NCBI RefSeq assembly: GCF_021917145.1
Contig: NC_061066.1
Coordinates: forward strand, 186,001-250,000
Origin: Hypomesus transpacificus
Lineage: Eukaryota > Chordata > Actinopteri > Osmeriformes > Osmeridae
Length of the DNA: 64,000 nt
Direction of reading: 5' to 3'
Shown: positions 1 through 64,000 of the stretch, piece by piece
How the letters are laid out: each line of letters starts with the position of its first letter
How positions within the stretch are numbered: position 1 is the stretch's first letter
Notes under the pieces: generated by a model
Seen by the model: only the letters and a program-made list of their open reading frames with translations
What the model was told of the DNA's origin: nothing
Databases searched by the model: none
Translations under genes and position numbers: made by a program

Positions 1-299
1 CGGTATCTTCCTGTGCATGCACAGTTCATCCTTCCCACAAACCTACAGAATCACTGTGCGCACACCATCTTCTGACACAGTAACCAACACCTGCGAACGC
101 ACGCACAAGCAGGTGCAAAAATAGACCATTGAAGTCACATGAGAACCAGTAATTCTCACAACCTGTAATTTCCAGGTAAGAGACGGCTGCTCACAGTCCA
201 CGGGAGGACAACGGTACTTAGGAAAGATTTGTTGGATCAGATCTTAGTTTATTTCCTCCAGGAACACAATGACACTTATTGAGGGACTTGTTGCACTTG

Positions 300-612
300 T
301 TGGTTAGTTGTAACTGATTTAGCTACTTGTAGTCGCTGTTAATTATATTTTTGTTTCTTGCTTTCCTCCAGGTACACTGTAGACACTTTCGAGGATCATA
401 TTGTTGAATTGTAACTTGTTTGACTACATACTCTTCTGGTTCTACCCATTGGCACTTACAGTATTTGCTTTTCACAATGTATGTTTAATGTTTTGGCTAC
501 CCACATTGTTTTTGGGGCTTTCTCGTTGTTTACGATCATTGACCTATGCACGTTTTGCTCTTTCTTGTAAGTCGCTTTGGATAAAAGCGTCTGCTAAATG
601 ACTAAATGTAAA
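300..612 (+). repeat. LINE2/UnaL2-type 3' end (SINE/LINE tail)
   Basis: The right end carries the tail AAGTCGCTTTGGATAAAAGC followed by GTCTGCTAAATGACTAAATG and a short TGTAAATG repeat. This tail is shared by L2-clade LINEs and the tRNA-SINEs they mobilise in teleosts. The sequence just before it (GACCTATGCAC) is also found beside the copy at 9.0-9.2 kb, so both derive from the same element family. The left boundary is approximate. Confidence 0.6.
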
Positions 613-2822
613 TGTCCAGGTGAGAGCTTGTGAAGGCTAAAACCCTGACAACTGTCTGCACCAGAGGCACGCATACCAAGACAGAACAAATATATGATAG
701 CTTTATGTAATTTCAATTCAGTTTACTGGTATATGCTACTGTTAGCATGAGTCAGACTGTTATAGCCATACTGTTTTAAACTATAACATGCTTGGTGAAT
801 GATAAAACAGTTTAGTTCTGGACATATTTTGGTAACTCTTTCTTTCGAAGGATCACATAAAGAGGGTCTATGGATACATTCTGACATATCCTATCCAGAT
901 AGATGCAGTAGTCCTACATGTAACCATTGTCAATAGTTGAGTCATTCTCAACAGTTCTTAATGTAGAATCTGCAAGTTAATTCATGAAATTCAAAATTTC
1001 TTGTCTTCTGCTGCTCTGAAGGAGAGATGGAGAAAATCATTATCTACTTTTCATCAACCTTATAAACCAGATTGGTGTATTTTCAGAGGTGTGCTATTGT
1101 GAGTCTCCCAGTAAACCACTCTGTCTATGGGTGCATGATGAAGGCATACTTCGGTGATAAAATATATTAAAAGATGATGCTGTTCATGCTCTCTGAGTCT
1201 AATCTGGAGTTATTCAAACAAATGCAGATATAACACAATGTGTTTTTCTCTGGGTATAATGCTTTCAGTCCAAGTGTCATTTTGACATTCAGTACGAATA
1301 ATAAAATAGCCATCTGTAAAGTAAGTTTTATAAATGGTGTGATGTAATCATAAGTGGCACATGGATGGCGTTTTTGTGTTCAAGAGCTCTCATTGTTCTG
1401 ATGACACACATGCAAGTGTGATTTGTGAGTGTGATATATGAGGTAAGCTGAGGTCAGTGTAGCAGGCTGAGAGTGCCTCTCTCGTCTGAAATCAACCTAA
1501 AGAGGTCAACCTAGAGATGATCCTAACAGGGTTACCTCTTGTGCCCCTGCTAACATAAAACAGGGCTAAAATTATCTGAGGACTTTTATTGAACGGTATA
1601 ACAACCTTATTGGCATCATTGACAAGTGCATTAAGAAGACACAATTTATGTAATGGGCGAGTAGTTCTGGGTAGTTCCAATAATTGAATTTCAAACTGTA
1701 GGCTGTTCTGTTAAGTGTCACAGAATGCTTTGTGTATGTGCATGCATGTGTCATTTCATTCTCATACTCTGGTTTTATTAGCTCAAGCCAATTATATGGA
1801 ACTTTGTAAAAGGTCAAAGAAAGTAAAATACAATTAAAGGAAATTGATTTGAAATGTATCACTCCTCTGCTTTGGCGCATACTAAAAGGTCTATTACCAA
1901 TTTCTGCTCAGGAAATAAAATGCTTTAAACTGTTAAATGGACAAAAGGTAGGATGCAATATAGGCAGGTCAAACATAGTTATATATCATTATTGAAATTG
2001 AAATGTTTGCTTGGTTTACCAGAGGCTTCTATACATGGCCTGAAAACCCAGTTGGATTAGCTTTCTACTCTTGAAAAGGTTTGTCTACTTTGAACACAGA
2101 GGAAATACTTTATTTCTGTAGTGGAAATTGAAGCACGCTCTAAGAATCACTTATGTCCCTCAGTCTGGAATCTTTAGTGGGGGAGCACTAACCCTGTTTA
2201 ACCCTGCTTTTAACTAACTCTTCTTTTTTACAATCTGTGGATCCAAGAACTACAATAGAGAGATAGGAATAGGAGACAATTTAATTTTCCCCGTTGTGAT
2301 TCATCACCTGGATCTTGGCCCAGGGGTGTTTATGGTGCAGGTGGTGTTCAAAACATAAAAGCTTTTTTGTTCCCCTCTTCTACATCCATTCTCAGCTGAA
2401 CCCTTTGCCCAATTATGCTCTGATTGGCTTATCACCCAGAATTACTCCGGATATAGGAGCCAACCAAAGAGCTGGCTGCCTCAGTCTGCCCTGGAAGCTA
2501 GAAAAGAAAGACATCTGTGGAGAGAGCTCATGGCAAACGCCTGGATCCCTGCTTCTGTAGCACTGTGGCCCAGCTGGGAAGGCAGAGGGTCAGGCTTATA
2601 CTGTACGTGATTGTGAATAACAGCTATTTCTCGCTCTCCCTTTCTGTCTCTCATTATCTCTCTCTCCCTTTTTTATTTCCTTTTTTATAATCGGCTTGGT
2701 GGATGGAATGCGGGGGGGCTTGTGTCAAGTTACTCAGTGGCAAGATGTGAACAAAAAAATGCACCACTAAGTGGACCCCCATGGTGTGTGTGGCGTGTGT
2801 TCACATGCATACATTCATGGCC

Positions 2823-2884
2823 TTGTGTGTGTGTGTGTGTGTGCGTGTGTGTGTGTGCGAGTGCGTGCGTGTTATGTGTGTACT
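2823..2884. repeat. (GT)n microsatellite, interrupted
   Basis: An interrupted GT/GTGC dinucleotide run. The open frames that cross it on both strands (Cys-Val or His-Thr repeats) are artefacts of the repeat. Confidence 0.9.
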
Positions 2885-3226
2885 GTATGTGCGTAATTGT
2901 AGTGGGTGTATGCACACTGTCCTGCTTCCATAATAGGATTACATAGAGGACAACTGGTAGCCTGCTTCATGGATCAATAAAAGTAAAATTTTATGAGGGG
3001 CACCATTGTGGCCACTGCTCCTTTTACTGTCTATTTTAAGGGGGCTGTTAGGCAGGCCTGCTCCTATTGGTGATGCCATCAAGTGGCTTGCTGAGCCCAG
3101 ATATCTCCCCCTCTGACATTGTCGGCACAAAAACTTATTGTTACACCCTCATAAAGCACACAGCACCAAACAGGCTGTTTGATCAAGAAGATATGTTTTT
3201 TTACTTCACCATTAGATTACGTGCTT

Positions 3227-3312
3227 GTTTTTGTGTGTGTGTCAGTGTGTGTGTGTGTCAGTGTGTGTGTGTGTGTGTGTGCGCGTGCGTGCGTGTTGTG
3301 TGTGTGTACATG
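3227..3312. repeat. (GT)n microsatellite, interrupted
   Basis: A GT-rich run with CAGTGT and GCGTGC interruptions. It explains the Cys/Val and His/Thr pseudo-frames on either strand. Confidence 0.9.
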
Positions 3313-3898
3313 TGCTTGTTTATTTGTTACAGACAGTAGCTCCTTTATTGAGTGTTTATGGTCAAGAAATGGTTGTGTGTTCATGTTGGTGATAGAAGAC
3401 ATGATACGTGGTTCCCCTAACCCTAACCCTTTATCTCCTCCTCTGTGTGTCACTTTCAATTATCACTATGTCTCTTTTCAGCTCACCTCCACATGTCCTC
3501 CAGTCCCATCACCCCCTTGAGTCATGTGCACACTGACACGACTCACACAAACGCACCTACACACATGCACCAAACGCCAGCGCACACGCACACAATCACA
3601 CACATCCTTTACACACCTCCATGTCTCTGTCCTTTCCTTTCAGATTCCCCCCCCACCCCCTCATCACATACAGTACACTCCTCTGTCACCTCTCCCCTTG
3701 TCCCGTCACAACACACACACACATCCTGCTGGACTAAGTGCTAAAAGCTGATTTTAAGCTTTATAATCCTACCCCATGTCTATGTCTCACCCTCCCATCT
3801 GTCCATCCTGTCAGCTGTGGCAGGTTACGCTGACTTTAACCTATTACTGGTCGTGTGACCCCCCGGCCATACACAGGCCCATCAGCACTATTCTCAGG

Positions 3899-4535
3899 AA
3901 GCCCTTCTTCAAGGGCAGCTTCTTCAAGGGCAGCTTCTTTGAGGGCATTTTAATATAGTGTCTGTTTCCAGTAACCCACAGCTAACTTTAAGTGGGCAGC
4001 TTCTTCAAGGGCAGCTTCTTCAAGGGCAGCTTCTTTGAGGGCATTTTAATATAGTGTCTGTTTCCAGTAACCCACAGCTAACTTTAAGTGGGCAGCTTCT
4101 TCAAGGGCAGCTTCTTCAAGGGCAGCTTCTTTGAGGGCATTTTAATATAGTGTCTGTTTCCAGTAACCCACAGCTAACTTTAAGTGGGCAGCTTCTTCAA
4201 GGGCAGCTTCTTCAAGGGCAGTTTCTTCAAGGGCAGCTTCTTCAAGGGCAGCTTCTTTGAGGGCATTTTAATATAGTGTCTGTTTCCAGTAACCCACAGC
4301 TAACTTTAAGTGGGCAGCTTCTTCAAGGGCAGCTTCTTCAAGGGCAGCTTCTTCAAGGGCAGTTTCTTCAAGGGCAGCTTCTTCAAGGGCAGCTTCTTTG
4401 AGGGCATTTTAATATAGTGTCTGTTTCCAGTAACCCACAGCTAACTTTAAGTGGGCAGCTTCTTCAAGGGCAGCTTCTTTGAGGGCATTTTAATATAGTG
4501 TCTGTTTCCAGTAACCCACAGCTAACTTTAAGTGC
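3899..4535. repeat. two-level composite minisatellite
   Basis: Six copies of a long unit ending in GCATTTTAATATAGTGTC and a following segment with CAGCTAACTTTAAGTG. Each long unit is preceded by a variable number of a 15-bp subunit (GGGCAGCTTCTTCAA). Spacing between successive long units is about 80, 95, 95, 125 and 140 bp, so the units differ by whole 15-bp steps. No coding potential is apparent. Confidence 0.9.
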
Positions 4536-4889
4536 CAACTGAAGGATGATTAATTGAGATGATGATACAACAGTGAAACAAGATTGTAGGAGGACACATC
4601 AGGTGACATGTTAGAATTAGATACTTAATTCCTGATGGATGTTCTCATTGTTGCCTTATCTCTGCCGACAGGTACATACGGAAAAACTATGACAGTTTTA
4701 CTCTGAGTAATCCATCTTTGATCATCTATAAATGGTTCATCTAGACAACATCAAATGTTTTGAGGGACATGGAAACACGCTTAAAGGTATGTGAAAGCAT
4801 TCCCATCAACATGATGTTTTTAGTCTAGTTCTTATTCAGTCCCCACAAGAATAGCCAATGAAACCTGCACACAAAAGTAAGTGTGCATG

Positions 4890-4890
<1 letters not shown>

Positions 4891-4986
<96 letters not shown>
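4891..4986. repeat. long pure (TG)n microsatellite
   Basis: About 48 uninterrupted TG dinucleotides. Such purity suggests a young, highly polymorphic locus, and the assembled length may be unreliable. Confidence 0.95.
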
Positions 4987-4988
<2 letters not shown>

Positions 4989-7900
4989 GTTTGCAAGCAT
5001 GTAAGTACTTAAGCATGTGTATGTTTATCTGCCATTCTAACTTCAAGTCTCTATTAATCATTCCTTTGCAAATCATTTCATCTGACAAAGATGATTGACA
5101 TGGCAAGGAGTGTGCCTGACAGGTTAAGAGCAGTCTTACTCTATTTCCCCCTCCCCATTCTTCTTCTCTGGTTCCCTCCCATCCACCCACCCAGATTTCT
5201 CTAAAGTATCCATTCCCATTGTCCGGGAGATAATCCTCTCACCAAGGGGTCTGCATCTTAAATTACAGGGATCAGAGCACTTTCCTGACCTTACTAAACC
5301 AATCAATTAATTTAACAGACAGAAGACCAACATGATATTGAAGTTCCTTCTGGATTAACAAAGGGAATTAAATTGAATTGAACAATGACTCACAACTATT
5401 TTATGGAAAGAATACCAATCTCATTGCTTCCCCCTTAAAGCCCAAAGCTGGGAAATGAGCCCTCCACCATCTTCCAGAAACATTTATATTTGCAATGTAA
5501 TGGATTGCAAGGCTGCCTGTCATTCTCATTTCTCATTTGCTTAGGCGATATCCAGCGATGGTTCTGCTCCTTGATGCTGTGAGGTCTGAGACTGTATCAT
5601 CCAAATATCTATGTAAAAAGTTGATGGGTGGAATATTCAGACTTAAATTGTCTGGGCACACAGCAGGGAAGGCAAAAGTGTGAATTCAGAATGAACGTCA
5701 ACCTGCAGAAGAAAAGAGAGAGGAGAGAGGGGTTGGGCAGAGAGACAAGAGCTGTGGTGTCAGTGCTAGGACACTGCCCAGGCTTGGGATTTAATCAAAA
5801 AGGAATTACATTAATAAGACCATCTCTGCTCTGCTGTACTTTCATCCAAATCAATTATGTCTGTTTGTAAATGCCACCTGATTACACATCTGCTGAGGAG
5901 GATACACTGGCACAAAGCAAATTGACTCGTATTCAACACTCTCTAGACACTAACTGGTCCTGAACGCCACATAGTGTGCTCTGTAAAATGAGCAGTTTTG
6001 ACATGTGCACGTATATGCTAAGTTGATGTGATTGTGGATGAGCATGACCTTCCTAATGCATCAGTGAGATTTGGACAGGAAGATTGGTTCTATATAATGG
6101 GAGCCATAGTATGTAAACATATGGGGGTAATTTCCCTGGTCCATTTGGGTGGTCTGAAAAATGACCGCCCAACCCTTTGGCTCCATTAGCCCTCCCCCAA
6201 ACAGTTGTAATATTGACAAACCCATAAAGAGGTGCTGTCAATCTCTCCGAAAGGCCAATCCATTTATCTTGATTGATGTGAATGTACACAGTTGTGTCAA
6301 GTATTTCAACTGAATAGCCTTGACTATCCTCCGAAGAAATAGCTCCCGTTAACATGAATGAAGCATGGGTGTGTGTATGACAGTGTCCACGCGTCTCAAT
6401 GTGTGTGAGGGGCGTCCGCTAATGTGTTTGTTGTTTTTGCAACGGTGAGTAGGCGCATGTTTGTGTATGTGCCAGTGTTATGCACTTGATTTTGAAGTAA
6501 AGAAGTGAAGGCGGTGGCCCTGCTGGCAGGCTGAGATGCCAGTTGGACAGATTCCTCTGGAACAGAAGGCCTCCACACATTCCCTCTGCTGCGTCGCAAC
6601 GTTCAATATTCCAGAAGTGTTTGGTTCAACCCGCGCTGACTCCACCCCCTCGCAGGCAAAGATCTGTGACACACACCTGCTCCTGTCTCTCCCTGCCATG
6701 TTTGATTGCTCAAAGAGCAGCCCATCCTTTGAGATAATGATCTAATCAGCCAGTACCAGCGTACTGTGATTGCATTGCCAATCAGTTAACCCTCTGACTA
6801 GAAAACTCACCAGGGGGATGGTGTTGTAAATGTGGATTTAAGGTTTGAATACCACTGTCACTTCTATACAAATACTGTAAGCGGAAAAACAATATTTTTG
6901 AGATCTGGGATGAAGACAGTTATTGTGACCAGTCAATAGTTGAAGAAATGTCTATACTTGAATGACAGCCAAGTATACAAATGAGAAGCTATTTAACTGC
7001 CTTCTGTGATAGTGTGGTGGGCGAGATAGATTGCTCTTGAGGGGAGGCAGATAGCGTCATGACAACTAAAAGTTTTCACCTCCATGGAAAGTAAAGGACT
7101 CATTTTTGGCTGACTACCAACCCCAATGTTGTCGTGCAGACATCTTTTTCCCCTTTAGTCATCTGTGTATTCCATTATGATAAGAAAACACAGAGAGAGA
7201 AAGAGAATGAGAAATGAGGCAGGCTAAGATAGTTCCATTTTGTAAGGAAATTAACAGAAGGGGAGGTTCTATGCCAAGACTGGCGGTGCATAGAAAAAGT
7301 TCATTTCTCTGAAGTACTGAACCAGAAGAACAACTGATCATTTAAGGACCGAGGGAGAAAGAAAAGGTGAAGAGAAAGAAAGTGGGATGGAGAAAGTACT
7401 ATGTGAATGATATATTATCACTCACTGCCCCGGCAGACTTCTCAAGGTACGCATGTCCATTTACAGTATAGTTTGTGATGATGATTCATTCAGATATATG
7501 GGTTAATCTTAGAGAAGTCATTAATATAAGCATTGAAAGACAAAAGGCCAGCCTCATTAGCAAGTTGTAGCTGACAAACATTAACTTCTCTATTCATAAC
7601 CACCACTAGTATGTGATTTGGATTATTCCATTATTCCAAGCAATTCATGACAAATTACATATAATATAGACTTGTACTTGGGTGATAAGGGTTAGTGATC
7701 AAAAACGTATCTGTATGAAAAATGCCAACACCAGACCACAGAGAAATGCTTCTGGGAATAATCTCTTCAAATGCAGTCAGCTTGGTTGGTTAGCAATGGC
7801 CAGCTCAACTAAGCAGTTCTCAGAAGCACAAAGGTCCTGCGATTTAAGAAAACACTGTCATAGAGGGGTGAACATCTGTCTCCAATCATGTATTCATGAC

Positions 7901-9025
7901 ATGTAAGCCTCAGCACCTTCGCAGGTGTCTTGTTTGAGTCCCAGATTGTGCTTTGGAGTTTCATGTATTTCAAAGAATCTGTCAGTTTGGTTGATAAAAC
8001 AGACTCTAGCCATGTACTTCTCCAGTTTTTGGGGACATCAATGATGATACACGCAAAATACAGATGTGTAATTCGCTCTGTATTTGCAGGTACCTTAGCT
8101 TGATCTATTTCCATCTTTATATTTCAGAGGCATTGTGATTGGTTAGCATCAGGAGTTATTGTTTAAATATTCCCAGGTGTTTTTTTATTATTGATTTCTG
8201 CTCATCCGCTGCTCGTCCAGCTGCCCCTCACCCGCTCTCTCAAAGTGTTGTATTGACTCCTGAAACATGGCAAAACAATCATCAACCTCACGTTCCATTA
8301 AAAACCATAAGCTAGGATTCAGACATTGACTGCAATTAGCAATCAGCTCCTTAAACCGTCCCGATTTTCGAAGAAGTTGTCATGCATGTTCTATTGGCTA
8401 CGAGTTACAATTATTTACCGGCTGACAGTGACATGGGGGCTCACCTTCACCTCTAACAGATAGGTGTGCTGTGACCCAGTGCTCTCACAGTGAAACGATG
8501 ATGGAGCTGATCTGATGGTGACTATAGCTCTGCAGATGCCGGCCCACAGCAGGAGTCTCTACGAGTAATGGAAGCCATTTATCTCAAAGGCATAGGACCT
8601 TACGAGACTGAGATGATAAAGCATGGCATTGTGGGATAAAAAAAAGAAAGATCTATGTAATTTGCAATTATATTGACAGCTGGAGTGACCTGTAGCCTGC
8701 TGTGGAATTTAAATGGAAAGATGGATTTTTCTTTTAGGGCGGAGATCTAAAATCTTGTGTTCTTGGGAGGTTAGGGTTGGTGGGATCTGAGATGAAAGAC
8801 CACTTCCTCTTCTCAGGAGCAGCATCATCTTCTAAATCTCCTTCTGTTGTTGACCAACAGGTCTTTGGTGTCCTCGAGCTGCTCCCAGGAGTTTGTAGTT
8901 GGTGCCTCCCTCACTTTCCCAGTTGGGAGCTGAAAGCACCCTTCTCAATGTGAGGTGAGAGTTCCCTCTTCTGGTGAAAGAGCATAATGTGTCTACCATG
9001 GCGAGGAACATACTTCATAGGCTGT

Positions 9026-9180
9026 TATTTACATTTACATTTATTCATTTAGCAGACGCTTTTATCCAAAGCGACTTCCAAGAGAGAGCTTTACAAAGTG
9101 CATAGGTCACTGAGTGCATAAGTCACTGTTTACATTTTTTTTACACATGTTTACAGTTTCACATTTAAAACGACAGATTC
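9026..9180 (-). repeat. LINE2/UnaL2-type 3' end
   Basis: Read on the minus strand this shows the GTCGCTTTGGATAAAAGCG tail and TAAATG repeat, preceded by a CACTGAGTGACCTATGCAC-like stretch that matches the family seen at 0.3-0.6 kb. Only the 3' end is recognisable. Confidence 0.6.
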
Positions 9181-9638
9181 CATTTGCCAACCTAACCTTA
9201 GACATCCATGGAGGATGTCCACCCAGGGAGAGAAGACAAGGTGCTAAATGGATCAAATGTCATGTCAAATGAAAGACAAGCCGTTTTATCTTATTATCAA
9301 ATGATTTGCCATTATTATCCCAGCTACAAATTGGCAATGGAAGGAGACAGATTGTGCCTGTCAAATGAGGAGTAGGGTATACTTTTAGGGGCATTGTCCA
9401 GGCCATCCTTCCCCCTCAGCGTGAGCAGGGCAGGCCTACAGCTGCGGCCTGGAACAGAATACACAATATTGTCTGAAATTACCATTTACTCATGAAGTCT
9501 ACCCCTCATCCGGCTGTGAGCTCCATGCCTGACTAGTGGACTGTAGTTGGATACTAATCCAGCCATTTAGTGATATTTCATTATGAGTATTTACAATATA
9601 CTGGACACAAAACAGAAAAAGCTCATTTTTTGAAGAGT

Positions 9639-9644
9639 TTTATT
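9639..9644 (-). terminator. poly(A) signal of spmip1
   Basis: AATAAA on the minus strand, about 130 bp beyond the spmip1 stop codon. Confidence 0.6.
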
Positions 9645-9775
9645 TTATATATATCAAGCTTTACATTGCTCTCATGGAAATACAGAGGAATAAGGCATTA
9701 TAAGGTCAAAACAGTGCTGGCATTGGGGATGGTGGTCACGTGGGGGTCAGTTCAGCACCGTAGGTCCAACGGGTT

Positions 9776-10432
9776 CTATGCCAGTTTGTCAGAGAGAGTG
9801 GAGTGTGGGAAGGTGCCGTTCTTGCGGTAGAAGGTATCTCTCACAATGGCGTTTAGTGCAAACATTGGGACATAGGCCTTGGTCGTGTCACCTGGATACA
9901 GATGAATATCAATAGGCTAGTTGCCATATACAGATGCAATCGCAATAGAATCATTATGACTGAGTGTAAAGAAAATATGTAGGCCTATTACTTTAAATGT
10001 GTAACCAAGTATAGAAATAAAACAATTTGTTTACTTACCTAAACCCCAACCATACTCGCAGTTGCTGGTTAATGGATACGGATACTTTTCTTCTGGAGAT
10101 TTGGCTTTCCTCATGAGTAGGTATTTATAGCGCCCAGTCTGCTCTTTCGAAAAGCCATCATAGAGAACGTTTCGAGTCTCTCCCGATACTGGCCACATCG
10201 TCAGGATCGTCTGATCGCTGTTATTTTCCTGCCCTCTGTCCTTGACGGTCGGCAGGCTTGGAGTGCCTTCGTGAGGAGGTTTGGCGATCTGTGGCAGTGT
10301 TGCTCTTGCCTTTGCACTCACCTTTTTGGGTGTGTTATGGTATTTGGTCCAGTTATCTCGAAACCAATTGAGCCGAAGCATGTTCTCTTTTAAAATGCTC
10401 TCTTTCCAAAATCCTTGTATATGGGAATCCAT
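9776..10432 (-). CDS. spmip1: sperm microtubule inner protein 1 (ATP6V1FNB)
   Basis: Two coding exons, 10432-10039 and 9891-9776, give 169 residues. The donor is TTTAG/gtaagt and the acceptor atccag/GTGACA; joining them restores a Gly codon. The N-terminus (FWKESILKENMLRLNWFRDN) and the internal GETRNVLYDGFSKEQTGRYKYL stretch match what I recall of ATP6V1FNB, a small protein renamed SPMIP1 because it sits inside sperm axonemal microtubules. No signal peptide or membrane segment is seen. In human the gene lies beside ATP6V1F, and here atp6v1f is 4.4 kb away in the same orientation, which supports the name. The first ATG of the open frame was chosen. An upstream promoter was not identified. The name rests on remembered similarity plus synteny, with no alignment run. 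Confidence 0.75.
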
Positions 10433-10902
10433 TTTTCGAAAACTTGTTATCCTTTCCCAAAATCTTGGGACGTTATCTACTCTACCTGTGTCCCGCCGCT
10501 GTCGCTAACAGCAGAGCAATTTGGTAAGTGTTGATACCATTAATGTAAGTGATATCAGCTCTCTATAAGCTATGCATACACCCCAGGCACTTAAACGCGA
10601 CACATTGACCCATAAAGTCTATTAGTTAAGTGCAGTTGGTGGTATAACCCTCTAGCATTTAACTTTTCAAACATTTGCGCTCAAATGTTGCAGTAGGCCT
10701 AAACGCGTAATAATCGCATGCCGTCACAAGTGTTGGCCATGCAATCAAACACTTGAGGCTAAATTAGCACACATATACGATTATAAAACGGCCATTTTAT
10801 TTTGATTTAACTCAAATTAATTAAATAAACAAACGACTTTCCCCTCAGCTGATGCCATATGACATCCGCTTTGATCAAGGGTGTCGAGGGCCCTCTGACT
10901 TC

Positions 10903-11425
10903 TCATCTCTTGCCGATTCCATGAGGGTCTGTTGTTGCTCTGCCTGCTTTCTCGTCTCCGCCTGACTGCATCTCATGGCTCAGGTTTATAAGGGCACAGA
11001 TACTAAGCTTGCAGCCATTGACTCTTGATACCCTCCTGACAAGAGAAAATATTTTTTTATGAGATAAAGCACCAATGCAGACAACCAAACTGCTGATTGT
11101 AAGTCATTCCATTACTTACCGAAGATCGGGAAAAGGCTGTTTCATCGGTGTACTGGATATGAATGAAGACATTTGGTAAATAAGGGTAGAGAACATCATT
11201 TATCACTGTCCCATATTTAGATATTAGATGAATGCTTACGGCATTGTCATGTTGCCATCTGATTCTGTACCATTCCAGCTCTGCACACCCGTCCTGTAGT
11301 GGTACAAGCGGTAAGTAAGGGAACTCAAACTCTCCACCATCTCCCTCTTCTCAAGACATGATCTATCTAACGACACTCACGTGACGTTAAACTCTTTGTC
11401 ATTCCTCTGTTGCGAACTGTCTAAC
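10903..11425 (-). CDS. second peptide-coding exon set of the same putative peptide gene (alternative 3' exons)
   Basis: Four exons: 11425-11381 (45 nt), 11293-11240 (54 nt), 11152-11120 (33 nt) and 11035-10903. All begin with one base that completes a codon and (except the last) end with two spare bases, so they fit directly onto the exon ending at 12967. The full form would be 190 residues. The encoded segment runs through NVTTGVQSWNGTESDGNMTM to PFPDLRRVSRVNGCKLSIC, then ALINLSHEM and ends DPHGIGKR-stop. The dibasic site before the ring, the C-x4-C ring, the NLSH stretch (as in adrenomedullin-2) and the Gly-Lys-Arg amidation signal all fit a secreted calcitonin-family hormone. It is clearly paralogous to the exon at 12083-12221 (GDE-AG-T-DP-GIGK in both). 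No separate signal-peptide exon was found between 11.43 and 12.08 kb, so shared 5' exons are likely. It has its own poly(A) signal at 10801-10796. Confidence 0.5.
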
Positions 11426-12082
11426 CTGTGAAGAGACAGATAAGGATATCAGAAAAACTGGACGCATTGATATTGTAACATGAAGCGCCGGATATTCACA
11501 TGAAGGAAAACGGCAATATAGTAGCTGAAATTGTAAAACAGATATTTCTAAGCATCACAAGATCTGTCCTTCATGATCAAACTGTCTTGTAAGGTCAAAT
11601 TGAAAGCATACATTAAAATTAATTTGAATAATGGGAACAAAAATTTGTTTAAATGCTTGTTTAATAGTCACATCTTCTTGAATCAGGTATGTTCATAATT
11701 TGAACAGCAGTCATTAATGCCACCAATTCTGGTTTGTATTAGTTGTTTTTATTGGTCAACATTTAGAGTGAAGAATACTAAATAGTATTGTAAAAAGTAT
11801 AGTAAATGTATATAATGCTTTATCTTTGACTTATTGTACAGCACTTTGTTGTCATTGGTTATGTTTAAATGCATAACAGAAATAAATTTGATTTTCATGT
11901 CTCGAGGAGTTAATCAGAAGGTGCCTTTCTATTATGGGCCATCCATTACAACATTACAAATCAAGAATCAGCATGCATGTCCGACATGTTTTATCCGGTT
12001 GAATCCATTGTGATTATTACAATGTTTACACCATAAAGCTGTGTGCTATCTGGTCTGAGCACTTAATATTTCAAATCAGCTC

Positions 12083-13311
12083 TTATTTCTTCCCTATCCC
12101 CTGAGGATCTCTAGTAGAGCTGCCTGCTATCTCATCCCCTATCTGCAAGGAGGAGCCCAGGATGGCAGTCATACAGGTGGGCAGGTAGCATAGGTTGGGG
12201 GATGAGGCCCCGGTAAGCGTTCTGAAGAAAAATGTAACAAGAGTTGGAGACGTAAAGGCCTCCGTGGGTTTAGATATGAAACAGGTCACATGCATAATAA
12301 TATTGAAATTGTTTTGTTTTTAGTATTATTAAATGTTTATTGTTGTTGCAGCATTCATTGGTTAAAAAAGTTGTGTAAACTAAGAAATTCTTACAACACT
12401 GGTGGGTCTGGTGATTCTTCCCTTAAAAAGATTTTGAAAAGTATTTTTAACATGACTAGTAAGTTATACAACATGTTATATCTTAAAAATATGTATTTTC
12501 CCATAAGGTTTCCCAAAGTTTCATACCATGTTGGAACCAAATGCTGGGTTGGGAGGATCATTCTGTAAAGAAATTTAAAACAACAAGAACATGTTATAAG
12601 CGGTATAAAAAAACATGCTCTGTCTAGATCATTGGATGGACATCTGTATTATTCTTACTGAAAGGGAGAGATTCCTGTGTCATTACTCCCAACAAATCTG
12701 GAAAGGCAAAGCATGTTTTATTATATCAACTATTTTTATGATACTTTTTCCGAACAAAGATTCCTGTTCTTTTCAAAACTTTTAAAATTGCTGTATAAAA
12801 ATGTTAATTTATAAAAGTATGTAAATGTTTTTTTAATTATGTATATATATATATATATCACTGTTTTGAGAACGTGTGCCTAATTTGTTGAAATACTAAA
12901 GCTTAAATTGCTAGAATAGTGACAACGTTTTTACAACGTTCATATTTTCATAAAGCCAAAACTTACTCTGTCGAGTTGTCCAGTGTATAGTTTAGTTGAA
13001 CAAGGGTCTCATTTTGTCTGAAAAAAAGGTACGTTTGTTCATTTTTAAACCTCTGACAGTTCTCTATAATTTCCGATGAAGTCTTCCCTTGTGCAAGCCA
13101 TGTTATGGAAATTAAATATGGAACTAACATAGGCATATTGTACGACAGACCATCACTAATCTCTAACAATAACACTTTATTTCCATGCACACCTCTGGTA
13201 AAAGATGTTTAGGCATTGGTCTACTTCTTACCTGGTGCTGTTGTGAAAGTTGATGGGCATTCCAAAGACATAGCCAAGGAGAAACACACTGAGTGACCAG
13301 GTGGGGCCCAT
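12083..13311 (-). CDS. calcitonin/adrenomedullin-like peptide precursor, peptide-1 splice form (putative)
   Basis: Five exons by splice signals and phase: 13311-13232 (ATG, signal peptide MGPTWSLSVFLLGYVFG), 13194-12967, 12562-12527, 12421-12395 and 12221-12083. Together they give 169 residues. Every intron has the same phase (two bases before, one after), including those around the 36- and 27-nt micro-exons. The pro-region has N-glycosylation sites (NET, NYT, NST). The last exon encodes LCYLPTCMTAIL..., a C-x4-C ring, and ends DPQGIGKK-stop, a Gly-Lys-Lys amidation signal directly before the stop. A C-x4-C ring followed by a helix and an amidated C-terminus is the hallmark of CGRP, amylin and adrenomedullins; the CYL ring and the PQG end recall adrenomedullin-5 and adrenomedullin. 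A poly(A) signal lies at 11753-11748. I do not recognise the pro-region. The exon chain is inference; the family call is moderate. Confidence 0.5.
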
Positions 13312-13985
13312 AATGTCCTCACTAAGGCCCAAGGATGGAGGAATGAGAGGAGGTAGGCAGTTTCAACCCCACAGGCTGACTCAGTTAGAATACCTTTTAT
13401 ACTCTGCACCTACTCCATAACATTTGTACAGTGAGAAGATGTAGAACTGTGCAGTGTTTATCCCCAGTCAACTGAAGGACACGGAAGAGAAGGACACACT
13501 CACTCAACGTGAAGAGTGATGAGGCTAGTCCAATGTTGTTTAAATATTTGCTCATTTACAACATCTGTGTCTCTGAACTGCCTGTTATTTTCGAGGTCAG
13601 TGTGGAATCATGGGAACCAGTCTGCCTCAAGTTCATCAGCGGGCTTTGGATGGTTTTGTACTTGAATGTTATTACAGTTTGGGAACTGTCCTTGGTGTGT
13701 CCCTACCTTGTTTGCTGCTGGCAATACTTATCTTGTATGGACATATTGGCCTTTGTTCTTGTGCCACACTGGATGGAAAGCTGTAAAAGCTTTTAAAAGA
13801 TCATCTATTTTCTAGAGAGAAACTTGCATATGGAGCTCCATTGGCACAGACTTGCTACATTTTAGTCATGTTTCGGATAATGAGCTACTCTTCCCCCAAG
13901 GCTAGACAGGCTACAAATAATAATTAGCACCATGACTTTAAAATCAACATGACTATGTCATGTATATAGGCCTATATATATTGTT
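13312..13985. other. intergenic, no gene supported
   Basis: Unique AT-rich sequence between the peptide gene and a SINE. A 95-codon open frame on the plus strand (13509-13796) has no recognisable domain or splice context and is not called. Confidence 0.5.
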
Positions 13986-14181
13986 ATTTACATTTACATT
14001 TAGTCATTTAGCAGACGCTCTTATCCAGAGCGACTTACAGTAAGTACAGGGACATTCCCCCCGAGGCAAGTAGGGTGAAGTGCCTTGCCCAAGGACACAA
14101 CCTCATGGTGTGGCCGGGAATCGAACTGGCGACCTTTAGATTACTAGCCCGACTCCCTCACCGCTCAGCCACCTGACTCCC
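13986..14181 (-). repeat. tRNA-derived SINE with L2-type tail
   Basis: On the minus strand it starts GGGAGTCAGGTGGCTGAGCG (tRNA A-box, Ser/Leu type) and has a B-box AGTTCGATTCCC. It then contains CCTTGGGCAAGGCACTTCAC and ends with the GTCGCTCTGGATAAGAGCGT tail and TAAATG repeat. Full-length, with clear similarity to the copies at 34.6 and 47.1 kb. Confidence 0.85.
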
Positions 14182-14853
14182 ATAAACATTTCAGTTTCAT
14201 ATTTATAATTGAAATTGCACAGAATTACATAAAACAATATCTCATCGTTATAATAATTTATTTTCATGAATACCAGTTACTTGGGTTTTTAGATCATAAA
14301 AACACATATGTAGCAATCACGATACAATGCATCTATTATGACAACACATGACAAAAAACACAGCACAGTTTTTCTATTAGACAATTTCAAAACATTTGGA
14401 AAACGTTTTAACACATTTGTATGTGATGTTTATTCAGGTTAACTCATTTGGGTTTACAGTTCTGTAAATCTTCAGAAGCCTAGGGTGTATGCCATGCTGG
14501 AAGTGAGTGTATCAACAAAATGGAAAATAGGTGTTAAAACTTTATCAGGTTCATATGAATCAGTCAATGCTGACTAACTCTGCCCTACAGCTTGTGATTA
14601 CCCATAAATCCTTGTAATATAACCTCAAAACTGCCCATAATGAAAAGCTACATGTGACACAGCACATGGGGAAAAAAAAAGACAAAGCTATCAAATATCA
14701 GAGACAGTGACCTGTCAGGTTTAAGACAACAGTCCATCAGATCTGGTTCTGTCCAGGTAAAGGAATGGCAAAATAAATAAAACACAAACCCCTATCATCA
14801 CCTCATTCTCCATCTATGTCCCGGCTTACACCATGCCCCTGCTGAGTGTGTGT

Positions 14854-15460
14854 TTATCGGAAGTCCTCAGCACAGAACATGCCCTTAGCCCTGCGTAGGA
14901 TGGAATCCTTGGAGGCATCGTATGGGTGCTCCTTAGAGGGGATCTCCAGCACTGCAGGGATGGACTCCATGTGTCCGTCAATGGCGTGACGGATCATCTC
15001 GGCAATGAACTGGTTGATCAGGATGATGCCGATGTCGTTACGGACAAGGAAACTCCTACGGGAGTCGAAATGGAAGTTTACACACAGGACGTGGGATTTG
15101 GTTGATCAAGGTCATAGAAATAGTAGCCCAGACGAGTGCTATCCTCTGAATTATGTGTTGGTCATAAATCATGATGTCCCTAAGGTAGTGTATATAAATA
15201 CTACTGGCATAGTATTTAACGTAGTATTAAATAAATTGTTTGGTCTTGACATTTGGGCCTAGTCTTTAACAACACTGTGTACATAGTGGTAAGAATACTT
15301 ACTTGAATGTCTCCTCTATCTCTGTGATGCTTGTGTCCTTCTCGACAACCAAGAAATTGGGCTTCCGATTTTTATTCAGCTCGCCAATTCCACCGAGAAG
15401 AAATCCGGTACATGTGTCTTCATCACCAATAACGGCGATGAGTTTACCTCGTCCAGCCAT
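14854..15460 (-). CDS. atp6v1f: V-type proton ATPase subunit F
   Basis: Two coding exons, 15460-15303 and 15055-14854, give 119 residues, the same length as the human protein. The sequence begins [20 protein letters not shown] and ends [13 protein letters not shown], close to human ATP6V1F throughout ([36 protein letters not shown]). Subunit F belongs to the V1 central stalk (rotor, with subunit D) and helps couple ATP hydrolysis to proton pumping into lysosomes, endosomes and synaptic vesicles. The donor is TTCAA/gtaagt and the acceptor cgtag/GAGTTT, restoring Lys-Ser. It is transcribed away from lamtor4 with only about 0.4 kb between the start codons. spmip1 lies downstream in the same orientation, as in human. 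Confidence 0.96.
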
Positions 15461-15869
15461 TGCTGTTATTCTATCTTAATTTAGGAGATAAACCGTTGAA
15501 AATCGACCTATGTCTAATTTCTGTTTTTCATTCAGATCATAAGAAGTTGTCAGCTGACTAGCTGTAACTTCCGCTTTATACGAGTTGTGAGAGTTCCGGT
15601 GGCGCCATCCACTGGTTTGTAGCAGACGAAAAAGACGAACTTATCCATTAACTCAGTAAATATATGTATTGTGAAAATCCAACAAAATAATCGACTTTTC
15701 ATTGAAATAATTAATAATTAATTGGCCCCAAATACCCCAGTATGTCAGTGATATGAAATATCGTACACCTCCAAGTCCACCAGCCCAACTCGCAGAAGGA
15801 CGTCACGGGATAGACTTGTCACATGAGCAGGAAAGCAGATGGTCTTCCTCCTTCAACAACACAACTGAA
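15461..15869. promoter_or_regulatory. bidirectional promoter of atp6v1f and lamtor4
   Basis: The two start codons are 409 bp apart on opposite strands, so the 5' UTRs and promoter must be shared or abut. Visible elements are ETS-like sites (ACTTCCGC near 15570 and GTTCCGGT near 15595), a CRE-like GACGTCAC near 15798 and an E-box GTCACATGAG at 15818-15827. The E-box resembles, with two mismatches, the TFEB/CLEAR element that controls many lysosomal genes. Transcription starts are not known. Confidence 0.65.
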
Positions 15870-16774
15870 ATGGTATGTTCAGGTTATGTTCAAGTTTTAT
15901 GTTTTTGAATCTAGTTAGCTGTACGTTAAATTGTTATGTCAAATACAAAGCATTCATGTTCGACGTAGTTAAAATGTGTAACATTGTATTGCTGTGAAAT
16001 TGCACATCCACATTGGCATTGTTGGCCCTCGAACTAGGCTAGCAAGCAAAGGCGTTGTTTTGCTTGACAATCTAGGGATTTCTTACACTAGTATTACTAG
16101 CGATATAAAGTGACAGTACTCTGTGCCAAGTAAGAACACAGTAAAAAATTGAATTGTGACAATATTGCCGTGTTTAAAACAAGTTATCAAAAAAACCGTG
16201 CTATATACATCTTAGCCTAGCTTATCTAGCGTTCTCGTTTTTGTTTCAGACTACAGCTCTGACGCAGGGGTTGGAGAGGATTCCTGATCAATTGGGCTAT
16301 TTGGTCATCAGTGAAGATGGCGTGCTTGCGGTGAGGGCAAAAACACGAAGCACAAGTTTAGACTTTTGTACAATAACCTAGCTCGACGCTGTTCCCATTT
16401 TGTAACCCGTTTTACCACCCTCAATATTCTGCTACTGGAAGAGTCCTTTACTCTTTCTCTTGTTTACATCATGTTACACAGTCGGCAGGAGAGATGGAGA
16501 ATGATGAGCACACAGCTGGGATCATAATGCAGTTGGTGCGGACTGGATGTCGGATTAGCTCTGCTGAGCCTCCCTTCAAGCGCATGTCAGGTATGCCACC
16601 AGGCACACATTAGACGTATGTACTGTCAATATACTTGATAGAACCCGTCTCTAATCAAGTTTTGTTCACTTCCCAGTCATGTGTGAAGAGTTTGCCTACG
16701 CAGTAACTGTCTCAGGCCAGAAGGTCTTTGTTGTGAAACGTCAGAACAATCAACGAGAACCTGTGATTGTGTAA
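15870..16774 (+). CDS. lamtor4: Ragulator complex protein LAMTOR4
   Basis: Four exons: 15870-15872 (only the ATG), 16250-16330, 16482-16590 and 16677-16774. They give 96 residues (human 99). The sequence [20 protein letters not shown] and the C-terminal [20 protein letters not shown] match human LAMTOR4. The protein is a small roadblock-fold subunit of the pentameric Ragulator, which anchors Rag GTPases on lysosomes, contacts the V-ATPase and recruits mTORC1 when amino acids are present. The first coding exon ends directly after the ATG. An upstream ATG at 15823 opens a short frame whose stop is formed across this splice junction. A poly(A) signal lies at 17137-17142. The gene is head to head with atp6v1f. 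Confidence 0.95.
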
Positions 16775-17136
16775 GATCCGCAATACAAGACGAAGACGAC
16801 CACTCCTCTACAGATGTACATCACTGGACATTTGATTGACAGCAAATGTGTAGGAGGATAAAGTAAAAATGCAACAAAGTAATGCCTGTGTGGTGGACTC
16901 AAGTATAGAGTCCCCATCCATCCAGGTTATAGATTCAGGACAGGCCTTGTTTAGATAAGTCCAGCAAGTCTATAAAACGATGCTTGTTGAAAATCGTCTT
17001 TTTAACCTTGTCTGTAATTACCATCCGGAATCTTGTACCAGCTATGTGCACTGTTGCAAGTATTTAAGTTGTACATCTATTTTTATTGCTTTGTTGTCCA
17101 TTTTTGAAAGATGATATTTAAATAGCTAGAAGATTG

Positions 17137-17142
17137 AATAAA
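17137..17142 (+). terminator. poly(A) signal of lamtor4
   Basis: AATAAA about 360 bp beyond the lamtor4 stop codon; the intervening sequence is its 3' UTR. Confidence 0.8.
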
Positions 17143-17608
17143 GTTTTACTTATGAACAGTTACATGTAAAAAATACTTCCACCAGAGAAGACTGTCTGGG
17201 AATTTACCTACTTGCAAATTGAATAGTGCCCTCTTACTCTCCCAACTTTAAAATGTAACAACTTCCACAAAGGAATGGTGTATTCAAAGTTTACTAATTT
17301 GATTCTGGAGAAAACATGGGTAAAGATCTGCTATGCAATCAAACCATCCCAACAATAGACACTGCTATTTACATACCCCAGGGTTCCTGCAGGTTTCAGT
17401 AAGTCAAATTTAAGACCTTTTTTTAAGACATTAAGACCAGAAAGATTTAAGTTTAAGACCTACACAAAGCATTACCAAAAATATATTCAAATCAAAGAAA
17501 TTCTGAAAGAATCTTAATTTCAATGAATTCAGTCATTGAAAAAGCATTAATTTAATTGACAGATAAAGCAATCCCATTAGTAATTTAATTTAATTCAGCA
17601 CTAAGTAC

Positions 17609-17803
17609 TAGGGGTGGGGAAAAAAATAGATTCAAATGAATCAGGATTCAGTCTTCTAGCAATCCACATCAATTACATTTTTTATTTTAAGCATATATTG
17701 AATCCCAATTTGTTTACACATTGAAAAAATTGTGAATCGATTTTTTATCAAATCGTGACCCCTAAGAATCGAATCATGAGGTACCAAAAGATTCCCACCC
17801 CTA
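17609..17803. mobile_element. small hAT-like MITE
   Basis: Bounded by TAGGGGTGGG at the left and its inverted copy CCCACCCCTA at the right. Inside, GATTCAA and AATCGAT-type segments are near-palindromic (AAATCGTGACCCCTAAGAATC). Flanks CTAAGTAC and CTAGACAG are only weakly alike, so the target duplication has decayed. It sits inside the larger hAT-like element. Confidence 0.5.
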
Positions 17804-17964
17804 CTAGACAGTAAGCTGTACATTTCTGTTTAATAGTTGCAGAAAAGAAAGGTTAATTTATTTATAAAGCAACTCAGAGGGGCCCCCAAATCAATTCTGC
17901 TTAGGGCCTCATAAAGGCTTGGGCTGACCCTGATTACACAGTCTTGTAGAAAGTAACTTTGCAG

Positions 17965-18233
17965 GAAACCTCTGTGGCTCAGTGGGTAAGCATGTGTACC
18001 AGGGGCGTAGCCACGGGTAGGCACAGGCCTACCCAATTTGTTCAAAGGCCTACCCAAAAACGAAAATATCTAAATTATGTACATCGGTGCACATCGCAAA
18101 GTAAAAGAAAAACTGAAAAGCTGCCTATCCATATAGGCCTACCCACAAATATTATTCTGGCAACGCCCCTGATGTGTACCATTCAGTGTACTGCCAAACA
18201 CGGTACCCCTGGTTCAAATCTCGCTCAAACTAA
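17965..18233 (+). repeat. tRNA-derived SINE fragment, interrupted
   Basis: A-box-like TGGCTCAGTGGGTAAG lies at the left and a B-box-like GGTTCAAATC at 18211-18220. The two halves are contiguous once the 172-bp insertion at 18000-18171 and one copy of its target duplication are ignored. Similar tRNA-like pieces lie close by: the minus strand at about 18477-18545 (TGGTAGCTCAGTGG) and the plus strand at about 18636-18720 (TTAGCTCACTGGGTAAG, GGGTCCAAATG). Confidence 0.55.
18000..18171. mobile_element. 172-bp hAT MITE with perfect 8-bp target duplication
   Basis: Terminal inverted repeats CAGGGGCGTAGCCA and CAGGGGCGTTGCCA (right end read on the minus strand) match at 13 of 14 positions. The flanks are identical 8-mers ATGTGTAC at 17992-17999 and 18172-18179. 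This is a clean hAT-type insertion into a tRNA-SINE. Confidence 0.85.
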
Positions 18234-19136
18234 TCGATAATTCATTCAACTGATATCTTAAGTAATATATATGTTATATCCAAGTATATAGAAGCGGGAC
18301 CCTGTGGTGTAGTGGGTTGAGAACAAGGGCCTACACAACAACAACCACAACAGCCCAACTGAAATTCCAGGTACCACTCTGTCCCACCAGGAAAGACAGT
18401 GCCCTGCCTTTTATCAGTTTTATAATTCGAGTTTTATTTAAAAGTCGAAGAGCAAAAATTGAGCTGTAAGATCCTTCAGCCAGATTTGTACACAAGACCC
18501 CTCTCACAGTAGCCCACATCTATAACCACTGAGCTACCAGGGATCATAACAATCTCCACTCAACATTTAAATGTGTTGAACTATCTAGTTGTAATAACCT
18601 GCAGTGTTGAGGTGTCATAAAACCAGAAGAAAGCAGTGCTCCCCTGTTAGCTCACTGGGTAAGTATGCATGCTCTTTCAGGCATGCTGGTGCAGTACCGC
18701 AACTGCCTGGGTCCAAATGTTTATGATTTTTACGATTACAGGTAAGAACGATATATAAATGTATCGACCCCCCCAACCTGTTGTTTTTACCTCTTTGAGG
18801 GGGGGGGGGGGGGGGGGTCCAAGTCTTAATTAGAGGGGGGCAAGTCCCCTAAATTGAAACCCTGGACACTAGAGCTCCGCTTTGTAGGCTACGACTCCAT
18901 ACTTTTTTACTACTTTGTAATAACTTTCTGCGGCCAGCGTTTCTGGAAATGAGCGAGGGTAAAACCTTTTTTTAGACTAAATCAAATTAAAGACCTCGGA
19001 TAAAAATCAGTTTTTAAGGCCTTAAATTTAAAGTTCTGAATGTTAGACTTTTTAAGAGATTGCGGGATCCCTGTATATACCCACTAGATACAAGCAATAG
19101 CATTTCAATAGTTGAGGGAAAAAGGAAAGAAAATAT

Positions 19137-19142
19137 TTTATT
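19137..19142 (-). terminator. poly(A) signal of arf5
   Basis: AATAAA on the minus strand about 600 bp beyond the arf5 stop codon, just inside the right end of the transposon nest. Confidence 0.6.
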
Positions 19143-19743
19143 GCATCAAAATGGCCCTTAAAATGACTGAATACCTTGCAGCTACCTTCACATTGTTTAG
19201 AAATGGAAATGGCATTCAGGTCCAACCCCCTGGAATGAGTCAACCAATCCCAGGGAGGCAGATTAGGCTTGTACCCCAAGACAGGCCTCTGCCCTCCAAT
19301 ATGCACTGATGGTCTAACAAATTCCTGTTCACTTTGACCCACCTCGCAAACCTCCTGTTCATTTCACAACAATCAAAATCAGCACAACCATCATATGATT
19401 CTATTTTTGTTTGGGTGTTTTCCCCCCTTCTGAAAACATGCAACTCAAAAAAACAAATTTTAGGAGGGGAGTTGGGAGGTAAAAATAAAGATATAAACAG
19501 TCTAAGAAACATCTGCAAGTACAACACAGAATAAAACAGAAGAATGAAGTAAGAAAAGTGTTTCAGAACAGGAACTGATCGCAAAGTCCATAACTCCAAG
19601 TTCTACCAGACAGACACACCGATAATTTAAAAAGTTGTCATTTTCTTCTGATGGAATTCTCAGCACATGCCACACCCCCTCTCTCTGGGCGTGTTCACAT
19701 CTCTTGTTTACTCCGACCCCGCTCCTGTTTTTTGCTCTCTCCT

Positions 19744-22171
<2,428 letters not shown>

Positions 22172-23023
22172 TTTGCGAAAGAGCCCCGCTTTACCGCTGA
22201 ATTATAGAAATTGATCTCCTAAAAGATAAATGTAAACGTATTTTAATGTAACCGGACAGGGAATGGGCGCAGCTCTTCTGTCTTCTAAAGATGCCACGTC
22301 CAGGCCAACGCGGAATAAATGACGTCAGTCATCAGACAGCTTTATTCACAAAACTTCCTGTGCCTGTTTGTGCTTGACTTTAAGGCTAGCTCGGAATCGT
22401 TAAACTTGATATCAACGTGTATAGTAAAACGGCTTTTACTTTTTTGACTTTGTTTGTAGAAACGTTAATTTAATTTTATTTCGTCCAAGAAGACCGGTTA
22501 AAAAAATATAAAGACCTTCACAAGATGGCCTCATTTACAGACTGTGTATGGTAGCCTACATCTTCCTACTTTATTTAATATACACGTTCACTTCACAGAA
22601 GGACGGAAGTGGATTGGCTTGCAAAACTGTTGCTGACACGTATTCCGGAGGTAAATAGATCTAGTTGTACGGTATTTCAAATTGATATTTTGATCATGGA
22701 AATTATACTCTCAAAATCTGCCCTTGGTCAAGATAGCGAAAAAACGGAACAGGCCTGTCACGGCTTATTTTAGTTGGATATGTGTTGTTTTAGCGTGCTG
22801 TTGCTAGTGGTTTAGCTATCGCTGTAGACCCCGGAGAGTCAGATTAACAAACAATTGTAGATATATTTATACTCATACATTCAGCCACATATATTTTCAC
22901 GATTAACAATGATTCCTCTCTATTGGTACCCATTTCAGGATTTTAAATGAAGCAGGTAGATATGGATCCCAGCTGAACGTCAAGCAACAGGACTCAAAAT
23001 AGACCCAGAGGTCCTTTCAAGCC
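22172..23023. promoter_or_regulatory. shared arf5/gcc1 upstream region with a full CRE
   Basis: The start codons are about 850 bp apart in opposite orientation. A perfect palindromic cAMP response element TGACGTCA lies at 22320-22327. A gcc1 5' UTR exon appears to end near 22650 (GGAG/gtaaat), with an acceptor ttcag/GATTTT at about 22938. The UTR then contains a nine-codon upstream frame (22947-22976) ahead of the gcc1 start. Confidence 0.6.
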
Positions 23024-25626
23024 ATGGAGAAGTTTGGAATGACCTTTGGGGGTGGCCCCAGTAAAAAAGAATTACTGGACACCATTGATGGCCAGAAGAA
23101 GCAACTGATCCAGTACCAAACCCGCTTTAAGGATGTGGTCAGGGCATACAAGAGCCTACTGAAGGAAAAGGAGGCTCTAGAGGCAAGCCTGAAAGTGCTA
23201 ACTGTGTCCCAGGAGGTTGACTTCAGCCAACGAAATGAAGATGGTTCCCTCAGTGCTGGCTTTGAACACCCTGTGCCCCCTGACCTGGCAGATGACCACT
23301 GTTCCCTACACAGTGAGGACAGTCTTGACACTGCAGCGTCCGCAGACACAGCCACCAGCATCAACAGTGGGAGCACTAAGGGCGACCAGGCTGAGGAGGA
23401 GCCGGGAAGCTCCGGAGCAGAGGTGGGAGCCAGTGGCCCTGGAGGCCCCTCCATGTCCACAAGGTCTGAGGAGGCCAGCGGGTCAGAGAGTGGTATTAGC
23501 TCCAGCAGCAGTGGAAGCTCTGAGCAGCAGTCAGCAGTCCCATCCACCTCGACAGAGACTGACCGGCGGGTCCTGCAACTGAAGACCCAGCTGACTACCC
23601 TCACCAGCTCGCTTGCAACAGTCACTCAGGAAAAGTCCAGGATGGAGGCCTCATTCCAGGCCGATAAGCGTAAAATGAAGCAGGAGTTTGATGAGCTCCA
23701 GGGGAGGCTGGAGGAGGCTAGGAGGCAGCATGAGGCTGAGTTTCAGGCACTGCAGGACCAGCTGGCGGAGAGCAAGGCTCGGGTCATCACCCAGCAGCAC
23801 GAAAGGGAGCAGGAGCAAGGCGACCATGCCCTCATGCTCCGAGAGCTCCAGAAGCTCCTCCAAGAAGAGAGGGGCCAGAGGCAGGATGCTGAGCTTAAGC
23901 TGGAGGATGCGAGGGAGGCCCTCATGGAGACCACCCAGGCTGCAGACAGGGGGCTGGATTACGAGGCCAGGCTGAAGGAGGTGATCCAGGAGCGGGAGGA
24001 GATCAAGAGGAGCCTGCAAGTGGCAGAAGTGGAGAAAAGCAAGCCTGACCCGCGGGTGGACGAGCTGCAGCAGGAGATAGCAGAGCTCAAGAGCCACTTC
24101 CATCAGCAGCTACAACAAGAGATAAAAAAGGTATGTAACCGATTTATCACTCCAGGAGTATAATGTCTGTCATGGTAAACATCCATTGCATCATGGTTTC
24201 CAATGATATGAGTCAGTGTCTTATGGCTCTTCTACGCTTGTCATGTCCGCAGGCATCTCAGGCAGAGGAGCGTGTTCGGGAGCTAGCCCAAGCTGAGGAG
24301 GGCCGGGTGGCAAGTTTGGAGGAGAGGGTTTCAGAGCTCTCTGAGCTCCTCGGGGCGTGTGAGAGGGCCAGACAGAAGGACCAGCAGACCACACACAGGC
24401 TGCGGGAGCGCATCCTCCAGCTGGACACGGAGAACAAGACCCTCGCCATCGCTGCCTCCAACAGGGGCTCCTCCGACCTGACCATGGACGAGAACAACCT
24501 GGATGTGAACGTTCTGAAAGAGCGGCTGGAGAAGGTGAAGAAGCTGCTGGTGCTAGCCTCGCGGAAGAGCCCCGAGCACGTGCCCGACATCGAGAAGCTG
24601 GCTCAGATGGAGGGCGAGCTAGGGACAGGTCCAGGGGGCGAGTCCTCGGACGGTGAGAAAACCTCAGTGCTGTACTACCAACAAGAGCTGCGTCAGCTGA
24701 AGGAGGAATTTGAACGTTACAAGGTACGGGCACAGGTGGTGCTGAAGAACAAGAATGCCAAGGATGGCAGCCAGGCCAAGGAGCTGGAGGAAGCTCGGGA
24801 CCAGCTGGCCGAGCTGAAGGAGAAGTACATCAACCTGCGCATCCACAGCGACGAGTCGGAGGCCAAGCACCGCCGGGAGCTGGAGGAGCGTCAGCAGGGC
24901 CTAGCAACGCAGCAGCAGAGCCACAAGCAGGAGCTGGATAAGACCGAAGTCCAGCACAGAGAGAGCCTCCTCAGGCTGGAGGGGGAACTGCACCGGCAGA
25001 GGGACCGCACGATGGCCCTGCTGGCGGAGAAGGACCAGGAGCTGGAGAAGCTGCGGGGCTCCGTTTCCTTCAGCCACGGCCTCGCTGCACAGCGGGGGCG
25101 CAGCAGCGGCGACGAAAAGGCAGCGGCCGACTCGAGAGCGCCAGCTGACGGCGGCAGCGGCTACAGCGCCGACTCCACCATGGATGACCAGGCTCAGGAG
25201 GAGAGTGACATCTTCGCGCAGGCGTTGAGGCTGGCGATGCCCAGTGAGCCCACTCTGCTGCTGTACGCCGAGCAGCTGGCACGCAAGGAGGTGGAGATCG
25301 GCTGCCTGCGGCGCCAGAAACGCCGCCTGGAGGAAGACCAGCACCAGATGCAGGGCAAGCTGATCGCCAACGGGGAGCGGTACGACGAGGAGGTAGCCGA
25401 GTTGCGCGACCAGCTGGACAAACTTCTGAGGGACCAAGGCAGAGAGGGCTCCAACCTGGAGTACCTCAAGAATGTCATCTACAAGTTCCTGACCCTGCAG
25501 GACACCAGCGGGCGTCAGCAGACCCTGACCGCAATCCTGACCATCCTGCACTTCAGCCCCCAGGAGAAGCAGACTGTGTTCAAACTACAGGGCCAGTCGT
25601 GGTGGGCCACTGCAGGGAAGAGGTAG
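23024..25626 (+). CDS. gcc1: GRIP and coiled-coil domain-containing protein 1
   Basis: Two coding exons, 23024-24130 and 24253-25626, join in phase (AAAAAG/gtatgt ... tccgcag/GCATCT) to give 826 residues (human 775). The N-terminus MEKFGMTFGGGPSKKELLDT and the long coiled coil with LKTQLTTLTSSLATVTQEKS match GCC1. The C-terminal GRIP domain, about residues 765-812, includes EYLKNVIYKFLTLQD and QQTLTAILTILHFSP. GRIP domains bind ARL1-GTP on the trans-Golgi, so the protein is a Golgi tether in retrograde transport. Ser/Gly-rich inserts near residues 90-185 and 690-720 are longer than in human. The start has upstream in-frame context consistent with a 5' UTR exon. A poly(A) signal lies at 25719-25724. 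The gene is head to head with arf5. Confidence 0.96.
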
Positions 25627-25718
25627 ACAGAGCTGCTGAGGACTTATTGGGCATATTGACATTGAGGTCATCGGTCAACTTTCCTCCTATGGTCAACGTG
25701 TGTTGTTAAGATTGCTTC

Positions 25719-25724
25719 AATAAA
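25719..25724 (+). terminator. poly(A) signal of gcc1
   Basis: AATAAA about 90 bp beyond the stop codon. Confidence 0.8.
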
Positions 25725-25726
25725 GT

Positions 25727-27334
25727 ATATTTATTTTGGTGAGTTGATTGAGGCATTAACAATGGGTTTTTCCCTTTCACCTTACTCTTAAACGTTGTGT
25801 AGGGAGCTGTCGTTATTGAAGGAGCACTATGTCCTGAAGCAGAGGAAATATCGGTCACAGGAAGTCCTTGTTCCGAAGCATGTTAACTCAGTAACTTCAA
25901 CTAACTCCACAGTAAACACTACCCCTTGTATTTGCATCTGATCTTTGCCATTAATTACATTTCTGTAAATGTATCTATATCAGGTGTTGTAACACTGTTG
26001 AGAGCAACTGTACCTTTATCACATTTGCTGTACAGAAAATGGTATGAAGTAATCTGTACTTTATTTAAATCCTCTTGCTTTCTTAGTAGGATGATACATT
26101 TTATGGATAAAACAATGTTATTGAAATGTATATTTTTGATTTGATTAAATACAACTATTTTCTTGTTGAATCTCAGGAAAATGTCTGTGTGTAGTGCACC
26201 CATTGTGAAGTCAGTCTCAAACTAAATGCATTAGTTTGAACTTTTATTGGTTACACTCTTCATTGCCTCCTTTGATATCAATATTAATACCAGTTTATTA
26301 GATCACTTGAAGAGCAATTGTGTAAACAAAATAAAAATCCAACATTAACTGGATCCATAGACTATGTAAGCTATTTGAGTTATGACTCATCAGCTGTACT
26401 GAGACTAAATACTTAATTTACCCCAAATGACATATTTTTTATGAAATCTTTGTAAACAATAGGAGGAACAAATAAATAATACATTACATCTTAGAGACAG
26501 AAGGAGACGTTGAGCAAAGGAAGTAAAGTGTACGAGGTCAATTGTGTTTACATTCACTGCAGTGTAACAAGTGATCCTGATCTTGAAAAACATGTAAAGT
26601 GATCGATGAATGTCTATACAATGTCTATGTGATTTTGGCTCAGACCTGTCAAGTACAAAACGGCCTCTGCATTCAAGAACAAGATCAACAAGATTTTGTA
26701 TAAGGACGTTTATAAATTACCTGACCATAGATCAGATCACTTCTGAGATAATGTTCTTTGTGACCTTTTGATAAATGTTAAACACACATTCAAGTTATTT
26801 TGACAAATTAATCTTGCACTCCACACACTACATTGCAGTATTGCAGAATCGATGTGGATTCATTTGGCTGTGCTGTGTATACTACTTCACCAACATTTGC
26901 CATTTTAAGTACAAAAAATTTTAAAGATCAAAAGTGTTCTACCTTTCTTATAGCAGCACTGTGGAAAGTAAAGAACATGGTTTTCTGCCATTGAGGTTTC
27001 TAATGATAAGTTAGGTCCATGACAAAACACCAGTTTACTATCTTCTTAACAGGTTTTGACTTTGCCATATAAAGGGCTGCACATGCATAAATAATGGTTT
27101 AAAAAAAGCTTACAGTAACAATTCCTGAAGACTTATGCCAAGTGACCACAGGTGTAAATTTACATTTCCCTAAAATGCCCTAGCAGTTATCAGTATCAGT
27201 TAATGTGGCTGGAATGTTAAATACATCCAGTTTGATCTGATTTGTGCTACAGTACATTCTAAATTCCAACCACCCTACTCATAAGGGATAATGGTTTGGG
27301 AGATGGCAATAGATTGTGAAAATACAAATAAAAC
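25727..27334. other. intergenic between gcc1 and dennd6b 3' ends
   Basis: AT-rich sequence with no gene or recognisable repeat. The flanking genes converge here: gcc1 ends at its left edge and the dennd6b poly(A) signal (minus-strand AATAAA at 27340-27335) is at its right edge. Confidence 0.6.
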
Positions 27335-27363
27335 TTTATTAATAGTATTAGGGGCCGTGTGTG

Positions 27364-30300
27364 TCAGTGCCTGTATAATACAGTCTGCAGATCCTCTGGT
27401 AGAGAGCTGATCACAGTCAGGATGTACTCCTCCAGTTTCTCCAGGACCCCCTCCTTCACTGGTAGCTGATGCCTGGAAGCTTTCAACTAGAGGACAATCA
27501 CCTCAGTCAACATCTAGTCCTAGCCCTCAACACCAACTTCCAAACATGTCAGTTACAATTGTGTTTTAATTGCAAAACTACTTCTGCAAACGGTATAAGT
27601 GTTGTTTCAATGGTAGATGACACTGTTGTACCAACCAGTTTTTCTCTCAGCTTCAGAATCAGATCCACAATCTCCACTTCTGACTTGTCTTTAGTCCAAC
27701 CCAGCAGGTCCTAAAGGAGCAAATCAAAACATGTTCAACCACTGATCTCCCAGGTTGCCTGGAGGGACTGGTGGAGAGACTATGCTGCAATATGGCAGTG
27801 ATTGTACTCAAACTTGTATCAGGATGAACTTACAGCATCGCAGATGACCTCCAGATGGATACACTCAAGTTTCTGGGTCATCTCTCTGTGTCGAAGGCGA
27901 TACCAGCCGTCAAAGTTAGGTGACCTAAAGAATCTCCTAAACAGCCATACAATACAGTCAAATACATGGTTATAGCCTGTCTGACTAACATCCATCTATA
28001 GTATGTCCACTAAGAGAAAGGACAGATAAGCTAACAGTCGAGTCCATCAGGTGTACACACCTGTACAGGCCCATCCAATCCCCTTTGAGCACAGAGGTGA
28101 GCTGGGGTCCAGCGTGGTCAAGAGTTGAAATGAACTCCTCCTGACTAAAGGGTCGGATCTGAGGTGGTGTCTGGGAGGCACGCATCGGAAGGACACACAC
28201 ACGCATATTTGTATCATTAAAAGATGTAAATCTTGAAGAACGTCCAACGTTCTAGAATACGCCACAACGTTTACCCACCTTCCAGGGGGACACAGACCTG
28301 TGCAGGGGCATCAGGCTGGCCAGGTATCGCTCCTGAGAGACAAGCACACAGGTGAGACAAACAGGATGCACAGTGGGCGGCTGATGGGAAGCTGACAGGA
28401 AGCTAGTGAGTGGTCTCACCAGTGGTATGATGAAGCTCTGAGTGAGTTCTAACAGATGTCTCCTCAAGATGGCGCTCTGCACCTCAGATGGCCTCTTCCT
28501 CTGGATCCCCTACAGACAGGCAGGGAAAGAGGGAGAAAGAGACTAAAAAGGAGGGAGACATGGAGTGAAAAAGAGGGAGTGATGTATGAAGATACTTGTC
28601 AGTGCAGTGAACCTCATACTTACCTTCAAGAGTCTTTTGAGGAGGGACTTGTCTTTGTGAAGGAATGTTTTGTATGCTGTGTAAATACCTGAAAGACCAG
28701 AGAGTAAGAAATGTGTTCTACTAAGTGAAACCAAGTTATTTTTAATTAAAACATAATTTGCGACAGATGTAAGACCAAATTTTACCTGGCTTAGTATCCA
28801 ATGTTTTCAGCTTAGCTAGTTTCTTTGCCTTTACCTGCTTAGGCAAGTCACCTGAAAAGACAGCAGGGAGATTAGATGTGTGATAGAAGCCAGTGATGTG
28901 GAAAGGTGCAAATGAGGCGGAAAGACTGTAGACAGGCTTCTTCTTACCAGACATCTTGAGTTCACCAATACGAACAATATGGGGCCAGGACTGGAAGGTC
29001 TTGATGAAGAAGGGATTGGTGACACCTAGGGTCACATTAGGCCTGGAGCACCCGAGGACCGAGGTGGAGAGATGGACAAAGAGGAAGAAGGAAGAAGAGA
29101 AACAGCAATCAAAAAAAAGGGGGAAGAGGAACAAAATATTTGAGCTCTAAAAAATTCAGGAACAACTAATTATACTACTACACAGTGCTAGTCAACTGTA
29201 GGTAGTTCAGAGCTTTTCACTCACGGTGCTTGTGTCCTGGTGGTATACTCCTTAAACTCACTGTCATGAATGGTAAAATAAGGCCGGAAGTCACAGCAAT
29301 ACCTTAGCGGAGAAATCGAGCTGGAGAAAGATTAAGGGCGGGGTCACATGGAAATACTCAACAATTTACTACACAACTGATCAGAATTTGGAAGGGAAAT
29401 GACCATCACATTAGCTGTATCTTCTCTAAGGCTGTAATTACCTCACCAAAGCCAGCACGGTTTCCGAGGAGACCGCGGGAGATGGCGCCATGACAATAAT
29501 GGGCTCCCCAAGCAGCATGAGCTCCCACAGCATCTGCAGGTGGATCAGGACTGACTGGAAACACCTGGCGGGATCAAAGCAAAACAAAGGAAATGCATTC
29601 GGTGTTCTCTTAATGATAGACAAAATACATTTCATGATGCAACTAGTGAAAATACAGTAGAAATTGTAATTTACTTGAACAGATCCAGCTCATGTATGGT
29701 GGGCAGCATCATTGGGGCTGGTAGGAGATTCTGGAAAAAATGGAAAGAGACATCAAGATTCTATCCTCCACTGAATGATCTTAAAAGTGAATCTTAGTGG
29801 ATTAGAAGTAGTTAACCTCTTTCAGGGCCTGCTTTACTGGGCTTCCTCCTTGCTTGTCATTCTTTGAGGGAATCCTAACCTGAAAGGAGTTCATACATGT
29901 CACACTGAACATAGTCACACACGCACACACCCAATGTACAGTACATTGTCTCAAGCATGGCCATGTATTTTACCTGCAAAACCACGCCCATCACAGGTAG
30001 ATTTAGTGTGAGTCCTGGCACTGGAGAAGGCCATTGGTCGAGCTCGTTACACACTGCAGATCAGTGAAAGAAGTAGAGACGTTTATAGGAAAGATCTCAA
30101 ATCCAAGAACCACAGATGAGTTATATGTTATTGACTGACCAGTTTCAAGGCAGGGCTCCAACTTCTCAAAATACTCTGGTGCTATGATCTGCAGTAGGTT
30201 CTGGAAAAGGTGGACATATGGTAGCCTGGACACTAGAACAAGTGACTTTGAAGGGAGGATGAGTAATGGAGAGGGAGGGAAAGAAAGAGAGAAAAGTCAA

Positions 30301-31813
30301 TACACAACGGCTCATTTCACCACGAACCTGTTACCTGAGACGTTAAAAGTGCAAGCAGATGCATTACATCTCACCTTCTGAAAATAGCCTCTTTTGACAG
30401 AAGTGTCCTTGACTTGTCTGAAGTACACGTAACCATAGAAATGAGCCAGCTCTCTCTATGAGACAAAAATATTAAATTAACATTATGGCAAGAGCTGCTA
30501 GTAACAACTAGTATCGAGTAACATCACAACATGCAAAGGTCTGGGTGGAGACTTGGGTAGAGAAACTGGGAGACTGGGATGTTGGAGAGACTGAGAGAAT
30601 GGGGAGGCTGGGAGGGTGGAGAGACTGGAGGGTGGAGAGACTGGGAAGGTGGGTAGGCTGGGATGGTGGAGAGACTGGAGGGTGGAGAGACTGGAGGGTG
30701 GAGAGACTGGAGGGTGGAGAGACTGGGAAGGTGGGTAGGCTGGGATGGTGGAGAGACTGGAGGGTGGAGAGACTGGGAAGGTGGGTAGGCTGGGATGGTG
30801 GAGAGACTGGAGGGTGGAGAGACTGGGAAGGTGGGTAGGCTGGGATGGTGGAGAGACTGGAGGGTGGAGAGACTGGAGGGTGGAGAGACTGGAGGGTGGA
30901 GAGACTGGGAAGGTGGGTAAGCTGGGAGGAGTGACATCACCTGTAGTGTGACAGGTGCATCCCTGTTGTATGCATCCTCTCCAAACCAGGACCCGCTGCG
31001 ACCCACGGACTGGCGTAGCCTGAAGCTGAACTGGGTGTCTCCAAGGCATCCTTGGAAATATGGCAGACATCAGTTGACCACCCAGCCAAGAAACAAGATC
31101 TCTTGACTATAAGTCTGTGGTTACGCCGTTGTGTAACTGATGTCATGGCTGGCAGTACTGACTACAGGACCACGGAGGGACAGCTATATAATGGATCTAC
31201 TCACCTGAGTAAGAATCGGGGAAGGATAGGTAGCAAATGCTGGTTTTCTGCAAGGCAGGGTAAAATATATGATTTGGAGATTCATAATGGAAGTATCCTT
31301 GCGTAGGTTCAGTACATAGTTACATTATACGGAAAATTCAGGAAACTAGCCTACAACTTGAATCGTACTAAATCTTACCTCCTTCTCGGTTAGTTTCACG
31401 TCCTGTGGATACACCAGCTGAGGGTATCAAAGTGAAAGTGTAACATTCGCATAATAACTGTAACATCACTCTCAACACACTTGACAGCTTGACCGATTAA
31501 GAAACTAGAATGTTTCCCTAAGAGGTTCACGTAGTCCACGCATAGCAATAAGTATTTAGTTAGCCAGCTATATCTAGCGCAGCTATATTTAGCTAGCTAG
31601 CATCACTGCCTGTCTGTAAACAACACCTGTCAAGGTGGATGCTGACCACCGCCGCCGTACCTCAATGGCTTGTCCGAGCTCGAGGTCGAAGGTAACGACG
31701 CAGACACACTCCAGCCACGACGAAAACCGGGCCCATGGCAAACGCGACTCTGCATTTTCTGCTGCATTCTCCGTCTCAGTTTGTTGAGATTCAGAGTTGT
31801 CAAATGGGTCCAT
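27364..31813 (-). CDS. dennd6b: DENN domain-containing protein 6B
   Basis: Twenty coding exons with canonical splice sites give 576 residues (human 585). From the 5' end: 31813-31661, 31417-31379, 31247-31205, 31050-30941, 30455-30375, 30245-30140, 30053-29974, 29879-29817, 29730-29675, 29564-29442, 29320-29225, 29042-28948, 28851-28786, 28688-28624, 28509-28420, 28332-28279, 28170-28061, 27936-27834, 27710-27636, 27486-27364. [60 protein letters not shown] and [11 protein letters not shown] follow the DENND6 uDENN-cDENN-dDENN order, and details favour 6B over 6A. DENND6 proteins act as guanine nucleotide exchange factors for Rab14 on recycling endosomes. The fourth intron carries a minisatellite. 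The gene is head to head with lta4h. Confidence 0.93.
30545..30930. repeat. minisatellite in dennd6b intron 4
   Basis: Tandem 14-15 bp units (GGGTGGAGAGACTGGA) with a longer variant containing AAGGTGGGTAGGCTGGGAT repeated about five times. It lies directly downstream of the donor of the exon 31050-30941. Long open frames on both strands through it are products of the repeat. Confidence 0.9.
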
Positions 31814-32083
31814 CACGAGTCAAGGGTCCATTTCCTCGTCATGTTCTGAAAAACAATTTCAATCACGGCGCCCTCTAGCGAGAAGGCCTTGCTATGACAC
31901 AGATGGTAGGGAGATACATCTGGTAGTTGTAGTTTTTTACTTGACACATTTGCAAAGAGCCCGGCATTTTCAAGCCAAGAGTTAACTTCAAGTCCCACAT
32001 TGCACACAATTCGCCATACCGAGTTGATTGTAGTTTTCAATAAATCTCATTCAGTTCGTTTTCTTTAGGGTTCAAGACACATC
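31814..32083. promoter_or_regulatory. bidirectional promoter of dennd6b and lta4h
   Basis: Only 270 bp separate the start codons of the two divergent genes, so the region must serve both. No TATA box is evident. Confidence 0.6.
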
Positions 32084-33848
32084 ATGGCTTCAGCTTCAGA
32101 TCCCTGCTCCTTTTCCTCCATCTCCAAATGCCTTACGAAGCACCTGAATCTCACTTACAATGTTGACTTTGAACGTCATGTACTTAAATCGAAGGTTGCA
32201 CTAACCATCGAAGTTTTGGAGGATCATTTTTCGTCTCTGGTAAAGTATTTCTTTAAGCTAGGGTTAGCTGTCTTCGGTCACAACCGGTGGGATACCGCCT
32301 ATTAACCGGCGGCAGCATGTCTCCGAAATTCATTCATTAACATGTATATGTTGTTGCCGTTCATGTGTTAACAGAACAACTGTTAGGTTGATCACAGTGT
32401 GAAAATGTAATAGCCTAATCTGTTCAATTCGTACGTACATGAAGAGCCTACTGCCTGGAGCAATCCGTTCACACCAAGCTGGGGAAGATAGTATCATGGC
32501 TCTCACCTCACTCTAAATTCGTATTAGAATTACTCCTTAGTATTCATTAGTATTATACTATAGATTACGTGAATATTATAAACCTGTAAAAATGAGCAAA
32601 ACACGTAGAATGGAGCCATAGACAGCCAGACTCGGACTTTGACAGGTGTGTGGACTTAGATCCAGATCTTCTCACTGGTGTGCTACTGTTATTCGGGCGT
32701 GGGCCAAAAAGATACGTCTTTAAAGGGGAGCATTCCGAATTCCAGTTGATATTTGTTTTTATTGTTGGTGTTTTCTATCTGCTTATAAACAGTATGTACG
32801 TCTGAAGGAGGTTATGTACAATCTTTCTTTTTGTCCTCATCACCAACAGACATTAGACACTAAAGATCTGAAGATCACCAAGGTAACAGCTAATGGACAG
32901 GCAGCCAAGTTTGCTTTGGGACCCAAGCACAGCTACATGGGGACTCCTCTGGAGATTACTTTACCCTTTGATCTCTCCAGGTAACCTCAACCATCAGTGC
33001 CACATCCCTCACAGCTAGGGTCAGGTCATGGCCATCAGTTTTGGTAACCACTACTTAATAGTGGTCCTCTCTCTTCAATCTTCTCTCCTCCCTCATCATA
33101 TAACATCTTTGGAAATATGCCTTTCTCTCACATCTTTTCCAAACGTAAGTTGTGCCATGTGAGAAACACTTGTTGGAAATGTGTGTGTGTGTTGTAGGGG
33201 GCAGCATGTGATTGTGGAGGTGACCTACGACACGGCTCCCACTGCCTCCGCTCTGCAGTGGCTCACTCCTGAACAGACCGCTGGGAAGAAACATCCCTAC
33301 CTCTTCAGCCAGTGCCAGGTAGCTGTCGTGATACCCACCTGTTTTCAGTCTGAGAACTCATATACACACATCCAAATGTTTTTTCCAGTTCCTTTTAGTG
33401 GTTCGACAGAAAAACAACTTTTATTATACAAATTCTACCTTTTGTAGGTATTATTTTCTTCCTCCCATTTTCTCTTTTCATTTCTCTTTTGTTTCTATTC
33501 CTCTCTCTGTACTGTTACCTGTGTACAAAGGTGTTAAACTGATAAGCACGTTTAAGAGACCTTGATCATTGCCTCCATTATTATTGCTGATAGTGGTGCA
33601 AACATATGTGCTATGAAGTGCCCTCTATGTCAGTGTACTTCCTTAGGGAATTTCCACAAGTTATCCACAATGTTAAAAAGTGTTTTTGTTTTTTTGCATG
33701 AGATGTAACTTTGGAAATGGCATCAACGTATCCCAAGGATGAAGCTCAGGCTAAACTGTTTATCTCCTCTCCAGGCCAACCACTGCAGAAGCATGGTCCC
33801 TTGTCAGGATAGTCCCTCAGTGAAGCACACCTATTATGCTCAGGTAAC

Positions 33849-33879
<31 letters not shown>

Positions 33880-33937
33880 CACATACATGCCATCTGTACC
33901 AGGAAACCTGAACACATCAGCTCAGTTTAAGGTCATA

Positions 33938-33970
<33 letters not shown>

Positions 33971-36900
33971 AGGTATCTGTCCCCAAGGAGCTGGTTGCAG
34001 TCATGAGTGCTGTTCGTGACGGTCAGGTCCCTGACCCCCAGGATAACAGCAGAGTCATCTACCGCTTCAGACAACCAGTCAGTACATACCTCTACCTATC
34101 CCTTACTTCCATTAGGATCTTTCTCTCTTGCATATCAATCTCACTTTCACTCTATCCCACTATTAAAGTGATGGCTGTTCAAGGTACAACTCTGCCAGCT
34201 GATGTAGCAGAGTGACTGTCATTAACCAGACCAGTTATAAACAACATGTAGATTATGAAGAGAAAGTAAGCAAAGCAGCCTGACCTCACAATCTGTTCAT
34301 TGACCCTTGGCCTTTCCCAGGTGCCCATGCCCTCCTATCTCATTGCCATTGTGGTGGGAGCTCTGGAGAGCAGGTACACACCATACATACTCCTACCGAA
34401 TCCACACTTTCAAACTCTGATGCCTCTCTGGATGTGCTTTAAAGAAGTCAAACGAAAGTAAAACGTTTTTTTGTTTTTTTACAACAAGAGAAATTGGCCC
34501 CAGGTCTCGTGTTTGGTCTGAGAAGGAGTTTGTGGACCAAGCAGCTTTTGAGTTCTCTGAGGTTAGTTCTACATGATTTTTGTTACATTACATTTTACAT
34601 TTAGTCATTTAGCAGACGCTCTTATCCAGAACGACTTACAGTAAGTACAGGAACATTCCCCTGAGGCAAGTAGGGTGAAGTGCCTTGCCCAAGGACACAA
34701 CGTCATTTGGTGTGGTGTGGCCGGGAATCGAACTGGCGACCTTTTAGATTACCAGCCCGATTGCCTGACCGTTCAGCCACCTGGCTCCCTGTTGTTCCTT
34801 ATTGCTTGTAGCAATAATTCTGTCAGGTGTGTTTTTTGTTTGTTTCTGATCTGTGTGTGTGTGTGTGTGTGTGTGTAACCCTGACCAGACTGAGACCATG
34901 TTGAAAACAGCAGAGGATTTGGCTGGGCCCTATGTGTGGGGCCATTATGACATCCTGGTCCTGCCCCCTTCCTTCCCCTACGGGGGCATGGAGAACCCCT
35001 GTCTCACCTTCGCCACCCCTACCCTGCTGGTGAGGAACTGAACCACACACACACTTCACCTCAGCTTAATCACCCCATAAAAAGTACCTTGGAAAGTCTG
35101 GTAATGTTTGTTATTGTGTTTATCTTTCAGGCTGGAGACAGATCCTTATCTAATGTAAGTTTGGTGCATTTCATTCTTCAACTGTGTGTGTGTGTTTCCT
35201 TTAAAGTGGTGTCTTTATTTGAGTGTTCCTCCTCTCCAGGTTATAGCCCATGAGATCTCACACAGCTGGACTGGCAACCTCGTGACCAATAAGACCTGGG
35301 AGCACTTCTGGTACGCTACAAACCTCTCTCAGCTGGCAGTCAGTGGTGGATGTGGACTTTGTAGTGTCTTCTTTTGTGTGTCTCATTGAATCGTCAATCT
35401 AAAACAGGCTGAACGAGGGGCACACTGTCTACCTGGAGAGGATGATTGGCAGGTGCATGGAGAGTGAGCAGTTTAGGCAGTTCAAAGCCATCGGGGGCTG
35501 GAAGGACCTGCAGGAAGCAGTAAGTGTCAACACACACGCACAGACGCGTCGTGGTCCAACACGTTCTACACTGTGCTGTTGTGTGTCCGTGTTCGTGAGC
35601 GCCCTGGCCCTCAGTCACCTGTGTGTTCCAGGTGAACACGTTTGGAGCCAACAATCCTCTGACCAACCTGGTGCCTGACCTGAAAGAGGTGGACCCCGAT
35701 GATGCGTTCTCTTCGGTCCCCTACGAGAAGGGCTTTGCGCTCCTTTATCACCTGGAGGAACTCTTGGGCGGGCCGGGTAAGCCCGCACACACACACACAC
35801 ACTGTCCATATTCTTGCAGTTTTAGTTCTCTGATGTCTCAGTGTCTGTGTTTTCTCAGAGGTGTTCATGGCATTCGTCAAGTCCTACATCCAGATGTTCG
35901 CCTACAGCAGTGTCACCACAGAGGAGTGGAAGAACTACCTGTTCACTTACTTCAAGGACAAGGTATTCACCACCTTCCTCACCTCCACACGCTAACAGCC
36001 TCTGTAGGGGACAAGACCTAAACCAGCATGCGTTCTATTCTTTTTTCCCAGGTGGACATTCTGAACAAAGTGGATTGGAACGCTTGGATGCGCACCCCTG
36101 GCATGCCCCCCTTCAAACCACAGTGAGCACACCCTGCTCTACCAGTCCCTGACTGGAATTTCTTGTACAAATCTAACTTAATACAGTTTAAAGTGTTTTT
36201 ATACACCATGTAGGAAATATCCTACATAAAAAATCACCATGTTTGTATCACCAATTCTCAGGTATGACACCACCATGGCTGATGCCTGTGTTTCTCTCTG
36301 CCAGAGATGGGTCAAGGTAAGAAACCTGTGGCCCAGAACCATTAGGTTGATAGAAGTCCTATCTCTGGAGGTTTGTGTTAATCTCACACCCCTCTCTTTT
36401 TCCTTCTCTGTCTAGGCCAAAGAGGGAGATCTGGCTGGTTTCAGTGGTGCAGACTTGAAGATTCTCTCCTCCCACCAACTCATTGAGTTCCTGTCTCTTC
36501 TCCTGCAGGAGGTATGGCCCATTTGTCAATCATCTGATCGCCACAGCAACTGAACATCAACCTTGTAGTACTGTTCAAGACTCTATGCTTAACAGTCCAA
36601 TGAGAATGTGTGGTCCGTCTCTGCAGGAGCTCATCCCCCTGACCCATGTGAAGAGAATGCAGGAAGTGTACAACTTCAACACCTACAACAACTCTGAGAT
36701 CCACTTCAGGTGAGCGACCTCACTGCCCTGGTATCTCCATGGAGACTGTAAGTGTGTGTGTGCCTGTGGGTCTCACGGGGGTGCCCTGCCCTGCAGATGG
36801 CTGCGCCTGTGTGTGAAGTCCAGATGGGAGGAGCAGGTCCCCTTGGCGCTGAAGATGGCGACAGATCAGGGGAGGATGAAGTTCACACGGCCACTCTTCA

Positions 36901-37208
36901 GGTAACCGTGGCAACGTCTGCCTGCCCGTGCGCGGTCCCCTTTGTGATCGTGTGACACATGGCCCTAGTGGCAATCAGTTCAAACAAGGGACGGTGTATC
37001 CTTTTCATCTGAACCCGGCCCTGTTCTCCTGGCCCCCCCCCCCCCCTCCCTCCCCTCCTCTCTCTTCAGGGACGTGTTTGGCTTTGGCAAGTTCCGGGAC
37101 GAGGCGGTGCGGGTGTTCCAGGCTCACCGGGCAGCCATGCACCCGGTAACGGCCGGTCTGGTGGCCAAAGATCTCAAGGTGGATGTCGGCAACATCACCA
37201 GCTTCTAA
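32084..37208 (+). CDS. lta4h: leukotriene A4 hydrolase / aminopeptidase
   Basis: Nineteen exons: 32084-32239, 32850-32980, 33198-33318, 33775-33843, 33973-34077, 34321-34373, 34489-34561, 34889-35029, 35131-35154, 35240-35310, 35408-35519, 35632-35776, 35859-35962, 36052-36122, 36262-36316, 36416-36511, 36627-36709, 36797-36901, 37070-37208. They give 617 residues (human 611). This M1 zinc metalloenzyme converts leukotriene A4 to the chemoattractant LTB4 and also trims peptides such as Pro-Gly-Pro. By counting, GGMEN is at 268-272, the zinc ligands are His295, His299 and Glu318 (HEISH...NE), and Asp375 and Tyr383 are present, all at the human positions. Position 378 is Phe instead of human Tyr. 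The substrate-carboxylate pair in RMKFTRPLF is kept. The C-terminus is a few residues longer (GNITSF). A weak poly(A) signal ATTAAA lies at 37488-37493. Confidence 0.95.
34583..34789 (-). repeat. tRNA-derived SINE with L2-type tail in lta4h intron 7
   Basis: Same family as the copy at 14.0 kb: minus-strand GGGAGCCAGGTGGCTGAACG head, GTTCGATTCCC B-box, CCTTGGGCAAGGCACTTCAC core and GGATAAGAGCGTCTGCTAAA tail. Confidence 0.85.
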
Positions 37209-38189
37209 AACGGGAACACATTACCAACGAGAGCACTCTCCCGGTTATCTCCCCCGCTCCACTGAGGAAACCAGGAAGCACTTGATCATTACCGCTTAAT
37301 AATGTAACTGCCTCTTCTTTGTGGGAAGGGGACATGTGTAAACTGGGAGTGTTTGTGTTTATATGAGAGGATCCATCTCAGGGCAGAGATTTTCTTAGGA
37401 AAAGACAAAGTTAAACTAATTATGAAGGTGCTTCTCTGGTAGTTGGCTGTACAGGCTTTTGTACCATCATTGGTGTTTTTCGATGTCATTAAACAGTGAA
37501 CAAACAGACTGTTCAAACATCTGCTGACTTCAGTCCTTTTTCTTTATTTGTGTCTTGTAATGTACTGGTGAAGGTTTCACTGGATTCATTAAAAGTCAGA
37601 CATCCAAGTTTGTTTTATTATACAACATACAAAGATCGACATACCATTAGAAGGCTTAGTAAATTAGCAGTACCCCTCATGTTTTATAGATGTTAATCAC
37701 GACATCCAAGGATAGCAGGATATCATTTTAACAAGCCATGTGATCCTATCAGGTATGGCGAAAGCCACAAGTAGTAAGGATCCCAAGCCTGTCACGAGTA
37801 GGGTAGTGAGTTCAGGGTTCACCAGGCGGGGGGGGGGGGAGAGTGGGTATGGAGGACAACACACGCAGGGACATGCAGCTGTAGGCAGGATAACCAGGCC
37901 AGGGGGTCATAGCGGAGCACTTTCTGCTGTCTGAGGGTCAGAAGCCTGCTGAGGTGTAGTGTGGTAGGCCAGAGGATGTGCCTTATCACCGTTATGATAG
38001 TGTACTTGATGTAAGAGAGGTGGGGGGAGGTGATGGCTGGCTTCCTGCTGGACAGGAAGTCATGTCTCAAGGCAGGCTGGGGTGAGGGTGTATGTGATGT
38101 CACAAGGCAGAGCACGGTGAAGCGTGGTACAGTTGGTGTGGAGGGGGGTCTGGGGTTGAGGGGTCAGGCCCAGTGCAGGCCCAGGCTTT

Positions 38190-38515
38190 AGGACAGCATG
38201 ACTGAGGTCAGGCCTCAGGACAGCATGACTGTGGTCAGGCCCAGTGCAGACCCAGGCCTCAGGACAGCATGACTGAGGTCAGGTCTCAGGACAGCATGAC
38301 TGTGGTCAGGTCTCAGGACAGCATGACTGTGGTCAGGCCCAGGCTTTAGGACAGCATGACTGAGGTCAGGCCTCAGGACAGCATGACTGTGGTCAGGCCC
38401 AGTGCAGACCCAGGCCTCAGGACAGCATGACTGAGGTCAGGCCTCAGGCCTCAGGGCAGCATGACTGTGGTCAGGCCCAGTGCAGACCCAGGCCTCGGGA
38501 CAGCATGACTGCCTC
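38190..38515. repeat. minisatellite grown from the mical3 stop-codon region
   Basis: About ten copies of GACAGCATGACT spaced by about 27-43 bp with intervening GGTCAGGCCCAGTGCAGACC and CAGGCCTCAG segments. The rightmost copy is the real mical3 coding end (minus strand: ATG CTG TCC CGA GGC CTG ... TGA at 38471-38473). The rest are 3' UTR copies of the last dozen codons plus the stop. Confidence 0.85.
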
Positions 38516-41500
38516 CAGGTCTCGGTCCTCCTGGTGCTCCTGCTGCCGGTGCTCCTCCAGCAGGGACACCAGGGCGTCTCTCTGCTCCACCACCTCCAGC
38601 ATCTCCCCCAGGATCAGCCTCTCCTCCACCAGCTCACCCTCCCCCTTCAGGTGGTCTAGCCCAACAGGAGAGAGTAGGAGGGGGATTTAAAGGGTTTGGT
38701 TCAAATGCTATGGATTTGTTTGTGTTTGGATAGTGTTTGTGCAAGCAGAGGAGAGGATGGTGTTGGAACTCACCATCCACGGCCATCCTCTCTCTGAGCT
38801 CCTGCTGAAGCCGACTCTGTCTGTCTTCCAACTCCAACTCTCGAGCACTGAGCAGAGACCATGATAGAGTCAGGGAAGAACTCAAAGGGACACACAGTCG
38901 ATTCCATGGGCTTGGAGGGTTCGATACTCACAATATCACAAGCTCCGACTCGTAGCGCACCAGAATGTTTTTCTGCTGCACCAGCTTAAACCACTGTTGC
39001 ATCAGATCTGGGTTATCCTGCCTGCCCATCCCTACAGAGGCGAGAGGTGGGTGGAGGGGAAAGAACATAAGTCAATCGTGTGGGGAGTGGACTGTGAAAT
39101 ACGCTACAACGTGACCCATGACCTCCACCTGGTAAGCAGTATACTCACCCCCCAAATATAAATCCAGCTCCTGGTTCTCACTAGAGTCTCCCCAGTAGTC
39201 TATAGAGAGAGCACATCGGGCATAAAAGACCAGAGGAGCACACACACGAACATGAGCACACACAGATCGACCAGAAACGCGTCGCGTGTGTATCTACCTG
39301 CTTCGCCCCTCAGAGCTTTCTCCACAGCCACGCCCCTCTCTTCAAGCTGTCTCTGTTTTTCCTCCACCTGCTCCAACTGTCTCTGGATGATCTGACAAAC
39401 GCACACGCCGACACACACACACACACACAGACATGCACACGCACACTGATCAAATACATTGTTCAGCATAGTAAACAACGCGTTGCATGTGTCGGCTGTC
39501 AATGTGGTGTACCTGTGCTCTGTGCAGTCTCTTGAGCTGCTCCTGTTTGGCCTGTTTGCGTGCGGCCCTCTGTACCCTGCGTGTGATCCTGGCGTCCAGC
39601 TGCTCCTCCGCGCCGGCCTTCTGGAACAGCGCGTCGGTCACACTCATGCTGGAGGGGTCCTTGAAAGGCAGCAGCGCCCCCAACACCTCTGTGGGACAAG
39701 ACGACTCGCCCCCTGGCTCCTTAGCGGGCGTGCTCTTCTTTACAGGACGCTTCTACAGGACAGAAGGCGAAAGACGGACGCTTACACACATGTACACACG
39801 GGTAGAAGACTCTGGTGAGAAGCTATGCACTACTCCAGCATTGCTTTGGGGACTGGTCTAAAGGAGCAGCACTAATGCCCACTCTACCTTGATGGCATAC
39901 GCTCTCCTGAACGCCAGAGCATGTGGGACATAGGTGGTCTTGGAAAGATGAAGAACAACAAGATCATCCTTCAACAAAATGTGTGAATATATGTTTCTAC
40001 TCCTTACTTCCATCATTTCTCCAAAACACATTTTCTTTACCTTCAAGGGTCAAGGCAAAACTACGAAACGGTTGACTTCAGCTATGATGTACACAATATA
40101 GGAGTCTATAGGTCTATGTGCCTGTCTAAACTAAACTAAAAACCAACAGTGTCTTTCTTCCACTAAAACACGTAGTGTACCTCCTCATTTCCCTGGTCGT
40201 CCTCCTCCTCTTTTATAGTTTCCTTCTGGAGTTCTGACGCCAGCTCAAAAAGCTCCAGGCGTAGCTACAAACATTCACCCAACATGTCAACATCCTCAAC
40301 ACCAAATAACAATGTGGCCAGACCTAAATCTAGACGGCGTGGAGTTATCAATATGTTATCTTGGGACACATCTGTCAGAATACCTCCTGATTAATTTAAG
40401 GTTTAGTAAAAAAAAATCCAAGACCAGTAGTTACTGCTGCCACTGTTAGTGTTGTAGAGTTATGTCTACCTGCTGGTCTGAGATCAGTGATGTTCTTACA
40501 TTGGCTCTGGGGTTCAGGGAACATCTCTCCATGACTGCAGAACAGGTCAGTTCAGATTCCTCCAACCAGCTCTGATTAACCTTCAAGGGCCGGCCTAAAT
40601 ATGGAGAGAGAGGAAATAAGGAAGAAATAGAGTATATTTGTGTGTATACTGTATGTGTACTAAATGTCAGTCTTACCTGTGGATTTCCGTTCTCGAGCTT
40701 CCTTCCTGCCTGCTTCCTTCCTGGCTGCTTCCTTCCTGGCTGCTTCCTTCCTGCCATGTTCTGATGGGGCAGCAGCAGCCATCTTGTCTTGAGAGTAAGT
40801 CCTCTCCTTCTTTTTTCTGTCCTTCTTGTACCCGGAGAAGACAGCCTTCCAGAGAGGCCTGTGTCTGCCCTCCTCCGTCCCCTCCTCGGGAGCACTCTGG
40901 CTGGGGCCCTGCGTGTCCCTGAGTCCCTTCAGGTGGGAGAAGATGGAGCCTCCCTGCAGAGAAGCGAGAAGCAGTGGAGGAAGGCTCTCCGTCAGTCTGC
41001 GAGGGTCCAGACCCCCCCTGGTTTTCCCCGAGGTGGGCTCAGAGCTCAGGGGGGTCGTCTCCTCCCAGGTTATACACATGGCAGCTCGTTCTAGCTCCCT
41101 CCTACTTTCCACCTCCCTCTGTCTCTCCTTCTCCCTCTCCACTCTGGCACTGTGCTCCCTGACCAGCACCTGCTGCAGGGGCTTCTGAGGAGACAGAGGG
41201 GGACTTGTGTCCTCTAATATATTGTCTTCATCGTCATCGTCATCACCCAGGAGCTCTCCGAAAGACCCCCTGCTCTCACAGTCGGCCCTCCGTACCACCA
41301 CAGCTGCCATGATAGGTGCAGGGCGAGGGGCGGAGCCAAGCAGATCCTCCTCCTGCAAGGAATTCTGGGTTACGCTATCCCAACATTCTTTGAGGCAGCG
41401 GGAGGGAGGGGTGCAGGGAGGGGTCAGAGTGGTGGAGTCGGAGGTGGTGGATTCACTGTTCATACCCACCCCAGAGCTACTGCTGGGGTCACGCCTTCCT

Positions 41501-41915
41501 CTGTCCTTCATCCCCCTCTCTCTCTCCTCACGCTCTTTCTTCTCCTTTTTATCCTGCGCTTTCTCCTTCCCCAGTTCCTCAGGGCAAGGGGAGTAGCCGG
41601 AGGAGGAGTTGGGAGAGGAAGAGGTGAACACGGAGGAGTTGGAGTCTGGGGTGGGAACGGAGGAGGTGGGGCTTCTGAGGGTGCTGCTGAGGGTGGTGGA
41701 GATGGTGATGTTGGGGAGGCTGGCAGGACCGTGGGGGTCCAGACTGTGTGTGTCTGGAACTGTTGTGTCAGGCGTGGTGGAGTCAGGCAAAACGATCTCA
41801 AGTGTGTGTGCGCCAAGGGATGTGTCACTGCAGTGTGTTTGAGAGAGTGTGCCGTCATTGCTTCTGGGTAATGATACTGCCTCAGATGTGTGTGGAGGTG
41901 GGGGCAAGTCTTCGT

Positions 41916-41978
<63 letters not shown>

Positions 41979-42970
41979 AGAGAGAGACACAGAGAGAGAC
42001 ACAGAGAGAGACACAGAGAGAGACAGAGAGACACAGAGAGAGACAGAGAGAGACAGAGAGAGACAGAGAGAGACAGAGAGACACAGAGAGAGACAGAGAG
42101 AGACAGAGAGAGACAGAGAGAGACAGAGAGAGACAGAGAGACACAGAGAGAGACAGAGAGATAGAGGACAAAAGAAAAGAGAAGAGGTGAGTAGAGAGGA
42201 TATAAAAAGGTTCTCTTAAATGGACATGTGGATTGTAATACACTCTAGATATTTTATTAACAATTGTATAAGGTTGATGAGAGAGGGTTAAGGTTAGGAT
42301 TAGAGTCCATGATGGTAGGACCACCCATGAATAATAGCTAAATGTAAGACCTCAAAGGCCACTCTGAGAGGATTTTTTTTACATGCATAAGTGCTAAAAA
42401 CAGTAAAATTACCATTATTCAAATGAAAAGTTATTGTTAGTATTCTCTCTTGTACAGTTGCTACCTGTATCCTCCACCTCTTCTTGAAGAACCCACAACC
42501 CCGAATGGCATTCTGTCTCCCAAGGACAGTACTCCCCTTCTACCAGCAGGGGGAGACATATACCACAGCACACACACAGCACACAGACACATCACACCAC
42601 ATCACAGAAAATAGGCAAGAAAAGAGAACACACAGACACTATAGAGAACAGTGAGTGGGGAAAGAGCTCGACAAGAGTACGACAAACAAAAAATACGCAC
42701 GCAGAGACCTGACCACACTTACCATCACTAGATTCAACATCATCCTCATCGTCATGATCGTCATCTTCATCCACCTCCCCCTCCTCCTCCTCTTCCTCAT
42801 CCTCCTCTTCCTCCCCTGTCATGCTGTCTTTCTGCCCCCTCAGGCGGTTGTGCAGTTCCACCGCCTGCCTCCAGGAGGCTCTGGACAGTTCAGAGGTCAC
42901 CGTCTGTGGCCCCTCCTCCTCCATGTCTGACTCAGAACTACAGCATGACAAGGATGTTTAGTCTTTTCTC

Positions 42971-43001
<31 letters not shown>

Positions 43002-44979
43002 CTAACCTGGAGCCCTCTGTGTTCTTCACCAGCAGGCTGAGGTTATGATTGGCCAGCGTCTCCTCTGGAACCTCCTCTGGCTCCTCAGTCAGGTCAGACT
43101 CCAGGCTCCCCAGGGTCACACGGTAGTTCTCCAGCTCAATGCGCTCCGGCGTGCTGCGCACCCGCTTAGCCAGGACTGCCTCCCTCTCTATCAGAGACGC
43201 CACTGGAAACACACACACACATAATCTCACAAATAAATACTTATGCAGTTACTACTGGTTTGCTTTTTTGCTGAAAGTTTTTGACACAAAACAAAAATAA
43301 GCTATATAAAGCTTCACCTGAGGATCTGCGACCATCGGTTATCGCCGTAGTAACAGTAGGGGGACCATCAACGGAGGATGGGAAGGGCAGAGAAGCCAGA
43401 GACCCCTGGGGAGTCAAATCAGAGTCAAATCAGAGAGTCAAATCAGGCCAGCTGTACCCAGCAGCAGTATATATTCATAGTATAACTCTTTGCATCCACA
43501 CGCTAAACCACACCATCCTCTGCACAGACGAACCAGACATCTCTTGAATGCAGTGTTGTTCCAAACAGAGAGCTCCTTACCTGGGAGGTCTGCAGTGTTG
43601 TTCCAAACAGAGAGCTCCTTACCTGGGAGGTCCTCTGGGAGGGAGTTCTCTCTGAGGGTGAGGAGGGGGTGTTGGGGGCAGGCCTCTTTCTCTGGGCAGC
43701 CCCAGACAGGCGAAGGTCATAGTGAGGCTTACAGTAGAACTTCCCTATAAAACCACGTAGAGCCACAGTATTAGAATCTCATACAGAGCATACAGAACAT
43801 CACATCTTAGTGAACGCAGCAGAAATTCTGTTGAACAGATTTACGGATAAACTGATAGTTGATAACACACAAGCCTAGAAAATGACAGCTTAACAACAAT
43901 ATTTTACAGTTCAGCTCCATCTCTTATCACCTATCTTTCCAGGAACAAATAAACACTGAGTGATTTAAAAGAGAGAAATGTCTCACAGAAGGACTCCTCC
44001 ATAGCACACAGCACAAGCTAACTGGATCCCAGGTACGGACGTATACACTTCTATACCCAATGCTCACACTCTGTAGATGTGCTGACATATATACACATCC
44101 TCCCGCCTCATGTTTAAACCCAAGTCATGTGACACCTCATCCCTGATTGGTCGAGCAGTTTAAATAAAACAAACAGAGAGGTTCTTCTCCAAGAGAGAGA
44201 TGTGAACACAAAAACATTGTTATGTAGGATCGTATCTGTGCCTCCTCCCACCCTACACTGACACACATCTCATCTCCACGTGACACAATACAGCTTCTGT
44301 GTTGCTGACACACGCGCACGCGCACACACACACACGCACACACACACAACTTAAGACAGAAAGTCAGCAGTCCAACCAAAAAGCTGGAGGCAAAACGACA
44401 TTCTCAGTTAGCACTGAACCTCAGTGTGTTGAACAAGGTCTCATACAGACACACAAAAGTCTGCTGACACATCTGTCATGTTTGTGGTGATCATGCGATG
44501 TAGCTGTCACTCTCACAGGCACACCAGATGTATCAGTGTCAAGATCAGAGGGATTCTGAGGGGGTCAAGAGTCTATCACACTTCCTTTTAATACTCACTC
44601 ACAACCCAATGGTCTATGGTGCAGGGTCTCTATCTCTCTTCCGTCCTCATAACCTCTCTACAACCTACCAAGTCTCTCTCCCTTCTACTCACTGAAATCT
44701 CCTCCTCGTCGTAAAAGCGCCCCCCCCACCATCTCCTCACCAGTGGGTCTGTCGTAGGCGTAGGAGGCCAGGCGGAGGGTGGAGCTACAGTAGTCACACT
44801 GGAAGCAGCTGCGGTGGAAGAACAGGCCCTCTGCGCTGAGCCGTTCCATCACGTACACGCGGTTCTTACAGAAGAAACACACGTCGCTGGTGCCGCCCGA
44901 CGCAAACACACTCCGCAGGTTCACCTGGTGGAGAGGGAAGGAGAGATTGAAAGAGAGGTAGATGGAGAGATTGAAAGAG

Positions 44980-45010
<31 letters not shown>

Positions 45011-48000
45011 GGGGAGATATAGACCAGTTAGATTTCGGTTTTCTTCTAATACAAGTAAGTGACAGATGGCAAGACGAGACTCTTACCGATTCCCTCCTTC
45101 CTGAAGTAACGGGTTTGGGGGCCTCCTGATTCTGAAGCTGATTGGTTAACTGTTCAGCCCGTGAGCTTACACCCTTTGTGTACATCTGAACGAATTTCTA
45201 TCCCAGGCACCAGCGTGGAGACATGAGGAGTAAGACAGGACAAAAACATACAGCACGTAGAAACACACACACGTTAACACATTTTCAACCACTCATGAGT
45301 GACTTACACAAATAAACACACATCAATGCACTCGTACACAAACCAGACACACATTGTCACAAAGACAATGAAATGACACAAACACATACAGTATCTTATC
45401 TAACATAGATTGTATGCCACAATCAGGCCTTATCTAAAACAAACCCTTTTACAATGTCAGTAATACAATGTTTATTAATGTTTCTCTTACATGAATCCAG
45501 CATAATTTTTGGACAGCAGGAATATTTGGAAACAGAGGAACAACTAAATGCTATTTGTCAATAGAGGCAATTCACTGGGTCTCATGGAGATTTAAACTTA
45601 TTCAAAAGGACAGTTGTAGTGGTTGTCACATGCCACACGCCCTGCAGTAAACTGTACAGATATACACACTGGGAGTCTAGCCAATAAGCACCATGCTATT
45701 CTGTTGAGATAATTTCTCCGACATGATCCCACTCTGGATCACTACTGTACTTCCAATGCAACAGCTATCAGATTTGTTCTAAAATGTGATTTATCTGCTC
45801 AACATTAATGTTTAACATTGACCCCATGCCTTGAACATGAATGCATCCACTGATGCTTAGTATGTGCTTATCTAAGCACACACTCTCTTGATCAGGAACC
45901 ACTTCATGAACACTCCAGACACAAAGCTGTAATGGACTCAGAGTTGGAAAGTAGAAGGTGAATAGATACTAGTGGACTATAGGTCTAGGACTAGCGGACT
46001 ACAGGTCTAGAACGAGGAGACTACAGGTTTAGGACTAAGGGACTACATGTCCAGGACTAGTGGACTACAGGTCTCGGAATAGTGGACTACAGGTTTAGGA
46101 CTATAGGACTACAAGTCTAGGAATAGGGGGACTACAGGTCTAGGACTAGAGGACTACAGGTCTAGGAATAGTGGACTACAGGTCTAGGACTAGAGGACTA
46201 CAGGTCTAGGAATAGGGGGACTACAGGTCTAGGACTAGAGGACTACAGGTCTAGGAATAGGGGGACTACAGGTCTAGGACTAGAGGACTACAGGTCTAGG
46301 AATAGTGGACTACAGGTTTGGGACTAGAGGACTACAGGTCTAGGAATAGTGGACTACAGGTTTGGGACTAGAGGACTACAGGTCTAGGAATAGAGGACTA
46401 CAGGTCTAGGAATAGAGGACTACAGGTCTGGGAATAGTGGACTACAGGTCTAGGACTAGTGGACTACAGGTCTAGGACTAGTGGACTACAGGTCTAGGAC
46501 GAGGGATGGCGTACCTGCTCTCCTCTGCTAGGGAGGGTGTGACACTTGACCTTCTCCTTGTAACGAAAGCTCATCTGCTCCTGCTGCTGCGTACGCTTTT
46601 GGTGAGATGGGGAATGGGTGAGGTGGAAGTTAGGTTACAATGGTAATAGGAGACTACAGTGAGAAAACGACAGTTCAAAAAAACGATATGTAATTATTGT
46701 TTATTGGAGCCTTAGCAGCGTGCTGAGATTGTAGATTTATTTTCCGTCGTGGCAACTAAAATTGGGATTGTACAGTTGTAGTGCCCTCATGTGGCAGCAG
46801 TGGAAGTTCTATAGATGGGAGGGTCAGGGACGGGAGGGGCTGCTGTGTTTACCTGTCTCCATGTGGGGAGGGGCACCACAGGAGTTGGCTGAGACTGGGG
46901 GGCAGGAGATGATATGGGGGCAGGCAGATTGGGCATGGAATCCCCCTGGTGGTTAGTACAAGATGTTAACGCTAAGGAAGTACAGACAGGCGATTGTATT
47001 TGTATTGGAAAATCAAATGCAAATTAATAATAAAGTTTGAATTAATTAATTTGTTCATTAATAACGGGAGTCAGATGGCTGAGCGGTGAGGGAGTCGGGC
47101 TAGTAATCAGAAGGTTGTTGGATCGATTCCCCGCCGAAATGACATTGTGTCCTTGGGCAAGGCACATTTTGCCAAAGATTCAATATTCCTACATTTGTCT
47201 AACCCTCATCAGCACATGACTGTCCAGATCCAGCCTCAAGCCCTGGTCCACATGGAGGATCAGGTCCAGGTCCACATGGAGGATCAGGTCCAGGACCACC
47301 TGGAGGATCAGGTCCAGGACCACCTGGAGGATCAGGTCCAGCTCCAGATTGATCTAGTTCAGGTCCACTTGGAAGATCAACCCCAGGTCCACATGGAGGA
47401 TCAGGTCCAGGTCCACATGGAGGATAGAGTCCAGGTCCACATGGAGGATCAGGTCCAGGTCCACATGGAGGATCAGGTCCAGGTCCACCTGGAGGATCAG
47501 GTCCAGGTCCAGATGGCTCAAGTCCAGGTCTACTCGGAGGATCAAGCCCAGGTCCACATGGAGGATCAAGCCCAGGTCCAGATGAATCGAGCCCAGGTCC
47601 AGATGAATCGAGCCCAAGTTGACGTCCAGACCCAACCTCAGGCTAATGCCCCGGTCCAGGTCCTGACCTAGGCTAATGCTCCAGTCCAGGTCCAGACCCG
47701 GGCCAACACATACACCTGTGTGCCTATGCTGGAGGTATTTGTGCAGGCATTTGTACATATATTTTAGGTGTTAGACGCAATGTAGCAGGATTTGCTTTGT
47801 TCGTGTTGAATATCCATCACTCTGTGTGTATCTAATGCTGTTTCGTCTTCCTCCAGCCTGCTGTGTACATATGGGGCAAGGAGCTATTGACAGCCACTAC
47901 TCTGGCCTCCACTCCGTTGTCTTATCAGAAACAGATGCTGGGAGAGTGTCTGATCACCCTCATTGACAAGGTGCAGCCCAGTCTGGCTCATAAGCTTACT

Positions 48001-50331
48001 GGAATGTTTCTTGAAATGGACAACAATGAGGTGATTCACCTGCTGGAGTCTCCAGAAGCTCTGCACACCAAGGTCCTTAAGGCAGTGGCTAGCCTCCGTG
48101 CACCCAAGATGAACATGGCCACCGCTACTGGCTTGTATGGAGTGCCTGGAAACTGCAGAACCAAGCAGCACATGATCCGTGCCAAGCCCCAGGCGGCTAC
48201 AGAGCAGGTACGTACAGTACAAGCACATGACAACCTACTTTCCACTCTGTTGCTCTTGTGTTCCACACAGCCTGGCTAACTGTCACCCTATCCTCCTCCA
48301 GTCAGCCGTGCTGGGCCAGGAGCCTCTGACGGCCTCCATGCTGGCTGCTGCTCCGTCCCAGGACCAGAAGCAGATGCTGGGAGAGCGTCTTTACTACCTG
48401 ATCCAGGACATCCAGCCCAGCCTGGTGGGAAAGGTCACCGGCATGCTGCTGGAGCTGGATGAGGCTGTGGCTGTGTACAAGGCCTACCTGGCCGAGGAAG
48501 CTGCCAAGAACGCAGTGATCAACACTGCTGATGTCTCAAACATCTAAATCAAGGAATGAGAAACCTGGACTATAAAAAACACGGACTAATGATTAATTCA
48601 GACCAAGAAAAGATAACCTTTGCTTTTTTAATTAATGAAATTATTATGCCATTCCCTCTGGAATTGTGTTATTTTTAAAGGAATGAAATGCTTCTTCATA
48701 ATGAATTTGCTCTCAGGAAATAAAACATATGAAAATGACTTGTGTTATAGTCTTTGTATGACTTCCAGATATGATAGTTACACTAGTTTCACTTTTAACT
48801 AACCACACTTCACATGTGTCGCCGATTCCACTAATATTAAACACTCAATACAAGCTGCTCCAACTTACTAACTGGACTAAGCTCTAACCCTGCTCTGTCC
48901 AACCCAAGCTGCTCTACCCAGAGTTAAGCTTCACCATCACAGCTCCCCTGGTTCTTTCCTGCAGGAGACCAGGATGTGTCCCAAGAGCTAATCTGGCCTT
49001 AACCCCTGCAGCTCTGGAAATGGGATAGTGAGGTGACCTCACCTTCACATACCTGGATGCAAACCAGGATATGTGGTAATAACAGGGGAAGTGGCTGCTG
49101 TGCTGCACACCAATGTTCCCCTGGCTGTGTCAGTTCCCCCCTGGGAGACTCCCCCCACCTTGTCCTCACCTGTCTCAGCAAGGCTGCAGCCGAGGAGGAG
49201 GAGGGGGCGCCGGAGGCGTTTTCCTCAAACTTAGCCAGAAGCTGATTGGCCATCAGGCGCACTCTGGTACGGCTCGCTCCGCCCACAGACCCCGCCTTCA
49301 AAGTTAGGTCGTCGTAGTAACCATCTGCCGCTTCTTCCTGAGAATGTAGAATGTTGATGATGAGTATGACCAGCGCACTATACAGTGTGTAAAAAGGTCA
49401 AGAGACAAGCTCTTCCTCTACCTCCTCATCTGGGCTTGGCCGACTGGTCTTCCTTCTCTTCCCCATCGCATCCTTCTCCTGCCCCTGAGGAAGTGCAGTG
49501 TCATGACATACATAACCAACAGAGGGAGAGAGAGAGGGACAGAAAGAGAGAGAGACATACAGACAGTGTGTGTACCTTGGGGTTGCGTTTGCGTGAGGGA
49601 CTGTGTCCTAGTCTGCTCAGCTGGGAGGCGGGGGTCATCAGGGCAGCCCTGCGTTCTGAGCTCTGACCCAGGGACTCTGGGGACAGACAAGAGTAGTCAA
49701 ACTCAGATTGAAGATACTCTTCTATGTCATTCCTTGTTTCCTTTTCTGATGGTTGTTCCATGAGACCACATGCACGGTTAAAATGTATTACACTACATTT
49801 CAAATGGGCTTTTACTAACACTGAGATTTATACATTTATTACATTGGATTAATTTAGCATATGCTTTCATCAAAAAGTGACAAATAGTGTATACGGAAAA
49901 GTACAGCAGAATATCAAGGATCAAAGTTAAAAACTGTAACAAGGTTCTGTGTTTGCAGGCCTCACCACTGGGTGGCATGGAGTCCTTGAAGAGCTGGTAA
50001 AACTGGCTGAGGTACATGACCATGCAAAGAGTGTCTAGCTCTCCCATAGATGACATCTCCTCCACCGTCATCACTGGAGAGATGCCAAACTCCAGCTCGG
50101 CCACCTCCAAGCCCAACTGAGTGTTCTCCTCCACCTCTGCTTCATCCAGAGACTCAAAGTCACTACAGGTGGAGGCAGAGGTAGAGGCTATAGGTGGAGG
50201 TAGGGACTCAAAGACATCAACTTACAGTGGGATACAGGGAGTTAATGAGACTTACTGATCCTATCAGGTAGTTAAAAGAGCACTAAGCAGAATCTTGGTC
50301 TAAAGCTTAATCATCCTCTTCGAACCCATAT

Positions 50332-50379
<48 letters not shown>

Positions 50380-53300
50380 AGGGCTCGGAGGTGACTCACA
50401 TTAGGTCGGGTCTGTAGTGGTGGATGAGAGCACACAGCGCCAGCCCAGTCTTCCAGGAACTAGTCAGGTCGCTTACGGCAACACCTCGGTAACCCTGGGT
50501 CTGCTGCTGACACCAGCTCAACAGCTTACTGGAGCGAGAGAAGGATTCTGGGAGTAGGAGAGGACAGTCAGGAAGTGGATAGTGAAGGGGGTCACTACTA
50601 GAGGGGAACAATCCTTACTAGGACTGAGTGGGCATGAAGTAAATGGTAGTGAATGGACAGAAGCTCACCTTGTCGTTGTAGTTTGGATAAGGGCGAGCTG
50701 TGGAGATTCTCAATGTCTATATCCACATCTCTGCTGTCTCCTGTGTCTATCAGGTGTTTGACCTGCAGAGGAAATCACATTTAGTTCACCACAGTGTGTC
50801 TTTGTGTGTGTATGTGAATGTCTGTGCTCGTGTATTTCTACCTGTGCAGGGGTGATGAGTTGAGGGTTGATGTTGGGGTAGCGCGTAGCTGGATCCACAG
50901 TGTACAGATTGAAGTTCTTGTTGATGTTCTCTGGGGTTGTCTGGGGAAGAATGCGATACACACTCTCCCTGATAAATAAAGAACAGGATAGACATGAGCT
51001 ATTGCTTGGCATGGTTCAAAGCACATATTTAATGCAACTTCCTAACATACTGTAGGTCTCTATGTTATCAAACCCAGTGGTTTGACTGGTAGTCTGTATG
51101 TGAGGGTTTAGGTTGGTTGAGGGGCAGTTCTATGGGCGTATGTGAAGCCCTCTGTGACATGCTTGCGTGTAAAAAGGGCTATATGATTTGATGATTTGAT
51201 GTGAGACACGCCTTTCTCACCTCTCCGCCAAAACTTCCAAGGGGGCGTGTCCTAGAGCCCAGCTGCGAACCATCCATGCCGAGTCCATCGCTGCCAGGAA
51301 CCCTCGCGCAATCCCAGTCCCCATGGGCCAGAACGGCTACAACACACATACAAACACACACACACGTACACACATACACAGGAAGCTATCACTTTCATGC
51401 ATCATTATCCTCATCTTACCTCCCACCCTCCCCTTCAAACCACTCCCTCCTTCCCTTCCCCCCACTCACCACATTCCCCACACCTCCCCCATCCTGCCTC
51501 CCTCCCTCACCTCCAGCAGGCTGTCTCCCTCCCTCACCTCCCCCATCCTGCCTCCCTCCCTCACCTCCAGCAGGCTGTCTCCCTCCCTCACCTCCCCCAT
51601 CCTGCCTCCCTCCCTCACCTCCAGCAGGCTGTCTCCCTCCCTCACCTCCCCCATCCTGCCTCCCTCCCTCACCTCCAGCAGGCTGTCTCCCTCCCTCACC
51701 TCCCCCATCCTGCCTCCCTCCCTCACCTCCAGCAGGCTGTCTCCCTCCCTCACCTCCCCCATCCTGCCTCCCTCCCTCACCTCCAGCAGGCTGTCTCCCA
51801 CCAGTGTGACCAGCAACTGGTGCCCATGCCTCTGGCGGACCAGTGCTGCGTTCTCTGAAGCGTACATGCAGGTGAAGTCGAACATGGCCACGTCAGGCTG
51901 CCCATAGTGGTTGATGGCAAAGTCCAAGGATGGCAGCTGGTGATTGGTGGAGAAGTTAGCCGCCTCATGAGCATACACCAGCAAGGCCTTCTGGTCTACG
52001 TTCCCTCGGGAAAGAAGCATCTCTGTGTCCGCATAGTCCTATAGACAGACACGACGTGATTCATTATACTACAGTCTGTGAATGGTTATAAACTTATTAT
52101 TAGACAATGAAAATTATGATCAAAGTAGCATCTGCAATCTGAATTTAGTATTGTGAAGTATTGTCATTGTGTTGTCACCTGTAGAATCACTCCTTTTTCT
52201 AGTAGGCTTTGCTTTTTGGCTGTCATCACAAAGTAGTGGGTATCATCCTTATAGTACACAATGTTCTCCAGGTCAATCCCTACGAGTCAGAGAGTCAGAA
52301 CACAGATAATCACCTCATCTTACTGGTTCTCTGTTCTGGTCACTTAGGTTCTCTGGTTCCTGAGATCTGACCTGTGTTGTGTCGCAGCTCCTGGAAGAAC
52401 TTCTGGTTGAAGATGAAGGCCACTCCACTGATCTCTTCCACCTTGGCCTCGGCCGTGGTGTTTCTGTTCATAAAGTTGGCAGTGATGGCAATGGCCAGCT
52501 TCCCTCGGAACTCCTTACGTCTAAAGCCTGTTCGCCCGTGCAGTGAAAAACAGTAAGAAACAGCGAGTTTGTGTATGAGTTTGTGTTTGTGTGAGTGTTT
52601 GAGTGTGCGCATTTACCTGGTAGTGTATTCCGTCGTCCGTCTGCACCGATTATGACGTCAAACTCCAGCTGGTTAACAGGGTGAGATCTAGGATGGACCT
52701 CCATTCTCCATCTCACTTCTGACACACACACACAGTCATATTCAGTAAAGTGGTCAATGCTGTACATATTTTTTATACACACACATCAGATCTTACTCTG
52801 TTTGTGCTGATCTTCAGGTGGCTCCAGCAGCCCCTTGAACTCCACGTTGACATGTACCTCCACCCCCAGGAGCAGAGCCACCTTCAACAGTACCAGCTGC
52901 AGCTGGCGAATACCTAGATAGAGAGAACAAGTGAGACAGAGAGATAAAGAGAGAAAGAGCTAACTCCTTCCGTTGTGTGAGTCTGCACGATAAGCAAAAC
53001 CTCCTGCTGAGTTCAGTAAAGTTCTCCCAGAGCCAACCAGTAACCAAGGAGAGCAAAGGGGTGGTCGATCTGGTTCGGCACTCACTGATGTGGTCAATCG
53101 ATCCAGCGCAGAACTTTCCGTGGAACTTTTTGGCTCCGAGGCCCCTGAGGTCGTGTATGGTGAAAGGCCAGAGGTGGAGAACGTTGTTCCGGGAGAAGGC
53201 GTCTCTCTTCTCCAGCAGCACCACCCGAGCCCCTAGGAAACCCAGCTCCACGGCTGCACGCAGCCCACAGGGGCCCGCTCCGATGATCACACACTGGGAC

Positions 53301-53699
53301 GGTGGAGGGACGGGACAGGGGGACACACAACGATGGACAACTGCCTGATGAGACTCTCAGGAATACAAGCAGAAAGTACAACATCTTCTTGTGTTTGGTG
53401 TGTGGGAGGGTTACCGTGGTGTTGGCACAGGCCCGGCCCTTCATGTATTCCAGGTGAGCTGCTCGCTTGTCTAGTTTGGCCCACAGTGCGTTGGCCCTCC
53501 AGTAGCTGAGGCGGGCTTTGAGTGTGTGGTAGAGAGGCCGAGGCGGGGTGTGTGTGTGAGAGTGTGTGTGTGTGTGTGCGAGCTGTAGGTGCTCACACAA
53601 CTGGCTGAAGGCACGAAGGGTCGCCCTGCATGTGGAAGCCTGAACAAAGTCATCAAACAGAGCATGGGCCCCATTCTCAGGCTCCACCCCGTCTCCCAT
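38471..53699 (-). CDS. mical3: F-actin-methionine sulfoxide oxidase MICAL3
   Basis: Thirty-four exons, about 1869 residues (human 2002): 53699-53415, 53293-53086, 52913-52797, 52718-52617, 52527-52372, 52279-52179, 52038-51781, 51336-51221, 50968-50842, 50762-50669, 50547-50400, 50162-49966, 49676-49576, 49484-49422, 49337-49170, 46945-46853, 46586-46515, 45197-45087, 44924-44741, 43744-43623, 43405-43318, 43202-43007, 42937-42723, 42539-42465, 41915-40677, 40594-40500, 40264-40181, 39938-39888, 39752-39513, 39391-39298, 39199-39149, 39031-38932, 38847-38774, 38655-38471. The order is FAD monooxygenase (GAGPCG at about 100-105, [30 protein letters not shown]), CH domain, LIM domain, acidic region, long Ser/Pro exon, and C-terminal bMERB domain ([17 protein letters not shown]), which binds Rab8-family GTPases. 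The enzyme oxidises actin methionines and severs filaments. The acidic region identifies MICAL3. The start is [10 protein letters not shown] in a strong GCCATGG context. The 72- and 93-nt exons near 46.5-46.9 kb may be alternative. Confidence 0.92.
41919..42165. repeat. (CT)n / CTCTCTGTCT tract at a mical3 acceptor
   Basis: About 245 bp of AG/CT dinucleotides, then AGAGACAG-type units. On the mical3 strand this is an uninterrupted pyrimidine-rich tract ending one base from the AG acceptor of the 1239-nt exon (41915). Confidence 0.92.
43540..43625. repeat. 42-bp tandem duplication over a mical3 exon-donor junction
   Basis: Two near-identical 42-bp units. On the mical3 strand each carries ACCTCCCAG/gtaaggagct, so the donor after 43623 has a second copy after 43581. 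The added 42 nt stay open in frame. Confidence 0.9.
45958..46502. repeat. minisatellite in mical3 intron 17
   Basis: About 25 copies of a 20-23 bp unit (GGACTACAGGTCTAGGAATA). The array starts about 13 bp beyond the donor of the 72-nt exon at 46586-46515. Confidence 0.93.
47066..47175 (+). repeat. partial tRNA-derived SINE
   Basis: GGGAGTCAGATGGCTGAGCG head, ATCGATTCCCC B-box and CCTTGGGCAAGGCAC core of the same family as at 14.0 and 34.6 kb. The L2-type tail is missing. Confidence 0.8.
47222..47645. repeat. 24-bp minisatellite in mical3 intron 15
   Basis: About 15 copies of a 24-bp unit (GGTCCACATGGAGGATCAGG core). Because the period is a multiple of three it yields a repetitive 174-codon frame (VHMEDQVQ type), which is judged not to be a gene. 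Confidence 0.92.
47857..48547 (+). CDS. partial cytoplasmic poly(A)-binding-protein-like C-terminus with two MLLE domains
   Basis: Two exons, 47857-48207 and 48302-48547, with good splice sites (cctccag/CCT, GAGCAG/gtacgt, ctccag/TCAGCC) join in frame and end at a stop. Each encodes an MLLE (PABC) domain, the peptide-binding helix bundle that in PABPC recruits PAM2 proteins such as PAIP1/2 and eRF3. The first has [12 protein letters not shown] and [21 protein letters not shown]. The second has [20 protein letters not shown] and [20 protein letters not shown]; it lacks the roughly 19 residues (normally NSELLHMLESPESLRSKVD) between the two Asp codons. No RNA-recognition motifs are found upstream, where only a SINE and a minisatellite lie, so the copy is 5'-truncated. 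Introns show DNA duplication, not retrocopying. It lies antisense in mical3 intron 15. A poly(A) signal is at 48719-48724. It may be a pseudogene. Confidence 0.6.
50336..50378. repeat. (CA)n microsatellite
   Basis: About 21 CA dinucleotides in a mical3 intron, 22 bp from the donor of the CH-domain exon ending at 50400. Confidence 0.95.
51484..51800. repeat. 54-bp minisatellite carrying six copies of a mical3 splice donor
   Basis: Exact 54-bp period. The element CTCCAGCAGGCTGTCTCCC starts at 51511, 51565, 51619, 51673, 51727 and 51781. On the mical3 strand each copy reads GACAGCCTGCTGGAG/gtgagg. The copy at 51781 is the normal exon end; the other five lie in the intron. Units are open in the mical3 frame (18 codons each). 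Confidence 0.95.
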
Positions 53700-55612
53700 G
53701 GCAACGCCAGAAGCAGGGCACCCTGGGATGGGTGTCACCCGCTGATGTCGAGGTCCTGAGTTTGCCTCAGCTTCCACAGTCTCTTAGTGGCCAGCTTGAG
53801 GGGGAGGAACAGGACGTTAGACACTGACTGTGATGGAACACATTGCAGTCTAAATATCTAACATAGTTCTCACACTGATTTTTAATAGGATCTTGCTGCA
53901 TGTCTAGCCAGTTAAGAGTTCAGGCTTTATAAAGGATAAACCAACCCCCTGTGGCGCCAGACCTTATGGGTAATGGTGTCTCTTGTCTCGCATGGAAACT
54001 GACTACGATCTACCAACTACATATAGTGTGTACAGACATCCATCCATACATATAGTACATACAAACAGTGGAACAGTTGCACAAGCCACATAGCAGCTAT
54101 CTTTAGGGGCCAGTGTGTGTGTGTGTGTGTTTGTGTGGGTGTGTGTGTGTGTGTGAAAGTGTGTGTATTAGGCTCAAGAGTCAGTACAATACCCTTCATA
54201 CATTGAGGATCCATCCGCACCAAGCACCAACAAAAGGACACACACACACACTCAAGCAAAGCAATCAAGCAACAAAAGGAGAGAACCAATATATGGTACT
54301 TTGGCTTCCATGACATTAAAACATATTTTAATGAGACTGTCGTAAGAGAGCCTGAGAGAAGTCCAGTTCCCTGCCAAAACATCTTTATCAGTTTATCATG
54401 AGGGGAGCTTGGCCTCACATCACCATCAAACACACTGACACACAGTTTCCATCCCTCCCTCTCTACATGTCCATGTCTAAACACGACTACATATAAACAC
54501 TTCCTAGTCGAGACACAAACACACACACCGACATACAGGACCTACTGCTTTCTGCGTTGCCTCCCCGGTAAACCCATCCTCATTACTCAGCGGCAGGGCA
54601 CCAGGTGTTCCTCTCAGCAGCCCTGAACCAACTCCCTTCCCCTGTGGCAAGCTCCCTTTCACAGAGCTGCAGTGCAGAGGCTGTAACGCAGCACAAACCT
54701 CTCTGAGCTACTGTCTCTCTCTCTCTCTTTCACTGTCTCTTTGTCATGGTGGGCTCTGCATCACTGTGGTGTTGCTCCCCCCTTCTTGGTTTCCTGCCGT
54801 GTCTAACCCAAACATGCACAACACTGCTTATCCAAGGTCAGGGTTAGGGACAGCCAAGCCCTGACCCCGCCCACACAGCATGTTCCCATGGGCGCAAACG
54901 CCAGTGCGCACACACACACAGTTAATCTGAGTCCTGAGGAGACAGACTGAGATCTAACAAGCTTATAGAGGGATCAAAGGGAGAGAGATCATACTGGTGA
55001 ACCGTGAGTGAAAGACAACTTGCTCAGAGCAGGAACATGGACTGTTCATACTGTACAACTGTTGACCTTTCTTGTCTTGATTTTATATTTTGTTGTTGAA
55101 GGTTTCAAAACTTACATAAAACATACACAGAGTTGCAGTTAGGGCAGACACAAGTCAGAGTAAAAGTGAGTAAAATAGGCAGGACAGGTTTATCAGTACA
55201 AAAAAGAAGTTAAAAGGGATTTGAGAGCAAATGGTAAAACTAACCAACTACAAACAGCTAAGACTTATCTCATCCCACCCTCTCTACTAAACACATAACC
55301 CTTCCCTTTAGGTAACACACATACACAACCTAACTCCCAATAATCCACACTGGCAGGGCCAACACATCACATCAGCCCATCCAGACAATATGTCCACCAC
55401 CCTCCCTCAGCCTGGATGAGTTGAAGCTCACACTAAGCCATAGATTTTAGTGATGTCATCGGCAGCTTGTCCCCCTGTACCTGACATGAAAGGGTTCCAC
55501 CCAGTGGTGAAAGGTGAGACTGCATTTTAAGGGTATTGTATCCCATTCATTCTCCAATTAATCAAGACACACATTTTTTTTAAGAGTTTTATGTGTATAA
55601 AATGTACAAAGT
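53700..55612. other. region between mical3 start and svopl 3' end
   Basis: No supported gene. It should include the mical3 5' UTR and promoter. A GT microsatellite lies at about 54113-54160. The GT-derived open frames on both strands are not coding. Confidence 0.5.
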
Positions 55613-55618
55613 TTTATT
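55613..55618 (-). terminator. poly(A) signal of svopl
   Basis: Minus-strand AATAAA begins five bases after the svopl stop codon, implying a very short 3' UTR unless further signals are used. Confidence 0.6.
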
Positions 55619-55623
55619 CAAAA

Positions 55624-58249
55624 TCAGGATTCTTGCTGTGAAAGAAAAGAAAAGAAAATGATTAAGTCAAGAAATGAGCCACAGAATGATTAAGACAGTG
55701 TGGGGCGGGTGACCATCTCACCAAAAGTGCTCTTCCCTTAGTCTCTATGGGTAGTAAAAATGCTCCAATGCCACACAGGACACAAGCAATAGCAAAAGGT
55801 AACAGGGCCAACATCACTGACTCTGACATCAGTACCTGCAACACACACACACACACAAACACACGCACACACACTGGTACTCAACTCTAACGATGACCAA
55901 ATGACAAGACACAAACCACACAGAGCCTGGTGATGATCTCACTAAACACACCCCAGAACAGACACACACAGCCCACATACCTGTGCGATGAAGGGGGCGA
56001 TCATCCCACCTATACGACTGAAAGAGGTGCAGAAGCCCATCCCCAGAGAGCGAGCTGCTGTGGGGTAAACCTGGGGGAGGGGGGGGAGGGAGGGAGGGGT
56101 GTATTAAATACATACACACACTCCTGACACAATATTTGATGAATTACGGCAAGTAGAGGAAAATACAAAAATAACCCACACACCTCGGCAGTGTAAATAT
56201 AAACCACGTTGAAATTCATAGAGACAAGAGACCTGAGCAAAAACAACAAAACGGTGAATCCAACCCTGGAGAGAAACGAGAGAAAAGAATCAGATCCAGA
56301 AGGCTCAAATGAACAGACTGGGAAGGATGCCATAACAATGATGACGACATGGATTCAGCGAAGGGGGCGTGTCCAGTGTGAATGGCGTACATGGTGGTGC
56401 AGACGTTGACTAGCATGAAGAGCATGGCCGCCAGCAGCAGCAGCACCACCATGCAGATCCTGCGCCCAAACAGATGCAACATCATGATGTTCAGAGGGAT
56501 GACTGGAGGGACAGAGGGAGGGGAAGAGGGGGAGGAAGAGAGAGGGAAAGAGGGGTTAGGGTTAGAAGTAAAGATTAGACAAATAAGAAATGTAATCAAA
56601 TAAACCTAAATACAGATGTGCAGCTCCTCTTCACGACACACACACACACGCCCTGCAATGTCCCCTCACGACACACACACACACGCGCCCTGCCATTTCC
56701 CCTCACTCACGAGCAATCTCGCCCAGGCAGCTGATGAGGAGGGTCTCGTAATCCGATTGGGCAAAAGAGACGCAGTAGCACAGCTCCCCCTGCAGGCGGT
56801 GCTTGACCTGGTGATCTGCTGAGGCGTCTGTTACACACAGCAGGTTCTTCTCCAGCAGCTCAGAGCTGCTCAGCACCGAGCCGTAGTAAGTGAAGGACGC
56901 CACAAACCTGGGGGGGGATGGACACACACAAAGACCAAAACAAGCATGAGTCAGGCGTGGAACCATGTTGTGACATTCCGTTTGCCTGGAGGAGGAAGTG
57001 GAAGGTGGAGGAGCAGGGTGTTACCATGAGAACCAGAGCAGCAGTGAGGTCCTCCTGTACATCGGGCTGACCAGAAGGCGCCAACTGCCCCTCTCTTTCT
57101 GAAACACACGCAAAACACAGGGTTATTCCAACACCTGTCTCTCTCTCTCTCCCTTTCCCCCCTCTCCCTTTATGTATCTCTGCGACTCTCCCCCCGTCCT
57201 CCCCTCTCTCTCCTCACCACCAGAGGTTCCACCAGCACGCCCGGTGGTAAGGAGGATCGGTTCATCTTGGCGATGCGCTGAAGGGTCTCCACAGCGGCCT
57301 TCACGTTCCCCGCGGACACGTTGTAGCGGGCAGACTCCGGGATATACTACACACCGAGAGGGGAAAACACCACACTTAACAATATGACAACAGCGAGTCG
57401 AAGAAACCGCTGATAGGGAGTTCACAGTATTCAAAAAGCTGAGAGTGGGGAGGCTGGTCACCCGGAAGAGAAGGAGGAGGAAGACGCTGGGGGTGACAGA
57501 GAGTCGGATCATCCAGCGCCAGCCCAGCGTGGGGACCACAGTCATCCCCAGGAAGATGATGAGCATGGAGCCTAACATCCAGAAGATCTGTGGGTGAACA
57601 AAAGGCCGAGAGCTGTGACTGTCATGATAATAACGATGACAATGATGAGGAGGGCGGAGTCGGTGACAGGTCAATGAGGACTCACGGTGGCCAGTGGGAG
57701 CAGGGAGGATCTGTACTTGGCAGGAATGAACTCTGTTTTTAAGACAAACCTAAAATGAAGAGATTGATTTTAGTCATATGTGTGGTTTGTTTGTTTGTGT
57801 ATGTATAGATAAATGTATTAGTTGAGTGTGTGTGTGTGTACGTGTGTGTCTCACCCCTGAGAGACCCCAGCCACACCACAGCCCACCATGACCCGCAGGA
57901 AGATGAACCAGCCGTAGGAGGGAGCGAACGAGGTGAGTAGGGAGAAGTAAGCACTCCACACAAAGCCCCCAAACACCACCTACACAGAACACAACCCCCC
58001 CCCCCCCCCCCATTACTGACAGTGTCAAACGCAGAGAAATTTATACATTCAAATACCTCCCCTCTCTTGGCCATTACTCTATGAACTACTGTGACATATT
58101 AAAGACCAACCTTCCAGCGTCCATATTGGTCAGCCACATATCCACTAAGCACACCACACACCATGAATCCTAGAAACACCATCTGACAGAGAAAAAGAGA
58201 CATAGAAAAAGAGAGAAAGAGAAAGACAGAGAGCGAGAGAGAGACAGAG

Positions 58250-58294
<45 letters not shown>

Positions 58295-58899
58295 GGATTA
58301 TATATTTAGAGGTGTGACAGGTAAGGCAGGCATCATGTCATATCCATTAAGCTTGATGTTCATTGGTAGACTTTCTCACCATGGAGACCAGAGCCACCTG
58401 CCAATCCTTCAGTTGCCACTCACAGCGGATCTCAGGAGACACCACAGCCAACAACATGATCTCCATAGCCTCCAGTATCTACAGCACACACACCATGTAT
58501 CTAAGACACTTGTGAAGCGCATGCACTGTCTTTCACAAATGAAAAACTGACAGACATAGACACACTCACTGTGGCACTGCCCATGATGAGAAACAGCAGA
58601 ACGTGGAAGCGACCAAAGCCTATGGTCTCCACTGCATCCTCCACACTGTATGTCTGGAGTCCTGAGGAACACAAGAAGACAGCCCAGTGTATCCCCACCT
58701 GAACACACAGTGCATACTACATACTACACTTGAAGACTTCCTGCTTTACTTCTTCTTTTACCAAATAAGATTTTTAAAGCGTCTTACCATTGACCTTGAT
58801 GTTGGGCTTGAAGGTTGGGTTATCCTCCACTTCCACATCCTGAAGCTCAATGGCACTGACCAGCTGAGTCTTCGAGGACCGTCTGCTTAAGCTACCCAT
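55624..58899 (-). CDS. svopl: putative transporter SVOPL (SV2-related protein-like)
   Basis: Fifteen coding exons: 58899-58788, 58661-58570, 58478-58380, 58182-58111, 57979-57855, 57749-57686, 57587-57462, 57346-57218, 57098-57025, 56907-56711, 56502-56391, 56265-56184, 56070-55981, 55835-55722, 55635-55624. They give 499 residues (human 492). [40 protein letters not shown], the major-facilitator loop [31 protein letters not shown] and [11 protein letters not shown] match SVOPL. It is a 12-helix membrane protein of the organic-ion transporter-like MFS group; its substrate is unknown. The last exon codes for only three residues. A noncoding first exon appears to end at 59380 (CAAG/gtaaga), and the ATG exon begins one base before the start codon. 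KIAA1549 is a near neighbour in human 7q34 as well. Confidence 0.94.
58196..58290. repeat. (GA)n microsatellite in svopl intron 3
   Basis: GAGAGA and GACAGAGAG units ending in a pure (AG)n run. Confidence 0.92.
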
Positions 58900-61800
58900 A
58901 CTGCAACATCCAAATGAAAAAAACATTAATGGCAAGTTCCAACACATCCTAATTATGATAACAACTCTAGTGCAACAGCAGTTTGTATTGATTATGAATT
59001 AGGGAGGATATACAAACGATATACAAAGTGAGTTCTGGAATTATAAAATAAATTAACTGCATAAATAATGATGATGTGGATTTTTTGTTTCTCCGTCAGA
59101 CGTCCACTTTGGAATGGTAATTGATGGTTATCCGTAGACTACCTGTTGGCTCGCTAGTCCCGACAGATTACCAGATTGGTTCTCTAATTTACAACGCTTT
59201 GTAATATCAGAGTAACTTTAAACTTTAGATATGCATGGTTAAAGTCATTCTATAGTACTAAACATAAAAATAGTTCTTCTCGACTTCGTTCACACGCATG
59301 ACCCAAAGGTAGCCCATATAATTCGGCAAGTTTTTTCTCAACTAAGTAAAACCGAATACTTTCACAAAATGACTCTTACCTTGCCGTGGAAATATGTTCT
59401 TTCTCACTGGTTGGTATGTCCGTCGTTGACAATATGCATGCATTCTTTCTGTATCTTTATTTTGTGTGATTCATGGCTGGATTGTTGTTGTACAGAAGTC
59501 ACTTCAATAGTGCTCCGCAGGCACATTGAAACAGGTGTATCAGGAAGTGACATCGTCACAAGTGTCATACGAGAAACCCGCCTAACAACCTTCCAACAAA
59601 CCTACTAGCTGACCTTCGAGTATCATTGACACCACCCCGCAACAGCTCAATTTAACTGTAGGCTATGTCAATTGTCTGTTATGTTTGCGGAAGAAAATGC
59701 GAGGTTTTAATTATTTGATTGCTGGTGAGGGCGGAGAAGCAGAATACAAAGGTTCAACAGAGGGAAAAGTGGAATGTGTGGCTTAGGTTGACCATTATAT
59801 TGAGAGATAAAGCAAAAATAAACAGTAAGGTCATAGCCCATTACTGCCGAAAGTCAGTCATAGAGCCACGGTCCTGTAACCGAAACCTCTGCAGAATTTA
59901 CCGATTAGCAACTCCACAGTTGCTGTAACCCAAAATGCATTTACCATTAACATCAGACATTTAGATATGTAATTACAAGTTATTAGACACTGTCTTGGGT
60001 TTTAACACAATTCTTTAATGTCTGTTAAACATCATCCAGATTCTACATACCAAAGGGATGCAGCTCACAGATAGAGGGTGGGGAAGGAAGGGGAAGAAGA
60101 AAGAGGAAGACAGGGAGATGGAAACAGGTGGGTGTAGTCAGGAAGGTTTATGTCAGACAATGGGAGGGTCAATAACACACCTGTGTGGCTGCTCTTGTAA
60201 ACAGCCCTGGGTGGGGCCTACTGGCCCTCTCTCAGAAGTGAACAATAACATTTATCCTCTGGAGAAACAGGATATTAATAGGAAGGTGATATCACAGGAG
60301 AAAACACACACACACGTTATCTGTGAAAACCCTGGTTTAAGACCAGCATAGGACTGAGAGGCTGTACATCCCAATTGCTCAGGGAGGCTCACAGATCTAA
60401 AAAACACAGAACTATGAAAGCATGTCTAGAAAACAGAGATCTATGAAACATTCAGGAAATGCTGAGGCCTGCAGCTGCTTCAAGCCCAATGTTTGAAGAA
60501 AAATGCAAACCCTGTCTTCTTCAAACAGGAAATACTGTTTATCTGGAGGGTGTGTATTTTCAATGGATGGCAGTGTGTGTGTGTGCTTGTCCTGTAGGTG
60601 AGCCCCAGTGTCTGTTGGGTGTGAGATGCTGTTGAATACAGAACAGCCATTGTATAGTCCACTGCCTCCTTCATACAGAAGAAAAGGAGATCCATTATAG
60701 CAATAGCACCACGTGATTCTGCACAGTCCCACCTGTGACTCCACTGGCATGGTTTAATGTCTGATTGACAGGTGCAGAGTCCAATCAAGAAGGTAATAAT
60801 CCCATCAGATGAGGACTTCTGGCTCAGGATTGGAGTGTGTTGGCCTCTCTCCTGGAGGAATCTTTTACCCAACATCCATTTTGCAAACACAGATAAAATT
60901 GTCATTTATGTTTTCTTAAATACATTGTATGATCCACTTTAATTTTAAATTTATATATTATAATATCCATTTTCATTTAGATTCAAAAATATCATTTGGG
61001 AATGAAAAACAAGAGAAACAATGACCCTTACAGCCTACTGTATGTTATGTCTTTTCTACTGCTTGATATTCACTATGTACTCATATGTGCTTGGATGGAT
61101 CAGGTTTAAATGGCACTGTTACACTACTAACTCTTTGCTCACTCTTTACCAATGTGTCATGACACTTCACTTTGTTTAAACACGTGTTTTTGCAGCATGC
61201 CTTAAGACAACATTGACTGGCACATCACTATTAGCTAAAGCCTCAAACTGAGACAACATGCTGAAGAAAGAGCAAAGAGCAGGGACGGGCAAATCTTCTC
61301 TCTCTTCCGCAAACCCATACATTACTTACCACCAGACCTAAGCCATTACAATAACACAACAGTGAAAACAGCCAATGAGCAATACTGACAACCAGCCATG
61401 CAGCCATCCATGTGGCCAGCAGATGGAGACAAAGCACATTTTAGAATCAACAACCTGTTTGTTTGAATGACTTCTTTTCCTCGTCTCCTCTTCTCAGTGG
61501 ATGAGGAGAGGAAGCTATTCAAGAGAATAGAAAGCAGCATAAAACTGTGTAATCCCCACAGAATAACACTAATTGTCAAGTGAGGCAAGGTTTTGGAAGT
61601 TGCCACACCTTGCCTACAACAACATGCATCAATTTTGAAAGAAAATTCAAAATTCATAGGTATTTGCACCGATTGAAAAGCTTGTTCGGTTATGCAGCTC
61701 TTCCTGACAGCAGAACACTCAGTGGCTGACAACCATCTTGAAATCTTAATATTCAACCTGACCCTCTACAGAACTTGCCTCTGACAGCCTTCATGTGGAG

Positions 61801-62780
61801 GGAGCGCTGATGTCATTGGTAGACGCTACACAATGGTGGTGGATTAAACTAGTTGACCCCAAAGAACGTAGAGTATTTTACATGAGTCAGAGTGATGAAC
61901 TCTAAATGACAATATATTTATATATATATTATAATTTCTCTTTTTCTTCGTTAACATTAACACAAACACAGGAGCAAGCAGCTATGCTAAGCATTGTCCC
62001 CCAAGCGAGACAAAACTATATTGCCAGCTCCAACGCAAGAGCGAGCGCAAACACAATTATAAGAATACAACCATATAAAGCCCAAACAGTATTTTGGTCA
62101 GTTTTTTTTGTTCAAAATAAAGTTAAAAATAAAGTTAGTTTAAGTGTACTTTCATGGCAAGGAAAATAAGTAACATTTTAATACTCCATTAGTAATTCAC
62201 ATTTATATTGTGCTCATTGGATTTATATATCTTTTCATATAGATTTTATACTTATATATTTTTTTCCCTCTGTATGTATACTGTATTCAAGTCCCCCATG
62301 CCCAAGACAAAATATTCTTTCGACAGTGCATGACCTTACCAATATGGCTGATGAATGAAGACCTCACCAACAGGGCTGATGACCATGTGCTGAAGGCAAT
62401 GCGTGGTTAATGACAGGAGACATGAGGCTGGCGTTTAGCACCATGGGAAGTCAGGAGGGGAGGTTTGGCCCCTCCCACAGGAAGCACTTGAATGATTCTG
62501 AAGAAACCAAACTCTGTTCAGTGACAAACTGAGGTGTGCAATGAAGAACAGTGGCTGAAAGTGAAGAGAACCCTGTTTAAGTACCACATCTTAAGAGAGG
62601 AGGAATGGTGTCTGTTTCAGAGACAATCAAGATTTGTTCCGATTGGAGTCCAGACTAGATTGGGCATTGCGGTTCAGACCAGTCCAGACCTGTTGTTGGT
62701 CCAACTGACCATGACAGTTTGGGTGTTGCTGTGATTCTGACCAGTTCTAAAGGTCCTGGTTCCCATTGACCCAGACCAAC
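58900..62780. other. svopl 5' UTR/promoter and intergenic region
   Basis: The right part of 58.9-59.6 kb holds the svopl noncoding first exon and promoter. From 59.6 to 62.78 kb no gene is supported. The stretch next to 62.78 kb is probably the 3' UTR of the KIAA1549-like gene. No clear mobile element is recognised. Confidence 0.5.
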
Positions 62781-64000
62781 TTAGGGATAACTGGTGACAA
62801 CTACTTGTTTCTGGGCAAGTCTACGGAGCTCCTCTCTGATGGCCTTGATGAGAGAGGCGGAGCTATGGGCTGAGGGGGAGGCGTCGTCAGGGGGGTACTC
62901 TGGTGTGGGCGGGGCTAGGTGCAGTGGAGGAGCTGAGGGGTCCCGCAACGACGAACTGGGCATCTGGAACACGGAGGAGGAAGTGAACTCAGGGAACGAC
63001 AGCACCTGGACAGAGAGAAAGAAAGAAAGACAGGAAGGTTGTCATCAAACTTCAGCCGTTCACATTTCAGCCTCTATGTTTGCGGCCCCACACGGTGTGT
63101 CCAGGCTCCATGCGGTGGACTCACACTCTCCCTGCTGATGGCTCCTGGTCTAGAGAGGTCCTGGTCTGAGTGTTGCTGGTTCCAGCTGGAGCCCGTGGGC
63201 CCAGACACGCTGCGGCCCACCCCGGGATATGCACTGATCCGGCTCGACAGACCCACCTGCGTCAGGTGGTGGAGCTGGGCTCCTGGGCGACACACACATC
63301 AATACATGATCAATATATCAATACAATCATTGATAAGATCCTGCAACATATACTGTACACACACACACACATGCAGTGTGCTTTACCTGTGCTGCCTCCT
63401 ACAGGACGTGGCCTGGAGGAGGAGGGGGGGTCGTCATACTGCCCCCTGTTGGAATACACCGACTCCTGCGGCAGTTGTTGCTCTCCAGCAGTAATGTACC
63501 CCCCGGAGCCTAGGCCCTGGCTGCAACACACACACACAAGATGTACCTGGTCAGGATAAGATGGCACAAGAAGATCTGACAAAAGCTCCTTTGAGCACTT
63601 TACAAAACAGCGAATGAAAATCCACCCAGCATGACGTTCTTGTGTTGGTCCTCACCTATGCAACAGGCCTTGGACTGACGATGGAGACATCCCTAACTCA
63701 GCATATCTCTGAACAGACAAGGAAAGAGAGGGAACCGATCAGTCCAAAAAGACCAGAAGAAAGGACAAATGGTGTAGAAAGAGATAAATATAATGAAAAT
63801 GTATTCCGCTCTCCTTTAAAGCATTTAAATGAGATTTAAGAATACTATCTTTCCGCTTGTGCATGTTCATAGTGGTGTGGATGGAGGGACAACAACAACT
63901 GGGTTGACAGTGTCCCCCAGCATCAGTCTCACCGCAGAGAAGGGGCTGTGAGTGGGGACCGCTGGGTAGGAGGAGGAGCCCCACTGTCGTGCCGAGCGGT
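62781..64000 (-). CDS. kiaa1549: C-terminal exons of a KIAA1549-like (UPF0606) protein, partial
   Basis: Six exons in continuous phase: 64000-63933 (runs off the window), 63708-63656, 63520-63387, 63282-63125, then the terminal exon 63005-62781, whose stop is TAA at 62781-62783; the first listed exon is incomplete. The encoded tail is rich in Ser, Pro, Gly and Tyr (SSYPAVPTHSPFSA, ESVYSNRGQYDDPPSSS) and ends with a short helix ASLIKAIREELRRLAQKQ. This resembles the conserved C-terminus of KIAA1549, a type I membrane protein best known as the fusion partner of BRAF in pilocytic astrocytoma. Its position next to svopl, as in human 7q34, supports the name. Most of the gene, including its extracellular part, lies beyond the window. 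A KIAA1549L paralog cannot be excluded. Confidence 0.6.

Follow-up and report, generated by a model that had tools for sequence, protein, structure and literature searches.

The peptides of the calcitonin family have a ring, a helix and a C-terminal amide in common, and excerpts of two published accounts (PMC4657274, PMC6283891) describe five adrenomedullins (AMs) in teleosts, arranged in three groups, with the chromosome of AM5 left unidentified. Eight calcitonin-family genes (ADM1A, 1B, 2A, 2B, ADM5, CALCA, CALCB and IAPP) are named for the cichlid A. burtoni in an excerpt of PMC4992253, and the excerpts of PMC13422332 and PMC12714231 held nothing further on the fish gene set of this family. 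CALCA and the fish genes CGRP1 and CGRP2 have common 5' exons followed by two alternative hormone-coding ends (PMC6283891, in excerpt). As far as the excerpts go, it is the CGRP genes, and not the adrenomedullins, in which splicing is described as selecting one of two hormones (PMC4657274, PMC6283891), and a literature search, which reached excerpts of papers and had the founding fish adrenomedullin papers beyond its range, gave no two-ended adrenomedullin gene among the matches listed.

We analysed a 64-kb stretch of DNA (the window) that holds, on its minus strand between 13311 and 10903, a secreted-peptide gene with ten exons: two 5' exons and two successive groups of 3' exons, each group ending in a terminal exon (g1t, g2t) that encodes a peptide (g1, g2). 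Our preferred reading, to which we give a probability of roughly 0.5, is that of a vertebrate, fish-like adrenomedullin-type gene with a doubled 3' half, in which one start would be joined to either ending. Like CALCA, it would have common 5' exons and two alternative hormone ends, which are phase-compatible as predicted from the sequence; unlike CALCA, each end has three micro-exons and g2 is not significantly CGRP-like. The locus falls with teleost AM1 to AM5 in the adrenomedullin branch, but the excerpted descriptions of those five contain no two-ended AM gene. With ADM2/intermedin and ADM it shares a Gly before a C-x4-C ring, a helix start of the form xxLSH/xxLAH and a long tail ending P[HQ]-x-[YI]-G-basic-basic, and g2 aligns with them across the whole C-terminal region. 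It differs from both in the loss of four or five residues behind the helix, in a micro-exon, sequon-rich pro-region and in the duplicated terminal module. The residue ahead of the second cysteine is Ile in g2, whereas it is Thr in g1 and in all four human references (ADM2, ADM, CGRP and IAPP), and g1 and g2 would end in Ile-amide rather than the Tyr or Phe of those references.

Exon structure of the locus

Exons were placed by script, and their splice sites were ranked among 157 AG and 134 GT sites with position weight matrices whose values are approximate. The features, all on the minus strand, are as follows.

13394..13401, minus: TATA box TATAAAAG, from a pattern scan, 90 nt 5' of the ATG
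13232..13311, minus: exon 1, with ATG, putative signal peptide MGPTWSLSVFLLGYVFG... and the first sequon; donor rank 1/134; hydrophobic 8-mer 2.49
12967..13017, minus: exon 2, 51 nt, three N-glycosylation sequons, pro-region common to both groups; acceptor rank 6/157, donor rank 7/134
12659..12697, minus: micro-exon g1a, 39 nt, one sequon; acceptor rank 3/157, donor rank 24/134
12527..12562, minus: micro-exon g1b, 36 nt; acceptor rank 12, donor rank 9
12395..12421, minus: micro-exon g1c, 27 nt, the least certain exon; acceptor rank 51/157, donor rank 17/134
12083..12221, minus: terminal exon g1t, ...NLCYLPTCMTAILGSSLQIGDEIAGSSTRDPQGI-GKK-stop, without a dibasic site ahead of the ring
11748..11753, minus: AATAAA 3' of group 1, weak, motif common in the region
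11500..11555, minus: weak candidate first exon of group 2, MLRNICFTISATILPFSF..., 56 nt, phase 2; ATG 11555, donor 11499
11381..11425, minus: micro-exon g2a, 45 nt, one sequon; acceptor rank 2, donor rank 4
11240..11293, minus: micro-exon g2b, 54 nt, two sequons; acceptor rank 9, donor rank 10
11120..11152, minus: micro-exon g2c, 33 nt; acceptor rank 16, donor rank 2
10903..11035, minus: terminal exon g2t, RR-VSRVNGCKLSICALINLSHEMQSGGDEKAGRATTDPHGI-GKR-stop, predicted adrenomedullin-type peptide
10796..10801, minus: AATAAA 3' of group 2, weak, motif common in the region

Much of this map agrees with a preliminary description of the locus: the scripted placement recovered its exon 1 (13311-13232), its group 2 exons of 45, 54 and 33 nt plus a terminal exon, its single phase at every junction (phase 2 throughout) and the C-x4-C ring and DP[QH]GIGK[KR]-stop of both terminal exons. 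Its group 1 exons of 36 nt, 27 nt and the terminal exon were also found, together with an in-frame 39-nt exon, g1a at 12697-12659, that it had overlooked; with g1a, each group therefore has three micro-exons and a terminal exon. The exon 2 that it had drawn at 13194-12967 keeps its end, but its start is best read as 13017, since the acceptor at 13194 scores 1.95 against 5.85 at 13017 and would imply a 37-nt intron. Strong splice signals at every junction proved an overstatement, given the acceptor at 12421 and the donor at 12659 (ranks 51/157 and 24/134). Each terminal exon is indeed followed by its own AATAAA, at 11753 and 10801, although this is weak evidence because 11 copies of AATAAA or ATTAAA were counted over the 5.5 kb scanned.

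Since the ten exons are uniformly in phase 2, all of the joinings considered stay in open frame, namely exons 1 and 2 with group 1, exons 1 and 2 with group 2, exon 1 with group 2, and a chain that omits g1t alone. In the six frames of the 64 kb, g1t and g2t are the only two places at which the motif C-x4-C-(15-40)-G[KR][KR] stands in an open frame. Upstream of the exon 2 start, the frame of that exon is open from 13208 and has a hydrophobic in-frame ATG at 13136 (13136-12967, minus; MPMLVPYLISITWLAQG...), where a rarer alternative first exon is possible.

Splice signals compared with chance

A splice-and-frame search blind to the peptide family was compared with dinucleotide shuffles. Over 13420-10780 its best chain was exon 1, exon 2, g2a and g2t, which scored 23.7; none of 100 shuffles was as good, the highest reaching 12.6. 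When group 2 was searched alone, none of 200 shuffles equalled it in any of six settings, and all four of its exons were returned in four settings, g2b being omitted in the other two. The corresponding counts for group 1 were 1, 3, 5, 2, 6 and 7 of 200 shuffles doing as well. The best path through group 1 ended in a spurious exon of 1-4 nt at 12142 in three of the six settings and joined g1a to g1t, skipping g1b and g1c, in the other three; the full set of four exons was returned in none of the six. The splice signals of group 2 are clearly beyond chance, while those of group 1 are marginal.

Relationship of the two peptides to the adrenomedullins

The two peptides were aligned with the human ADM2, ADM, CGRP and IAPP peptides, of which the ADM2, ADM and CGRP sequences were checked. 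Alignment of g2 gave scores of 61 with ADM2 and 57 with ADM, where shuffles averaged about 20 and none of 2000 reached either score, whether the cysteines and tail were held fixed or left free. Its scores with CGRP and IAPP, 20 and 23, were not significant in the shuffle test, and we rejected CGRP or amylin as nearest relatives. For known reference pairs the scores were 30-46 across branches and 85-88 within a branch (ADM with ADM2, 88). Searches of the whole window agreed with this placement. Human ADM2 found g2t as its best match (E 4.2e-4, or 6.2e-4 composition-corrected; the next match 0.098 or weaker), as did human ADM (E 0.002, and 0.002 composition-corrected; the next 0.44 or weaker), and the gene was absent among the matches listed for human CGRP and IAPP.

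Profile and structure searches gave fainter signals. Isoform 2, which ends in group 2, fell below the cut-off of Pfam PF00214 (E 0.14, 13.1 bits against 22.3), with a sub-threshold alignment spanning the full length (5-129 to 4-128 of 131), and a chain with all micro-exons gave E 0.23 and 12.4 bits. Isoform 1, which ends in group 1, had no match to PF00214, and g2 alone matched nothing in Pfam. In a search of solved structures with g2, ADM2 was the sole match, a weak one (E 1.5). An AlphaFold2 model of g2, built on a two-sequence alignment, places a helix at residues 12-24, directly after the ring; confidence in the model is low (mean pLDDT 60.5, pTM 0.29), with the block 11-20 at 77. Both peptides have two cysteines at C-x4-C spacing, for which a disulfide is predicted. 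The sequence comparisons support assignment of the group 2 peptide to the adrenomedullin branch of the calcitonin superfamily.

The g1 peptide was scored in the same way. It aligned to g2 with a score of 76, which none of 5000 shuffles matched, and by its sequence group 1 is clearly related to group 2 as a diverged duplicate. Its score with ADM was 37, and 9 of 2000 shuffles with cysteines and tail fixed reached the ADM score; its best score with any of the four human references was reached by 79 of 2000. The adrenomedullin likeness of g1 itself is thus marginal. The solved-structure search with g1 found no match, and a Pfam match of this peptide to Nmad2 (E 0.22) was rejected as chance. The protein comparison proposed in the preliminary description, run here with human peptides, accordingly pairs g2 with ADM2 and ADM and not with CGRP or IAPP, and g1 marginally with ADM; the membership of the calcitonin superfamily that it had claimed for the locus holds for group 2, narrowed to the adrenomedullin branch, and in part for group 1, by way of its kinship with g2 and the marginal ADM match.

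Between g1 and g2, 36 codons could be aligned, with a pS of 0.60 and a pN of 0.35. The last 18 codons differ at 8 synonymous and 6 non-synonymous positions (dS 1.38, dN 0.16, Fisher p 0.001), a dN/dS of about 0.12 in a small sample of 18 codons, which argues against a long decay of either g1 or g2. Outside the terminal exons no alignment between the two modules is left, and the introns have diverged while the exons still align. This combination of C-terminal constraint and unalignable flanks fits an old duplication in which selection has acted on both C-termini. Conversion between the copies could add to the C-terminal likeness.

Pro-region and predicted processing

Assuming signal cleavage after residue 17, the pro-region of isoform 2 has seven N-x-S/T sequons where 1.76 are expected (as many in 1 of 20000 shuffles), and that of isoform 1 has five where 1.39 are expected (61 of 20000). 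Four of these lie in exons 1 and 2 and are common to both isoforms. Ahead of the ring, isoform 2 has RR at 88-89, followed by RVSR. Cleavage at RR would give VSRVNGCKLSIC...DPHGI, a peptide of 39 residues, or of 35 if the cut were made after RVSR. A regex scan, which picked out RR but not RVSR in isoform 2, found no dibasic site before the ring of isoform 1, the sole dibasic there being the terminal KK. The Gly-Lys-Lys of g1 and the Gly-Lys-Arg of g2, immediately ahead of their stops, are predicted amidation signals, and both peptides are predicted to end in Ile-amide. The sequon-rich pro-region, the lack of a dibasic site in group 1, the predicted Ile-amide ends and the position between ATP6V1F and SPMIP1 (see below) go beyond the preliminary description.

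A probable single gene with two endings, and the alternatives to it

The arrangement could instead comprise two tandem adrenomedullin-type genes, one made of exons 1 and 2 with group 1, the other of group 2 preceded by a separate promoter and signal exon, which might be 11555-11500. Each module is complete, with three micro-exons, a terminal exon and AATAAA, and in the stretch between the groups, which has 22 ATGs, a single one (11555) starts a 56-nt exon that is hydrophobic and in phase 2, with a 74-nt intron from there to g2a. The candidate is nevertheless weak in comparison with exon 1 (donor 0.55 against 6.89, hydrophobicity 1.90 against 2.49); 28 of 500 shuffles of the inter-group stretch held one as good, and none of 500 held one as good as exon 1. 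The preliminary description had found no separate signal-peptide exon belonging to group 2, a statement to be qualified in view of this candidate, whose presence lowers the odds of a shared start. The pattern TATAWAWR matches 11 times in 14500-9000, yet a scan of the stretch between the two groups found none, and the family-blind search links exon 2 straight to g2a. Given the weakness of the 11555 candidate, the TATA box at 13401 and the lack of one between the groups, we therefore prefer a shared start and regard tandem genes as somewhat unlikely, though a serious rival. A single functional gene of exons 1, 2 and group 2, with group 1 as an ancient exon copy that is decaying or out of use, would suit the weaker splice sites of group 1, its weak ADM similarity and its missing dibasic cleavage site. 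We consider it quite unlikely, as group 1 retains an open frame, a uniform phase, the cysteine pair and GKK, its exons still align with those of group 2 where the introns no longer do, and the C-terminal constraint, though drawn from 18 codons, points the same way.

Whether the gene is an additional one is a separate matter. It may be AM5, or another of the five teleost adrenomedullins, from a diverged lineage, as those five are the reported set, AM5 had no chromosome assigned in the excerpts (PMC4657274, PMC6283891), and such an identity is compatible with the two-ended arrangement. We think this doubtful, because the in-frame translation of a medaka AM5 primer is QLHNLA (thin evidence, from one primer), unlike the LINLSH of g2 or the sequence of g1, and because g2 is closer to AM2, for which a medaka primer gives VQNLSH. 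The preliminary description had called the locus independently organised, which its position between ATP6V1F and SPMIP1 and its micro-exon pro-region fit, but it may be one of the fish adrenomedullins already known, most of all AM5. Least probable, and very improbable in our judgement, is that the locus encodes an unrelated secreted peptide that resembles the calcitonin family by chance; the sub-threshold Pfam match, the lack of a solved-structure match to g1 and the atypical Ile-amide would be in keeping with this, but the shuffle tests and the window-wide searches with ADM2 and ADM argue against it.

For the two-ended gene that we prefer, as in the preliminary description, the uniform phase 2, the well-placed TATA box at 13401 and the absence of TATAWAWR between the groups speak in favor, and the weak candidate at 11555 against. 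Transcription from one TATA promoter would yield two 5' exons encoding a putative signal peptide and the first part of a probably glycosylated pro-region. For the first ending, the group 1 micro-exons would be used and the transcript would stop at g1t; for the second, g1t would be skipped, by itself or along with the other group 1 exons, and the transcript would continue into the micro-exons of group 2 and g2t. Such a choice, if both endings are used, would be likened to that between calcitonin and CGRP in CALCA. Group 2 would give a ring-bearing, presumably disulfide-closed and Ile-amidated peptide, about 39 residues long when released at RR (35 when cut after RVSR). Group 1 would give a related Ile-amidated peptide which, because no dibasic site precedes its ring, might be present in the circulation in a long, glycosylated form. 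Both might act through CLR/RAMP receptors.

A broader proposal, which we advance tentatively, is that this is a sixth adrenomedullin-type gene, located between ATP6V1F and SPMIP1, in which a CALCA-like choice evolved by duplication of a four-exon 3' module and which would have a heavily N-glycosylated pro-region built of micro-exons. Its two peptides would both be Ile-amidated, and one would be made without dibasic cleavage. If true, it would be a second independent case of the hormone switch, in the adrenomedullin branch, and the evolution of such a switch would become testable. It would likewise become testable whether ring-divergent, Ile-amidated peptides act as agonist or blocker at CLR/RAMP in fish fluid and vascular control.

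Genomic surroundings

Flanking genes were identified with Pfam as ARF (E 2e-78), ATP6V1F (ATP-synt_F, 8e-29) and SPMIP1 (7e-34), all on the minus strand, with the adrenomedullin-type gene between the latter two; a further flanking gene with a GRIP domain and coiled coil fits GCC1. ARF5 and GCC1, and likewise ATP6V1F and ATP6V1FNB, are neighbors on human 7q32, a region not known to hold a calcitonin-family gene. Among the matches listed, there was no relevant paper on an adrenomedullin gene beside ATP6V1F or on a sixth adrenomedullin.

A tRNA scan of the window found none, and at the gathering threshold Rfam returned three UnaL2 LINE 3' elements only, at 554-607 (plus), 13998-14051 (minus) and 34599-34652 (minus), the second of them just upstream of the gene. 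Together with the gene content of the window, these elements suggest a teleost. On the plus strand, 47836-48544 encodes an MLLE domain (poly(A)-binding protein C-terminal) followed by a similar-looking open frame at 48176-48544. At about 44691-53356 on the minus strand lie FAD-binding, calponin-homology (sub-threshold) and LIM pieces, in an order that is presumably MICAL-like. Tandem repeats open in several frames occur at 51419-51892 and 30501-31106, beside or within gene regions.
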